Assembly: GCA_030739735.1 (NCBI GenBank)
Contig: JASLYQ010000021.1
Location: 1 to 49,401, forward strand
DNA length: 49,401 nucleotides
Source of the DNA: Alphaproteobacteria bacterium
Lineage (GTDB): Bacteria; Pseudomonadota; Alphaproteobacteria; UBA7887
Reading direction: 5' to 3'
Each line of letters starts with the position of its first letter. Positions within the stretch are counted from its first letter, which is position 1. Shown here one piece after another: positions 1 through 49,401 of this stretch. Below the pieces are notes generated by a model, which was not told where the DNA came from, made no database searches, and saw only the letters and a list, made by a program, of their open reading frames with translations. A program made the position numbers and the translations under genes.

Positions 1-134
1 GCGGCTGCCTCGACCTCGGCTACCTCCTCGGCCGGCGCTTCTTCCTGGGCCGGCGCTGCGGCTGCCTCGACCTCGGCTACCTCCTCGGCCGGCGCTTCTT
101 CCTGGGCCGGCGCTGCGGCTGCCTCGACCTCGGC
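1..134. repeat. 57-bp tandem repeat inside the rpsP tail
   Basis: Two exact 57-bp copies occupy 1-57 and 58-114, and a third begins at 115 and diverges after about 20 bases. The unit is a multiple of three, so it keeps the rpsP reading frame and encodes a 19-residue acidic Ala/Glu/Pro/Val block. The array continues beyond the left edge, so the total copy number cannot be read here. Confidence 0.93.
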
Positions 135-473
135 CTTGGCCGCCTCCTCGGCTTCCTTCATACGCTCCTGAGCCTTGGCCTTTGGCCTCGCCTTCTGCGG
201 ATTGTTGCGCTGGGCCGGCATGGGAACGATCTCAGCCTGGCCGAGAATGCGACCCACGCGGTCGGTCGGCTTGGCACCCTTGGAGAGCCAGTAGCTGATG
301 CGCTCGCTATTGAGCGTGGTGTGTTGCGGGCTGTCCTTGGGTTGCAGGGGGTTGTAGATGCCCACCTTCTCGATAAAGCGGCCGTCGCGCGGACTGCGCA
401 CGTCGGCCACCACGATGCGGTACTGGGGCCGTTTCTTGGCGCCGACGCGCGCCAGTCGTATCTTCAATGCCAT
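1..473 (-). CDS. rpsP: 30S ribosomal protein S16 with repetitive Ala/Glu tail (3' end cut by window)
   Basis: This is small-subunit ribosomal protein S16, which binds 16S rRNA during 30S assembly. The protein begins [20 protein letters not shown], the family signature, and continues through [11 protein letters not shown] and [18 protein letters not shown]. After about residue 85 the normal S16 core ends. A Lys/Glu/Ala-rich stretch follows, then a tail of 19-residue units [19 protein letters not shown] encoded by 57-bp tandem repeats that run off the window edge, so no stop codon is visible. An AGAGGA ribosome-binding site lies just before the ATG. The gene sits 26 bp downstream of ffh on the same strand, the usual ffh-rpsP order. 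The core identification is firm. The tail length is unknown, and such low-complexity tails vary among relatives. Confidence 0.95.
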
Positions 474-499
474 GCCGTCGTCCTCTTTTCGTTACTCTG

Positions 500-1864
500 T
501 CAGTGGCCGGGAAAGCCCGGCGGCATCATGCCTGGAAGCCCGTGGCGCGCTAGGCCTTTCTTGCCCATCTTGCGCACGCGCTTCATCATTACCGTCATAT
601 CCTTGAACTGCTTGAGCAGACGGTTCACGTCCTGCACCGTGGTGCCCGAGCCGGCGGCAATCCGACGCTTGCGCGAGCTGTTTAGCACCTTCGCCTTGCG
701 CCGCTCGCCCGGCGTCATCGACTGGATGATCGCCTCCTGGCGGCGCAACATGCCGTCGTCGACCTTTGCCTGAGCGAGCTGGCTCTTGACCTTGGCGACG
801 CCCGGCAGCAGGCCCATCAGCCCGTCCATGCCGCCCATCTTGCGCATCTGGCGAAACTGGCCCGCCATGTCGGAGAGGTCGAAATTTCCCGCCTCCATCT
901 TGGCGGCGAGCTTTTCGGCCTCGTCCTCTTCGACGACCTGGGCGGCCTTCTCGACCAAGCTGATCACGTCGCCCATGCCGAGGATGCGCGATGCGATGCG
1001 CTCGGGATAAAACGGCTCGATGGCATCCAAGCTCTCGCCCGTGCCCATGAGTTTGATTGGGCAGCCGGTGACCGCGCGCATACTGAGCGCAGCACCGCCG
1101 CGGCTGTCGCCATCAATGCGTGTTAGCACAATGCCGGTCAGCGCTACGCGCGCCTTGAAGGCGCTGGCGCTGTTGACTGCATCCTGGCCAGTCAATGCAT
1201 CCGCGACCAACAGGGTCTCGACCGGGCTGGCAACGGCGCTCACTTGCGCGAGCTCAGCCATCAGCGCCTCGTCCACATGCAGCCGGCCGGCGGTATCGAG
1301 CACCACCACGTCGTTGCCACCGAGTCGGGCCGCCTGCAGGGCACGCTTGGCGATAGCGGTTGGCACCTGGCCGGCAACGTTGGGCAGCGAGAGCACACCA
1401 GCTTGTTCGGCGAGCACGGCGAGTTGCTTCTGAGCAGCCGGGCGCTGCACGTCGAGCGACGCAACCAGCACCGACTTCTTCTCACGCTCGGCTAGATACT
1501 TGGCGAGCTTGGCGGCCGTCGTTGTTTTGCCCGAGCCTTGCAGGCCGACGACCATCAGTACCACTGGCGGATTGCCGGAGAGTGCCAGCGGCACGGCCTT
1601 GTCGCCCAGTGTCTCGACCAGATGATCGTTGACGACCTTCACCACCATCTGGCCCGGAGTGACGCTCTTGATCACCTCCGCGCCGGTGGCGCGCTCGCGC
1701 ACCTGGGCGACGAAGTCCTTGACTACTGGTAGTGCCACATCGGCCTCGAGCAGGGCGATGCGCACTTCGTGCAAAGCCTCGCCCACGTCGCTCTCCGAGA
1801 GAGCGCCGCGTTTCTTCAGGCGATCGAAGATATCGCCGAACCTGCCGGATAAGGCGTCGAACAT
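500..1864 (-). CDS. ffh: signal recognition particle GTPase Ffh (SRP54)
   Basis: Ffh is the protein subunit of the bacterial signal recognition particle. It binds 4.5S RNA and signal sequences and delivers ribosomes to FtsY at the membrane. The 454-residue protein starts MFDALSGRFGDIFDRL. It has the four-helix N domain, the G1 P-loop GLQGSGKTTT (about 107-116), DTAGRLH, and TRIDGDSRGG. The C-terminal M domain contains the RNA-binding segment NSSRKRRIAAGSGT and a methionine-rich stretch (MRKMGGMDGLMGLLPG). The reading frame remains open 23 codons further upstream, but that part is not conserved and MFDAL is the family start. rpsP follows 26 bp downstream. FtsY, its receptor, is encoded nearby on the other strand. 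Confidence 0.97.
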   Translation of the reverse strand: MFDALSGRFGDIFDRLKKRGALSESDVGEALHEVRIALLEADVALPVVKDFVAQVRERATGAEVIKSVTPGQMVVKVVNDHLVETLGDKAVPLALSGNPPVVLMVVGLQGSGKTTTAAKLAKYLAEREKKSVLVASLDVQRPAAQKQLAVLAEQAGVLSLPNVAGQVPTAIAKRALQAARLGGNDVVVLDTAGRLHVDEALMAELAQVSAVASPVETLLVADALTGQDAVNSASAFKARVALTGIVLTRIDGDSRGGAALSMRAVTGCPIKLMGTGESLDAIEPFYPERIASRILGMGDVISLVEKAAQVVEEDEAEKLAAKMEAGNFDLSDMAGQFRQMRKMGGMDGLMGLLPGVAKVKSQLAQAKVDDGMLRRQEAIIQSMTPGERRKAKVLNSSRKRRIAAGSGTTVQDVNRLLKQFKDMTVMMKRVRKMGKKGLARHGLPGMMPPGFPGH

Positions 1865-2052
1865 ACCGATTTCCCAACACCAGTCAGGGCGCCGACACCT
1901 CTTTAGCCGACACCCACGCAAATGCGGCCGCAATAATCCGCAAAGCGCAGCTCAAGTCAAGCGGAGCGCTTGGCCTCCACCAGGGAGCCAATACGTAACA
2001 ACACCCCCTTTCCCATGGACGAGGGCTATCGGCGCCCCATATAACGCGGGTC

Positions 2053-2877
2053 ATGGCTGTTCACCGCTTTACCAAGATGCACGGGCTGGGGAACGATTTC
2101 GTGGTACTCGACGGGCGCTGGGCAGCGCTCGTCTTGAGCGCGGACCAAGTGCGCGGTCTCGCCGATAGGCATACGGGCATCGGCTGCGATCAACTCATTC
2201 TGCTCGAAGCCAGTGAGACCGCGGATGCCCGTATGCGCATCTACAATGCTGATGGCGGTGAGGCCGAGGCCTGCGGCAATGCTGCACGCTGCGTCGCCTC
2301 GACGCTGATGGAGGAGAAGGAGGCCGATACTGCACTTATCGAAACCAGCATCGGCGTACACGAAGCGCATGACGCGGGCGAGGGGCGGGTCAGCGTCGAC
2401 ATGGGCGCGCCGGGGCTCGATTGGGACGAGATTCCGCTGGCCGAGGCCTGCGAGACCCTGCATGTGGGCTTCGCCCATGGCTCGCTCAGCGATCCTGTGG
2501 CGACCAACATGGGTAACCCGCATGTGACCTTCTTCGTGCTGGATATTGCCGCTGTGCCACTTGAAGAGTTCGGGCCGGCCATAGAGACGGCTGCCATGTT
2601 TCCCGAGCGCATCAATGTCGGCGTGGGCCAGATCACCGGGCCCGCTAGCCTGCGCTTCCGCGTCTGGGAGCGCGGCGTTGGTATCACTCGCGCTTGTGGC
2701 ACCGGCGCCTGCGCGGCCGCGGTGGCGGCGAGCCGGCGTGGGCTCACCGGCCGCCGCGTGGCGGTTACGCTTGACGGCGGTGTGCTCGATATCGATTGGC
2801 GCGTGGATGATCATGTCTGGATGACTGGCGACGTTGCCACCAGCTTCCGTGGCGAGACGGATAGCCTTCTGCCATGA
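2053..2877 (+). CDS. dapF: diaminopimelate epimerase
   Basis: This enzyme interconverts LL- and meso-diaminopimelate for lysine and peptidoglycan synthesis, using two cysteines without a cofactor. The 274-residue protein starts MAVHRFTKMHGLGNDFVVLD. The first catalytic cysteine (C74) is in EACGNAARC and the second (C215) in ITRACGTGACA; both flanking motifs fit the family, as does NMGNPHVTFF. Its stop overlaps the start of the next gene as ATGA at 2874-2877, so dapF heads a translationally coupled run with mtaB, ftsY and ispZ. The upstream 190 bp is shared with the divergent ffh. Confidence 0.97.
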   Translation: MAVHRFTKMHGLGNDFVVLDGRWAALVLSADQVRGLADRHTGIGCDQLILLEASETADARMRIYNADGGEAEACGNAARCVASTLMEEKEADTALIETSIGVHEAHDAGEGRVSVDMGAPGLDWDEIPLAEACETLHVGFAHGSLSDPVATNMGNPHVTFFVLDIAAVPLEEFGPAIETAAMFPERINVGVGQITGPASLRFRVWERGVGITRACGTGACAAAVAASRRGLTGRRVAVTLDGGVLDIDWRVDDHVWMTGDVATSFRGETDSLLP

Positions 2878-4121
2878 GCGCACAGGCTCCAGCGCCTGAG
2901 GTGATCACGTTCGGCTGTCGGCTCAACACCTGGGAGTCGGAGGCGATGGTAACCCGCGCCCGTGCGGCGGGGCTCGACGACGTGGTCATTTTTAACACCT
3001 GCGCTGTGACGGCCGAGGCCGAGCGCCAGGCGCGTCAAGCCATCCGCAAGGCTCGCCGGGCCCGGCCCGGGGCGCGCATCGTGGTGACTGGCTGTGCGGC
3101 GCAAATAGCGCCCGAGCGCTATGCCGCCATGCCCGAGGTCGACCGCGTGCTGGGCAATCGTGAGAAGCTCGGCGAGGCGCTGTTGGTGACAGACGGTCCC
3201 GCCGTTGTGGTCGGCGACATCATGGCGAGTGAGAAGCTCGAGCCTGCCATGGTCGAAGGACCCAAGGGCCGCGCCCGCGCCCATCTGCGTATTCAGGACG
3301 GCTGCGACCACCGCTGCACCTTCTGTGTTATTCCCTTCAGCCGTGGGCAGAGCCGCAGCGTGCCTTTAGGCGCCGTAGTCGAGGAAGCGTGCCGCCTGGT
3401 CGCTGCCGGCTATCAGGAGATCGTGCTCACCGGCGTTGATTTGACCTCTTACGGGACCGATCTGCCTGGCACTCCGCGCCTCGGCGGGCTGGTAACGCGG
3501 TTGCTTGCCGCGGTCCCTAAGCTTGCCCGCCTGCGTCTCTCGTCGCTCGATCCGGCAGCTGTCGACGCAGCCTTGATCCGAGCCTATGGAGAGCAGCCGC
3601 GACTCATGCCCCATGCCCATCTCAGTCTCCAAGCCGGCGATGATATGGTGCTCAAGCGTATGCGCCGTCGCCACTCCCGCGCCTATGTGATCGCATTGTG
3701 CGATGCCTTGCGCGCGGCGCGCCCGGATATCGCCATCGGCGCCGACATGATCGCCGGGTTCCCGACCGAGACCAATGCTATGTTCGGCAACGGGCTCGAT
3801 CTCGTCGCGACCTGCAATCTCGTCTGGGGCCACGTTTTTCCCTATTCGCCGCGCCCCGGCACGCCAGCTGCGCGCATGTCGCAAGTGCCGGGCGATGTGC
3901 GCAAGGATCGCGCCGGTCGCTTGCGCGAGGCCTTTGCAGCGCGCCTGGCCAGTTATCTGGCAAGCCGTGTGGGGGTTCGCGAGAGCGTGTTGGTGGAAAC
4001 CGAGACACGTGGGCGCAGCGAGGCTTATGCGGCGGTGCTTCTGGCGGCGCCCGGGACACCCGGCAGCGTTGCCGTTACGCCTATCGCCGGCCATGATGGC
4101 ACGGCCCTGATCGCAGCATGA
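2874..4121 (+). CDS. mtaB: tRNA t6A37 methylthiotransferase (MtaB-type radical SAM)
   Basis: This radical SAM enzyme adds a methylthio group to N6-threonylcarbamoyladenosine at tRNA position 37 (ms2t6A). The N-terminal UPF0004 domain has three cysteines for the auxiliary iron-sulfur cluster: C15 in TFGCRLNTWES, C43 in NTCAVT and C74 in VTGCAAQ. The radical SAM motif CDHRCTFC (C144, C148, C151) follows, then IVLTGVDLTSYG and GADMIAGFPTE. MiaB and RimO share this architecture. TFGCRLNTWE rather than MiaB's TYGCQMN, and the dapF-mtaB-ftsY context common in alphaproteobacteria, favour MtaB. Both ends overlap their neighbours by 4 bp. Confidence 0.93.
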   Translation: MSAQAPAPEVITFGCRLNTWESEAMVTRARAAGLDDVVIFNTCAVTAEAERQARQAIRKARRARPGARIVVTGCAAQIAPERYAAMPEVDRVLGNREKLGEALLVTDGPAVVVGDIMASEKLEPAMVEGPKGRARAHLRIQDGCDHRCTFCVIPFSRGQSRSVPLGAVVEEACRLVAAGYQEIVLTGVDLTSYGTDLPGTPRLGGLVTRLLAAVPKLARLRLSSLDPAAVDAALIRAYGEQPRLMPHAHLSLQAGDDMVLKRMRRRHSRAYVIALCDALRAARPDIAIGADMIAGFPTETNAMFGNGLDLVATCNLVWGHVFPYSPRPGTPAARMSQVPGDVRKDRAGRLREAFAARLASYLASRVGVRESVLVETETRGRSEAYAAVLLAAPGTPGSVAVTPIAGHDGTALIAA

Positions 4122-5059
4122 GTGAGGCGGAGGACAGCACAGGCGGCTGGCTGACCCGCCTCAGCGCCGGGTTGGGGCGTTCGGCGAAGGCCCTGTCCGA
4201 CGGCATCGGCGACGTGCTGTTGAAGCGCAAGCTCGATGCCGAGGCGCTTGAGGAACTTGAGGAGCTTCTCATCACGGCCGACCTCGGCGCACCAATCGCG
4301 GCGCGGCTGGCGGGAGATTTGGGCAAAAAACGCTTTGAAAAAGATGCCGATGCATACGCCGTTCGCATGGCTCTGGCGGACGACGTTGCCGGTATTCTGA
4401 CACCCGTCGCCAAACCGCTACAGCTCGACCCGGCCAAACGACCACATGTGGTGTTGGCGGTCGGCGTTAACGGTACCGGTAAGACCACAACTATCGGTAA
4501 GCTGGCCACTCGGTGGCAGGCAGCGGGCTACAAGGTTATGCTGGCGGCGGGCGATACCTTCCGCGCCGCGGCGGTAGAGCAGCTCTGTATCTGGGGTGAG
4601 CGTGCCGGCGTGCCGGTGGTTACCGGAAAGACCGGTGGCGATCCGGCTGGTCTCGCTTACAACGCCCTGGCGCGTGCCCAAGCAGAGGGCAGCGATGTGC
4701 TCGCTATCGATACCGCCGGGCGCTTGCACAACAAGGCCGATTTGATGGACGAGCTGGCCAAAATTGTCCGCGTATTGCGCAAGCTTGACGAGACGGCGCC
4801 GCACGACGTGGTGCTGGTGCTTGATGCGACGACCGGACAGAACGCCCACCGGCAGGTGGAGGTGTTTCGCGACATCGCAGAGGTCTCGGGGTTGGTCGTT
4901 ACGAAGCTTGACGGTTCGGCCCGCGGTGGTGTCGTCGTGGCGCTGGCAGAGCGCTTCGGCCTGCCCATTCACGCGGTTGGCGTTGGCGAGGGTGCGAACG
5001 ACCTGCGGCCTTTTGATGCGACGGATTTCGCGCGCAGTTTGATGGGGCTGGAAGCATGA
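4118..5059 (+). CDS. ftsY: signal recognition particle receptor FtsY
   Basis: FtsY is the membrane-associated GTPase that docks Ffh-bound ribosomes at the SecYEG translocon. The 313-residue protein is a short form without the long acidic A domain of E. coli FtsY. It has an N domain with a conserved helix (ALEELEELLITADLG), a G1 loop GVNGTGKTTT at 116-125, DTAGRLHNKADLM, VLDATTGQNA and TKLDGSARGG. The start overlaps the mtaB stop as ATGA, and the stop overlaps the ispZ start by 4 bp. Having the receptor within 2.5 kb of ffh is typical of this chromosomal neighbourhood. Confidence 0.97.
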   Translation: MSEAEDSTGGWLTRLSAGLGRSAKALSDGIGDVLLKRKLDAEALEELEELLITADLGAPIAARLAGDLGKKRFEKDADAYAVRMALADDVAGILTPVAKPLQLDPAKRPHVVLAVGVNGTGKTTTIGKLATRWQAAGYKVMLAAGDTFRAAAVEQLCIWGERAGVPVVTGKTGGDPAGLAYNALARAQAEGSDVLAIDTAGRLHNKADLMDELAKIVRVLRKLDETAPHDVVLVLDATTGQNAHRQVEVFRDIAEVSGLVVTKLDGSARGGVVVALAERFGLPIHAVGVGEGANDLRPFDATDFARSLMGLEA

Positions 5060-5658
5060 CGGAAGCCCAGCCACAGCTCGGCGGCGGCAAGCAAGTCGTT
5101 AAGCTGCTCTTGGAGCTCGGGCCGCTGGTGGCGTTTTTCATCGTCAACGGTAAGTGGGGCATCCTGCCCGGGACGGCTGCCTTCATGACCGCGACGGCGG
5201 TGGCGCTACCTGCGGCTTGGATGCTGATGCGTCAGATCCCCATCATGCCATTGGTCTCTGGCGTCTTCGTTCTCGGCTTCGGCGGCCTGACGCTCTATTT
5301 CGAAGACGAGGTCTTTATCAAGCTCAAGCCGACCATCGTTAATTTGCTTTTCGCGACGATCCTGTTCGGTGGCCTCGCCTTGCGCCTGCAGCTGCTACAA
5401 CGCGTGCTCGGCCAGGTGATTGCGCTGAGCGACTGGGGCTGGCGTGTACTGGGTTTCCGCTGGGCGGTCTTTTTCGTCTGCCTCGCCGCCCTCAACGAGA
5501 TTGTCTGGCGCACCCAGAGCACTGAAACCTGGATCGAGTTCAAGCTTTTCGGCATCATGCCGCTGACACTTGTCTTCAGCCTGGCCCAGATGCCGCTCAT
5601 AAACCGCCACCTCATCCAGGATCCGGAGACGGACGATGGGGAGACTGATAGCGATTAA
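5056..5658 (+). CDS. ispZ: inner-membrane septation protein A (YciB/IspZ family)
   Basis: This is a five- to six-helix inner-membrane protein of the YciB/IspZ family, which supports envelope integrity and cell division; its biochemical role is unsettled. The 200-residue sequence has the family landmarks LLLELGPLVAFFIVNGKWG near the N terminus, TLYFEDEVFIKLKPTI in the first third, and LNEIVWRTQSTETWIEFKLF in the last third. It is the last gene of the dapF-mtaB-ftsY operon, starting inside the ftsY stop. Its TAA stop shares bases with the stop of the opposite-strand gene at 5655-5658. Confidence 0.95.
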   Translation: MTEAQPQLGGGKQVVKLLLELGPLVAFFIVNGKWGILPGTAAFMTATAVALPAAWMLMRQIPIMPLVSGVFVLGFGGLTLYFEDEVFIKLKPTIVNLLFATILFGGLALRLQLLQRVLGQVIALSDWGWRVLGFRWAVFFVCLAALNEIVWRTQSTETWIEFKLFGIMPLTLVFSLAQMPLINRHLIQDPETDDGETDSD

Positions 5659-7181
5659 CGCATAGCGCTGGCGACGACGATCAGGGTCTCAGCGCGGGCA
5701 GCGGACTCGGTCACTTCGAGCGCGGCTTTGAGGGCGCTAGCATGCTCACCGATCTCAGAGAGGGCGAGGGCGCGAGGCAAAGGGGCCGCGATAGCGCCAA
5801 GGGTCTCCGCGGTCATTCCGGTCTTGGCGGCCAGGGCCTCAAGACGGGCGATCTGCCACTCGGTGAAGCCGCGGTGCTCAGCATCCGCAATAGCCTCGGT
5901 AGTAACGCGCGCGGCGCCGAAATTACCGTTATCGGCCTGGGCCGTCGCGATGGCGGCGATGGCGTCGTCGCGCTCTTTCTGGCTTAGGGTCTCCGCCGCG
6001 GTCATGGCACGAGCGAACATGTCTGTATCGCCCGTCACCGCAGCCACCTTGAGCAGGCCCAACGCCTGATAGGCGGGCAGCGCAATGGAATCTGCCATGG
6101 CCACCGCAGCGATCACGCGCCCGGTCTTTGCCGTGGTCTCGGCGGCGTCTGCCATGATGGCAGCGCGGATCTCGGGGTGATCGATCTCGGCGGCTATCAT
6201 GGTTGCGCGGCCGCCGGATACCTTACGGGCGACGGCACGCAAGGCGATTGCGCGCGTCTCATCATTCCCGATATCCTGTGCGGTGTCCTGTGCCGCTCGC
6301 GTGTCGCCGGCTTGTAAGGCGTCAGACGACAGGCTACTCAGTGCCATGTCGCGGGCCTCGCCCCAGGGAATACGGTCTAGCTGCTCTATGCCACCGGCCG
6401 CGACGACGGATGCCAGTGCCCAGGCCTGTGCGTCTTCGTCCGCGATGTTGTCGGCCAGGGCCAGGGCGGCAGAAGCATCACCATTCAGGGCGAGGGCACG
6501 GGCGAGGGTGCTGGCCGCCTCGTCGCGCGCCGGTCCAGGGATCATCTCTGCGAAGGTTATGCTGGCATCGTCGAGGCGACTGTCGCTGGCCTCCGCATCG
6601 ACGACGGCGGCAAGCGTTGCTTCGCGCCCGGTGTCGTCTTGCGCCATCACGCGCGCTGTTGAACGTGCCATGGCCGAGCGACCCGAGGCGGCAAGCGCCG
6701 CGCTGACCTCAATCAAGGCCTGATGTCGAATCTCGACATCGGCGATTTTTTCTACTTCCGTCACGGCGGACATCAGTGGATCCGGGTTGTCGAGCCGTCT
6801 ACTCAACGATAGTAAAGTATGCACGCGGTCGAGTGGATCCAGAATACCACGGGCCTCAGCGATCGCCGAATTGCGGCTCTCTTCGTCGCCCAAGGTGGCG
6901 GCAATCGTGCCCCAGGCCTCGGCCCGTGCGGACGGCGAAGGCAGCGCAGCAGCCAAATCGTGCGCGCGATCCTTGGCACCGTGAGAGGCCCATGCGCCGG
7001 CGACGCTGCTGCCGAGATATTTCGCCGCATGTGCATCACCGGAATGGCGGACCATGTCGTCCGCCAGGGTCAGCACGCAAAGCGGCTCCGGGTCCGCCAG
7101 GCAGGCCTCGACGTTGGCACCCGCCCAGGCTAACGTCGGTAGCGTCAGGACGGTCGCGGCAAGAAGGACGAGACCCCTCAT
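5655..7181 (-). CDS. secreted alanine-rich helical-repeat protein of unknown function
   Basis: I do not recognise a specific family. The 508-residue product starts MRGLVLLAATVLTLPTLAWA, a convincing signal peptide, so it is probably periplasmic. The rest is almost entirely alpha-helical and alanine-rich, with degenerate units of roughly 30-40 residues of the form A-LA-GD--AA--A--I-D---R--AL, for example ALALNGDASAALALADNIAD. This looks like a TPR- or HEAT-type solenoid, usually a protein-binding scaffold. The chosen ATG forms an ATGA overlap with the Nudix gene stop at 7178-7181, indicating coupled translation; a much longer open frame upstream overlaps the Nudix gene and is not used. Its stop meets the ispZ stop. 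Confidence 0.8.
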   Translation of the reverse strand: MRGLVLLAATVLTLPTLAWAGANVEACLADPEPLCVLTLADDMVRHSGDAHAAKYLGSSVAGAWASHGAKDRAHDLAAALPSPSARAEAWGTIAATLGDEESRNSAIAEARGILDPLDRVHTLLSLSRRLDNPDPLMSAVTEVEKIADVEIRHQALIEVSAALAASGRSAMARSTARVMAQDDTGREATLAAVVDAEASDSRLDDASITFAEMIPGPARDEAASTLARALALNGDASAALALADNIADEDAQAWALASVVAAGGIEQLDRIPWGEARDMALSSLSSDALQAGDTRAAQDTAQDIGNDETRAIALRAVARKVSGGRATMIAAEIDHPEIRAAIMADAAETTAKTGRVIAAVAMADSIALPAYQALGLLKVAAVTGDTDMFARAMTAAETLSQKERDDAIAAIATAQADNGNFGAARVTTEAIADAEHRGFTEWQIARLEALAAKTGMTAETLGAIAAPLPRALALSEIGEHASALKAALEVTESAARAETLIVVASAMR

Positions 7182-7714
7182 GGCGCCGGCGCGCTGCGCG
7201 GTGTCCAGTCGCCCGCCTCCACGGCCTGGCGATGATGGGTCAGTGCCCAGTGCACGCTGGGAAAGGCTAAGTTGCTCCACGGCATGTCCTCCCACTCGAA
7301 CAGATCGACCGCTTGGCTCTCCGGGCCTGGCGACACGGCGTCGTTCGTGAGACGCGCGGCGTAGAGAATTTGCACCTGGCTGATGTGCGGAATGTTGTAG
7401 ATCGCCAGCAGGTGCTCGATGTTGATATTCGCATTGGCTTCCTCGATAGCCTCGCGGCGGGCGCCGTCCTCGGTCGATTCCTCGAGTTCCATATAGCCGG
7501 CGGGGATTGTCCAATAGCCGACGCGCGGGGCGATCGCCCTTTGGCACAGTAGGAGCCGGCCGTCGCCGGCCAGGCAGACCGAGCCGACGACGATGAGCGG
7601 ATTGCGGTAATGGATGAAGCCGCAGTCCGGGCAGGTGTGGCGCGGCCGGCTGTCGCCTTCGGGCACTCTCAGCACCCGCGGCCCAACGCCGCCGTTGTCT
7701 CCTAGCTCTGTCAT
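7178..7714 (-). CDS. Nudix hydrolase with zinc-ribbon start
   Basis: This Nudix pyrophosphohydrolase probably cleaves ADP-ribose, NADH-like or other nucleoside diphosphate-linked substrates. The 178-residue protein begins MTELGDNGG. It carries a short CPDCGFIHYRNP metal-knuckle at 28-39, then the Nudix box from G73 (G-x5-E79-x7-R87-E88-x2-E91-E92) with all acidic metal ligands present. The final glycine of the box is Asn94. A longer open frame runs upstream but would overlap the divergent CoA ligase; MTELG leaves a 61-bp divergent gap. Its stop is coupled to the downstream secreted repeat protein. The substrate cannot be told from sequence. Confidence 0.88.
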   Translation of the reverse strand: MTELGDNGGVGPRVLRVPEGDSRPRHTCPDCGFIHYRNPLIVVGSVCLAGDGRLLLCQRAIAPRVGYWTIPAGYMELEESTEDGARREAIEEANANINIEHLLAIYNIPHISQVQILYAARLTNDAVSPGPESQAVDLFEWEDMPWSNLAFPSVHWALTHHRQAVEAGDWTPRSAPAP

Positions 7715-7775
7715 AAATTCATCATAGCACTCATGCGGTTCCAATAGACGTGAAAGGGCTCTAAAACTTGATCCC

Positions 7776-9287
7776 ATGAGCCAGTCAGAGACTATCCGCC
7801 GCCTGCTCGATGCCGGCGGAGACGACGCGGCGGCGCTGATCGCCCCCGACCGCGATCCACTCAGCTTCGGCGCGCTCCGCGCCCAGGCCGACGCTACTGT
7901 CGCCGCGCTCAACGGCTGTGGCATTGGCCGCGGCGACACGGTGGCCATCGTGCTGCCCAACGGGCCTGACATGGCGAGCGCCTTTGTTTCCATCGCCTGC
8001 GCCGTGACGACGGCACCGCTCAATCCCGCCTATCGCGCGGAGGAACTGGATTTCTATCTCGGCGACCTCGACGCCCGAGCCCTCGTGGTTGCGGCAGGCG
8101 CCGATGGCCCAGCACGCCATGCGGCCGCTGAACGGGGTATTGCCGTGTATGAACTCTATCCAGGCGAGGAAGCTGGCCGTTTCACCCTGCAAGGGCCTAA
8201 GCAGGCGCGCGAGGTGCGTGGTGGGTCGGCGGAGGTTGGCGATATCGGGTTGATCCTGCATACCTCGGGCACCACATCGCGGCCCAAGATGGTGCCGTTG
8301 AGCCAGGCTAATTTGGCGGCATCGGCCCAAAATATCCGCGAGACGCTGGCTCTGGTACCGGAAGATCTTTGCCTCAACGTCATGCCGCTTTTCCATATTC
8401 ACGGGCTGATCGCGGCGGTATTGTCCTCGCTTGTCGCCGGCGCTGGCATCGTCTGCACGCCGGGGTTTAATGCGCTGCGTTTTTTTGCCTGGCTCGGTGA
8501 ATACAAGCCGACCTGGTACACTGCGGTGCCGACCATGCACCAGACCATCCTGGCACGGGCGGCGCGCAATACTGAGATCGTGGCGCGCAACAATCTGCGC
8601 CTGGTACGCTCGTCTTCGGCGTCGCTCCCGGCGCAGGTGATGGGTGAGCTTGAAACGCTATTCGGGGCGCCGGTGATCGAGGCCTATGGCATGACAGAGG
8701 CTGCGCATCAGATGACCAGTAATCCGCTGCCGCCGGCGGTGCGCAAACCGGGTAGCGTCGGCCTGCCTGCTGGCTCCGAGGTGCGCGTGCTCAAGCCCGA
8801 GGGGGGCTTCGCCGAGCCAGGCGTGACCGGTGAGATAGTCATCTGCGGGCCCAACGTAACGGCGGGTTATCTTGCCAACCCAGAGGCCAATGCTGGCGCC
8901 TTCATGGACGGCTGGTTCCGCACTGGCGACCAGGGCATGCTTGACGCAGACGGCTATCTGACGATTACCGGGCGGCTCAAGGAGATTATCAATAGAGGCG
9001 GCGAGAAGGTGAGCCCAAGTGAGATCGACGACGTACTCATGGATCACGAGGCTGTGGCGCAAGCAGTTACTTTCGCCATGCCGCATGGCAAGCTCGGTGA
9101 GGAGGTGGCCGCAGCGGTTGTGCTGCGCGATGGTGCGGATGCCGATGAGCGCACCTTGCGTGACTTCGCCGCGTCACGCCTTACCGACTTTAAGGTGCCG
9201 CGTAAGATAGTCTTCCTCGACGAAATCCCGAAGGGCGCCACGGGAAAGCTACAGCGCATCGGGTTGGCCGAGAAGTTGGGCCTCTGA
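7776..9287 (+). CDS. AMP-forming acyl-CoA ligase, oxalate-CoA ligase-like
   Basis: This ANL-superfamily enzyme activates a carboxylic acid through an acyl-AMP to its CoA thioester. In the 503 residues I see the P-loop LHTSGTTSRPKMVPLSQANL (about 160-180), MPLFHIHGLI, EAYGMTEAAHQM, WFRTGDQG and the C-terminal catalytic-lysine motif PKGATGKLQR. The P-loop wording and the HIHGL segment resemble plant and yeast oxalyl-CoA synthetases (AAE3/Pcs60) more than long-chain FadD, but the substrate remains open. The downstream ketopantoate-reductase-like gene begins 2 bp after the stop, so the two are very likely cotranscribed and may act on related small acids. Confidence 0.88.
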   Translation: MSQSETIRRLLDAGGDDAAALIAPDRDPLSFGALRAQADATVAALNGCGIGRGDTVAIVLPNGPDMASAFVSIACAVTTAPLNPAYRAEELDFYLGDLDARALVVAAGADGPARHAAAERGIAVYELYPGEEAGRFTLQGPKQAREVRGGSAEVGDIGLILHTSGTTSRPKMVPLSQANLAASAQNIRETLALVPEDLCLNVMPLFHIHGLIAAVLSSLVAGAGIVCTPGFNALRFFAWLGEYKPTWYTAVPTMHQTILARAARNTEIVARNNLRLVRSSSASLPAQVMGELETLFGAPVIEAYGMTEAAHQMTSNPLPPAVRKPGSVGLPAGSEVRVLKPEGGFAEPGVTGEIVICGPNVTAGYLANPEANAGAFMDGWFRTGDQGMLDADGYLTITGRLKEIINRGGEKVSPSEIDDVLMDHEAVAQAVTFAMPHGKLGEEVAAAVVLRDGADADERTLRDFAASRLTDFKVPRKIVFLDEIPKGATGKLQRIGLAEKLGL

Positions 9288-9288
9288 G

Positions 9289-10281
9289 ATGAAAATCTGC
9301 GTCTACGGCGCGGGTGCCATAGGCGGCTACATGGCGGCGCGGCTCACACGTGCCGGCCAGGATGTCACGGTGATCGCGCGTGGCGCCAAGCTCGAGGCCA
9401 TGACACGAAACGGCTTGCGGTTGATCTCGGAGCCTGCCGGTGAGGATTTCACAGCGCACCCGGTCGTCACCGAGGATGCTGCCGGGGTTGGGCCTCAGGA
9501 TGCGGTCATCCTTGCCATGAAGGCGCATTCCTTGCCGGACATCGCCGAGCGGCTTGCGCCCCTGCTGGGCTCTAAGACTGTGGTGGTGCCTGCGGTAAAC
9601 GGCGTGCCGTGGTGGTATTTCCACAAGCTTGATGGACCCTGGGAGGAAAAGCAGATCGAGACCGTCGATCCCGGCGGTCTGCTATGGCGTTATGTCGGGC
9701 CAGAGCGGGTTATCGGTTGTGTGGTCTACCCTGCGGCTGAGGTTGTCGAGCCCGGGGTCGTCCGTCACCTAGCGCTCGACCGGTTGCCCCTAGGCGAGCC
9801 CAATGGCTCGCGCTCCGAGCGCGCCCTAGCCCTAAGCAAGATTATGGTTGGTGCTGGCTTCAAGTCGCCGGTGCGTCCGCGTATCCGGGATGATATTTGG
9901 ATCAAGCTTTGGGGCAATGTCGCCTTCAATCCGTTAAGTATGCTAACTGGTGCAACACTTGTGGATATTGCGTCAGACAAGGTGCTGCGCAGCACCGTGC
10001 GGACCATGATGGTCGAGACCAAGGCCGTGGCCGAGACCTTGGGCGTTAGCTTTCCCATAGATGTTGATCGCCGCATTGACGGTGCAGCTAAGGTAGGTGA
10101 GCACAAGACCTCGACCCTGCAGGATTACGAGGCGGGGCAGGTGGTCGAGTTGCCGGCGCTGATCGATGCTGTGGCCGAACTCGGCCGCCTGACTGCGGTA
10201 CCGACGCCGACCATTGATATGATCGCTGCTCTGGCGCGCAGGCGCGCACTCACATCTGGGACCTGGCCGTCCGCCCTATAG
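9289..10281 (+). CDS. 2-dehydropantoate 2-reductase family oxidoreductase
   Basis: This NADPH-dependent reductase belongs to the ketopantoate reductase (PanE/ApbA) family. The dinucleotide-binding loop GAGAIGG is at 7-13. The catalytic lysine region DDIWIKLWGNVAFNPLS contains K206 and N210, as in the family. The 330 residues match the usual length plus a short tail. Because it directly follows a CoA ligase and not other pantothenate genes, it could be a paralogue acting on another 2-keto acid instead of the biosynthetic PanE. Its TAG abuts the convergent GGDEF-EAL gene, the two stops forming CTATAG at 10276-10281. Confidence 0.88.
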   Translation: MKICVYGAGAIGGYMAARLTRAGQDVTVIARGAKLEAMTRNGLRLISEPAGEDFTAHPVVTEDAAGVGPQDAVILAMKAHSLPDIAERLAPLLGSKTVVVPAVNGVPWWYFHKLDGPWEEKQIETVDPGGLLWRYVGPERVIGCVVYPAAEVVEPGVVRHLALDRLPLGEPNGSRSERALALSKIMVGAGFKSPVRPRIRDDIWIKLWGNVAFNPLSMLTGATLVDIASDKVLRSTVRTMMVETKAVAETLGVSFPIDVDRRIDGAAKVGEHKTSTLQDYEAGQVVELPALIDAVAELGRLTAVPTPTIDMIAALARRRALTSGTWPSAL

Positions 10282-12231
10282 GTGGGGCTCGCGTTGGCCG
10301 CTACGGCGGTTGACGAAATCGACGAAGGCGTCTGCCGGCAAAGGTGGGCTGATTAGCAGGCCCTGGATCTGGTCGCAGCCGAGATCGCTCAGCATGCTCG
10401 CCTGGTCCTCGGTCTCGACGCCCTCGGCCAGCACCTTCATACCGAGGCTGTGCCCAAGATGTATGATAGCGCGGGCAATGGCCCCGTCGATCGGGTTTCT
10501 GGTGATGTCGGTGACGAAAGAGCGGTCGATCTTGAGCTTACCTACGGGTAGCCGCTTGAGATAGTTGAGCGACGAATAGCCTGTACCGAAATCGTCAATC
10601 GATAGCTCCACTCCGAGTTCGACCAAGCTGGTGAGCGTTTCCACGGCAAGTGCCGCGTTGGGCATCAGAACGCTCTCGGTAATCTCGAGGCCGAGCAGGC
10701 GCGGCGGCACGCCCGCGCCGAGCAGGGTGTTGCGCACCTTGTCGATTAGCGCGCGGTCCTGAAACTGGGCCGGTGAGACATTGACCCAGATCGGCACCGT
10801 CAGACTACCCTTGCGCGCCCAGTTACCAAGCTGGGCGCAGGTGCCCTCCAGCGCCCAACCGCCGATGGCGAGGATCATGCCCGTGGCCTCGGCATGGGCG
10901 ATGAATTCGCCAGGTGCGACCAGTCCGCGCGCAGGGTGATTCCAGCGCAGCAGTGCCTCGCCGCCGACGACCATGCCGTCGGCGAGATCAACCTTGGGCT
11001 GATAGTGCAAGGCGAACTCGTTCTGCGCGAGGGCACGGCGCAGGCCTTGGCCGAGCCGAAGGTGGTGGTGCGCCTCCTCGCCCATGTTACGCGAATAGAA
11101 GGCGGCACAGCCGCGCCCCAGGGACTTCGCACGGTAGAGCGCCAGGTCCGCGCCTTTCAGCAGATCTTCTGCGGATTCCGCATGGTCTGGATAAAGCGTG
11201 ATGCCGATCGAGCCGCCGGTATGCAGGGCCTGGCCTTGCGACATGACCGGCTCGGCAAGCACCGTCTCGATGGCCTGCGCCAGCTCGCTCACCTGCTCCG
11301 CACCGGTGATGCCGGGCTGGATGATTGCGAATTCGTCGCCGCCGACGCGCGCCGCGAGGCCGTCCGCTGGCAGGCAACCGCGCAGCCGTGTTGCCACCTC
11401 TTGCAGCAGCCTGTCGCCGACGGCATGACCCAGGGTGTCGTTGACGGTCTTGAAATGGTCGAGGTCAATGAGCAGCAGTGCCACCATCGTGCCGCTGGCC
11501 TCGGCCTGACGGGTGAAATGTTGCAAGCGCTCGAAAAAGTGTCCCCGCCCGGCCAGGCCGGTTAGGGGATCATTGTCCGCCGGCTCGCGATCGGGGGTGA
11601 TTTCTGCAATCACCAGCGTATAGCACCTGTCGCCGTCGTCGAGGGGCGCTTCGCTGGTTTTGCCCTCTAGCAGCGTGCCATCGCCACGGCGTAGCCGCTG
11701 GGTATCCTGGTCCAGGACGGTAGCGAGCAGCAGGCCTTGGAGAGCATCTGCGGAATCATAGCCCAACGTCGCCGCACCGCGGCTATTGCAGAACAGAACC
11801 CTGTCTCCATCGTGAACTAACGCCACGGCAGGGGTCAGCTCGAGCAACTCGCGGTAGCGCGCTTCGCTCTGCCTGTGCCCCTGCTCGTGCTCCCGCTCGA
11901 CGGTAATATCGCTCCAGCCGGTCACGCGGTAACCGTTGGCGAGTTGGGCCGTGGCGAGGCGAAAGAAGCGGCCGGGCAGCATCTCGACGATATCGCCTGG
12001 CTCACCACCCCTTTGCTGGGAGAGATGCCGAGCAAGCCAGCCACAGGAGTCATCTTGCGCGGAGGCAATGGCGCCGGCCCCCACTGCGGCCTGCAGGAGC
12101 ACCTCGTAGGAGACGCCGGGGACCATCATATGAGCAACAGCAGGAAGCACCGCCGCGAATTCCTCGTTGCGGGCCAACATTGCTTCGGCATCGTCCCAGA
12201 GCGCAAGCGCCAGGGTACTAACGGTCGGCAT
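10276..12231 (-). CDS. PAS-GGDEF-EAL cyclic-di-GMP signalling protein
   Basis: This 651-residue cytosolic regulator contains both diguanylate cyclase and phosphodiesterase modules. The order is an N-terminal PAS_7-like segment (about 10-115, ending GYRVTGWSDITVE), a second PAS (about 122-215, YRELLELTPAVALVHDG), GGDEF (about 220-380, VGGDEF intact at 296-301, with LPAD where the inhibitory RxxD site would be) and EAL (about 410-645). The EAL domain has EALLRWNHP, EITESV, IDDFGTGYSSL, KIDRSFV and LAEGVET, so phosphodiesterase activity is expected. No membrane segment is evident. I chose MPTVSTL over an upstream in-frame ATG because CAGGGA lies properly before it. Confidence 0.9.
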   Translation of the reverse strand: MPTVSTLALALWDDAEAMLARNEEFAAVLPAVAHMMVPGVSYEVLLQAAVGAGAIASAQDDSCGWLARHLSQQRGGEPGDIVEMLPGRFFRLATAQLANGYRVTGWSDITVEREHEQGHRQSEARYRELLELTPAVALVHDGDRVLFCNSRGAATLGYDSADALQGLLLATVLDQDTQRLRRGDGTLLEGKTSEAPLDDGDRCYTLVIAEITPDREPADNDPLTGLAGRGHFFERLQHFTRQAEASGTMVALLLIDLDHFKTVNDTLGHAVGDRLLQEVATRLRGCLPADGLAARVGGDEFAIIQPGITGAEQVSELAQAIETVLAEPVMSQGQALHTGGSIGITLYPDHAESAEDLLKGADLALYRAKSLGRGCAAFYSRNMGEEAHHHLRLGQGLRRALAQNEFALHYQPKVDLADGMVVGGEALLRWNHPARGLVAPGEFIAHAEATGMILAIGGWALEGTCAQLGNWARKGSLTVPIWVNVSPAQFQDRALIDKVRNTLLGAGVPPRLLGLEITESVLMPNAALAVETLTSLVELGVELSIDDFGTGYSSLNYLKRLPVGKLKIDRSFVTDITRNPIDGAIARAIIHLGHSLGMKVLAEGVETEDQASMLSDLGCDQIQGLLISPPLPADAFVDFVNRRSGQREPHL

Positions 12232-12341
12232 GGTCCCTGCCTGTTGCGCTACGTTGTGAATACGTTTCCTTGGACGAGAATCTAGAGCATTATCCGGCGC
12301 CTTGATACCCAATTCACCGCGCACGATTGTCGGGATATGCT

Positions 12342-13016
12342 ATGTGTGGTCGCTACTCTCTGACTACGTCCGAGGAGGCTCTTGTCGGCCTGTTCGAGGC
12401 TGGATCCTTGACAGGATATGGGTCACGCTACAATGCGGCACCAAGCCAAATCCTTCCCGTCGTGCGCCTCGACGCCGAGGGACAGCGGCAATGGGCGTGG
12501 CTGCGCTGGGGTCTGGTGCCCTCCTGGGCCGAAGATCCGGCCGTTGGCAATCGTATGATCAATGCGCGGGCCGAGACCGTTGCCGAGAAGCCATCTTTCC
12601 GTGCCGCCTTTCGCCGCCGCCGCTGTCTGGTTGCGGCAGACGGGTTCTATGAATGGCAGGCGCGCGACGGTGCCAAGCAACCCTATTATGTCACGACTGC
12701 TGACGGCAGGCCGATAGCCTTTGCCGGGCTTTGGGAGTGTTGGGGCGGCGATGCACCGCTCGAGACCTTCACCATCCTCACGACCGAAGCCTCGCCGGAT
12801 CTGGCTCTCATTCATCACCGCATGCCGGTGATCCTTGCGCCGGCGCATCAATCCACTTGGCTGGAGACGACGGATGCGGGTCTGCTTGCCGGGTTGCTGG
12901 GACCGGGTGACGGAATAAGGCTGGTAGCGCGGCCGGTAAGTCAGCATGTCAACAATCCGCGGCACGACGATGCGGCGTGCTTGGCGGCTGTCGGCGATAA
13001 CGGAGCACCTCTGTAG
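12342..13016 (+). CDS. SRAP-family abasic-site DNA-protein crosslink protein (YedK/HMCES-like)
   Basis: SRAP proteins covalently trap abasic sites in single-stranded DNA through a thiazolidine link to Cys2, shielding them from breakage. The 224-residue protein begins MCGRYSL, so Cys2 becomes the N terminus after methionine removal; this fixes the start, and the longer open frame is not used. The active-site set is complete: C2, N75 in INARAET, E104 in ADGFYEWQ, and H159 in HHRMP. It is a single gene, divergent from the GGDEF-EAL regulator. No SOS box was identified in the 110-bp intergenic stretch by eye. Confidence 0.94.
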   Translation: MCGRYSLTTSEEALVGLFEAGSLTGYGSRYNAAPSQILPVVRLDAEGQRQWAWLRWGLVPSWAEDPAVGNRMINARAETVAEKPSFRAAFRRRRCLVAADGFYEWQARDGAKQPYYVTTADGRPIAFAGLWECWGGDAPLETFTILTTEASPDLALIHHRMPVILAPAHQSTWLETTDAGLLAGLLGPGDGIRLVARPVSQHVNNPRHDDAACLAAVGDNGAPL

Positions 13017-13433
13017 ACCCTCCTCCACAGATGAGGCTAGCTTAGCGCCATTCCGCCGCTCCCTGGCCCATTTTTTGCCGTTGACACCATGGCCGCTACG
13101 TCACATTTCAGATGGCGGATATCGCCGCGCCCCACGATCTTCTCCGGTCTCCGACGACGGGTTCTGGTAGGGTGTATCCTGTTTGTTTTACCGGCCGTGA
13201 TAGCATCGGCAATGTATGGTTTAGTCAGGTTTTCGGTGGTAAGCTACCGTCATGATGAAGTGAGAACGACCCAGTATTAATTGTTAACCTTGTCCCACAT
13301 CTCGGCGGCTAATGCTTAGGCTTTCGATAATCCCACTCATACCGGAGGACCCGCTGGGTGGTCTGTTCGTATCTAATTCTTAACCATGCTTTTCATGTAA
13401 CCGACAACAGGTTAACGGTGCCTTGCCGGTCGC
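13017..13433. other. 417-bp intergenic region without a convincing gene
   Basis: This gap lies between two convergent genes. An ATG at 13089 opens a 63-codon frame with a basic N terminus and one hydrophobic helix (VLVGCILFVLPAVIASAMYG). It has no clear ribosome-binding site and stops abruptly after the helix, so it could be a decayed membrane-protein start. Two related GTTAACCT words in opposite orientation lie at 13283-13290 and 13409-13416. I see no terminator or RNA gene. Confidence 0.5.
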
Positions 13434-14162
13434 TCAGCCGAGTGTTGCTGCCACTTCTGGATAGGTTTCGGCTAACATCTCGCGCACAGGACCGCGGATT
13501 AGGTCTAGCTCCTCGCGCCTCGGCGCGGGCGTGGTCGCCGCTGTTGCGGCATGGGCGAAGGGAAACCCCGTGGCCGCCTCGACCTCTTGCAAATCATGGC
13601 CTGGGTGTAGACTTTCAAGGTTGAAGCGCGCGGTCGCCTTGTCAAAGTCGAATATGGCACGGCCGGTGACTAGCGCGCTGGGCCCGCCTGGACGGTAGAC
13701 GCCCTCTGGCCCGCTGCCCGGCGCGCTGATGAAATCCACTTGCGGCACCAGCACCCTGGAGCTGTGCTCTTCGCGAAACAGGATAACGTTTGGTACCATG
13801 TAATAGAGATAGGCGGAGCCGAAATTGCCGTGAAACCTGACGCTCAAGTTGGGATAGTCGCCGACACCGACTAGGTTGATGTTGGCTTTGCCGTCGATTT
13901 GGCCACCGCTAAGAAAGAAGACGTCGACACGGCCGCGCCCGGCTGCATCGAAAATCTCACGGCCGCCGTCGGCATGGCGGTAGAAGCGCTCGGAGCCGAG
14001 AACGGTGATACGCAAGTGCCTAGCGCTACGCTGGTGCGCAAGCATGGCAGCAGCGGCCGGGATGGGTGAGATTGCGCCGGCAACCACGTGACCGTGATCG
14101 GGCAGACGCCGCGCAAGCACGGCAATCAGCAGCTCGCGGTTGCTGTAGGAGGTAGGTGACAT
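13434..14162 (-). CDS. CoA-transferase beta subunit (family I, glutaconate CoA-transferase/IpdB-like)
   Basis: This is the smaller subunit of a heterodimeric family I CoA-transferase, which moves CoA between an acyl-CoA and an acid. The 242-residue protein starts MSPTSYSNRELLIAVLARRL. Useful landmarks are VDVFFLSGGQIDGKANINLVGVG, FHGNFGSAYLY and VDFISAPGSG, which resemble the beta subunits of glutaconate CoA-transferase and of the actinobacterial ring-cleaving IpdAB. The alpha subunit lies 3 bp upstream on the same strand, so the pair forms one operon. The acyl substrate cannot be inferred with confidence. Confidence 0.83.
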   Translation of the reverse strand: MSPTSYSNRELLIAVLARRLPDHGHVVAGAISPIPAAAAMLAHQRSARHLRITVLGSERFYRHADGGREIFDAAGRGRVDVFFLSGGQIDGKANINLVGVGDYPNLSVRFHGNFGSAYLYYMVPNVILFREEHSSRVLVPQVDFISAPGSGPEGVYRPGGPSALVTGRAIFDFDKATARFNLESLHPGHDLQEVEAATGFPFAHAATAATTPAPRREELDLIRGPVREMLAETYPEVAATLG

Positions 14163-14165
14163 CGG

Positions 14166-15002
14166 CTATTCGGCGGCGACGGCCTGCCCATTCAGCACAT
14201 GGTCGTCCAGATAGGCAGTGAAGCCGGCAGTCGTTTTTGCCTGCTTGGCATACGCGCGCATATGGGCGCCGTCGGGCCCGTACTGGTTGGCGAACCCGAC
14301 CGGCCAAGCGCCGCCAGGACAGGCCGCGACATGGTCCATGTAAAGTGAGGATATGGTGCCCGAGGCGGTCGCCGGGTCGTCGAGCAGGTTCCCGCTGACG
14401 CGTTTTTCCACCGTTGCTAGGGTGATACGCGCGGCGTGAGCCATGGTCAGGACCTCGCGGCGCAAGCCGATCCAAACATTGCCCTCATCGTCGGCGCAGG
14501 CGGCATGGATCAGGGCCACATCAGGAGTGATGGCCGGCAACAGAGCGATCGGATCGCGCATGCTTTCGGGTGTATACGGATTGTCGATTAGCTTCCAGTC
14601 CTTACGCAGGCGCTGTACGTCCGAGCCGATGAGGCCGCGCAGCGGTATGAAAGGGATACCCTTCTCGGCGGCCTGTAATGCCGCGTGAATGGCCGGGCAC
14701 GTGGTCTCGCGAACGGCAAGGCCGGGCTTGCCCGCGGCCACATGAAAACGCGGTGCGCCGCCATATTCGCCGAGGTTCACCGCAGCGCTCTCGATTTGCG
14801 CCACACAATCGGCTCCGATCAACAGGTCGGCGGCAAGGCCGCTGGTGGGACCACCGATGAGCGTAAGACCGCGCGCGCCTTTGCGAATCAAGGCGCGAAC
14901 GGCGGCCATGGGCACGCCGTTGGTATCGCAAGGCATGATCAAGGACGCCCCGTCGGAAATGGCCTCGACCAAGCTGTCGGCATCGTTCTTGAACAAACTC
15001 AT
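14166..15002 (-). CDS. CoA-transferase alpha subunit (family I, glutaconate CoA-transferase/IpdA-like)
   Basis: This partner of the adjacent beta subunit forms a family I CoA-transferase or a related ring-opening CoA enzyme. The 278 residues start MSLFKNDADSLVEAISDGASL. GARGLTLIGGPTSGLAADLLIGAD is the alpha-subunit glycine-rich segment, followed by NLGEYGGAPRF and PDVALIHAACADDEGNVWIG. The stop is 3 bp before the beta-subunit start. The promoter must lie in the 210-bp region shared with the divergent HlyD-type gene. Assignment to the superfamily is solid; the reaction is not determined. Confidence 0.85.
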   Translation of the reverse strand: MSLFKNDADSLVEAISDGASLIMPCDTNGVPMAAVRALIRKGARGLTLIGGPTSGLAADLLIGADCVAQIESAAVNLGEYGGAPRFHVAAGKPGLAVRETTCPAIHAALQAAEKGIPFIPLRGLIGSDVQRLRKDWKLIDNPYTPESMRDPIALLPAITPDVALIHAACADDEGNVWIGLRREVLTMAHAARITLATVEKRVSGNLLDDPATASGTISSLYMDHVAACPGGAWPVGFANQYGPDGAHMRAYAKQAKTTAGFTAYLDDHVLNGQAVAAE

Positions 15003-15212
15003 CCGTGGGCCTTTCCTGTGCTGACGTTGGCCAGTGTAGCCGATTTTGCTTGCATATAGGCAAATCCGCCTCGGTTGTCGATTTTGCGCGGGTCTGGGTT
15101 GCAGGCGAAGCTATTTTCAAAGACTGCAAAAAAGCCCATATTCAAGTTCCCATATTCCACGGTGGTTAGAGCGCAATAACCCCAGCAGAAGAGCCAAAAC
15201 GGCATAAAGCGA

Positions 15213-16316
15213 ATGAAACTGAAGACGACAATTTTCAGCACTGTCCTGATCGCCGCTGTGCTCGGCGGCGGAGCCTATGGCATGAATTGGTGGAAGATGC
15301 GACAGGTCGTCGTCACCACCGACAACGCCTATGTGCGTAGTGACGTGACTGCAATTAGCCCTCGTGTCGCCGGCTATATCGAGACCCTGCATGTGACGAG
15401 CAACCAGCACGTGACCGCTGGCCAACCGCTGGTGACGCTGCAGGCGGACCAGTACGAATCCGATGTCGATTCGGCGCGTGCAGATCTGCGTGCTGCCGAG
15501 GCCGAGATCGAGATCTCACGGGCCACCATCGCGAATATGGGCGCCCGGCGTGCCTTGCAGCAATCGCGCGTGCGCCAGGCCGAGGCGCGTGTGGAGGCGG
15601 CGCGGGCCCAGGCCGAGCAAGCTGCGCGCGAGGTCGAGCGATATAGTCAGCTGCTGGATCGTGGCACGGGAACACGCCAGAAATTTGAGGAGGCGACGAC
15701 CCACGACCGCACCATGCGGGCTGAGGTGACGCGCGCCCAGGCGGAGGCCGCAGCGGAACGCGCCGAACTGCCGGTGATCGATACCGATGTGCTGCGTATC
15801 GAGCGCGAGATCGATAGACTGCAGGCCAAGGTCGACCGGGCCCGCTCCGATCTCGATCGGGCCGAGATCGCGCTGTCGGACACAGTGGTGGTGTCGCCGA
15901 TCGATGGCGTGGTGGGTAATCTTCGCGTCGAGAACGGCATGTATACCGAGGAAGGTTGGCCGATGCTCTCGGTGGTGCCTTTGCAGACCACCTACGTCAT
16001 CGCCAACTTTAAGGAGACCCAGCTTGAGCGACTGCGCGTCGGCCAGGAAGTGCACATGGAGATCGATGCCTTCCCGGGCATGATGCTGGTCGGGTATATT
16101 GACAGCTTGGCGCCGGCCAGCGCTGCCGAGTTCAGCCTGCTGCCGCCGCAGAATGCCACCGGCAACTTCATCAAGGTGGTGCAGCGAATTCCGGTAAAAA
16201 TATTCTTCGACTTTCCGGCGGGCTTCGCGGCACGACTGGTGCCGGGTATGTCGGTAGTGGTCACGGTCGATACTCGTAGCGCCCCCCAGGGCGCGGCGCT
16301 GGCCGACGAGGGTTGA
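15213..16316 (+). CDS. HlyD/EmrA-type membrane fusion protein
   Basis: This is a periplasmic adaptor that links an inner-membrane exporter to an outer-membrane channel. The 367-residue protein begins with a short cytoplasmic tail and one membrane helix (TTIFSTVLIAAVLGGGAYG). TTDNAYVRSDVTAISPRVAGYI follows, the EmrA lipoyl-domain start, then a long Ala/Glu/Arg-rich coiled coil (about 75-215). The second lipoyl half is SPIDGVVGNLRVENG and the barrel is YVIANFKETQLERL. EmrA genes normally adjoin an EmrB (MFS) or another permease; none is present on either side. It converges with pqqA across a hairpin at 16358-16385. Confidence 0.9.
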   Translation: MKLKTTIFSTVLIAAVLGGGAYGMNWWKMRQVVVTTDNAYVRSDVTAISPRVAGYIETLHVTSNQHVTAGQPLVTLQADQYESDVDSARADLRAAEAEIEISRATIANMGARRALQQSRVRQAEARVEAARAQAEQAAREVERYSQLLDRGTGTRQKFEEATTHDRTMRAEVTRAQAEAAAERAELPVIDTDVLRIEREIDRLQAKVDRARSDLDRAEIALSDTVVVSPIDGVVGNLRVENGMYTEEGWPMLSVVPLQTTYVIANFKETQLERLRVGQEVHMEIDAFPGMMLVGYIDSLAPASAAEFSLLPPQNATGNFIKVVQRIPVKIFFDFPAGFAARLVPGMSVVVTVDTRSAPQGAALADEG

Positions 16317-16357
16317 AGGCGAGTAGTCGTTTCGGATTGAATAACGGTTAAACGAAA

Positions 16358-16385
16358 GTCGCCGGCCCCTTGCGGGACCGGCGGC
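16358..16385. terminator. GC-rich hairpin between convergent hlyD-type gene and pqqA
   Basis: GTCGCCGGCCCC (16358-16369) and GGGACCGGCGGC (16374-16385) form a 12-bp stem with one mismatch and one wobble around a TTGC loop. It sits 42 bp after the HlyD-type stop and 26 bp after the pqqA stop on the other strand. Only short, interrupted T runs follow on either strand, so it is a plausible bidirectional terminator and not a textbook one. Confidence 0.6.
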
Positions 16386-16410
16386 TAAATCTTTCAGCCT
16401 TGCGCGGAGA

Positions 16411-16485
16411 CTAGAGGTCGGCGCAGGCGTAACAGTTAATTTCGAGACCGACCGCAACTTCAACGATTACAGGCTTCGTCCACAT
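16411..16485 (-). CDS. pqqA: PqqA, ribosomal precursor peptide of pyrroloquinoline quinone (orphan)
   Basis: The 24-residue peptide starts MWTKPVIVEVAVGLEI. It holds the Glu-x3-Tyr pair that is cross-linked to make PQQ: E15 and Y19 in EINCY, at the spacing seen in known PqqA peptides. The N-terminal MWTKP and the VGLEIN segment are also typical of alphaproteobacterial PqqA. An AGGAG box lies 9-10 bases before the ATG, and a hairpin follows. PqqD/PqqE would bind the peptide and form the Glu-Tyr bond, and PqqB, PqqC and PqqF/G would finish the cofactor. None of those genes is in the window, so this copy stands alone, 166 bp downstream of a LysR gene on the same strand. Confidence 0.88.
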   Translation of the reverse strand: MWTKPVIVEVAVGLEINCYACADL

Positions 16486-16651
16486 GATCCGAACTCCTAA
16501 ATTTACCAAGCCTTCTGGCCTGTGTTGTGGCTAACTCTACGGTACCCAAACCCTTGGGACGCTGACGAGGCAACGCCCCGCATGACGAAGGCTACGGATT
16601 GCCCGCGCCATTACACTCTATAATGACTATAAAGAATCCTTATGGCGCGGC

Positions 16652-17692
16652 TCAGAGCGCTTTGAGGAGCGGTGGCAGGGGCTCGATGGGCGGCAGCTGT
16701 ATGGTCGCGCCGGCGGCTTTGACCATTTCGACGACGCTGACATAGGGCTCGATGCGCGCATATTGGGTAGGCAACAGGGCGACGATCTCGCGATTAGGCA
16801 GCGTTGTGCGGTAGAGCGTGACGGCAAACCCGCGCTTGGCGCCCAAGGCTGCCGTCAGGGCCGGGACTACGGCCACGCCGAGTCCTGCCTGGACCATAGA
16901 CAGCGCCACTTCGTAGCTGCGCGACTGGGCTATAACCCGGTAATGGGGTAGAACGTGCTGGTACCAGTCCTCGATGCGCTTTTTGTGCTGGTTGCCGAAA
17001 TTGAACTGGATGGTACTGTTGACGACTGTACGCTCTGTCGGTGCTAAATCTCGCTCCACGTCGCCCACATCCGAAAGGTCCAGCCCCTCAGGCACCGCCA
17101 GCACATAAGGGTCAGAGGACACTTTTTCTCTCAGGAAGCTGGCGCCGTCGCCGGCGGTCGAATCGGTTGCTAGTAAGGCCATGTTGATGCGGCGTCCGTA
17201 GAGTAGATCAACCGCTTCCGCCGGCGAGGATTCGTGAACGTCCATCTCCAACTCGGGATAACGCGTAGCCAAGAGGCGCAGCGATTCGGGCAATACGTTG
17301 CGGGCGATGGAACTGAGTGCCCCGATCGAAACCACGCCGCGGGTGCCGGCGGAGAACTCCTCCAGGCCGATCAGGGCTTCCTCAACGCTCGACAGAATAA
17401 CGTCGGCCTTGCGCAGCAGAAACTGACCGGCATCGGTGGGCGTCATCTCGTTACGGCTGCGATTGAAGAGCTGGGTGCCGACCTCTTCCTCAAGCTTGGA
17501 GATTTGCTGCGACAGCGAGGGTTGAGCGAGGTCGAGAATCTTCGATGCCTTGGTGAACGACTTGGCCTGCGCCACGGCCCAGAAGATTCGCAGCTGGTGC
17601 AACGTAACGGCGCTGGGATTAATCAGTGGTGGCGCCACAGCATCGGGAATGCTTGCGATATCCGCTTTCGCAACGGTGCTCGCCTTCGCCAT
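16652..17692 (-). CDS. LysR-family transcriptional regulator
   Basis: This is a LysR-type DNA-binding regulator of 346 residues with an unusual N-terminal extension of about 30 residues before the helix-turn-helix. The HTH spans VTLHQLRIFWAVAQAKSFTKASKILDLAQPSLSQQISKLEEEVG, written here in parts: TLHQLRIFWAVAQAKSF then LAQPSLSQQISKLEEE. The effector-binding domain begins at GVVSIGALSSIARNVLP and ends in IQLPPIEPLPPLLKAL. I took MAKASTV as the start because AGGAG is correctly placed upstream; the open frame extends 26 codons further without support. CbbR/CysB-like relatives share this layout. Its targets are unknown; pqqA lies directly downstream. Confidence 0.88.
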   Translation of the reverse strand: MAKASTVAKADIASIPDAVAPPLINPSAVTLHQLRIFWAVAQAKSFTKASKILDLAQPSLSQQISKLEEEVGTQLFNRSRNEMTPTDAGQFLLRKADVILSSVEEALIGLEEFSAGTRGVVSIGALSSIARNVLPESLRLLATRYPELEMDVHESSPAEAVDLLYGRRINMALLATDSTAGDGASFLREKVSSDPYVLAVPEGLDLSDVGDVERDLAPTERTVVNSTIQFNFGNQHKKRIEDWYQHVLPHYRVIAQSRSYEVALSMVQAGLGVAVVPALTAALGAKRGFAVTLYRTTLPNREIVALLPTQYARIEPYVSVVEMVKAAGATIQLPPIEPLPPLLKAL

Positions 17693-17929
17693 CACTCCTG
17701 CTCCTAGGTCAAATTCCACGCACGCAAAAGCGCGCGCCGCACGGTACGTCGGCAAATACCGCCTATTCAAGCAATACCGGTTATTCGTTCAGGGTTATTA
17801 GTTCAGTAAACTCGGATCAAGGTGCAGGTAGTCATAGCGGCCGGCTGATTCTACAATGACCTCGCGTGGGCCGCTGCTGTCGTTCACAGTCCAGGCGATC
17901 GGTACACCGGCGTGTCGATGCTCTATTCT

Positions 17930-18835
17930 TTAGAGCCTGCGTAACATCAGCAACCCGGCGAGCAGCCCGAAAAGCGCTGCGAGTGCGCCGATCGGGCCGG
18001 GACCCGGCACGGGCTCGATCCGCAACGGCCCAGTGAGGCCGGGGATACCCGGTATGTCGCCATCGCCCCCGGCGACGCGGATCTCGCCGCGCAGGCCTTT
18101 CTCCGTGTGCTGGGGCATGTCGCAATGGACCAGATAGGTGGCGCGGTTGCTGGGTAGGATGAAGGTTCCCGTCTTCTGCGCCTTGCCCGCCGCCTCCATA
18201 TGGAACATGCCTTGCGGGTAGAGGTAATGCGGCAGCCCGTGCACCATCCACTGGTGGCGCACGCTGTCCTCGTTGATGAAGGTCACGGTCAGGCGTGTGC
18301 ATGGCTCGACGTCGAAGACGTTGCGGTTGTAACCGAAAGTGGTGCCGGGATACCCCTCGGCATAATGGCGACCCGCGCGAACAGTTATCTCGATATCAGC
18401 AGAGATGGCGCTGCAATTCTCCGGCAGCGTGTCACGATTCTCGTTCATCACCATGCCCTCGTCGTCGAAGGTCATGGCCTGGTGGTCGTGGGCGCTATGA
18501 TCTATCGATGCTGTGTCCTCGGTCACCGCTGCGACCGTGATGCCGGGCGGCGCCAAGGCGATTGTGCCGATGCGGTAAATGTGGTCGCGCCCGCGTTTGA
18601 GGCTGAAGGTTACTATGTCGCCTGCCGCGAGATCTCCGGCGCTGACGTCTTCTGAGAGTTCCAGGTCCATGGTCATCTCGGGCCAGCCGATGCCGGGAAT
18701 GGGGTCATGGGTAAGGTTCAGGCTGCGCCCATCCTCAGCGATACGGTGGATGACGCCGACGCCGCTGGCCGCCTCGTCATCGGCCAACGCCGCCGCTGCC
18801 AGCAGCGTGATCACCAGCGCGAGAGCCCGCATCAT
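17930..18835 (-). CDS. CusF-like copper-binding domain fused to a membrane-anchored cupredoxin
   Basis: The 301-residue protein begins with a signal peptide (MMRALALVITLLAAAALA). Residues about 25-100 match CusF. H43, W51, M54 and M56 (H-x7-W-P-E-M-T-M) reproduce CusF's Cu(I)/Ag(I) site H36-W44-M47-M49 in spacing. A His-rich linker (IDHSAHDHQA) follows, then a cupredoxin domain (about 145-257) with copper ligands H194, C238 and H243 in VHCDMPQHTEKGL. Leu248 occupies the usual axial Met position. A C-terminal helix plus RRL (about 281-301) would anchor it. The start overlaps the stop of the multicopper oxidase upstream as ATGA. A periplasmic role in copper delivery or electron transfer to that oxidase is my inference. 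Confidence 0.85.
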   Translation of the reverse strand: MMRALALVITLLAAAALADDEAASGVGVIHRIAEDGRSLNLTHDPIPGIGWPEMTMDLELSEDVSAGDLAAGDIVTFSLKRGRDHIYRIGTIALAPPGITVAAVTEDTASIDHSAHDHQAMTFDDEGMVMNENRDTLPENCSAISADIEITVRAGRHYAEGYPGTTFGYNRNVFDVEPCTRLTVTFINEDSVRHQWMVHGLPHYLYPQGMFHMEAAGKAQKTGTFILPSNRATYLVHCDMPQHTEKGLRGEIRVAGGDGDIPGIPGLTGPLRIEPVPGPGPIGALAALFGLLAGLLMLRRL

Positions 18836-20514
18836 GCCCGCCGTCTGCGCATCAAGGCGAAGAGCACGGCCAGCAAGAGGCCGATATCGAGGCCGAACAG
18901 GATCGGTCGCAGTGTCGGCCAGCTCTCTGGCGCCACGTCAGCCAGGGTGCCGAGCGGGTCGTAGGTCTGCCATATGGGAACCCGCCCAGCATAAAAGGCC
19001 GGGCTGAAATAGGGGCTCCAGTCGACGCCCTGGAGTTTCGGCAGGCCACCATCCACGAGGTAGGATTCATAGACGATGGCGCTGATGCCGCCGCCGGGAC
19101 CGATGCCGTTATTGGTGACCGCGGGCGCGTGATGGTCGTGCATCAGCCAGACCCCCTGGCCATAGCTATGCAGGCCGTCGTCTACGGTCTCGAGTAGCAG
19201 GTCGGCGCGCTGCATTGGGGCCACCCAGACCACGTCACGGATCAGCTGGGTCGCGGGCGGCACTGGCACCCCGTCGGTGTGGGTGACGGTGACCTTGTGG
19301 CCATGGGTATGCAGGGCGACGCCTTCTGCGCCGCCGTTGGCCACGCGCAGACGCACGCGCTCGTTCGGCGCTACCACGATCAGGGACTCGCGCGCCGTAT
19401 AGGGGAAGGAGCGGCCATTGAGCAGAAAATAATCGGAGCTGCGTTCGGTGATGTCGTAGCGGCGGTGAATTTCCTTGATCACCCGTCGTGGATCGTTGGA
19501 GAGGCGCACCAGATCGTGCATCTCGCGATCCACCTCCTGATAGTGGAGGTCGTATTCGCGGTCGTAAGCCTCCTGACTGGCTTGCGAGCGCGCCCGCACC
19601 TGCCCAGCGCCGACATTGAACGTCTGCACGGGATTGTTTGGCCGGTTCTCTTCCACCACGAACATCGCTTGCAGACCCATCAGGATATGCACGGCGGGTT
19701 GCACGTGGCAGTGATAGAACATAGTGCCAGCTTGGCGTGGGGTCATCTCGTAGGTGCGGCTCTCGCCCGGCATCACCGGCATCTCACTGGTCAGAGGCAC
19801 GCCGTCGTTGCCATCGCCTTGGGCACCGACGTATGGGTGGTCGACGCCGTGGAAGTGGATGGTGTGGGGCATGGTATGGGTGTTTTCGAGGGTGATTTTG
19901 ACCGTGTCCCCCTGTTCGACGCGGATTACCGGTGAGGGCACGCGCAGTGTGCGATAGGCGGCGCTGTTCTCAGAGGTCTTGGTGGCCATTCCACGGCTTT
20001 TGGGTGCGAACACCCAGAAGCCTGGCCTGATGCCGGGGGCAATGGCGTAATCGAGCGACGGTGCCAGGCCGTCGGGCGATGCGCCGTTGAGTTCGGCCAC
20101 TTCGAGCCGCAGGTGAATCTCGTCTGCATCGCCGTCGCCGTCTCTGTCTGCGCCCTTGACCACGGCATCGGACGCAAGGCGCGTGCGCATGAGCACATCC
20201 GGTGACACGTTGTTCGTGCCCTTGACGAAAGCAGCCACCTCGGCCGGGGCGTCGGGATTGCAGCGCGGCGAAGCCTCGATCGCCACGCCGTCCAGGGTTT
20301 GCGCGGCGCGCCATTCCGGGAAGGGCTCGTTGCAGATAGCCTCGGTCGCGAGTTCGACCGGGGGTGAGCTTGCCGGCGGTGCCTCGTAAGCTGGTACTTT
20401 TCGGGTAAAGACCGCCTGCTGCCAGCTCTCCGGCCACCAAGCCGGCGGCGCCAGCACGATGCCCCCCACAGCAAGACCAAGCGTCAGCGCGATAAGGACG
20501 AGTGCTCTATACAT
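18832..20514 (-). CDS. periplasmic two-domain multicopper oxidase
   Basis: The 560-residue protein has an N-terminal membrane helix or signal (LVLIALTLGLAVGGIVLAPP) and a C-terminal helix ending MRRRRA. Copper motifs are MPHTIHFHG (H217, H220, H222), FYHCHVQPAVHILMG (H268, C269, H270, H276), LHTHGHKV and LMHDHH. The type 1 copper Cys is therefore in the first domain. In the second domain the matching Cys is replaced by Asp (HDH), as in two-domain oxidases that carry type 1 copper only in domain 1. An EF-hand-like loop (DRDGDGDADE, 123-132) precedes the first domain. Substrate could be Cu(I), phenolics or another metal; the CusF-cupredoxin partner downstream favours copper handling. Confidence 0.87.
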   Translation of the reverse strand: MYRALVLIALTLGLAVGGIVLAPPAWWPESWQQAVFTRKVPAYEAPPASSPPVELATEAICNEPFPEWRAAQTLDGVAIEASPRCNPDAPAEVAAFVKGTNNVSPDVLMRTRLASDAVVKGADRDGDGDADEIHLRLEVAELNGASPDGLAPSLDYAIAPGIRPGFWVFAPKSRGMATKTSENSAAYRTLRVPSPVIRVEQGDTVKITLENTHTMPHTIHFHGVDHPYVGAQGDGNDGVPLTSEMPVMPGESRTYEMTPRQAGTMFYHCHVQPAVHILMGLQAMFVVEENRPNNPVQTFNVGAGQVRARSQASQEAYDREYDLHYQEVDREMHDLVRLSNDPRRVIKEIHRRYDITERSSDYFLLNGRSFPYTARESLIVVAPNERVRLRVANGGAEGVALHTHGHKVTVTHTDGVPVPPATQLIRDVVWVAPMQRADLLLETVDDGLHSYGQGVWLMHDHHAPAVTNNGIGPGGGISAIVYESYLVDGGLPKLQGVDWSPYFSPAFYAGRVPIWQTYDPLGTLADVAPESWPTLRPILFGLDIGLLLAVLFALMRRRRA

Positions 20515-20621
20515 CGGTAATCACGACCGCTGATCATACGGAAGGGTGACGGCTTCGCCGCGCCCAATCAACTGAGAAGACATAGCGGCCGCTTCCTAAG
20601 GCCAGAATTCGTACCGCCCAC

Positions 20622-21081
20622 TTAATTTAGGTCATCAGTTTTACCAACACCGATGGAAAAGGAAAATAACGAACGCAGCGCGTCGTCGAAACCCGGCTTG
20701 TGGGCGGCAGCGAAGCTGATGTAATGGCCCTCTTCGGCGAACTCGTATCGCACGGAGACTGTGCTGGTGGGTGGATCGGCGCAGGTTCGTAGAACAGCGT
20801 CGCGCTCTCAATATCGCTTGTGTTGTCGAAATCGGCGAGGGCGGCGTTGTTGGTGATATTGTTGGCATCGCGAATGATGCGGACATTCATTAGCATCTCC
20901 CGCAGCACGGGGTCGATGACATCGATCGTGATGATAGCCTCGCCGGTAATGCGCAAACTTTGCGGCGCGATGAGATCGTGGAAATCCACCCACTTCAGGT
21001 CCAGCAAGTCCTTGTTTACGAAGTGCACATTGGCCGTGGCGAACTCATCGGTCTGCAAGGTTTGGCTTCACCAGGAGCCAT
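20622..21081 (-). pseudogene. frameshifted hypothetical gene
   Basis: Two well-formed protein stretches lie in different minus-strand frames. The first (about 21058 to 20778) reads LQTDEFATANVHFVNKDLL and ends near SATLFYEPAP. The second (about 20778 to 20622) reads DPPTSTVSVRYEFAEEGHYI, then SFAAAHKPGFDDALRSLF, ending in GVGKTDDLN and a TAA. They join smoothly if one base is gained or lost at about 20772-20784. A possible start MAPGEAKP at 21081 is in a third frame. The composition is beta-rich and soluble; I do not recognise the family. Either a pseudogene of about 150 residues or a sequencing error is possible. It is divergent from livH. Confidence 0.5.
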
Positions 21082-21114
21082 GCTACAAGGCTGGCCTGCG
21101 AGAGTGGGGAGGGG

Positions 21115-22002
21115 ATGGACGGCCTCGTACAGTTTGCCCAACAGGTGGTCAGCGGTACCGCCATCGGTTGTGTCTACGCGCTGGTGGCGCTTGGCTTTGT
21201 TCTGATCTACAAGGCGACCGAGGTGGTCAACTTTGCGCAGGGCGAGCTGATGATGGTCGGCGCCTTTCTGGCCTACACCTTCATCGTCATTCTCGGCATG
21301 GGCTTCTGGCTTGGCGCGTTGTTGGCGCTGCTGGGCACGGCGCTGCTCGGCGGCGCACTCGACCGCGTGGTGATGCGGCCGATGGTGGGCCAGCCTGTCT
21401 TCGCCATCATCATGGTCACCATCGGCATTGGCTTCATGTTCCGCAGCATCGTCGCCATGACGCCGGGCTGGGGTGTTGACACCTACACCATCGGAACGCC
21501 GTTCTACGGTAAGGTCGTGAGCCTCGGCGATCTGGTCCTCAGCCAAGATCATCTGGCGATCATCGTGCTGACCGTTCTGCTGGTGGCGGCGCTGTTCGCG
21601 TTCTTCCGCTACACCCGCCTTGGCGTGGCCATGCAGGCGACTTCGCAAAACCAGCTTGCCGCCTATTATATGGGCATCCCGGTCAAGACGGTCTTCTCCA
21701 TGATCTGGGCGCTGAGTGCCGCTGTTGCCGCCTTCGCCGGCATCTTGCTGGCGCCGATCGCCTTCGTCCACGTCAATATGGGCTTTCTCGGCATCAAGGC
21801 CTTTCCTGCTGCTGTGCTGGGTGGCTTCGGCTCGATCCCTGGCGCTATCGTCGGCGGCCTGATCATCGGCGTCGTTGAGGCGTTGGCCGGCTTCTACTTG
21901 CCGGAAGGTTTCAAGGACGTCGCCGCCTATGTCGTACTGCTGGCCGTGCTCATCGTGCGCCCACAGGGCCTGTTCGGCGAGATTGCACGGAAAAAGGTTT
22001 GA
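21115..22002 (+). CDS. livH: branched-chain amino acid-type ABC transporter permease (LivH family)
   Basis: This is an inner-membrane permease of a HAAT (branched-chain amino acid/amide/organic acid) ABC importer. The 295 residues start MDGLVQFAQQVVSGTAIGCV and hold about eight hydrophobic segments. The LivH signatures NFAQGELMMVGAF and AAVLGGFGSIPGAIVGGL are present. GGGGAGGGG-type purine-rich sequence directly precedes the ATG. It heads a seven-gene operon: livM starts 1 bp after its stop. Neighbouring CoA synthetase and dipeptidase-like genes suggest an aromatic, dicarboxylic or other organic acid substrate and not simply leucine; this is an inference from context. Confidence 0.93.
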   Translation: MDGLVQFAQQVVSGTAIGCVYALVALGFVLIYKATEVVNFAQGELMMVGAFLAYTFIVILGMGFWLGALLALLGTALLGGALDRVVMRPMVGQPVFAIIMVTIGIGFMFRSIVAMTPGWGVDTYTIGTPFYGKVVSLGDLVLSQDHLAIIVLTVLLVAALFAFFRYTRLGVAMQATSQNQLAAYYMGIPVKTVFSMIWALSAAVAAFAGILLAPIAFVHVNMGFLGIKAFPAAVLGGFGSIPGAIVGGLIIGVVEALAGFYLPEGFKDVAAYVVLLAVLIVRPQGLFGEIARKKV

Positions 22003-22003
22003 G

Positions 22004-23080
22004 ATGAGATTCGTCTTCAAGACCTCCTATGACCAGGACATCCGCATGTTTCCCCATGCGGGAGCGTTGTTCTGGTACGGGGTCCTGATCGTCGCGCTGA
22101 TCGCCGCGCCGCTGCTGCTTGACCGCTATCTTTTGACCCAGGCGAGCTTCGTCGCCATCTTCACTATCGCCGGCGTCGGACTGATGCTGTTATCGGGCTA
22201 TACCGGCCAGGTCTCACTCGGTCATGCCGCCTTTTTAGCCGCTGGCTCCTACACCGAAACCATCCTCATGGATGCGGGTCTACCGTTTCTAATCTCCTTG
22301 CCGTGCTCAGGATTGCTCGCCGGCGTTCTCGGCATCGCCATCGGCTTGCCGGCACTGCGCCTTGCCGGAATCTATCTCGCTATCGCTACCTTGGCGTTCG
22401 CTTTTATCGTCGAGGAGGTTCTGGCGCGCTGGGAATCTCTAACCGGAGGGACCAGCGGTCTGATGGTGCCAGAGCTGACCATCGCCGGCGTCTCCTTTTA
22501 TGATGAGACCTACTTCTACTATCTCTGTGTCGGTGTCGCGGTGCTAGTTATGTTGGCGGCGATTAACCTGCTCCGCTCGTCCACCGGGCGCGCCTGGATA
22601 GCTATTCGGGACAGCGAGATTGCAGCTCAGAGCATGGGCGTGAACCTGGCTTGGTACAAGACCATGGCCTTTGCCATAAGTGCCGCCTTCACTGGTCTCG
22701 CTGGCGCGCTTTACGCCCATCAACTCACCTATATCAGCCCCGAGAGCTACAACATCCTGTTGTCGGTGGAACTGTTGCTGCTGGTCGTGGTCGGCGGGCT
22801 GGGGTCCTTGCACGGGGCTGTGTTCGGCGCCATCTTCGTCATCGTGCTACCAGAGCTGGTCGCCATGCTGCAGGGCGCGCTGCCAGAGAAGATGGCCCAG
22901 CAAACCGGCATTAAGATGGGCATCTTCGGGCTCGTGATCGTGCTTTTTATGTTGTACGAGCCGCTCGGTATCTACGGCCGCTGGTACAAGATCAAGCATT
23001 ACTTTGCCATGTTTCCGGTATACCGCAAGGCGACCTTCAAGCGGCAGAAATCCTATGTAAAATCGGATCGCTTGCGATGA
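22004..23080 (+). CDS. livM: branched-chain amino acid-type ABC transporter permease (LivM family)
   Basis: This is the second membrane subunit of the importer, 358 residues. The start MRFVFKTSYDQDIRMFPHAG begins 1 bp after the livH stop; the open frame extends backwards into livH but that part is a shadow. The LivM hallmarks LLSGYTGQVSLGHAAFLAAG and AIRDSEIAAQSMGVN are clear, with about eight to nine hydrophobic helices and the loop EVLARWESLTGGTSG. The C-terminal tail is longer and more basic than usual (KIKHYFAMFPVYRKATFKRQ). It overlaps livG by 4 bp. Confidence 0.94.
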   Translation: MRFVFKTSYDQDIRMFPHAGALFWYGVLIVALIAAPLLLDRYLLTQASFVAIFTIAGVGLMLLSGYTGQVSLGHAAFLAAGSYTETILMDAGLPFLISLPCSGLLAGVLGIAIGLPALRLAGIYLAIATLAFAFIVEEVLARWESLTGGTSGLMVPELTIAGVSFYDETYFYYLCVGVAVLVMLAAINLLRSSTGRAWIAIRDSEIAAQSMGVNLAWYKTMAFAISAAFTGLAGALYAHQLTYISPESYNILLSVELLLLVVVGGLGSLHGAVFGAIFVIVLPELVAMLQGALPEKMAQQTGIKMGIFGLVIVLFMLYEPLGIYGRWYKIKHYFAMFPVYRKATFKRQKSYVKSDRLR

Positions 23081-23841
23081 GTCTGTTCGTGGTAGAGGGG
23101 CTGAGCATGGCCTTCGGCGGCATCCGCGCCGTCGACGAACTCAGTTTTGCCGTCGAGCCGGGTGAGGTGTTTACCATCATCGGTCCAAACGGCGCCGGCA
23201 AGACCACTTGTTTCAACCTGATCAACCGCATTTACAATCCCACAGCCGGCCGCATTACCTTTGACGACCAGGACATCACGCGTCTGCCACCGCACCGTAT
23301 CGCCGGGCTTGGCATCGCGCGTACCTTCCAAAACATTGAGCTGTTCGACAATGCCAGCGTGCTCGCCAATCTTCTGCTAGGCCGCCATGCCCGCGCGCAC
23401 GATCACAGCAACTTGCTGGCCGATATGCTGTTCTTGCCCATGGTGCGCCGGGCCGAGCGCGAACATCGGCGCCGGGTCGAGGACGTGATCGACTTTCTCG
23501 ATCTGCAGCATTACCGCCATAATCACGTTGGCAGCCTGCCCTACGGCGTTCGCAAGGTCGTAGAACTGGGTCGAGCGCTGGCCAGCGAGCCCAAGCTTTT
23601 GCTGCTCGACGAGCCGTCCTCTGGCCTCAATACGGAAGAGACCGGTGATATGGCCTTCTGGATCTCCGATATCCGCCGCGAGTTCGGCATCACGGTGCTG
23701 ATGATCGAGCATGATATGAACTTGGTCGGCCGCGTTTCTGACCGCGTGCTGGCGCTTAATTACGGCCGCATGATAGCAACCGGCACGACGGAGGAAGTTC
23801 GCCGTCACCCGGAAGTGGTCAAGGCCTATCTCGGTGAATGA
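23077..23841 (+). CDS. livG: ABC transporter ATP-binding protein (LivG family)
   Basis: One of the two cytoplasmic ATPases powering the importer. The 254 residues contain the Walker A GPNGAGKTT, the Q-loop around GIARTFQNIELFDN, the signature LPYGVRKVVELGRAL (a weakened LSYGQQR-type motif), Walker B LLLLDEPSSGLN and the H-switch IEHDM. An insertion of about 25 residues after LLGRHARAH is typical of LivG. ATGA overlap with livM and a short overlap with the start region of livF indicate coupled translation. Confidence 0.95.
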   Translation: MSLFVVEGLSMAFGGIRAVDELSFAVEPGEVFTIIGPNGAGKTTCFNLINRIYNPTAGRITFDDQDITRLPPHRIAGLGIARTFQNIELFDNASVLANLLLGRHARAHDHSNLLADMLFLPMVRRAEREHRRRVEDVIDFLDLQHYRHNHVGSLPYGVRKVVELGRALASEPKLLLLDEPSSGLNTEETGDMAFWISDIRREFGITVLMIEHDMNLVGRVSDRVLALNYGRMIATGTTEEVRRHPEVVKAYLGE

Positions 23842-23854
23842 GGCGGGGGATGCG

Positions 23855-24628
23855 ATGACCGAGCCGCTGCTGCGCTTGAGCAATGTCGAAACCAGTTACG
23901 GGCCAATCCAGGCCATACGCGGTGTCAGCCTGAAGGTGTCGGAAGGCACGATCGTTACCGTGCTCGGCGCCAACGGCGCGGGCAAGACCACCGTGCTCAA
24001 GACCATCTCTGGTGTCATGGATCCGGACAAGGGCACCGTCACCTTCGAGGGCAAGGAGATCCAGCGCCGCGACCCGGATAAAGTGGCACGCCTCGGAATT
24101 GCCCATGTGCCGGAAGGGCGTGAGGTGTTTCCCTATCTCAGCGTGCGCGAGAACCTGATGATGGGCGCCTATGCGCGGCGCGATCGCGATACCGTCGTTG
24201 GCGACCTTGCGCGTATCCATGACTATTTTCCGGTGCTTGCCGAGCGTGACTCCCAGGAGGCGGCAAGTCTGTCCGGCGGCGAGCAGCAGATGCTGGCCAT
24301 TGGCCGAGCTCTGATGGCGCGCCCGAAGCTGCTGCTGCTGGACGAGCCCTCGCTCGGCCTTTCGCCGATCCTGATGCAGGAGATCTTCGCCATCATCGCG
24401 CGCGTCAATGTGGAGGAGGGCACCGCCATACTTCTGGTGGAGCAGAACGCCCACATGGCGCTGGAAATCGGCGAGAAGGGCTACGTGCTTGAAGTTGGCC
24501 GGATCGTCGTGGAGGATAGTTGCGCGCGGCTGCGCGAGCAGAAGGACATCCAGGAATTCTACCTCGGCAAGCAAGACCAGGGCGTGCGTGGGGAAAAACG
24601 ATGGAAGCGCAAGAAGCTGTGGCGCTAG
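23855..24628 (+). CDS. livF: ABC transporter ATP-binding protein (LivF family)
   Basis: This is the second ATPase of the importer, 257 residues from MTEPLLRLSNVETSYGPIQA. It has Walker A GANGAGKTT, the LivF-type segment IAHVPEGREVFPYLSVREN, signature SLSGGEQQMLAIGRAL, and Walker B LLLLDEPSLGLSP. A GTG 21 bp upstream could also start translation and would overlap livG, but the ATG at 23855 has AGGCGGGGGA placed before it. The C-terminal end is strongly basic (RGEKRWKRKKLWR) and overlaps the next gene by 28 bp, which is longer than most overlaps in this window. Confidence 0.93.
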   Translation: MTEPLLRLSNVETSYGPIQAIRGVSLKVSEGTIVTVLGANGAGKTTVLKTISGVMDPDKGTVTFEGKEIQRRDPDKVARLGIAHVPEGREVFPYLSVRENLMMGAYARRDRDTVVGDLARIHDYFPVLAERDSQEAASLSGGEQQMLAIGRALMARPKLLLLDEPSLGLSPILMQEIFAIIARVNVEEGTAILLVEQNAHMALEIGEKGYVLEVGRIVVEDSCARLREQKDIQEFYLGKQDQGVRGEKRWKRKKLWR

Positions 24629-26436
24629 GGAAGGACAGGGAGCACACGGTTGCCACCCTGTTTCGCGAGAAGGTGCGCGAAGGTGGCGACGCGGTCGCGC
24701 TGCGCGAGAAGCACCTTGGCATCTGGCGCAGCATCAGCTGGCGCGAGTTCGGCGCGCGCGCGCGCGCTCTTGGCCTCGGCCTAGTCTCGCTTGGGCTTGA
24801 GCTTGGCGACAAGGTCTGCGTCCTGAGCGAGAACAATCCGGAATGGCTTTATGCCGATTTCGGGGCCATCTGCGCGGGTGGTGTGGTCTCAGGCATCTAT
24901 CCCACAGACGCGCCCAACCAGGTTGCCTATATCGTCGAAAATTGTGAGGCCAAGTTCCTCTTTGTCGAGGATGACGAGCAGCTCGACAAGGCGCTCGAGG
25001 CACGCGACGACATGCCTAATCTGATCAGGATAATAGTTTTCGACATGGAGGGTTTGCACGAGCTTGAGGATGCTCTGGTGATGAGCCTTGACGACCTCTT
25101 CGTCCTTGGCGAGACGCTGCACCAGGAGGATGCGGCGCTTTGGGACTGGCGCATCGACCAAGCGAAGTCCGAGGACCTCGCCATCCTGGTCTACACTTCG
25201 GGTACCACGGGCCCACCGAAGGGGGCGATGATCAGTCACCACAATCTTATTTATCAGGCCGTCAACTTCACCCCGTTGCTGCCGGCTGAACCGGGCGATG
25301 ACCGGCTATCTTTCCTACCGCTTTGCCACATTGCCGAGCGCGGCATGGCGTATATCTCGCTTTATGCCCGCATCACCACCAACTTCGCCGAGAGCGTCGA
25401 TACAGTTGCCGAAGATCTGCGCGAGGTGCAGCCGCGCGCCGTGGTCGCGGTGCCACGAATCTGGGAGAAGTTTTATTCCGCGATCACCATTGCGGTGGGC
25501 GACGCGACCTGGTTGCAGAAGCTCGCCTACGGCAAGGCAATCGAGGTCGGGCTGGCTGCGGTCGAGCGCGAACTCGAAGGCCAGAAGGTACCGTTGGGCC
25601 TACGTATCAAGCGCAAGTTAGCCTACTGGCTGGTGTTGAAAAACATCCGCCGCATGATCGGCGTCGATCGCTGTAAATGGCTGGCCACGGGCGCCGCCCC
25701 CATCGCACCAGACCTGATCAAGTGGTATCTCGCGCTTGGCTTGCCGATGCTGGAGGCCTATGGCCAGACCGAGAGTGCCGGCATCGCCACGCTCGCGACG
25801 CCCGATGCCATCAAGCTCGGCACCGTGGGGCGTACGGTGCCGCATGCCGAGATCCGCATATCGGACGAGGGCGAGATCCTCATCGGCGGTGATATCGTCT
25901 TTATGGGCTATTATCGCAACCCGGAAAAGACCGCCGAGACGATCCGCGACGGCTGGCTGCACACCGGCGATGTCGGCAGCCTTGACAATCAAGGGTATGT
26001 ACGGATCACCGACCGCATGAAAGACATTATTATCACCGCTGGCGGTAAGAACATCACACCATCCGAGATCGAAAACCAACTCAAGTTCAGCCCCTATATC
26101 TCGGATGCGGTGGTGATCGGCGACGGCCGTAAGTTTCTCTCATGCCTGATCATGATCGACCACGACACGGTCGTGAAATACGCCCAGGATAATGCCGTCC
26201 CCTTTACCAATTTTGCCAGCCTGACGCGCGCGCTTGAAGTGGTTGATCTGATCAACGCCGAGGTCGAGGCTGTGAATACAAAATTTGCCCGCGTTGAGAC
26301 GATAAAGACCTTTCGTCTGATTGATCAGCAGCTCGACCCCGAGGACGAGGAGTTGACCCCGACCATGAAGCTCAAGCGCAGCTTCGTCAGCAGCAAGTAC
26401 AAGACACTTATCGACGAGATGTATCAGGCCGCCTGA
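24601..26436 (+). CDS. long-chain-type acyl-CoA synthetase (AMP-forming, FAA1/COG1022 type)
   Basis: This 611-residue adenylating enzyme makes acyl-CoA from a free acid. It begins MEAQEAVALGKDREHTVATL. It shows the P-loop VYTSGTTGPPKGAMISH, LPLCHIAERGMAYISLY, EAYGQTESAGIATLAT, WLHTGDVG and DRMKDIIITAGGKNITPSEI. The last matches the eukaryote-like long-chain group instead of the FadD group. It is embedded between livF, which it overlaps by 28 bp in a different frame, and the binding-protein gene. Synthetases of this group often travel with Liv-type transporters in alphaproteobacteria, so activation of the imported acid is likely. Chain length and substrate are undetermined. Confidence 0.9.
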   Translation: MEAQEAVALGKDREHTVATLFREKVREGGDAVALREKHLGIWRSISWREFGARARALGLGLVSLGLELGDKVCVLSENNPEWLYADFGAICAGGVVSGIYPTDAPNQVAYIVENCEAKFLFVEDDEQLDKALEARDDMPNLIRIIVFDMEGLHELEDALVMSLDDLFVLGETLHQEDAALWDWRIDQAKSEDLAILVYTSGTTGPPKGAMISHHNLIYQAVNFTPLLPAEPGDDRLSFLPLCHIAERGMAYISLYARITTNFAESVDTVAEDLREVQPRAVVAVPRIWEKFYSAITIAVGDATWLQKLAYGKAIEVGLAAVERELEGQKVPLGLRIKRKLAYWLVLKNIRRMIGVDRCKWLATGAAPIAPDLIKWYLALGLPMLEAYGQTESAGIATLATPDAIKLGTVGRTVPHAEIRISDEGEILIGGDIVFMGYYRNPEKTAETIRDGWLHTGDVGSLDNQGYVRITDRMKDIIITAGGKNITPSEIENQLKFSPYISDAVVIGDGRKFLSCLIMIDHDTVVKYAQDNAVPFTNFASLTRALEVVDLINAEVEAVNTKFARVETIKTFRLIDQQLDPEDEELTPTMKLKRSFVSSKYKTLIDEMYQAA

Positions 26437-26463
26437 GAGCGGTAGCGAATGGGAGGATCTATT

Positions 26464-27630
26464 ATGAAAACAGGTATCACGCTAATCGCCGTTCTGGCTG
26501 CGGCTATTGGGCCGCTTGCTACAGCCGCTGCGGACCAGGGTGTCAGCGACGACGAGGTCGTAATCGGGACACATCAGGATCTCAGTGGTCCGATCACCTT
26601 CTGGGGCGTGCCGGTGCGTAACGGCATGGTCATGGCGGTCGAGGAGATCAACACCGCTGGTGGCATCCACGGCCGCTCACTCAAGCTGGTAGTGGAAGAT
26701 TCTGGCTACGATCCAAAAAAGGCGGTGCTAGCGACCCAGAAGCTACTCAATCGAGATGAGATCTTCGTCATGGCCGGCGCTATGGGTACGCCGACAGTCC
26801 TCGCCTCGATGCCACTCGTGTTGCGACAGGGCCTGGCGCATGTTTTCCCGTTGACCGCGGCGAAGCAGATGTACGAGCCTTTCGACAAGCTCAAGTTCGC
26901 TCTCTTTGCCCCCTACTATCACGCCATGCGTGCGGGCACGAAGTGGATGGTAGAAAACCACGGTAAGACCCGCGTCTGCGCGCTCTACCAGGACGACGAG
27001 TTCGGTCTCAACGGGCATCGCGGCGTCGTCGCCCAGCTCGAGGCGATGGGCATGGCACTGGTTGAGACCACCACCTACAAGCGCGGTGCCACGGACTTCT
27101 CGAGTCAGATTGCCCGCCTGCGCGCCGCCGAATGCGACTTGGTGACGTTGCAGTCAGTTATCCGCGAGACCGTTGGCTCAATGGCTGAGGCGCGTAAGAT
27201 CGGCTGGGATGTCGACTTCTTGGTCAATCAGGCGGGCTACGCGCCCGAGGTGGTGATGCTCGGCAAGGAGGTCGTCGAAGGGCTCTACGCCATGGGCATG
27301 ACGCCGATCCCCGATTACGACAGCGCCAGCACCGACGTGCAGGCTTGGATGGATCGCTACAGAGAGCGCTTCGATGCCGATGCCAACATCCAGGCGGTAG
27401 CTGGCTACCAGGTGATTCAGCTGACCGCGCTCGGCATGCAGAATGCCGGTCCCGATCTCTCCACCGATAGCTTCGTTGCCGGGCTCGAGAAAATCCAGGG
27501 CTATACGGACATGTTCGGCGCTGCGCCCGCCAGCTTCGGGCCCGAGCGCCGGCTCGCCGCGGAGACGGTTTTCGTCAACCGGGTCGAGGGTGGACGCTGG
27601 GTGCAGCTTACCGAGCCGATCGGGTTCTGA
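26464..27630 (+). CDS. periplasmic substrate-binding protein of the Liv-type transporter
   Basis: This is the extracellular solute receptor of the importer. The 388-residue protein has a signal peptide (MKTGITLIAVLAAAIGPLAT, cleavage near AAA-DQG). The type I periplasmic-binding fold follows: VVIGTHQDLSGPITFWG, MVMAVEEINTAGGIHGRSL, LVVEDSGYDPKKAV and MTPIPDYDSASTD. GGGAGGA lies before the ATG at 26464; the five extra upstream codons are not part of the gene. The middle region with AMGTPTVLASMPL is typical of amino-acid/amide-acid receptors. Ligand identity cannot be fixed from sequence. Confidence 0.92.
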   Translation: MKTGITLIAVLAAAIGPLATAAADQGVSDDEVVIGTHQDLSGPITFWGVPVRNGMVMAVEEINTAGGIHGRSLKLVVEDSGYDPKKAVLATQKLLNRDEIFVMAGAMGTPTVLASMPLVLRQGLAHVFPLTAAKQMYEPFDKLKFALFAPYYHAMRAGTKWMVENHGKTRVCALYQDDEFGLNGHRGVVAQLEAMGMALVETTTYKRGATDFSSQIARLRAAECDLVTLQSVIRETVGSMAEARKIGWDVDFLVNQAGYAPEVVMLGKEVVEGLYAMGMTPIPDYDSASTDVQAWMDRYRERFDADANIQAVAGYQVIQLTALGMQNAGPDLSTDSFVAGLEKIQGYTDMFGAAPASFGPERRLAAETVFVNRVEGGRWVQLTEPIGF

Positions 27631-27634
27631 GGCC

Positions 27635-28618
27635 GTGACGGCCGCCGCCGCCCTGCACGGGGAGACGCTCGTCATTGACGGGCTGGTGGTCTCCAACTGG
27701 GGCCCAGATGTTTTTCGTTCCATGCAGGCTGGTGGGCTCACCGCAGCCAACTGCACCTGTTCGGTGTGGGAAAACACGGCAGACACCCGCGCCAACGTGG
27801 CGCGCTGGCGGGATTGGTTCGAGGCTCATGACGACCTCATCCTGCCGGTGTGTGGGGTCGCGGACATCCATGCTGCCAAGGCTGCCGGTAAGGTCGGGAT
27901 CATTCTCGGCTTCCAGAACACCTCGGCCTTTGAGGACCGCCTGGAGCGGGTGGCGGAGTTTAAAGAGACAGGCGTTGGTATCGCCCAGATCACCTACAAC
28001 ACCCAGAACCTGGCCGGCAGCGGCAGTTACGAGACGCGCGACGGCGGGCTGTCGGATTTTGGCCGCGAGATGGTGGCCGAAATGAACCGCGTAGGTATGC
28101 TCTGCGATCTAAGCCATGTCGGTCCGGTCACCTCACGCGACGTCATTGAGGTCTCTGAGCGGCCTGTCGCCTACACCCACTGCCTACCCGCCGGCCTGCG
28201 GTCGCATCCGCGTAACAAGAGCGATGATGAACTGCGCTTCATGGCGTCCCGTGGCGGCTTCGTCGGCGTCACCATGTTTCCGCCCTTCCTCGCCCGCGGC
28301 ACCGAGGCCACCCTTGTCGACGTGGTGGCGGCGATCGATTACGTTATCGCGCTGATAGGTGAGGACTGCGTCGGCATTGGCACCGACATGACGCAAGGCT
28401 ATGGCGACGATTTCTTCGAGTGGATCACCCGCGATAAGGGCTACGCGCGCAAGCTGACGGAGTTTGGCGAGATCAGCTTCCCGGACGGCTTTGCCTCGCT
28501 CGCCGACTACCCGGCGCTGACCGCCGCCATGCTGGCCTCCGGCTGGTCAGAGGCCAAGACCCGTAAGGTGCTCGGCGAAAACTGGCTGCGCTTTCTGAAA
28601 GAGGTTTGGCAGGCATAG
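27635..28618 (+). CDS. M19 dipeptidase-like protein lacking part of the metal site
   Basis: This 327-residue protein, starting at GTG 4 bp after the binding-protein stop, has the renal/membrane dipeptidase (M19) TIM-barrel pattern: DLSHVGPVTSRDVIEVS with H161, AYTHCLPAGLRSHPRNKSDDEL with H182, and GIGTDMTQG. The N-terminal metal motif usually reads H-x-D; here it is IDGLVVSNWG, with Leu17 and Val19. The bridging Glu is replaced by Gln94 in ILGFQNTSAFED. A two-zinc site therefore looks incomplete. I recall a subgroup of bacterial M19 homologues with a similar N terminus. It may be a non-peptidase hydrolase or a lyase acting with the transporter. Ordinary dipeptidase activity should not be assumed. 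Confidence 0.8.
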   Translation: MTAAAALHGETLVIDGLVVSNWGPDVFRSMQAGGLTAANCTCSVWENTADTRANVARWRDWFEAHDDLILPVCGVADIHAAKAAGKVGIILGFQNTSAFEDRLERVAEFKETGVGIAQITYNTQNLAGSGSYETRDGGLSDFGREMVAEMNRVGMLCDLSHVGPVTSRDVIEVSERPVAYTHCLPAGLRSHPRNKSDDELRFMASRGGFVGVTMFPPFLARGTEATLVDVVAAIDYVIALIGEDCVGIGTDMTQGYGDDFFEWITRDKGYARKLTEFGEISFPDGFASLADYPALTAAMLASGWSEAKTRKVLGENWLRFLKEVWQA

Positions 28619-28741
28619 GTGCGGATGTCGGTGGTGTTGTTTTTATCGCTCTTAAGCCGCCAAACAAAGCCCAGCGCGGCCTCTGCCAACGCGTTGATCT
28701 CGTCGAGTCCACTCAAGAATCGGCTAAGTGCGGGTCGACAG

Positions 28742-28780
28742 TATCGGGCGCGACAATGCGCCCGATATTGATTTCTGTTA
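28742..28780 (+). terminator. probable terminator of the liv operon
   Basis: TATCGGGCGC (28742-28751) pairs perfectly with GCGCCCGATA (28758-28767) around a GACAAT loop. It is followed by TTGATTTCTGTT, a moderately T-rich tract on the plus strand. It lies 123 bp after the dipeptidase-like gene and just before the end of the convergent acetoacetyl-CoA synthetase gene, so it could stop transcripts of the seven-gene operon. Confidence 0.72.
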
Positions 28781-28795
28781 AATGACAGTCAGACA

Positions 28796-30751
28796 TTAAT
28801 CTCTCAGATCCACACGGTCCCTATAGAGGTCGAGCGCTTGCGGATTGTCGAGCGCCTCGATGTTCTTAATGGTGCGGCCATGTACTACCTCGCGCACCGC
28901 AAGCTCGACGATCTTGCCACTCTTGGTACGCGGGATATCGGCTACCTGCAGCACCTTGGCCGGCACGTGCCGCGGCGTGCAGCCCTCGCGGATACGCGCC
29001 CTGATCTCCGCCGCCATGTCGTCGTCGAGGGTGAGGCCGTCACGTAGCTTGACGAACAGCACTACGCGCACGTCGCCATCCCAGTCCTGGCTGATGACTA
29101 TCGATTCCGCTACTGCCTCAATCTGCTCGACCTGCCGGTATATCTCTGACGTGCCGATGCGCACGCCGCCGGGGTTCAACGTAGCATCCGAGCGACCGTA
29201 GACGATCACGCCGTCGTGCTGGGTGAGTTCGACATAATCGCCATGGTGCCAGACGCCGGGATAGCGCGCGAAATAGGCGGCGCGATAGCGCGCGCCGTCG
29301 ACATCATCCCAGAAGCAGATGGGCATCGACGGAAACGGCTTGGTACAGACCAGTTCGCCCTTCTTGCCGCGGATCGGCCGGCCGGAGCTGTCGAACACGT
29401 CCATTGCCATCCCCAGAACGCGTGCCTGGATCTCGCCACGCCAAACTGGGCCGGTGGGATTGCCTGCCATGAAGCAACCGAGAATGTCTGTGCCGCCGCA
29501 CATAGACGAGAGACAGACGTCGTCCTTGATGTGCGCGTAGACGTAATCGAAGCTCTCCGGTAACAGGGGTGATCCGGTCGAGAGCACCGAGCGCAAGGCC
29601 CCCAGATTATGCGTCGATTTTGGGTCAAGGTTAGCCTTGGCTAGCGCGTCTATATATTTCGCCGAGGTGCCGAGCACGGTTGCTTGCTCAGCTTCTAGAT
29701 AGTCAAATAGGATATTAGCGTCAGGATAGAACGGTGCGCCGTCATAGAGCAGAAGCGTTGCCTCTGAGGCCAACGCCGAGACTAGCCAGTTCCACATCAT
29801 CCAACCACAGGTGGTGAAGTAGAACACGCGTTCGTTCGGTGTTATGTCGCAGAGCAAACGATGCTCGTTCAAGTGCTGCAGAAGTGTGCCGCCGACCCCG
29901 TGCACGATACATTTGGGCTTGTCCGTGGTACCGGAGGAATACATGACGTAAAGCGGCGTATTGAAGGGCACGCGGGTGTAGGCGATGTCGTCCGCCTTGT
30001 AGGGTGCGATGTAGTCGGCAAGCGACACCGCGTCGATATCTACCGACTTGCCAAGATAGGGTACCACGACGATGCGCTCGATTGTCGGCAGCTCGGCCGC
30101 GAAGGTCGCGACACGGGCGAGCGATTCGTGGCTTTTGCCGTTGTAGTGATAGCCGTCGGCGCAAAACAGCAGCTTGGGTTCAGTCTGGCTGAAGCGGTCG
30201 AGCACTCCCTGGTCGCCAAAATCGGGCGAGCACGAGGTCCAGGTTGCACCCAGCGAGGTGGTGGCGAGCATGGCAATGACGGCCTCCGGCAGGTTGGGTA
30301 TAAAGCCTGCCACCACGTCACCCTTGCTAATGCCGTCAGCCGCCAGTGCCTGGGCGAGGAGCGAGGTCGCGGCGTGCAACTCATCCCACGACAGCCGCCG
30401 CTTTACCTTATTCTCGCCCCAGAAGACGATGGCGTCGCCGGCGCCGCGACGGCGCAGCAGGTTCTCGGCAAAATTCAGCCTGGCGTCCGGAAAGAAGCGT
30501 GCGCCGGGCATGGCGTCCATATTCTCGATCGCAACATTGCCGGGCCCGTCGCCGATGACCCCGCTAAAGTCCCAGATCGCCCGCCAGAAGGTCTCGCGGT
30601 CGCCGACCGAGAAGTCCCACAGCGCTGCATAATCAGCCACGTCCACGCTCCAGTCGCGGCGCAGCGCGGCCATGAAGGCGGTTAGATTCGCGCTCTTGAT
30701 GCGCTCGGGTGAGGGCTGCCACAGTGGCTGCGGATCGTTTGACAGGGTCAT
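28796..30751 (-). CDS. acetoacetyl-CoA synthetase (acetoacetate-CoA ligase)
   Basis: This enzyme activates acetoacetate to acetoacetyl-CoA with ATP. The 651 residues carry the family signature [16 protein letters not shown] (about 87-102), the P-loop [41 protein letters not shown], and [37 protein letters not shown] is near the end. The length and the CGGTD motif distinguish it from acetyl-CoA synthetase. GGAGG-like GAGGAG lies 6 bp before the ATG. It diverges from the thiolase gene, whose enzyme would cleave acetoacetyl-CoA to two acetyl-CoA. Together they would use acetoacetate, a ketone body or polyhydroxybutyrate breakdown product. Confidence 0.94.
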
Positions 30752-30769
30752 TGTAACTCCTCACCTGGG

Positions 30770-30910
30770 CGGCTCGCACCTTGGGTCGATGGTTGCCATT
30801 CGGTATATCCAGCAAGGAAGTCAAGGGCTATGCCTCCACCTTGCGGATGGCCCTTGACTTCCTTGCTGGATATGCCACCCGCTCAACATCGACTCAAGGC
30901 GCTTCGAGCG
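30770..30910. repeat. large imperfect palindrome with perfect 24-bp core arms
   Basis: A 24-bp perfect inverted repeat (30805-30828 and 30850-30873, beginning atatccagcaagg) brackets a 21-bp centre. Outside it the symmetry continues imperfectly: ccttgggtcgatggttg on the left against ccttgagtcgatgttg on the complementary right side, and then ctcg blocks. Total span is about 140 bp. It sits entirely between the divergent acetoacetyl-CoA synthetase and thiolase genes, beginning 19 bp before the synthetase ATG. No T run follows, so it is not a standard terminator. It could be a MITE-like or REP-like element or a folded mRNA leader. Confidence 0.85.
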
Positions 30911-30930
30911 TTGTTGCTATCTTGGGCATC

Positions 30931-30986
30931 TCGCACTTGCACAATAAACTTTGACGCTTTTCGCACTTGCACCATTTATGTATAGT
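30931..30986 (+). promoter_or_regulatory. thiolase promoter with two direct repeats TCGCACTTGCAC
   Basis: The 12-bp word TCGCACTTGCAC occurs at 30931-30942 and again at 30961-30972, exactly 30 bp apart (about three helical turns). A sigma-70-like promoter TTGACG (30951-30956), 17 bp, ATTTAT (30974-30979) overlaps the second copy, which fills the spacer. The thiolase ATG is 60 bp downstream. Two same-face repeats around a promoter suggest a repressor or activator site. The regulator is not identified; PHB-type regulators recognising TGC-rich DNA are one possibility, not established here. Confidence 0.6.
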
Positions 30987-31038
30987 CGCGGCCGTCGTCG
31001 TAAGGGCGGGTTTCAGATTCAGCGGGAGAGATAGAAAC

Positions 31039-32226
<1,188 letters not shown>

Positions 32227-32240
32227 GGTCAAGCGTAAGC

Positions 32241-32285
32241 TAAGACGAAAGGGCGCTCTCTAAAGACAGCGTCTTTCGCGTTATC
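32241..32285 (+). terminator. possible hairpin terminator after thiolase
   Basis: CGAAAGGGCGCT and AGCGTCTTTCG form an imperfect stem (one bulge, one mismatch) about 15-55 bp after the thiolase stop, ending in GCGTTATCT. The tail is only weakly T-rich. It lies between thiolase and the convergent amidase, where a terminator would be expected. Confidence 0.5.
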
Positions 32286-32400
32286 TAGGTGTGAGTAATA
32301 ATTCTCCTTGCCACCGACCCCGGAAACCGTCATCTCGATGGATCAAAGGCCGGTCATGCACTAACAATCAGCATGGACTATTGTCCATGGAGGCTAAACA

Positions 32401-33810
32401 CTAACGCGGATCCATCGGCACCATGGCGGCGAAGTTGTGTGCGTCTTCGAAGGCAAGCGCGGCGGCAATCAGTTGGTCCTCACGCCGTGGCGGTGCTACC
32501 ATCTGTGCGCCGATCGGTCGGCCGTCTGTGCTGAAGGCACAGGGGACCGAAATGGCAGGGCAACTCGTGAGCGTGATTGCCGAGCAAATCAACAGCCAGT
32601 CGATATAGGTCTCTAAGCAGATGCCCTCGACCTCCTCGAGCCAGCGTATGCTGCTATCGAACGGCGGCGTTACCGCAGCCGGGCAGAGCAGCAGGTCATG
32701 GTCTGCGAAAAACTCCGTGGCATTGTGGAAGATCTGACTACGGGCGAGTTGGGCCCGGCTGATCTCCCTGCTAGTCAGTGCGCGGCCCGCCTCGATGTTC
32801 CACACCACCTCCTCCTTGAGCAGATCGCGGTGATTATCGAGCAGGGCGCCGTGGCCTGAGGCGAAGCCCAGCGCGCGCAGCACATGAAAGGTATCGCGCG
32901 CTTGCGATAGATCTGGACAGGCCTCCACGACTTCGGCGCCAAGATTGGCGAAGGCCTCTGCTGCTCGCGCGATGGCGCTGCGCACTTCCGCCGTCACGGG
33001 CACGATGCCGCCGAGATCTGGACTGAAGGCGACGCGCTTCGGCACCACGGCCTTGATATCGGCATATGGGCTTGCTGGTACGGGTAGGGACTGTGGATCG
33101 TCCGCATGTTGTCCGACCATGGCGTCGAGCATCAGCGCCGTATCGGCGACGTTGCGCGCCATTGGGCCCTGCACTGCCATGTCCGCGAAAGGTAGGTTAG
33201 CCGGGCCGTGGGCGATACGGCCGGGGCTCGGGCGCAAGCCGATGACCGAGCAGAAGCTGGCCGGATTGCGCAAGCTGCCGCCGAGATCGCTGCCTGTGGC
33301 GAGCCAGACCTGGCCCGCCGTCAGCGCTGCTGCTGAGCCGCCCGATGAGCCGCCCGGCGTCAAGGTGCCATTCCAAGGGTTCTGCGTTTGCCCGAAGACC
33401 TCGTTGAAGGTCTGCGAGCCGGCGCCAAGCTCCGGCGTGTTGGACTTGGCGAGGACCACCGCGCCGTTGGCTTCCAGGCGCTGGACAAGGTAGTCGGAAA
33501 AGGCCGAGATATTCTCGGCAAAGATCGGCGACCCGTGGGTGGTGCGTACGCTCTCGACTTCGACCAGGTCCTTCACGGCGATGGGCAGGCCGTGTAGGTA
33601 GTGTGGTGCCGCGTCACTCGGTGCCTTGGCCATGATGCGCTTGGCGTGCTCGCGTGCGCGCTCAAGGCATAGTGTCGGGAGTGCGTTGAGCGTGCCGTCG
33701 GTCTTGGCAATACGGGCTTCCGCCGCGTCGATCAGCTCGAGCGACGAGACCTCGCCTAGGCGTAGTTTTTCGACAGCCTCACATGCGCTCAGGCCTATCA
33801 GCTCATCCAT
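32401..33810 (-). CDS. amidase-signature family hydrolase
   Basis: This enzyme hydrolyses an amide or carbamoyl bond with a Ser-cisSer-Lys triad. The 469-residue protein starts MDELIGLSACEAVEKLRLGE. Triad residues are K80 (LPIAVKDLVE), S155 (TPGGSSGGSAAAL) and S179 (GSDLGGSLRNPASF); the 24-residue gap between the two serines fits the family. It overlaps the upstream aminotransferase by 8 bp, with AGGAAAG placed before its ATG, so the pair is coupled. A longer frame starting inside the aminotransferase is not used. GatA-like function is unlikely because no gatB/gatC are adjacent. Substrate is unknown. Confidence 0.9.
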   Translation of the reverse strand: MDELIGLSACEAVEKLRLGEVSSLELIDAAEARIAKTDGTLNALPTLCLERAREHAKRIMAKAPSDAAPHYLHGLPIAVKDLVEVESVRTTHGSPIFAENISAFSDYLVQRLEANGAVVLAKSNTPELGAGSQTFNEVFGQTQNPWNGTLTPGGSSGGSAAALTAGQVWLATGSDLGGSLRNPASFCSVIGLRPSPGRIAHGPANLPFADMAVQGPMARNVADTALMLDAMVGQHADDPQSLPVPASPYADIKAVVPKRVAFSPDLGGIVPVTAEVRSAIARAAEAFANLGAEVVEACPDLSQARDTFHVLRALGFASGHGALLDNHRDLLKEEVVWNIEAGRALTSREISRAQLARSQIFHNATEFFADHDLLLCPAAVTPPFDSSIRWLEEVEGICLETYIDWLLICSAITLTSCPAISVPCAFSTDGRPIGAQMVAPPRREDQLIAAALAFEDAHNFAAMVPMDPR

Positions 33811-34993
33811 CGCTCTTTCCTGCAAGAAAATCGATTGCGGCGGCAACACCACCTGACTCATGAGGTACACCCGCAGTGCCGAGCGCCAGCTCGACCGTAG
33901 CCAGGGTGCCGAGGATCATTGCCTCGTTGAGGTCACCAAGATGGCCGATGCGAATCACACGTCCGGCCAGCTTCATCAAGCCGCCGGCAAGCACTAGATT
34001 ATAGCTGTTTAGACAATGCTTGCGGAACGCGTCGGCGTCTACGTTTTCCGGTAGGAAGAATGCCGTGACCGAGTTGGAATGCTCGCGCGCGTCCTGTGGA
34101 ACCAGCGTATAGCCCCAGCCTGTAACGGCTGCACGTACGGCGTCGGCAAGGCGCGCATGGCGGGCGAAGCAGACCTCAAGCCCTTCTTCTTCCAGCATGT
34201 CGAGCGCTTCCGTCAGACCGAACATCAGGCTCATGGCGGGGGTGCAGGGAAAAGCCGGATTGGTACCGTCGGGCAGCACCTGGCGCCAGTCGAAATAATT
34301 GCGTGGCCGCTCGACAACCTGCGAGGCGTGCCACGCCTTTGGACCGATGGCATTGAAGCTCAGGCCGGGCGGGAGCATCAGACCCTTTTGCGAGCCGCCG
34401 ATCGTCACATCGACGCCCCAGTCGTCCATGCGGAAATCGATCGACGCGGCTGACGAGATGGTGTCGGCTAGCAGCAGGGCGGGGTGCTGTGCCGCGTCCA
34501 TGGCTTGGCGGATCTCGGCAAGCCGGCTGGTGATTCCCGTGGAAGTCTCGTTGTGCACGATGGCAACCGCTTTGATGGCATGCGCTCGGTCGTCCGTCAG
34601 TGCCGTGCAGATGGCGTCAGGGTTGGCGCCGTGGAGCCAGTCGCCCGGCAGGGAGTCGACGGCGATGCCGTAGCTCTCCGCCATTGCTTTCCACATGTGC
34701 GAGAAGGCGCCGGTTTCGGCCATCAGCACGCGCTCGCCGGGTGCGACGGTGTTGACCAGCGCTGCCTCCCATGCGCCATGCCCGGCGGATGGGAAAATTA
34801 CCACGGGTGATTTCGTGCAATAGACATCCTTGAGCCCCGTCAGACAGCGCATTGCCAGAGCCCGGAACTCGGGCCCGCGATGATCGACCGCCGCTCGGTC
34901 CATGGCGCGCAGAATGCGTGGTGGCATCATGGTCGGTCCCGGCGTATGCAGGAACTGCCGGCCCCGGGCTGCGGCGGCCTTGCGCTCGGTCAT
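33803..34993 (-). CDS. class V aminotransferase (serine/alanine-glyoxylate type)
   Basis: This pyridoxal-phosphate enzyme belongs to the group that transfers amino groups between serine or alanine and glyoxylate/pyruvate. The 396 residues start MTERKAAAARGRQFLHTPGP. The sequence has DHRGPEFRALAMRCL, PSAGHGAWEAAL, IVHNETSTGI and the lysine-binding motif GGSQKGLMLPPGLS (K203). GHLGDLNEAM is the C-terminal arginine-region equivalent. Its last 8 bp overlap the amidase start. An amidase-aminotransferase pair suggests catabolism of an amide-linked amino compound, but this is inference; glyoxylate or pyruvate as acceptor is likely from the family. Confidence 0.88.
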   Translation of the reverse strand: MTERKAAAARGRQFLHTPGPTMMPPRILRAMDRAAVDHRGPEFRALAMRCLTGLKDVYCTKSPVVIFPSAGHGAWEAALVNTVAPGERVLMAETGAFSHMWKAMAESYGIAVDSLPGDWLHGANPDAICTALTDDRAHAIKAVAIVHNETSTGITSRLAEIRQAMDAAQHPALLLADTISSAASIDFRMDDWGVDVTIGGSQKGLMLPPGLSFNAIGPKAWHASQVVERPRNYFDWRQVLPDGTNPAFPCTPAMSLMFGLTEALDMLEEEGLEVCFARHARLADAVRAAVTGWGYTLVPQDAREHSNSVTAFFLPENVDADAFRKHCLNSYNLVLAGGLMKLAGRVIRIGHLGDLNEAMILGTLATVELALGTAGVPHESGGVAAAIDFLAGKSDG

Positions 34994-35284
34994 CTGTCAG
35001 CCTTTTCTCCCGCCTCATTGACGGGCGCGCACCCTAACTGAGCGGCGCGGAACAAGGAAGGATCACTCAGGCGGCGGTGCGCTACCCGGCATCGGCGTAA
35101 TCCGCTACCGCTTTTTGCCCGTGTATCCACGGCCTACTTTGGCGGCGCCGTCGTTCCGGGGAGGGCTGAGTGTTAGAGACAGCAAGACCGCATGACGTGC
35201 GTCTGTACGAGCGCCCAGTTCGGTCGCACCTGACGTTTTGTTTCGGCTTCATCGCTGAGGCCGAGGCACTGAGGGGCTTCGCGT
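34994..35284. other. intergenic stretch between divergent units, no gene seen
   Basis: No reading frame here has convincing codon use or homology. The minus-strand promoter for the aminotransferase-amidase pair must be here. I saw no tRNA, clear hairpin or repeat. Confidence 0.5.
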
Positions 35285-35611
35285 GTGTGCGGGTCCAGAG
35301 CGAGGATGGCGCGAGGTGTTGGTAGTCTATATGCGGACATTTTAACCCGCCCGACACCTAGATCGTCTGCGCTGATCGGCGTTACCCACATGCAGTGTAA
35401 CGGCTATCATTACGCCGACGGCCTCGCCGGCGTGCCTGAGAGCAAGGCCGCGGCCCTTCTCGACGCCCACCTTGGCGTCTATCATCGCGCCGAAGGGGTG
35501 GCACGCCTGACGATAGGAAAGGGGAAGGTGACGCTTGGCTCGCTCGTTTGTTGCGGTTTCGCGACAGCGGCCGAGCCAAACTGGGTGGCAATGGAGACGA
35601 TGGTGGAATGA
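35285..35611 (+). CDS. uncharacterised short ORF, possibly translationally coupled
   Basis: I do not recognise this product. The open frame begins at a GTG and the credible part is the last 70 or so residues, from about 35390: MQCNGYHYADGLAGVPESKA, then a helix and GKGKVTLGSLVCCGFATAAE. Codons there end mostly in G or C, like neighbouring genes. Its TGA overlaps the start of the dehydrogenase as ATGA, a coupling pattern repeated across this window. No ribosome-binding site is clear for any start, so this may be the tail of a degraded gene instead of a complete one. Confidence 0.35.
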   Translation: MCGSRARMARGVGSLYADILTRPTPRSSALIGVTHMQCNGYHYADGLAGVPESKAAALLDAHLGVYHRAEGVARLTIGKGKVTLGSLVCCGFATAAEPNWVAMETMVE

Positions 35612-38472
35612 TGATTAACTCGGCATCAGACAGCGTTTTGGCACGGCGGCTCGCGCGCGCGCTCGAAGGCGAGGTGCTGTTCGACGCTTTCAGCCGCGGG
35701 CGCTATGCCACCGATGCCTCAATCTACCAGATCACGCCGCTCGGGGTGGTGGTGCCGAAAAGTGTCACCGATATCGAGGCAGCGGTGAGCATCGCGGTGG
35801 AGGAAGGCGTGGCCGTATTGCCGCGCGGCGGCGGCACCTCGCAATGTGGCCAGACCGTCGGCGAGGCGCTGATCGTCGATACGTCGAAATATCTCAACGG
35901 CATTCATGACATCGATGCTGGGGCACGGCGTGCGACGGTCGAGCCGGGTCTGGTTCTCGATCAGCTCAATGGCCAACTCGAGCAACACGGCCTGTTTTTT
36001 CCCGTCGATATCTCGACCGGCAACCGAGCGACGCTCGGTGGTATGGCTGGCAACAACTCCTGCGGCGCGCGCTCGATCCGCTACGGCAACATGGTGCACA
36101 ACGTGCACGCCATCGAAGCGTTGGTCAACGGCGCCCGTCACCGCTTCGCCCCGGCGCCGGGTAATTTTGACGGCCTCGACGGTACGTCCGCCTATGCCGC
36201 GCTTGTGCAGGACATGCGGGCACTGGCCGCACGCGAGGCGGACGAGATCGCGGCGCGATTTCCAAAGCTGCTACGCCGCGTCGGCGGCTACAACATCGAA
36301 ACCATCGCAGCCGACGGCCACAACATGGCGAACCTGCTGGTCGGCTCGGAAGGCACGCTTGGCTTCTTCACCAGGTTGGAACTCGACCTGCAGCCGCTAC
36401 CGGTGCACAAGGTGCTCGGTATCTGCCATTTTGCTTCCTTGCACGATGCCATGGCGGCGACCCGACATATCGTTGCGCTTGGCCCCAGTGCGGTGGAGCT
36501 TGCCGACCGGGCGCTGATGGATCTCGCCCGCGACGTGCCGCTTTTTGCGGCGACCATCGAGCGCTTCATCAAGGGACAACCCGAGGCGGTTCTCCTGGTT
36601 GAGTTCGCCGGTGACAATTTTGAGCTGCAGCAACGGTTACTTACACAACTTGGTGAGCTGCTCGGCGATCTCGGCCACAGCGATGCGGTGGCCGAGGTTA
36701 TCGACGGTGCCGAGCAGTCGCAAATCTGGGATATGCGCAAGGCGGGCCTCAACATCGTCATGTCGATGAAAGGCGAGGGCAAGCCCGTATCCTTCGTCGA
36801 GGACTGTGCAGTGCCGCTCGAAGACCTGGCGGAATATACTGACCGCCTGACAGCGATCTTCGCCAAGCACGGCACGCGCGGCACTTGGTATGCGCACGCC
36901 TCGGTGGGCTGCCTGCATGTGCGTCCGGTACTCAACATGAAGGAGGAAGGTGGGGCTAAAAAGATGCGCGCCATTGCGGAAGAGGCCTTCGAGATGGTGC
37001 GTGAATACAAAGGTTCGCATTCCGGAGAGCATGGTGACGGCTTGGTACGCTCCGAGTTTCACGAGGCCATGTTTGGCCCGCGCATTGTCGAGGCTTTCGA
37101 GGCGGTAAAAGACCGTTTCGACCCTGTGGGCACCTTCAACCCAGGTAAGATCGTGCGCCCACTGCGCATGGACGACCGCACATTGTTCCGCTATGCGCCC
37201 GGCTATGCATCGCTGTCCCACAAGCCGGTGTTCGATTGGTCGGCCTGGGGTGGGCTGCTGCCGGCGGTAGAGATGTGCAACAACAACGGCGCCTGCCGCA
37301 AGGCCTCGCGCGGCATCATGTGTCCGAGCTATCGCGCCACCGGTGACGAGCGGCATGTGACGCGAGGCCGCGCCAACAGCTTACGATTGGCTTTGTCGGG
37401 CCAGCTGGGTGCCGATGCGCTCGGCTCGGACGCCATGGCAGAGGCGATGTCGCTCTGTCTCTCGTGCAAGGGTTGCAAGCGCGAATGCCCGACCGGCGTC
37501 GATATGGCGAAGCTTAAGATCGAAGTGCTGGCGAGGTCCCAGAAGCGACTACGTGATCATCTGATTTCATACTTGCCACGCTATGCACCATGGGCATCAC
37601 GTTTTCGTTGGTTAACAAATCTGCGTAACCGCTCTAATCTTTTACGCCACCTAGGTGAGCGTATCGGCTTCAGCGCTCGTCGCGATCTGCCAGAATGGCA
37701 TGCACGCCCCTTCCTGGAGACGCCACGAGCGGAGCGCGAGGGGCCAGAAGTTGCCCTCTTCGCAGACACCTTCAACACCTGGTTCGAGCCGAAGGTGCCG
37801 CGCGCCGCACTTATCGTGCTCAACGCCGCCGGCTGCCGCGTCACTGTCGTGCGCGCCCCGACGGGTCGACCCCTTTGCTGCGGTCGCACAGCGCTCGCCG
37901 TCGGCGATATCGCGGTAGCGCGCAAGGAGATAGAGCGGTCGTTGGCAGTGCTGGCACCGCTGGCGCAGCGTGGTGTTCCCATTCTCGGTCTCGAGCCGTG
38001 TTGTCTCTATACCTTGCGCGATGAATGGCCGGCGCTGTTGCCCGGTCCCAAGACCGATGCTGTCGCAGCACAGGCGCAACTGTTCGAGAGCTATCTTGTC
38101 GAGACCGACGTCGCATTGCCATTCGCTGAGCAATCGGGAACGAGGGTGATGGTGCACGACCATTGCCACCAGAAGGTCTTCGCGGCGGCGGGTGATACAA
38201 CCGAGATGCTCAGGCGCGTCCCCGGTCTTATGGCCGAGCCAATCGAGTCGACATGCTGTGGCATGGCCGGCGCCTTCGGCTATCAGACAGAGACCTACGA
38301 GATCTCCATGGCCGTAGGCGCTCTCGACCTGTTCCCAGCACTCGATGTTGCGCCCGTCGACGCCCTCGTTGTTACCGACGGCACCAGCTGCCGCTGCCAA
38401 ATCGCTGACGGTGCCAGGCGCCAAGCTGAGCACGTCGCGGTCGTTCTAGCGCAGGCTTTGTCTCATGCCTAA
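35608..38472 (+). CDS. FAD/Fe-S D-2-hydroxyacid dehydrogenase (D-2-hydroxyglutarate dehydrogenase type, YdiJ-like)
   Basis: This 954-residue fusion joins a VAO-type FAD oxidase to an iron-sulfur/CCG domain. The N-terminal half has LPRGGGTSQCGQTVGEALIV, GGMAGNNSCGARSIRYGNM and SEGTLGFFTRLEL. The middle has GEHGDGLVRSEF and FDPVGTFNPGKIV, typical of the FAD-linked C domain. Cysteines at CNNNGACRK and CLSCKGCKRECPTGV provide Fe-S clusters, and CCGRTA, EPCCLY, HDHCHQK and CCGMAGAFGY form the CCG region. YdiJ and D-lactate dehydrogenase (quinone) relatives share this build. It likely oxidises a D-2-hydroxy acid and passes electrons to the respiratory chain. Start is ATG at 35608 or the next ATG. 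Confidence 0.92.
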   Translation: MMINSASDSVLARRLARALEGEVLFDAFSRGRYATDASIYQITPLGVVVPKSVTDIEAAVSIAVEEGVAVLPRGGGTSQCGQTVGEALIVDTSKYLNGIHDIDAGARRATVEPGLVLDQLNGQLEQHGLFFPVDISTGNRATLGGMAGNNSCGARSIRYGNMVHNVHAIEALVNGARHRFAPAPGNFDGLDGTSAYAALVQDMRALAAREADEIAARFPKLLRRVGGYNIETIAADGHNMANLLVGSEGTLGFFTRLELDLQPLPVHKVLGICHFASLHDAMAATRHIVALGPSAVELADRALMDLARDVPLFAATIERFIKGQPEAVLLVEFAGDNFELQQRLLTQLGELLGDLGHSDAVAEVIDGAEQSQIWDMRKAGLNIVMSMKGEGKPVSFVEDCAVPLEDLAEYTDRLTAIFAKHGTRGTWYAHASVGCLHVRPVLNMKEEGGAKKMRAIAEEAFEMVREYKGSHSGEHGDGLVRSEFHEAMFGPRIVEAFEAVKDRFDPVGTFNPGKIVRPLRMDDRTLFRYAPGYASLSHKPVFDWSAWGGLLPAVEMCNNNGACRKASRGIMCPSYRATGDERHVTRGRANSLRLALSGQLGADALGSDAMAEAMSLCLSCKGCKRECPTGVDMAKLKIEVLARSQKRLRDHLISYLPRYAPWASRFRWLTNLRNRSNLLRHLGERIGFSARRDLPEWHARPFLETPRAEREGPEVALFADTFNTWFEPKVPRAALIVLNAAGCRVTVVRAPTGRPLCCGRTALAVGDIAVARKEIERSLAVLAPLAQRGVPILGLEPCCLYTLRDEWPALLPGPKTDAVAAQAQLFESYLVETDVALPFAEQSGTRVMVHDHCHQKVFAAAGDTTEMLRRVPGLMAEPIESTCCGMAGAFGYQTETYEISMAVGALDLFPALDVAPVDALVVTDGTSCRCQIADGARRQAEHVAVVLAQALSHA

Positions 38473-38555
38473 CAATTCCCACGGTTTTCTGGTACGACAA
38501 CATAACCTGCGGCCTTAGCCTAGATGCCCGACACTGGGGCACGTGGCATTGCTGG

Positions 38556-39017
38556 TTGATGCTAGGTATCGACCATATTCTGGAGTGGTTGCGCTGTAAC
38601 GGCGATGGTTTTCTCTCCCGCATGGTGCTGGTGACGCTCACCTTAGAGGACATGACCGACCAGTACTTTCTGCCATCACCCGCCCCATTACGGCGCGAAC
38701 CCATGGACCGTTCGGTCGGTGTTTATAGCGAATTGCATGCGGCAACGCCCATGCGGTGCTCAATGCGGTCTTCCATCCAGCTCAGTTCTTGAACGGCCTG
38801 GCGCCGACTCTGGGGGTCTAAGCTCTCGGTGCCATTAAGTTGCACGTGCCCTTGTATCTACCAGTGGCAGCCCAGCTCAAGTTCGATATTTTTGGTGGTG
38901 TGCAGACGTTATACGTCGCTGAATTGACGCTGGCACTCGAAGCGGTCGAAGTTACCATTTGGCGCGAGGGCGACATCTTCCACGGCCTAGCTGGGAGCGC
39001 TACTATGGTCGCGTAAT
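38556..39017 (+). pseudogene. decayed hotdog-fold (PaaI-type) thioesterase
   Basis: Fragments of a hotdog thioesterase appear in two frames on the plus strand. MLGIDHILEWLRCNGDGFLS and MVLVTLTLEDMTD resemble the family N terminus. A shift near 38745 leads to AHAVLNAVFHPAQFLNGLAP, interrupted by a TAA at about 38819. The same frame then continues IKLHVPLYLPVAAQLKFDIF and VEVTIWREGDIFHGLAGSAT before a final stop at 39015-39017, overlapping the end of the histidine phosphatase gene. Conserved active-site His-Gly-Gly is not found intact. The family assignment is by pattern memory and is tentative; the broken frame is directly seen. Confidence 0.45.
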
Positions 39018-39707
39018 GAGCGCAGCGCAGACGGTTTCCATGCTGGTGCAGTTGAGGCCCAACTTGGAGAGGTTATAGGGTGTGAGATTTACCGCCTTGA
39101 TCAGGCGCCGCACGATCTCGCCGTCGGCTAGGTCAACGTCGATGATGTTTATGCAGCCCATGTCCTGCTCGAAGCTGCCGAGGGTGGCAAGCCCCGCGCC
39201 GCAGGCCCAGCCGAGTAGGGCGCGGTTCACGCCATCGTGCGCGACCACCAGCATGGTGGTCCAGACTGGCTCCTTGAGTAGCTCCAGAAAGCCACCGACT
39301 ACCCGCGCCTCGAACTCGGTAAAGACCTCGCCGCCGGCCATGCGGGCGCCGGGTAGATGGGCTGATTCCAGCCCGTAGATCAGTTCCGCCTCGATACGGT
39401 CGCGGGGAATATTGGAGAGCTTGCCGAGACGCATCTCGGCGAGGGCGGGGCGCTCTTCGATGCCGTCGGCTCGCAGACCCATGACCAACTCTGCGGTTTG
39501 GCGCGTGCGCGCCAGGCCGGAACAGACCACTTTATCGATATCGACACTCGCCAACACTTGCGCGGCCGCCTCAGCCTGGGCCCTGCCATCGGCGGTCAGC
39601 AAAACGCCATCCGGCTCCAGCGGCTGGCCGCCGTCGTCGAAATAGCGTACTTCGCCATGGCGCATAAGGTAGATTCGATGTCGTCCGCTGGTTCCGTGTA
39701 GCACCAT
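39003..39707 (-). CDS. histidine phosphatase (phosphoglycerate mutase-like)
   Basis: This 234-residue member of the histidine phosphatase superfamily transfers or removes phosphate through a phosphohistidine. The N-terminal RHG motif is in IYLMRHGEVRYF. The second arginine is in CSGLARTRQTAELV, the acid/acceptor region is LAEMRLGKLSN and the second histidine is in LVVAHDGVNRALLG. GGAAG lies ahead of the ATG. Substrate is not evident; phosphoglycerate mutase, alpha-ribazole phosphatase and broad phosphatases all share these motifs, and no cobalamin genes are adjacent. Its 3' end overlaps the remnant of a hotdog gene on the other strand by 15 bp. Confidence 0.9.
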   Translation of the reverse strand: MVLHGTSGRHRIYLMRHGEVRYFDDGGQPLEPDGVLLTADGRAQAEAAAQVLASVDIDKVVCSGLARTRQTAELVMGLRADGIEERPALAEMRLGKLSNIPRDRIEAELIYGLESAHLPGARMAGGEVFTEFEARVVGGFLELLKEPVWTTMLVVAHDGVNRALLGWACGAGLATLGSFEQDMGCINIIDVDLADGEIVRRLIKAVNLTPYNLSKLGLNCTSMETVCAALITRP

Positions 39708-39843
39708 GACTTCCTAATAACATTCGGATTTACGCACTCTATGTAGTGTGACCGTTTTGGTCGAGGGGAGAAGAGGTTGGAAATGCGGGGAGTGCAATAG
39801 TTTGTTAATGGTGTGGCGACTGGGTGGTCGCAGGGAGGTTGGA

Positions 39844-40449
39844 TTGCGCGGGAACGTCCATCACAGGACTGGGGCATCGGCTTTCGGATGGCTATTGTCG
39901 GCCATAATGTTGGTTGCCGCCTGCGCGCCAAGCACTTTGCCGATCGGGGGTGCGGGTAGCGGCGAGCGCGTGGTCGTCGCAGACAGCGACGCGACGACAT
40001 TGGCTGACGATAACATGATCACATTAGAGCTGAACAAGCGCCTGATCGAATATGGCGCGGGGCTGTTCAAGGATATTAGGACGGTCGTGTTCGAGGGGCG
40101 AGCGCTGCTGCTGGGGCGCGTCACTGAGCCTGACGACCGGCAAGTGGCTGTTGCTGTGGCGACGCGCGTGGAGACCGTCAAAGAGGTCATCGACGAGATC
40201 TACGTCGGTAGCGAGAGTGGTGTTGGAACCTTCCTCAATGACGTGGTGATCGAGAAGTCTATCGCCGACAATTATGCCCTCGAGCAATCCATTCGTGCGG
40301 CGCATTATCGCGTACGCGTGGCTGAGGGAGTTGTCTACGTGATCGGCCGTGCCGCGAACCAGGGTGAGCGGCAGCGCGCCTTGGCCATTGCAGGTGGGAC
40401 CGACAATGTCAAACTGGTGATCAACCACATCATGGTGGGGGCGAGATAG
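39844..40449 (+). CDS. BON-domain lipoprotein
   Basis: The 201-residue protein has a lipoprotein signal peptide ending in SAIMLVAAC, so Cys would be lipidated. It carries two BON domains, about residues 60-125 and 130-200 (with LFKDIRTVVFEGRALLLGRV and AHYRVRVAEGVVYVIGRAAN). BON modules bind phospholipid and help stabilise the envelope under stress; DolP/YraP and OsmY are examples. I favour a TTG start at 39844 because GGGAGG lies 5 bp before it and gives a compact signal peptide. An ATG at 39808 in frame lacks a ribosome-binding site. The gene stands alone, divergent from the histidine phosphatase. Confidence 0.85.
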   Translation: MRGNVHHRTGASAFGWLLSAIMLVAACAPSTLPIGGAGSGERVVVADSDATTLADDNMITLELNKRLIEYGAGLFKDIRTVVFEGRALLLGRVTEPDDRQVAVAVATRVETVKEVIDEIYVGSESGVGTFLNDVVIEKSIADNYALEQSIRAAHYRVRVAEGVVYVIGRAANQGERQRALAIAGGTDNVKLVINHIMVGAR

Positions 40450-40656
40450 TCTGTCCCCTATAACTGGATCGCTTGGCCGAAGTGTCGGTGCCGCTATGGT
40501 GGTGAACACAACAGCATCGGCAATCACTCGTGGTGCGTCGTTGTGCGGGACATTCGCATCTGCGCATGGTGGCATCTATGTGGCCAGTGCGTTGCGTTTT
40601 AGTGCTGCCGAAATAGTGATAGTCGCGTCATGGCTTCCGAATCGGCCGCATGAGCC

Positions 40657-41181
40657 ATGAGCGTCTTTTCTAGCCTTGCGCTTGGCATATCGGCCGTTGT
40701 CCTGGTCATGGCCATGATTTATGGCGCAGTGAGCGATCTCGGCCGCTTTACGATTCCCAACTGGGTTCCGTTGTTGGCGGTGGCCGCGTTCTTCGTGGCG
40801 GCGTGGGCGGCGGGTCTCGATGTTCAGCAGATTGCCGTGTCGTTGGGTATAGGGCTGTCTTGCCTGACGGTCGGAATCGCAGCCTTCGCGCTCGGGGTGT
40901 TTGGCGGCGGCGACATAAAGCTTTTCGCCGCGGGCGCCGTTTGGACTGGTTGGTCGGCATTTGCGCCATATGTAATGGCGGTTGCAGTTGCTGGCGGCAT
41001 TCTGTCTCTAATTTTATTGCTGTTCCGACACCTGCCGCTGGGCTCCCGGCTGGCCAGGGTGGACTGGGTCGGCGCGTTGCATCGGCCAACCGAGCCGGTG
41101 CCATACGGCGTGGCGATTGCCACGGGAACGGTTGTTTCACTGCCACGCTCTCCAGTCATGGCGGTTCTGATCGGTGGTTAA
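40657..41181 (+). CDS. prepilin peptidase, CpaA/A24 family
   Basis: This is a polytopic membrane aspartic protease that cleaves the leader of Flp-type prepilins. The 174 residues have the two catalytic aspartates of the A24 family: D27 in SDLGRFTIPN and D86 in the GGGDIKLF (GxGD-like) motif. Both lie at the ends of hydrophobic helices, of which about five to six are present. It matches the short CpaA type, without the N-methyltransferase zinc domain of PilD. No pilin or tad/cpa genes are in the window, so this copy is isolated; the next gene is 850 bp away. Confidence 0.87.
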   Translation: MSVFSSLALGISAVVLVMAMIYGAVSDLGRFTIPNWVPLLAVAAFFVAAWAAGLDVQQIAVSLGIGLSCLTVGIAAFALGVFGGGDIKLFAAGAVWTGWSAFAPYVMAVAVAGGILSLILLLFRHLPLGSRLARVDWVGALHRPTEPVPYGVAIATGTVVSLPRSPVMAVLIGG

Positions 41182-42033
41182 TTTCGGTAAGTACGACGTA
41201 TCTGCACTATCGTTGCGGTTTTACAATAGTATACGAAGTGATATCACCTATGGATGCAGCTTGCACTGCTTGAAAGCTTTGTTAAGATTATGTTGTGATA
41301 TTAATCGGTTAGAGGTCAGGCATCAATATTCCCGTAATCTGTCTGATGGAACCTGAGGTGCCACGAGGTCTTTCTCGACAGAATGAAACGTATGGTCATA
41401 AAAATTATGAATTAAGTAATGTACTTATTATACGAATCTATTATGAGTTTTATAAAATATAAGATGTGAATATATGAGTTACTATCGAATCGTCTCTAGT
41501 AAGCTCTGGCACACCGATGGCTTGTCGAGCTCGGCAAGGACGACAGTGCAGGTTGAGGGGGCTGTGGTAAAAATGTCGATCTGGTTGGAGCAATGGACGA
41601 GGCGTTGAGTGTGCCACTTGGGAAAATAGGTTTTGCAGCTAGCGCCGCGACGCCAGTGCGGTCGAGTTTGCTATCCTTTTGCCTCTGAGTGGCACCAACA
41701 AGACCACGATCACCAAATCTGGTCCAGTGCAGCCTACAAAGTGTTGATGTCAGGGTGAGCCTTGTCGGCAACCATCCACAACACTGTTGTCACCGAAAAT
41801 GGAATAAGGATTGGACTTTGACTAAATTTTATCTATTTGCCAGCTTTGCGGGGCCGCCAATTGTAGCAATCTCAATCCTACGACATGTATCAAATTCGTG
41901 CGCTTTGTGAAATCTATAGGCAATCCTCTTGAATCCTTAGGGATGTTTTTCTACCTATCACCTCGTGTTGGGCCTGCACGGATCACGACAGCGGCGGTGC
42001 GGGTTAATTTGTGGCATGCCTGAGGAGGAGACC
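41182..42033. other. 852-bp gene-free region with AT-rich island
   Basis: About 41340-41490 is strongly AT-rich (for instance 41401-41460, with long runs of A/T words) against a GC-rich background. No start-to-stop frame there looks genuine. A minus-strand frame at 41496-41771 reads through Thr/Pro/Ser-rich sequence without domain character. The right end near 41965-42033 holds the leader and GAGGAG site of the ABC gene. This may be a deeply decayed insertion, a regulatory region, or both; I found no transposase motif or terminal repeats. Confidence 0.55.
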
Positions 42034-42993
42034 ATGGCGGCTCTGATCGAAATCGAGGGTCTCAGCAAGCGCTTCGGCGATTTGCTCGCCGTTGACGATG
42101 TGAGTTTTGCTGTCGACCGGGGTGACGTGCTGGGTTTCCTTGGCCCAAATGGAGCCGGCAAGACCACCACCATGCGCATGATCACTGGCTTTTTGAACCA
42201 TGACGGTGGTCGAATCTCCGTTTGTGGGCACGACGTGACCAGCGAGGACATCGCAGCTAAGACTGCCATCGGCTATTTGCCCGAGGGTGCGCCGCTCTAT
42301 GGCGATATGACGCCGCGGGCGCTACTCGCCTTTGTCGCCTCGGTGCGTGGCATGAGCGCATCTCGAGCGCGCGAGCGGACGGACTGGGCAGTATCGCGTC
42401 TCGGTATCGAAAGCGTTTTCGACCAGCCTATGGATACGCTGTCAAAAGGTTATAAACGCCGCGTCGGCTTGGCGCAGGCTTTGCTGCACGATCCGGAAGT
42501 GCTGATCCTCGATGAACCCACCGACGGTCTTGATCCCAACCAAAAACACGAAGTGCGCAGCCTGATAGCCGATATGGCACAGGACAAGGCCATCATCATC
42601 TCGACCCATATCCTAGAGGAAGTGGACGCGGTCTGCTCGCGCGCTGTCATCATCAGCCGCGGCAAGCTGGTCGCCGACGGCACACCCATCGAGCTGGCGG
42701 CGCGGTCGCGCTATCACAATGCGGTAACTTTGACTCTGCGCGGCATCGGGGCGCTAGAGGCGCAGAGCAGCTTGGCGTCGATCTCCGGCGTCGCGGAAGT
42801 GGCCTTCAGCGACAACGAGACGGGCGTGACGCGGTGCACGCTGTTTCCGAAAGCCTCGGCCGCCATCATCGCCGAGGTCAGCGCCCACGTCAGCAGTGTT
42901 GGCTGGGAGGTCGATCAGATGTGGGTCGAGAGCGGTCGTCTCGAAGAGGTGTTCCGCAACATCACTACCGGCGCGTCCGCCGGTGCCAAATAG
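42034..42993 (+). CDS. ABC transporter ATP-binding protein (GldA-like)
   Basis: This ATPase subunit of an ABC-2 exporter starts MAALIEIEGLSKRFGDLLAV after a GAGGAG box. The 319 residues have Walker A GPNGAGKTTT, the signature LSKGYKRRVGLAQALLHDP, Walker B LILDEPTDGLDPNQ and the switch STHILEEVDAVC. A C-terminal extension of about 90 residues (from about 225) is typical of the GldA/CcmA-NodI-like group. It opens a four-gene unit: ABC permease 15 bp downstream, GldG-like protein, and DUF4340 protein. The unit resembles gldA-gldFG-type transport modules found in many non-gliding bacteria; the transported substrate is unknown. Confidence 0.92.
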   Translation: MAALIEIEGLSKRFGDLLAVDDVSFAVDRGDVLGFLGPNGAGKTTTMRMITGFLNHDGGRISVCGHDVTSEDIAAKTAIGYLPEGAPLYGDMTPRALLAFVASVRGMSASRARERTDWAVSRLGIESVFDQPMDTLSKGYKRRVGLAQALLHDPEVLILDEPTDGLDPNQKHEVRSLIADMAQDKAIIISTHILEEVDAVCSRAVIISRGKLVADGTPIELAARSRYHNAVTLTLRGIGALEAQSSLASISGVAEVAFSDNETGVTRCTLFPKASAAIIAEVSAHVSSVGWEVDQMWVESGRLEEVFRNITTGASAGAK

Positions 42994-43008
42994 GCGGGAG
43001 CCGGCCAG

Positions 43009-43743
43009 ATGAGCACGGTTATGAGCATTTTTCGGCGCGAGCTTGGGGGCTATTTCGCGACCCCCGTCGCTTACGTCTTCATCGTCATCTTCCTACTGCT
43101 AAACGGCATGTTCACCTTTTACATGGGTAATTTTTACGATCGAGGCCAGGCGGATTTGCAGCCCTTCTTTAGCTGGCATCCCTGGTTGTACCTGTTTCTG
43201 GTGCCGGCATTGGGCATGCGGCTTTGGGCCGAGGAGAGGCGTACCGGCACGCTGGAACTGCTCATGACCCTACCGATCTCGGTGACCCAAGCCGTGCTCG
43301 GTAAGTTTTTGGCGGCCTGGGCCTTCGCGGCAATCGCGTTGGCACTCACCTTCCCGATATGGATCACGGTGAATTATCTCGGCCAGCCGGATAACGGCCT
43401 GATTGTTGCTGGTTATTTTGCCAGCCTGCTCATGGCGGGCGGCTTCCTGGCCATCTCATCCTGCATCTCGGCCATGACTAAGAACCAGGTCATCGCTTTC
43501 GTGGTTTCCGTTGTGGTCTGTTTCCTGTTCACCGTCAGCGGCCTGCCCTTCGTGTTGGACTTCTTCGCTGGCTGGGCGCCGCAGGCGCTCGTCGAGACCA
43601 TTGCCTCGTTCAGTTTTCTGGGCAATTTCAACGACATGATGCGCGGCGTGATCGATCTTCGTCACATCACTTATTTCGTTTCCCTGATCGCTGTCTGGCT
43701 GTTCGTCAATGTAATTGTCGTCAATAACACGAAGGGGGTGTGA
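43009..43743 (+). CDS. ABC-2 type permease (GldF-like)
   Basis: This 244-residue, six-helix permease of the exporter starts MSTVMSIFRRELGGYFATPV. FRREL..YF.TP.AY is the GldF-type N terminus. Other markers are LFLVPALGMRLWAEERRTGTLELLMTLP, the ABC-2 cytoplasmic loop, and SFSFLGNFNDMMRGVIDLRHITYF near the C terminus. It pairs with the upstream ATPase, and its stop is 37 bp before the GldG-like gene. The similarity to gliding-motility GldF does not by itself imply motility. Confidence 0.92.
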   Translation: MSTVMSIFRRELGGYFATPVAYVFIVIFLLLNGMFTFYMGNFYDRGQADLQPFFSWHPWLYLFLVPALGMRLWAEERRTGTLELLMTLPISVTQAVLGKFLAAWAFAAIALALTFPIWITVNYLGQPDNGLIVAGYFASLLMAGGFLAISSCISAMTKNQVIAFVVSVVVCFLFTVSGLPFVLDFFAGWAPQALVETIASFSFLGNFNDMMRGVIDLRHITYFVSLIAVWLFVNVIVVNNTKGV

Positions 43744-43779
43744 GGGCATGGTTGCGCGGACTGAGAAAGGTATCAGCTC

Positions 43780-45663
43780 ATGACTTCGGCGCGCCGACTT
43801 AGCGCTTGGGGAGCCGTGGTCGTTGCGGCAGTTCTGTTTGTGACGCTTAACGTGCTTAGCCAGACGGTCCTGCGCGGTGCTCGGCTGGATCTTACCGCTG
43901 AGGGGCTCTATACGCTGTCCGACGGAACACGCTCAGTGATCGGTGCTGTCGATGAGCCGATCACGGTGCGCTTCTTCTTCAGCGATGGCCTGGCGAGCGC
44001 GGTACCGACCATTAGCCAATATGCGCGGCGGGTACAGGAGCTTCTGGAGACCTATGCTGCGGTCTCGAATGGTGCCATCACCTTGCAGGTGATCGACCCG
44101 GAGCCGTTTTCCGATACGGAAGACGAGGCTGTGGCCTTCGGCCTGCAGGGTGTACCGTTGAATACCTCCGGCGATCGCCTGTATTTCGGCATGGCGGCGA
44201 CAAACACTACCGATGACGCGGAGATCATCCCCTTTTTCCAGGATCAGCGCGAGCCGTTCCTCGAATACGACCTGACGCGCGCCTTCTACAATCTCGCTAA
44301 CCCGAAGCAGAAGGTAGTTGGTCTGATCAGCAAGCTGCCCGTGAATGGTAGCGTGGATCCTCAAACTGGCAGCTTCACACAGCCCTGGGCTGTGGCCCAA
44401 CAAATCAGCCAGCTGTTCAAGCTCAATGATCTCGGGACCGAAGTCATCGCGGTGCCTGAGGGGGTCGACGTGCTGTTGGTCGTCCATCCGCAAGATCTGC
44501 CAGAGACGACGCGCTATGCCATCGACCAGTACGTGCTCGGCGGTGGTAAGGCGATGATCTTCGTTGACCCGCATTCGGAAGTGGCGGCAGGGGCGCCGGA
44601 TCCGTCCAATCCCATTCCCATGCACAACTCCAACCTACCGGAATTGTTCAAGGCCTGGGGTGTCGAGCTGGCGCCGGGCATGGTGGTCGGCGACCGCGAG
44701 TTGGCGCGGCGCGTGCGTACCGGTCCGCCCGATCGGCCCGAGGCTATAGACTACATCGCCTGGCTCGCCCTCGACGATCGCTTCGTCAATCGCGACGAGA
44801 TGGTCACCAACCGCTTGACGCTGTTAAATCTCGCGAGCTCAGGCGCCTTCAGCCAGATCGAGGGCGCGGCAACCGAGTTTGTGCCGCTCGTGACTTCGTC
44901 GCAGGAGGCGATGCTGTTCGAGCGAGTGCAGATCCAGTTCGTGCCCAATCCCGCATCTCTGCTTGCCAACTTCGTTGCCAGCGGTGAGCAGTACACTTTG
45001 GCCGCACGCATCTCGGGTCCGGTTAGCAGTGCATTCCCTGATGGCAGACCGACGGAAGGCGTCGATACCGGGCGCGAACATATCGGCGAGTCGCAGGGCG
45101 ATATCAATGTCGTCGTCGTGGCCGACTCCGATATCCTTCACGATCGCAGCTGGGTGCGCGTGCAGCAGTTTTCCGGGCAGGCCTATGCTGTGCCGGCGGC
45201 TGACAATGGCGCCTTCGTGGTCAATGCGATCGACGTCTTCGCAGGCTCGAGCGAGCTGATTGCCCTTCGTAGCCGTGGCGCCACGTCGCGGCCCTTTGAG
45301 GTGGTCCAAGATCTGCAGCGTCAGGCCGAGGACCAGTTCCGTGAGACAGAGCAAGTGCTTGAAGCTCGCATCGCCGAGACCGAGGCCAAGCTTGCGAACA
45401 TGCAAAGTGGCGAGAACGTTGGTGGCAATGTGATCCTGAGTGAGGAGCAGACCCAGGCCATCGCCGACTTCCGCCGGGAGCTGGTTGCTACGCGCAAGGA
45501 GTTGCGCGACGTTCAACTCGCGCTGCGCAAGGATATCGAAGGACTAGGCTCGCGGCTGGCATTCCTCAATATTGCACTGGTGCCCTTGTTGATCGGCGGC
45601 GTCGCGATAATCGTATCGTGGGTGCGCCGGCAGCGCCGCCGCCGTGCGCATGCTATGGGTTAA
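43780..45663 (+). CDS. GldG-like exporter accessory membrane protein
   Basis: The 627-residue protein has an N-terminal membrane helix (WGAVVVAAVLFVTLNVLS) and the signature LDLTAEGLYTLSDGTRSVI. A large periplasmic domain follows, with ITVRFFFSDGLASAVPTI, QVIDPEPFSDTEDEAVAFGL and DQREPFLEYDLTRAFYNLAN. A coiled-coil segment (about 505-590, ETEQVLEARIAETEAKLANM) precedes a C-terminal helix near 595-615 and an Arg-rich end. This is the architecture of GldG-like (ABC_transp_aux) proteins. It sits between the permease and a DUF4340 gene and probably forms the outer part of the same transporter. Confidence 0.9.
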   Translation: MTSARRLSAWGAVVVAAVLFVTLNVLSQTVLRGARLDLTAEGLYTLSDGTRSVIGAVDEPITVRFFFSDGLASAVPTISQYARRVQELLETYAAVSNGAITLQVIDPEPFSDTEDEAVAFGLQGVPLNTSGDRLYFGMAATNTTDDAEIIPFFQDQREPFLEYDLTRAFYNLANPKQKVVGLISKLPVNGSVDPQTGSFTQPWAVAQQISQLFKLNDLGTEVIAVPEGVDVLLVVHPQDLPETTRYAIDQYVLGGGKAMIFVDPHSEVAAGAPDPSNPIPMHNSNLPELFKAWGVELAPGMVVGDRELARRVRTGPPDRPEAIDYIAWLALDDRFVNRDEMVTNRLTLLNLASSGAFSQIEGAATEFVPLVTSSQEAMLFERVQIQFVPNPASLLANFVASGEQYTLAARISGPVSSAFPDGRPTEGVDTGREHIGESQGDINVVVVADSDILHDRSWVRVQQFSGQAYAVPAADNGAFVVNAIDVFAGSSELIALRSRGATSRPFEVVQDLQRQAEDQFRETEQVLEARIAETEAKLANMQSGENVGGNVILSEEQTQAIADFRRELVATRKELRDVQLALRKDIEGLGSRLAFLNIALVPLLIGGVAIIVSWVRRQRRRRAHAMG

Positions 45664-45678
45664 ACTGATGGATACATC

Positions 45679-46773
45679 ATGCAGAACCGTAGTCTCTTAA
45701 TTCTGGCTGGCCTTACTGCGATCGTCGTGATCGGTACCGTTTTCGCCGTCTCCACACGGGAGTCGGCGGTCGAGCGTGTTCTGGTAGAGAAGACGATCTT
45801 TCCTGAGCTCGGTAGCCGTATCAACGATGTTGCCGCGGTGGCCTTAACCACGGCCGACGGAACGTTTCGTCTCACTCGCGACGGGCAGGACTGGTTTGTC
45901 GCCGACAAAGCGGATTTCCCGGCGCGCGGTGAGCTGGTGCGCGAGATGCTGCTGCACCTGACGGAACTGACCGCGCTCGAGGCCAAGACCGCGAATCCGG
46001 AGCGCCATGCCAAGCTCGGGCTTGCCGCGCCTGATGCCGAGGAAGGTGTGGCTACCAAGGTTACCTTGCTTAACGATGATGACGGCGTGCTGGCCGAGCT
46101 GATGGTCGGCAACGCGGCGCGTGGCACGAATAACCAGCGCTATGTGCGGCGCTCGGATGACGACCAGACTTGGCTCGTGAAGAGCGCACTCGATCCCGGC
46201 AACGAGGTGAACGATTGGGTCGAAACGTTGCTGCTTCGCCTACCTTTGGAGCGCGTGCGCGGTGTGAGGATAGAGCACCCAGACGGGCAGGTTATCAACC
46301 TCTCAAAGGAAACGCCGAAGGATGCGGAGTTCGTTCTGGTGGAGATGCCCGAGGGTGCTAGTTTCAGCTCGCCGAAGACCATCGAGAACATGATCCGCTC
46401 GGTAACGGTGATGCGCTTCAACGAGGTTGTCGGTCTGTCGGAGATGCCGGAGCCGGACGACGGTCCTATCGTGACACGCTTCGATACCTTTGACGGCCAG
46501 ACCGTGATCTTCACCCAGCACAAGGCGGGCGAAGAGACCTGGGTGAGGATTGAGACAAGCTACGATGCGGCGGCGGCAATGCCGGAGGAAGAGATGGATT
46601 TGGAGGACGATCCGCTGGAGGCAGCTTTGCCATTCGATGTCGAGGCAACGGTGGCGGAGGTGGCAGCAGTGACCGATTCCTGGGTCTTCGTGCTGCCGGA
46701 TTTCAAGATCAGCCAGCTGAGCAAGCGGCTCGAAGATCTGATCACCATGCCGCCACCGGTCGAGGTCGAATAG
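45679..46773 (+). CDS. DUF4340 domain protein of the GldAFG-type cassette
   Basis: The 364-residue protein has one N-terminal membrane helix (SLLILAGLTAIVVIGTVFAV). A periplasmic region is built from repeated units such as FRLTRDGQDWFVADKADFPA, KTANPERHAKLGLAAPDAEE and VGNAARGTNNQRYVRRSDDD, matching the DUF4340 pattern seen beside GldG-like genes. The last third is acidic (MPEEEMDLEDDPLEAALPFD). It is 15 bp downstream of the GldG-like gene. Its exact function is not known; cotranscription suggests it is part of the exporter. Confidence 0.85.
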   Translation: MQNRSLLILAGLTAIVVIGTVFAVSTRESAVERVLVEKTIFPELGSRINDVAAVALTTADGTFRLTRDGQDWFVADKADFPARGELVREMLLHLTELTALEAKTANPERHAKLGLAAPDAEEGVATKVTLLNDDDGVLAELMVGNAARGTNNQRYVRRSDDDQTWLVKSALDPGNEVNDWVETLLLRLPLERVRGVRIEHPDGQVINLSKETPKDAEFVLVEMPEGASFSSPKTIENMIRSVTVMRFNEVVGLSEMPEPDDGPIVTRFDTFDGQTVIFTQHKAGEETWVRIETSYDAAAAMPEEEMDLEDDPLEAALPFDVEATVAEVAAVTDSWVFVLPDFKISQLSKRLEDLITMPPPVEVE

Positions 46774-46873
46774 CTTGCCGCCGGATCTGCTGATCGTCGG
46801 GTCATCCACACACCTGATCGCTCACACGGGGCACGTTCTTGGTCATGCTCTGCGGCTGGAAATTGGGTAGGTC
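46774..46873. other. short convergent intergenic spacer
   Basis: This 100-bp gap lies between the DUF4340 and MetE-like genes, whose 3' ends face each other. I saw no strong hairpin with a T run here, so termination is not explained by sequence. Confidence 0.5.
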
Positions 46874-47893
46874 TCAAAGACTGTTTCTGACGATGCGAGC
46901 GCCGGCAACGAGCGCCCGCATCTTTTCGTGCGCCAGATAGCGGGGCAGGGCGGAAAAGCCGCAATCTGCTGTCAGCCACAATCTCTCTGCCGGCACGTGA
47001 TCCAGGCAGAGGCGGATGCGCTCGGCAACGTCGTTGGCGGTTTCCAGGCGCCAGTTCTTCACGTCGACAACACCGGCGGCGATCTCGAACCGCTCCACCA
47101 AGAGCGCCAGCAGTTCTATTTCGGCCATTTCTCGATTGGCGAACTCCAGTACCAGCTGCTCGCAGGCCAGCGAGGCCATGGCCGTCATCATGCGCCCGAA
47201 ACGCCGGTCCGCACGGGGCCGTCCGGCATTGTTGCCAAAGCAAATATGTACGGCCCGACGTCCACTAATGTCCGAGAGCACCGCATTGACTGTGGCGGCG
47301 CTCTCTTCGGGCCCGAGGTCGTAGGGTGGATGGGGAAGGGACGGCTCGTCGAGCTGGATGAAATCAGCACCCGCTGCTGCCAGGGCCTCTACCTCGTTGC
47401 GTACGATGCGCGTGGTTGCATCGAGCACGGCTTTGCTGCCGACAGCGGCGGCATCGATGGCGCTGGCAAAGGTCAGCGGTCCGGGAAGGGCGACCTTGAG
47501 GGGGCGATCGGGGGCTAGTGCTTTGAGAACCGCAAAGTCTTGGGCGATGCCGAGTCCTTTCGGCGCTGTTGGTGGCGCTTCCGCGATAAACGCTGGTGCC
47601 ATGTCGTAGCCTGGGATGCCGAGTCGACGCTGCGGTGCCATACGCACCAGGCCGTCAAGGCCATCGAACATGGAAAAGACAAAACGCTGGCGCCGCAGCT
47701 CACCATCACTGATGACGTCGAGGCCCGCCTCTATCTGATCCGCGACGGCGATGCGGATGCCATCGTCATAAAGCTCGGCGATATCGCCGGCGCCAAAGGC
47801 ACCATTACGAATCTGGTGCTGGGCCGAGATCATCCAGCCGGGCGACGCATAGCTTCCGACCCCCATGGTCGGCAACAAAGGTAAATTTGGCAT
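46874..47893 (-). CDS. cobalamin-independent methionine synthase C-terminal-like methyltransferase (MetE-C/UROD superfamily)
   Basis: The 339-residue protein is a single-domain relative of the C-terminal half of MetE, which binds zinc and transfers methyl groups to thiols. It starts MPNLPLLPTMGVGSYASPGW. Useful motifs are VISDGELRRQRFVFSMF, FIQLDEPSLPHPPYD, the zinc-ligand pair HICFGN (His and Cys) and LWLTADCGFSALPRYLAHEK with the third Cys. Without the N-terminal folate-binding half it may use a different methyl donor or act on another compound. No regulatory site or operon partner is evident; a tRNA gene is 12 bp upstream on the same strand. Confidence 0.88.
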   Translation of the reverse strand: MPNLPLLPTMGVGSYASPGWMISAQHQIRNGAFGAGDIAELYDDGIRIAVADQIEAGLDVISDGELRRQRFVFSMFDGLDGLVRMAPQRRLGIPGYDMAPAFIAEAPPTAPKGLGIAQDFAVLKALAPDRPLKVALPGPLTFASAIDAAAVGSKAVLDATTRIVRNEVEALAAAGADFIQLDEPSLPHPPYDLGPEESAATVNAVLSDISGRRAVHICFGNNAGRPRADRRFGRMMTAMASLACEQLVLEFANREMAEIELLALLVERFEIAAGVVDVKNWRLETANDVAERIRLCLDHVPAERLWLTADCGFSALPRYLAHEKMRALVAGARIVRNSL

Positions 47894-47905
47894 GCTGAGG
47901 CTCCA

Positions 47906-47981
<76 letters not shown>

Positions 47982-48010
47982 ATGGCGATGCGGACGATAC
48001 CCCGAGGCGC

Positions 48011-48751
48011 TTACGGCGACAAGCGGACGATCTCGTAAAGCGCAGCGCTGGCCGCGGCCGAGACATTGAGACTTTCCACGGCGTCGCCGATCGGCAGGCG
48101 CACCAGCTCGTCGCAGGCCTCGGCGGTCAGGCGGCGTAAGCCCGCGCCTTCGGCACCGAGAACCAGGGCCGAACGGCGTACCGGCGCAGCTTCGGCCAGG
48201 CTGCGCGTCGCGGCGGCATCCAGCCCAAGAAGCCAAAATCCCGCTTCCGCGACCTGGGCCAGGCTGCGTGACAGGTTCGTCACCCGTATCAGCGGCAAGC
48301 GCTCCAGCGCACCCGATGCAGCCTTGGCCATGGCACCCGATTCCGATGGCGCGTGGCGGCTCGGTAGGATTATCGCTGCGGCGCCGAAGGCTGCGGCCGA
48401 GCGCATCACCGCGCCAACATTGCGCGGATCGCTAACCCTGTCGAGTACCACCAAAGGCGCGTCGGTACCCAGGATGGGCGCGAGTTCGGCTTCAGGCAGT
48501 GGCTGCACCAGCGCCGCGACACCTTGATGCACGGCATCTTTCGGCAACTGAGCGGACAGTACCTCGGCAGTGACGATGTCGGCCCCGTCGGGCGCTATGC
48601 CCGCTGTACTCAACAGAGTGACGATACGGCGTTCCGGGTTGTCCACGGCGGCGCCAACGGCGTGGCGTCCATAGAGCCAATATGGCGCGCCCGTAGCACC
48701 GGTTTCGGGGGCTTGGCGGCGGAGCCATCTGCGGCGTTTGCGTGCTACCAT
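48011..48751 (-). CDS. rlmB: 23S rRNA (Gm2251) 2'-O-methyltransferase RlmB (SpoU/TrmH family)
   Basis: This SPOUT-fold enzyme methylates a ribose in the 23S rRNA P loop. The 246-residue protein begins MVARKRRRWLRR. It has an L30e-like substrate-binding half with WLYGRHAVGAAVDNPERRI. The SAM-binding knot is VVLDRVSDPRNVGAVMRSAA, LVLGAEGAGLRRLTAEAC and LPIGDAVESLNVSAAASAAL. The frame extends 7 codons further upstream. RlmB is the commonest assignment of TrmH-type genes in this tRNA-tuf neighbourhood; another rRNA or tRNA target is possible. Confidence 0.9.
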   Translation of the reverse strand: MVARKRRRWLRRQAPETGATGAPYWLYGRHAVGAAVDNPERRIVTLLSTAGIAPDGADIVTAEVLSAQLPKDAVHQGVAALVQPLPEAELAPILGTDAPLVVLDRVSDPRNVGAVMRSAAAFGAAAIILPSRHAPSESGAMAKAASGALERLPLIRVTNLSRSLAQVAEAGFWLLGLDAAATRSLAEAAPVRRSALVLGAEGAGLRRLTAEACDELVRLPIGDAVESLNVSAAASAALYEIVRLSP

Positions 48752-48805
48752 GGGAGAACCTACCTTTCGCATCGGGCCGCGACAACGGCATCAGCCCTAA
48801 TCCGG

Positions 48806-48833
48806 TTGACAAGCCCAGGCTAATGTCGATAGT
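48806..48833 (+). promoter_or_regulatory. promoter of the tRNA-Tyr/tRNA-Gly/tuf unit
   Basis: A perfect -35 TTGACA (48806-48811) is followed after 16 bp by GATAGT (48828-48833), a four-of-six match to TATAAT. The tRNA-Tyr gene begins 40 bp downstream. No other strong promoter-like pair was seen between rlmB and the tRNAs, so tRNA-Tyr, tRNA-Gly and tuf probably share this transcript. Confidence 0.68.
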
Positions 48834-48873
48834 CCGCTCATTTGCCCGACGGCCCTGACAACCGATTCGGCGC

Positions 48874-48959
48874 GGAGGGGTGGCCGAGTGGTTAAAGGCA
48901 GCAGACTGTAAATCTGCCGACGTACGTCTACGGAGGTTCGAATCCTCCCCCCTCCACCA
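48874..48959 (+). tRNA. tRNA-Tyr (anticodon GUA)
   Basis: An 86-nt cloverleaf with long variable arm, as expected of a class II tRNA. The acceptor GGAGGGG pairs with CCCCTCC, the anticodon stem is GCAGA/TCTGC with loop CTGTAAA (anticodon GTA), and CCA is encoded. It lies 41 bp before tRNA-Gly. Confidence 0.97.
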
Positions 48960-49000
48960 TTTGGCAAAGTCGGCTGTGGCCTGCGGGCGTGGCGTTTGCT

Positions 49001-49074
49001 GCGGGTGTAGCTCAATGGTAGAGCCCCAGCCTTCCAAGCTGGTTACGTGGGTTCGATTCCCATCACCCGCTCCA
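49001..49074 (+). tRNA. tRNA-Gly (anticodon UCC)
   Basis: A 74-nt cloverleaf starting GCGGGTGTAGCTC and ending CACCCGC-TCCA, with anticodon stem CCAGC/GCTGG and loop CTTCCAA (anticodon TCC). CCA is encoded. It precedes tuf by 47 bp, the order tRNA-Tyr, tRNA-Gly, tuf known from many proteobacteria. Confidence 0.97.
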
Positions 49075-49121
49075 AACCGGTCGCAGGGGCGTTGGCGTCA
49101 AGGAACGGAGTCATAAGAGCG

Positions 49122-49401
49122 ATGGCGAAGGAAAAATTTGAACGTACGAAGCCGCACGTAAATGTTGGCACGATCGGTCATGTTGACCACGGTAAGACAA
49201 CGCTGACGGCTGCGATCACGAAGGTGCTGGCCGAGTCTGGGGGGGCGGAGTTTACAGCCTATGATGAAATCGATAAGGCTCCGGAGGAGCGGGAGCGCGG
49301 TATCACGATCGCGACGGCGCATGTGGAGTACCAGACGGAGGCTCGGCACTACGCGCATGTAGATTGTCCCGGTCATGCGGATTACGTGAAGAACATGATC
49401 A
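49122..49401 (+). CDS. tuf: translation elongation factor Tu (3' end beyond window)
   Basis: EF-Tu carries aminoacyl-tRNA to the ribosome as a GTPase. The first 93 residues are present: [20 protein letters not shown], the P-loop GHVDHGKTT, the switch I region [18 protein letters not shown] and the G3 motif [13 protein letters not shown]. The gene is cut by the right edge. It follows tRNA-Gly closely and probably shares the promoter at 48806-48833. One expects a duplicate tuf copy elsewhere in such genomes, but it cannot be checked here. Confidence 0.97.

Follow-up and report, generated by a model that had tools for sequence, protein, structure and literature searches.

The window, the 49,401-nucleotide stretch of DNA analysed here, contains a short pqqA gene on the minus strand between the genes for a LysR-type regulator and an EmrA-type adaptor (Table 1). 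The LysR gene ends 166 bp upstream of pqqA on the same strand; its start is likely the ATG at 17692, with the longest frame opening at a TTG at 17770. The EmrA/HlyD adaptor gene is convergent downstream. These neighbours had been named in the original prediction, as had the 24-codon frame with its strong ribosome-binding site and its E15/Y19 pair. All are borne out, and the strand, absent from that prediction, can be added.

Table 1. Features of the pqqA locus, in window coordinates
Feature	Position	Strand	Description
EmrA-type periplasmic adaptor gene	15213..16316	plus	convergent with pqqA; PF16576 and other HlyD-type families
Intrinsic terminator behind pqqA	16350..16385	minus	G+C-rich hairpin and T-rich tract
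Orphan pqqA	16485..16411	minus	ATG at 16485, stop ends at 16411; 24 codons plus stop; product MWTKPVIVEVAVGLEINCYACADL
Ribosome-binding site AGGAG	16494..16498	minus	8 nt before the pqqA ATG
Putative LysR operator ATAAGGATTCTTTATAGTCATTATAG	16643..16618	minus	in the LysR-pqqA gap; matches ATWNG-N6-YNAT-N6-TATAG
Inner 15 nt of putative operator, TTATAGTCATTATAG	16632..16618	minus	T-N11-A kind
LysR-type regulator gene, proposed PQQ regulator	16652..17692	minus	PF00126 77.2 bits, PF03466 89 bits

In profile searches the product scores above the curated cut-offs of both PqqA families, with 30.9 bits for TIGR02107 (cut-off 20) and 28.8 bits for PF08042 (cut-off 21.1). A pqqA family search of 14 control genomes returned no matches. 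The core of the peptide has E15 and Y19 in E-x3-Y spacing, which is invariant across all orphan relatives. In its length, MW..P start, G-x-E-x3-Y core and scores above the cut-offs of TIGR02107 and PF08042, it is like the PqqA of canonical pqqABCDE operons. Its gene, unlike theirs, stands by itself behind a LysR gene and has a terminator of its own, with pqqB-E on another contig.

Orphan genes of this class (MWTKPV...) are found in six genomes of the family, in each case 114–194 bp behind an orthologous LysR gene on the same strand. The other family orphans are also preceded by GGAG-type ribosome-binding sites. Across the six genes pN averages 0.03 and pS 0.53. The peptide is identical in three of the six genomes, pairs of which differ by 9–14 synonymous changes; G002, from which the window gene has 9 synonymous differences, and G004, with 14, encode exactly the peptide of the window. 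An 11-pair consensus helix of the terminator is present in all six genomes, three of its pairs showing compensatory changes, and in each of the six a T-rich tract comes after it. Judged by this distribution and these substitutions, the orphan pqqA is old and under selection. Profile scores and codon-level selection together rule out a chance frame or a pseudogene. Relatives, to which the original prediction had looked for conservation and synteny, have kept the peptide, its E-x3-Y pair and its adjacency to LysR. In G003 the LysR and EmrA genes are still in place and no pqqA was found between them.

None of pqqB-E was seen among the frames of the window, as had been predicted; these genes are instead on contig C4 of the same genome. 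The assembly (2.64 Mb in 69 contigs, 98.8% complete) contains three pqqA genes. C4 has a full operon consisting of pqqA (MWSTPVVREIAVGLEINCYACADL), pqqB, pqqC, a 95-aa frame where pqqD would be expected, and pqqE, in that order. The identity of pqqE comes from TIGR02109 (554 bits). Those of pqqB and pqqC come from their position and their family relationship with the pqqB set, and that of PqqD from position alone. The orphan and C4 operon PqqA are identical over residues 11–24, including the cross-linked pair, and differ only at leader positions 3, 4, 7, 8 and 10. By its profile matches the product of the window gene is a bona fide PqqA, and the gene is an orphan only locally.

The third pqqA (MKWVDPAYCDLRLGFEVTAYVYVR) is on contig C1 (L004:3665-8190), where pqqD, a tandem pair of pqqE paralogues, a gene for a Urate_ox_N (puuD-like) protein and a gene labelled serC-like from sequence only come after it. 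The C1 PqqD is above the TIGR03859 cut-off. The PqqD and PqqE that a PqqA requires are therefore encoded in the genome, by C4 pqqE, the 95-aa C4 frame in the PqqD position and C1 pqqD. A second cluster of the order pqqADE-puuD-serC-pyrD is described from Hyphomicrobium and some denitrifiers, and has been proposed to serve PQQ synthesis without O2 (PMC12423496). The C1 cluster is alike in gene order, with the differences that it has a second pqqE and that an adjacent pyrD was not seen. PqqA-D-E1 of the C1 type recurs in G024, G247, G281, G197, G351 and G089. There are five PQQ alcohol-dehydrogenase-like genes in the genome, four above the TIGR03075 cut-off and the fifth below it. Two of the dehydrogenases contain the sequence WDYD. 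This sequence is typical of lanthanide-type PQQ dehydrogenases. The wider set of genes to which the original prediction had pointed, namely pqqBCDE (pqqDE included), further pqqA copies and PQQ dehydrogenases, is thus present in this genome. From the biosynthesis genes and the dehydrogenases we infer that PQQ is both made and used.

Other arrangements of pqqA were also met. Two or three tandem copies directly precede pqqB at L217 and L220 (G089, G281) and at L207 (G351). The 1.4-Mb genome G016 has two PqqA-type genes (L046, L047) and no PqqB match at 93% completeness. Its relatives G250, G322 and G162 have pqqBCE, so that G016 may either truly have lost PqqB or have a gap there.

The association of this LysR with pqqA extends well beyond the family, in which the other five LysR proteins have 63–75% identity to that of the window. 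When a species-genome collection was scanned with the LysR alignment, the LysR-pqqA pair was found again in five MarineAlpha9-type MAGs (L056–L060), in which the orphan peptide reads MWKSP[VI]V[KL]EVAVGLEINCYACAEI. Three MarineAlpha9-type genomes also carry an operon pqqA copy, with Arg at position 8. In Alphaproteobacteria further removed from the family, the LysR orthologue is directly before a complete pqqABCDE, as at L054, L055, L062 (Marinimicrococcus), L063 and L081 (Devosia) and L069 (Cereibacter). The same LysR-headed arrangement is present at L011, L227, L230 and L233 in a survey of 386 genomes of the class. That survey found pqqA in 66 of the 386 genomes, many copies having neither a nearby pqqB nor a LysR, so that orphan status in itself is common.

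In a tree of the LysR proteins these sequences form one clade (100/100 against the outgroup), within which linkage to pqqA is the rule across many families. There has been apparent loss of this linkage in the f72 genomes, in G003 and in Devosia-type genomes without pqqA. The LysR gene is thus kept where the adjoining pqqA is gone (G003, f72), and also in some Devosia-type genomes in which nothing matches pqqA; this LysR therefore probably has other targets.

A T-N11-A inverted repeat is the box expected for LysR proteins, and an element of this kind is present in the LysR-pqqA gap of the window. Alignment of promoters gave the longer pattern ATWNG-N6-YNAT-N6-TATAG, within which the short box CNAT-N7-ATAG is nested. 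The short box or its mirror is found in 21 of 30 pqqA promoters from LysR-bearing genomes versus 1 of 80 promoters without LysR, a comparison whose Fisher value overstates the evidence, because the same promoters were the source of the element and come from related lineages. A spacing of 7 stands out, with a weaker second peak at 20 reflecting a further downstream ATAG. Among distant operons headed by LysR, five have the perfect inverted repeat CTAT-N7-ATAG. A matrix trained on 11 operon-type promoters recovered all 11 orphan promoters, while between none and two of the 80 controls scored as high. The most distant linked operons (L062, L069, L227 and L230) have a weak box or none, and the orphan boxes are imperfect palindromes in four of the six family genomes.

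The perfect CTAT-N7-ATAG was rejected as a regulon finder in the genome of the window. It has 8 sites there versus 37 for the reversed control, none of them at the two pqqA genes, and for this reason the longer degenerate form was used. This long pattern has exactly two sites in the 2.64 Mb, one at the orphan and one at the operon (C4:120770..120745). Likewise, it has exactly two sites in G002, both at its pqqA genes. There is one site in G003 and one in each of the f72 genomes, at the operon, and one each in G004, G006 and G008, at the orphan. The A+T-rich MarineAlpha9-type genomes have background matches to the pattern. No site is present in G001, a genome without a LysR match, where the promoter compared belongs to an operon-type peptide without an adjoining pqqB, pqqB being at the end of another contig. 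The C1 pqqA promoter has no such box. The best sites before the PQQ dehydrogenase genes have 1–3 mismatches, and these are not claimed as targets.

The flanks of the LysR-pqqA pair vary between genomes. The EmrA-type adaptor scores 219 bits for TIGR00998, below the cut-off of 390.8. EmrA is beside this LysR in G000, G002 and G003, and is present with EmrB in the MarineAlpha9-type MAGs, where the gene order is polA ... LysR-pqqA, EmrB-EmrA (polA being labelled from its sequence alone). The polA side is retained in the g5 genomes, and the EmrA side in the genome of the window, G002 and G003. Together the flanks suggest a common ancestral site for the pair. No EmrA was found near the orphan pqqA in the g5 genomes examined, and EmrA was therefore rejected as a fixed partner; an association of EmrA with LysR-pqqA is possible. 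EmrB and EmrA converge on LysR-pqqA in the MarineAlpha9-type MAGs (L057:5191-7989), as does EmrA in the window, and it is possible that the Emr proteins are a PQQ exporter. The PQQ exporter is treated as unsettled in PMC7391723. On the other side of the window locus, upstream of LysR and on the same strand, a multicopper oxidase gene is followed by a gene matching CusF and Cu-oxidase_2 (17930-20514); in the other family genomes examined, neither was seen near the orphan.

Considered together, these features indicate that the orphan is probably a functional supplementary PQQ-precursor gene that shares regulation in trans with pqqABCDE through the neighbouring LysR. Because one rare DNA element is found at the two sites, control in common with the main cluster is the most likely arrangement. 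Transcription of the orphan would start in the LysR-pqqA gap and end at its own terminator. The LysR would bind the T-N11-A box in the gap and also, acting in trans, the matching box ahead of pqqABCDE. PqqA is consumed one per cofactor, and control by LysR, as an activator or a repressor and presumably through an inducer, would provide precursor in excess of the enzymes when the quinoprotein dehydrogenases need PQQ. The orphan peptide would then be cross-linked by the PqqD and PqqE of the operon and finished by PqqB and PqqC. Such a supply role fits with the report that PqqA supply is rate-determining in Methylovorus (cited in PMC11317620).

The suggestion that this is an extra precursor copy is therefore upheld by the complete C4 operon with its own, core-identical pqqA. 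That it is controlled separately holds in part. Promoter region and terminator belong to the orphan itself, but the operator-like box that it has in common with the operon promoter points to co-regulation. The other suggestion, of a precursor for a different compound, is supported by no difference in the core. A different peptide product was rejected, and is unlikely, because residues 11–24 are those of the operon PqqA.

It is rather improbable, though the most serious of the alternatives, that the orphan is a gene-dosage duplicate only. The shared element would then be a core promoter left from an ancient duplication of promoter and pqqA together, and the LysR a passenger or a regulator acting elsewhere. 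TATAG does resemble a -10 element, the class survey has many orphan pqqA genes with no LysR, and LysR is retained without pqqA in G003 and f72. However, the fixed-spacing inverted repeat is nearly absent from the 80 LysR-less pqqA promoters and perfect in the five distant LysR-headed operons, G001 has lost the long form along with having no LysR match, and linkage of the LysR clade to pqqA extends over many families.

A role outside PQQ supply, such as the handling of lanthanides or signalling to LysR, is very unlikely. It would sit well with the two dehydrogenases containing WDYD. It would also sit well with the orphan pqqA2 and pqqA3 of Methylorubrum extorquens, which are described as responding to the lanthanide source and for which a role in uptake is proposed (PMC11317620). 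The E-x3-Y core is nevertheless invariant, and in this genome it equals that of the operon PqqA; orphan and PQQ operon also have their control element in common. Only marginally more credible is that the orphan is a dedicated substrate of the C1 radical-SAM set, pqqD and two pqqE paralogues, for PQQ by another route or for a related compound. The C1 cluster has its own distinct pqqA, the orphan core is the one found in PqqA of the C4 operon, and C4 shares the box, which is missing from the C1 promoter. These points argue against a reading that draws on the extra PqqD and the two extra PqqE paralogues in the genome, and on the proposal of PQQ synthesis without oxygen for such clusters (PMC12423496).

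Additional pqqA genes have been described for M. extorquens (pqqA2 and pqqA3; PMC11317620), for Hyphomicrobium (pqqA3-5; PMC9851590), for the Methylophilaceae, with 3–12 copies (PMC4109929), and for Methylovorus, with five (cited in PMC11317620). Those systems, as presented in these sources, and the genome of the window are alike in having precursor genes additional to, and separate from, a single full operon. What those descriptions lack is the link, present here, of the extra copy with an orthologous LysR and with an operator-like element that the operon also has. The LysR has the HTH_1 and LysR_substrate domains of LysR-type regulators with a T-N11-A box, and an inverted repeat near the neighbouring gene. 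It differs from them in being in tandem with, not divergent from, its proposed target, and in that the proposed targets are a gene for a 24-residue peptide and a distant operon. No LysR regulator of pqq was found in a literature search covering open-licence articles; a LysR-type gene figures in PMC7391723, which may or may not be akin to the present clade. Orphan pqqA genes were thus already known, while a dedicated LysR and its putative operator appear to be unreported in the literature searched.

The unnamed LysR clade may be a dedicated regulator of PQQ biosynthesis in many Alphaproteobacteria, recognising CTAT-N7-ATAG, a proposal that we regard as evenly balanced. The regulon would here be split between a precursor-only gene and a full operon, and a single sensor, of PQQ demand or of an intermediate of the pathway, would adjust precursor supply and enzyme level jointly. 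Additional pqqA genes occur widely and little is understood of how they are controlled, and a conserved pair of regulator and precursor with a rare shared operator-like box is a testable regulon. The LysR-pqqA pair offers a way into the question of why cells maintain surplus precursor genes, and a means of locating short pqqA genes that may be overlooked in gene calling.

Follow-up and report, generated by a model that had tools for sequence, protein, structure and literature searches.

A low-copy palindromic repeat family with concertedly changing arms in an alphaproteobacterial genome, probably the decayed remains of a mobile element

The window analyzed here, i.e., the whole 49.4-kb stretch of DNA (contig C21 of the draft genome), contains an acetoacetate–CoA ligase (acetoacetyl-CoA synthetase) gene on the minus strand (28796–30751; TIGR01217 above cut-off) and an acetyl-CoA C-acyltransferase (thiolase) gene that starts at 31039 on the plus strand (TIGR01930 above cut-off). 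These matches bear out the gene names given in the initial annotation, which was made from the sequence alone. The intergenic gap between the divergent ligase and thiolase genes is occupied by a large palindrome. Neither a terminator-like nor a sigma-70-like site was found in 30600–31100, in agreement with the earlier remark that no T tract follows the palindrome. On the synthetase side, a Shine-Dalgarno-like sequence (AGGTGAGGAG; 30757–30766, minus strand) is separated by 4 nt from the modeled element and by 10 nt from its outer stem. Given that the element adjoins AGGTGAGGAG upstream, transcripts starting beyond the element would bear the hairpin immediately ahead of the ribosome-binding site. 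The palindrome probably sits in the synthetase mRNA leader, and a hairpin beside the Shine-Dalgarno sequence could possibly alter synthetase expression as a side effect.

The conserved unit, as delimited with the covariance models R1 and R2, spans 30770–30904 (135 bp; left end TTGCC, right end GCTCA; all features are given on the plus strand, an arbitrary orientation). It includes an imperfect dyad of 127 bp (30776–30902) with arms of 56 nt that are 79% complementary (30776–30831 and 30847–30902). The extended imperfect symmetry claimed in the initial annotation was thus confirmed, at a length slightly below the stated value of about 140 bp. From the foot upwards, the window copy consists of a 16-bp outer stem, an irregular loop, a 25-bp inner stem and a terminal loop. 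The outer stem common to the copies is formed by 30776–30791 and 30887–30902 (columns 8–23 and 128–143 of alignment A3). The aligned left and right ends revealed that the two sides of the internal loop, GTTGCCATTC (30792–30801) and ACCCGCTCAA (30877–30886), are conserved and non-complementary. The longest perfect arms, which arm search and folding placed in the inner stem, are 24 bp long (30805–30828 with 30850–30873), exactly as had been noted before, and their sequence is specific to this copy; dyad search and folding placed the terminal loop region at 30829–30849. The predicted RNA folds of 30740–30940 had energies of −102.6 (plus strand) and −95.4 kcal/mol (minus strand), with z-scores of −8.8 and −8.3 and none of 200 shuffled sequences as stable, while the 135-nt element folded alone had a z-score of −12.8. 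The palindrome is far beyond chance folding. Across the window, no second inverted repeat was found that is 22 nt or longer and has separate arms within 150 nt.

The initial annotation had suggested that further copies be sought in the genome, and dispersed relatives were indeed found at unrelated intergenic sites of the 2.64-Mb draft (69 contigs). In a DNA search, the element matched itself and its own reverse, and a single partial match turned up on C19; on reading, this match proved to share the outer ends and to lack the core. A left-end pattern with up to three mismatches matched 10 places, compared to none for the reversed control. Four of these were clear copies (C19, C21, which is the window, C6:50034 and C22:3451), two were probable left-end remnants (C12:17749 and C23:18533) and the other four, among them C14:8553, C2 and C6:34242, were dropped on inspection. 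The corresponding right-end pattern matched five places (control, none), namely the four copies and a right-end remnant at C25:32587. An exact spaced pattern with both ends had no match, since every copy deviates from the exact sequence at one end at least.

The covariance model R1, built from the four copies, found a fifth, previously unseen copy at C6:19691–19831 (E = 4.2e-7), whose inner stem is perfect and of very different sequence and whose foot carries the loop motif of the other copies. With R2, built from all five, E-values were 4e-30 or lower for the four full copies and 6e-11 for the short copy at C19. Thus, there are three full-length relatives beyond the window copy (C6:50023, C22:3339 and C6:19691) and a core-deleted one (C19:24680), and the full copies are about 127–145 bp long. 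Weak R2 matches at C30:18336 (E = 1.9) and C4:86120 (E = 7.9) had a recognizable right end on reading. A right-end model, R3, added a remnant at C17:62509 (E = 0.007); R3 had been seeded with C25, C4 and C30, whose scores with it are therefore circular. Further R3 matches on C15, C9, C25:35445, C22:23015 and C11 (E = 0.13–0.47) were not counted, although some of them resemble decayed right ends. Several of the one-ended remnants are individually weak. The genes flanking the copies have nothing in common, and all relative orientations occur: divergent in the window and at C19, convergent at C6:50023 and C22, and co-directional between mnmE and mnmG at C6:19691.

Outside this genome, the family was not detected. 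No match was found in 40 relatives by DNA search (0/40), and R2, at a threshold of E ≤ 0.01, detected none in eight genomes of the same family. Three R2 matches in one relative (G003) had E-values of 0.6–1.2; two of them were inspected as sequence, and none was accepted as a copy. Among 385 genomes of the class, R2 detected the family in its own genome and in none of the other 384 under strict filters with eight candidates scored per genome, a search that could miss diverged copies. A plasmid search gave short matches only, with E-values of 0.1 or worse. Searches of viral contigs gave five and zero matches, and the five, which are without the right end, were taken as chance. An exact search of genome contigs with an inner-arm 21-mer gave two matches that lack a dyad and were likewise taken as chance; both lie in a shared reading-frame stretch, apparently a single gene, of contigs from two related deltaproteobacterial MAGs (L004:1086–1106 and L005:4397–4417).

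Thiolase orthologues could be identified in the family; in the seven relatives' loci examined, no synthetase gene lay within 1.5 kb of the thiolase gene, and no such dyad was found in the thiolase upstream regions of six relatives. The mnmE–mnmG pair, examined in seven relatives, is adjacent in six, and the hairpin occurs in none of these six mnmE–parS–mnmG spacers. A parS-like sequence (TGTTCCACGTGAAACA; C6 near 19.65 kb) directly follows mnmE and neighbors the C6:19691 copy, and parS-like sites are found in the mnmE loci of all seven relatives, at the same place in most. By the refuting condition set in the initial annotation itself, this speaks against the regulatory reading offered there, as relatives do not have the element conserved alongside these genes; a hairpin in the synthetase leader would still be physically feasible. 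A single-copy regulatory dyad was rejected, given the related copies at other loci and the absence of the dyad with the genes in relatives. The gene-specific guess therefore gives way to a dispersed repeat family.

Alignment A3, which comprises five sequences with four full copies, so that its covariation rests on few, revealed how the hairpin has been kept. Standard pairs occupy 87.7% of its 187 paired cells, compared to 74.0% in shuffles, and two-sided changes occur in 20 of 43 pairs, compared to 7.6 in shuffles; neither value was reached by any of 500 shuffles. When partners were slid by 1–3 columns, pairing fell to 29–42%, although R2 takes its structure from the folds of these same sequences, which favors this structure over the slid versions. 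The register was taken from individual folds, as the consensus fold derived from a MAFFT alignment missed the inner stem. The 16-bp outer stem is paired in 88.8% of cells over the five copies and constitutes terminal inverted repeats, as in MITEs. Whereas the stems covary, the unpaired bases of the internal loop belong to the best-conserved positions.

The window and C6:19691 copies are an unusually clear case of concerted arms. They differ at 11 of 25 positions in the left inner arm and 10 in the right, yet each is fully complementary within itself; 10 pairs have changed on both sides and one on one side, which was matched by none of 100000 random placements. The two other full copies pair at 19 of 24 and 17 of 25 positions in the common register, G–U pairs counted. 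Such concerted change requires either that the folded strand be selected for or that arms be copied by template switching, and template switching can create and maintain perfect stems (excerpt of PMC8794818), the homogenization of arms by this process being described in the excerpts of PMC8794818 and PMC8604942. Arm copying through the irregular loop would have erased its irregularity, which suggests that selection probably acted on the foot. The copies provide a small natural data set of long hairpins whose arms stay perfect through a complete change of sequence, and they bear on whether compensatory change in bacterial hairpins originates from selection or from template switching.

A formerly mobile, non-autonomous palindromic repeat would leave just such traces: dispersed copies with conserved ends, deletions of the core, remnants of one end and no copy in relatives. 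Most probably, the palindrome belongs to a low-copy, genome-restricted, non-autonomous palindromic repeat family that once spread intergenically and has now largely decayed. It would have moved as a mobile element with the enzyme supplied in trans. The outer stem and irregular loop may have been the recognized part, by analogy with the irregular stem of REP hairpins, and the inner arms could have been kept complementary by template-switch arm copying, by selection for the folded strand or by both. The family is new, of an ordinary known kind and well supported.

The initial annotation had also raised a MITE/REP-type element. Dispersal and absence from relatives agree with that suggestion, while strict membership is not supported. 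The target-site duplication that it had proposed to look for was not above chance at the five copies (183–461 of 500 shuffles were as good), and neither TA termini nor a GTAG/CGTC tag was found in the aligned ends. Among the tabulated pattern matches, no two ends enclose an interval of transposase size and no parent transposon was found. A transposase search with PF01797 identified a single Y1/REP-type gene in the 69-contig draft, at C27:25972 (L016:1189–1881, minus strand), which scored above cut-off with PF01797 and below it with NF047646 (68.9 bits; cut-off, 80). Its flanks carry none of the palindrome ends by eye, and no model match was found on C27. We noticed GGTGACAGTCACC and GATGACAGTTACC in these flanks, both unlike the palindrome family.

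Part of the evidence could be read differently. The conserved unpaired loop bases, together with the covarying stems and the position of the window hairpin against the synthetase Shine-Dalgarno sequence, would suit a functional class of structured RNAs or single-stranded DNA hairpins, kept for their fold and acting in cis in leaders and 3′ regions, in which the basal loop would bind a protein or ligand and the inner stem would need only to pair. Such a class is improbable here, as the neighboring genes are unrelated, the strand of the element relative to them is not constant and one-ended and core-deleted remnants are common. The hairpin is, moreover, absent upstream of the thiolase orthologues in six relatives as well as from whole relatives' genomes, and no Rfam match reached the gathering score. 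With Rfam 15, the only matches above that score in the window were three tRNAs, and the five loci at E ≤ 5 gave only sub-threshold matches, those at the hairpins being to eukaryotic miRNA stems. An element specific to the ketone-body genes, be it a bidirectional intrinsic terminator or an operator, is scarcely credible, even if a large dyad between divergent genes might at first point to it: there is no T tract, no terminator was predicted in 30600–31100, divergent genes need no terminator between them, the relatives have neither the dyad nor a synthetase gene within 1.5 kb of the thiolase gene, and the copies adjoin unrelated genes.

The arms could also be a mutational artifact alone, i.e., ordinary dyads sharpened by template-switch replication (quasipalindrome correction) and devoid of any mobile history. 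Of the four full copies, two have inner arms that match perfectly or almost so and the other two show partial decay, as random correction would give, and arm homogenization of this kind is on record (PMC8794818 and PMC8604942, in excerpt). This account is nevertheless very improbable as the whole answer, as it leaves unexplained both the shared ends at unrelated loci and the conserved, still irregular internal loop. Template-switch correction is more likely to be a contributor.

The form of the copies also invites comparison with integron attC sites, which have a conserved foot, extrahelical asymmetry and a variable, self-complementary core, range from 57 to 141 bp, and carry the conserved core boxes RYYYAAC and GTTRRRY. 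The palindromes resemble them in foot, asymmetry, core and size range. In contrast to attC sites, they lie between housekeeping genes, and membership was rejected because RYYYAAC/GTTRRRY are not conserved columns in the ends of alignments A4 and A5 by eye. A genome-specific folded-strand mobile class that shares attC- or REP-like logic with unrelated sequence, whose enzyme would read the foot only (the outer stem and the fixed irregular loop) and leave the distal stem free to change completely as long as it is paired, is a doubtful possibility.

The closest literature comparisons appear to be ERIC, YPAL and RPE, as portrayed in excerpts of PMC2229807 and PMC2267715; the likeness is to their published descriptions rather than to consensus sequences. 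ERIC (IRU/RU-1) of enterobacteria is a non-coding, intergenic element of 127 bp that forms one long stem-loop, with shortened variants known and no known autonomous transposase in the portions of PMC2267715 and PMC2229807 available. The present family resembles it in all these respects (size of about 127 bp, intergenic location, long stem-loop, lack of coding capacity, shortened variants and no known autonomous transposase) and differs in that neither the TA termini nor the target-site duplications reported for ERIC (PMC2229807, in part) were seen here. Like YPAL (RU-2) of Yersinia (about 168 bp), it is palindromic and intergenic, is not A+T-rich, has internal inverted repeats and lacks TA termini, according to the same excerpt of PMC2229807, which however describes YPAL as recently mobile with target duplications of 3–26 bp, while none were seen here and the copies look old. 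RPE of Rickettsia, also of the Alphaproteobacteria, shares the size range (105–146 bp), the long stem-loop and the dispersal of palindromes (PMC2229807, in part). RPE is known for in-frame insertion in genes, whereas the present copies are intergenic. The likeness to REP/TnpA-REP (RAYT) systems lies in the conserved irregular loop and in the one RAYT-type gene of the genome; in group 2 REPs, the recognized feature is a stem interrupted by a conserved bulge (PMC8266576, in part). REPs are, however, 20–40 bp long with a GTAG or CGTC tag (PMC3733652, in part), while the palindrome unit is 127–145 bp and untagged, and the RAYT gene is without palindrome ends. A text search of titles and the beginnings of abstracts, rather than a sequence-based one, found no paper describing this family.

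Elsewhere in the window, three tRNA genes lie near its end (47909–49071). Upstream of the thiolase gene, we noticed a direct repeat, TCGCACTTGCAC, at 30931–30942 and 30961–30972, within 20-nt units that are 85% alike at a spacing of 30. By eye, a resembling arrangement (TTTTCGCA..TGCACAA..TATAG) is found upstream of the thiolase orthologues in two relatives (G002 and G003). The direct repeat resembles a conserved promoter or operator of the thiolase gene, distinct from the palindrome.
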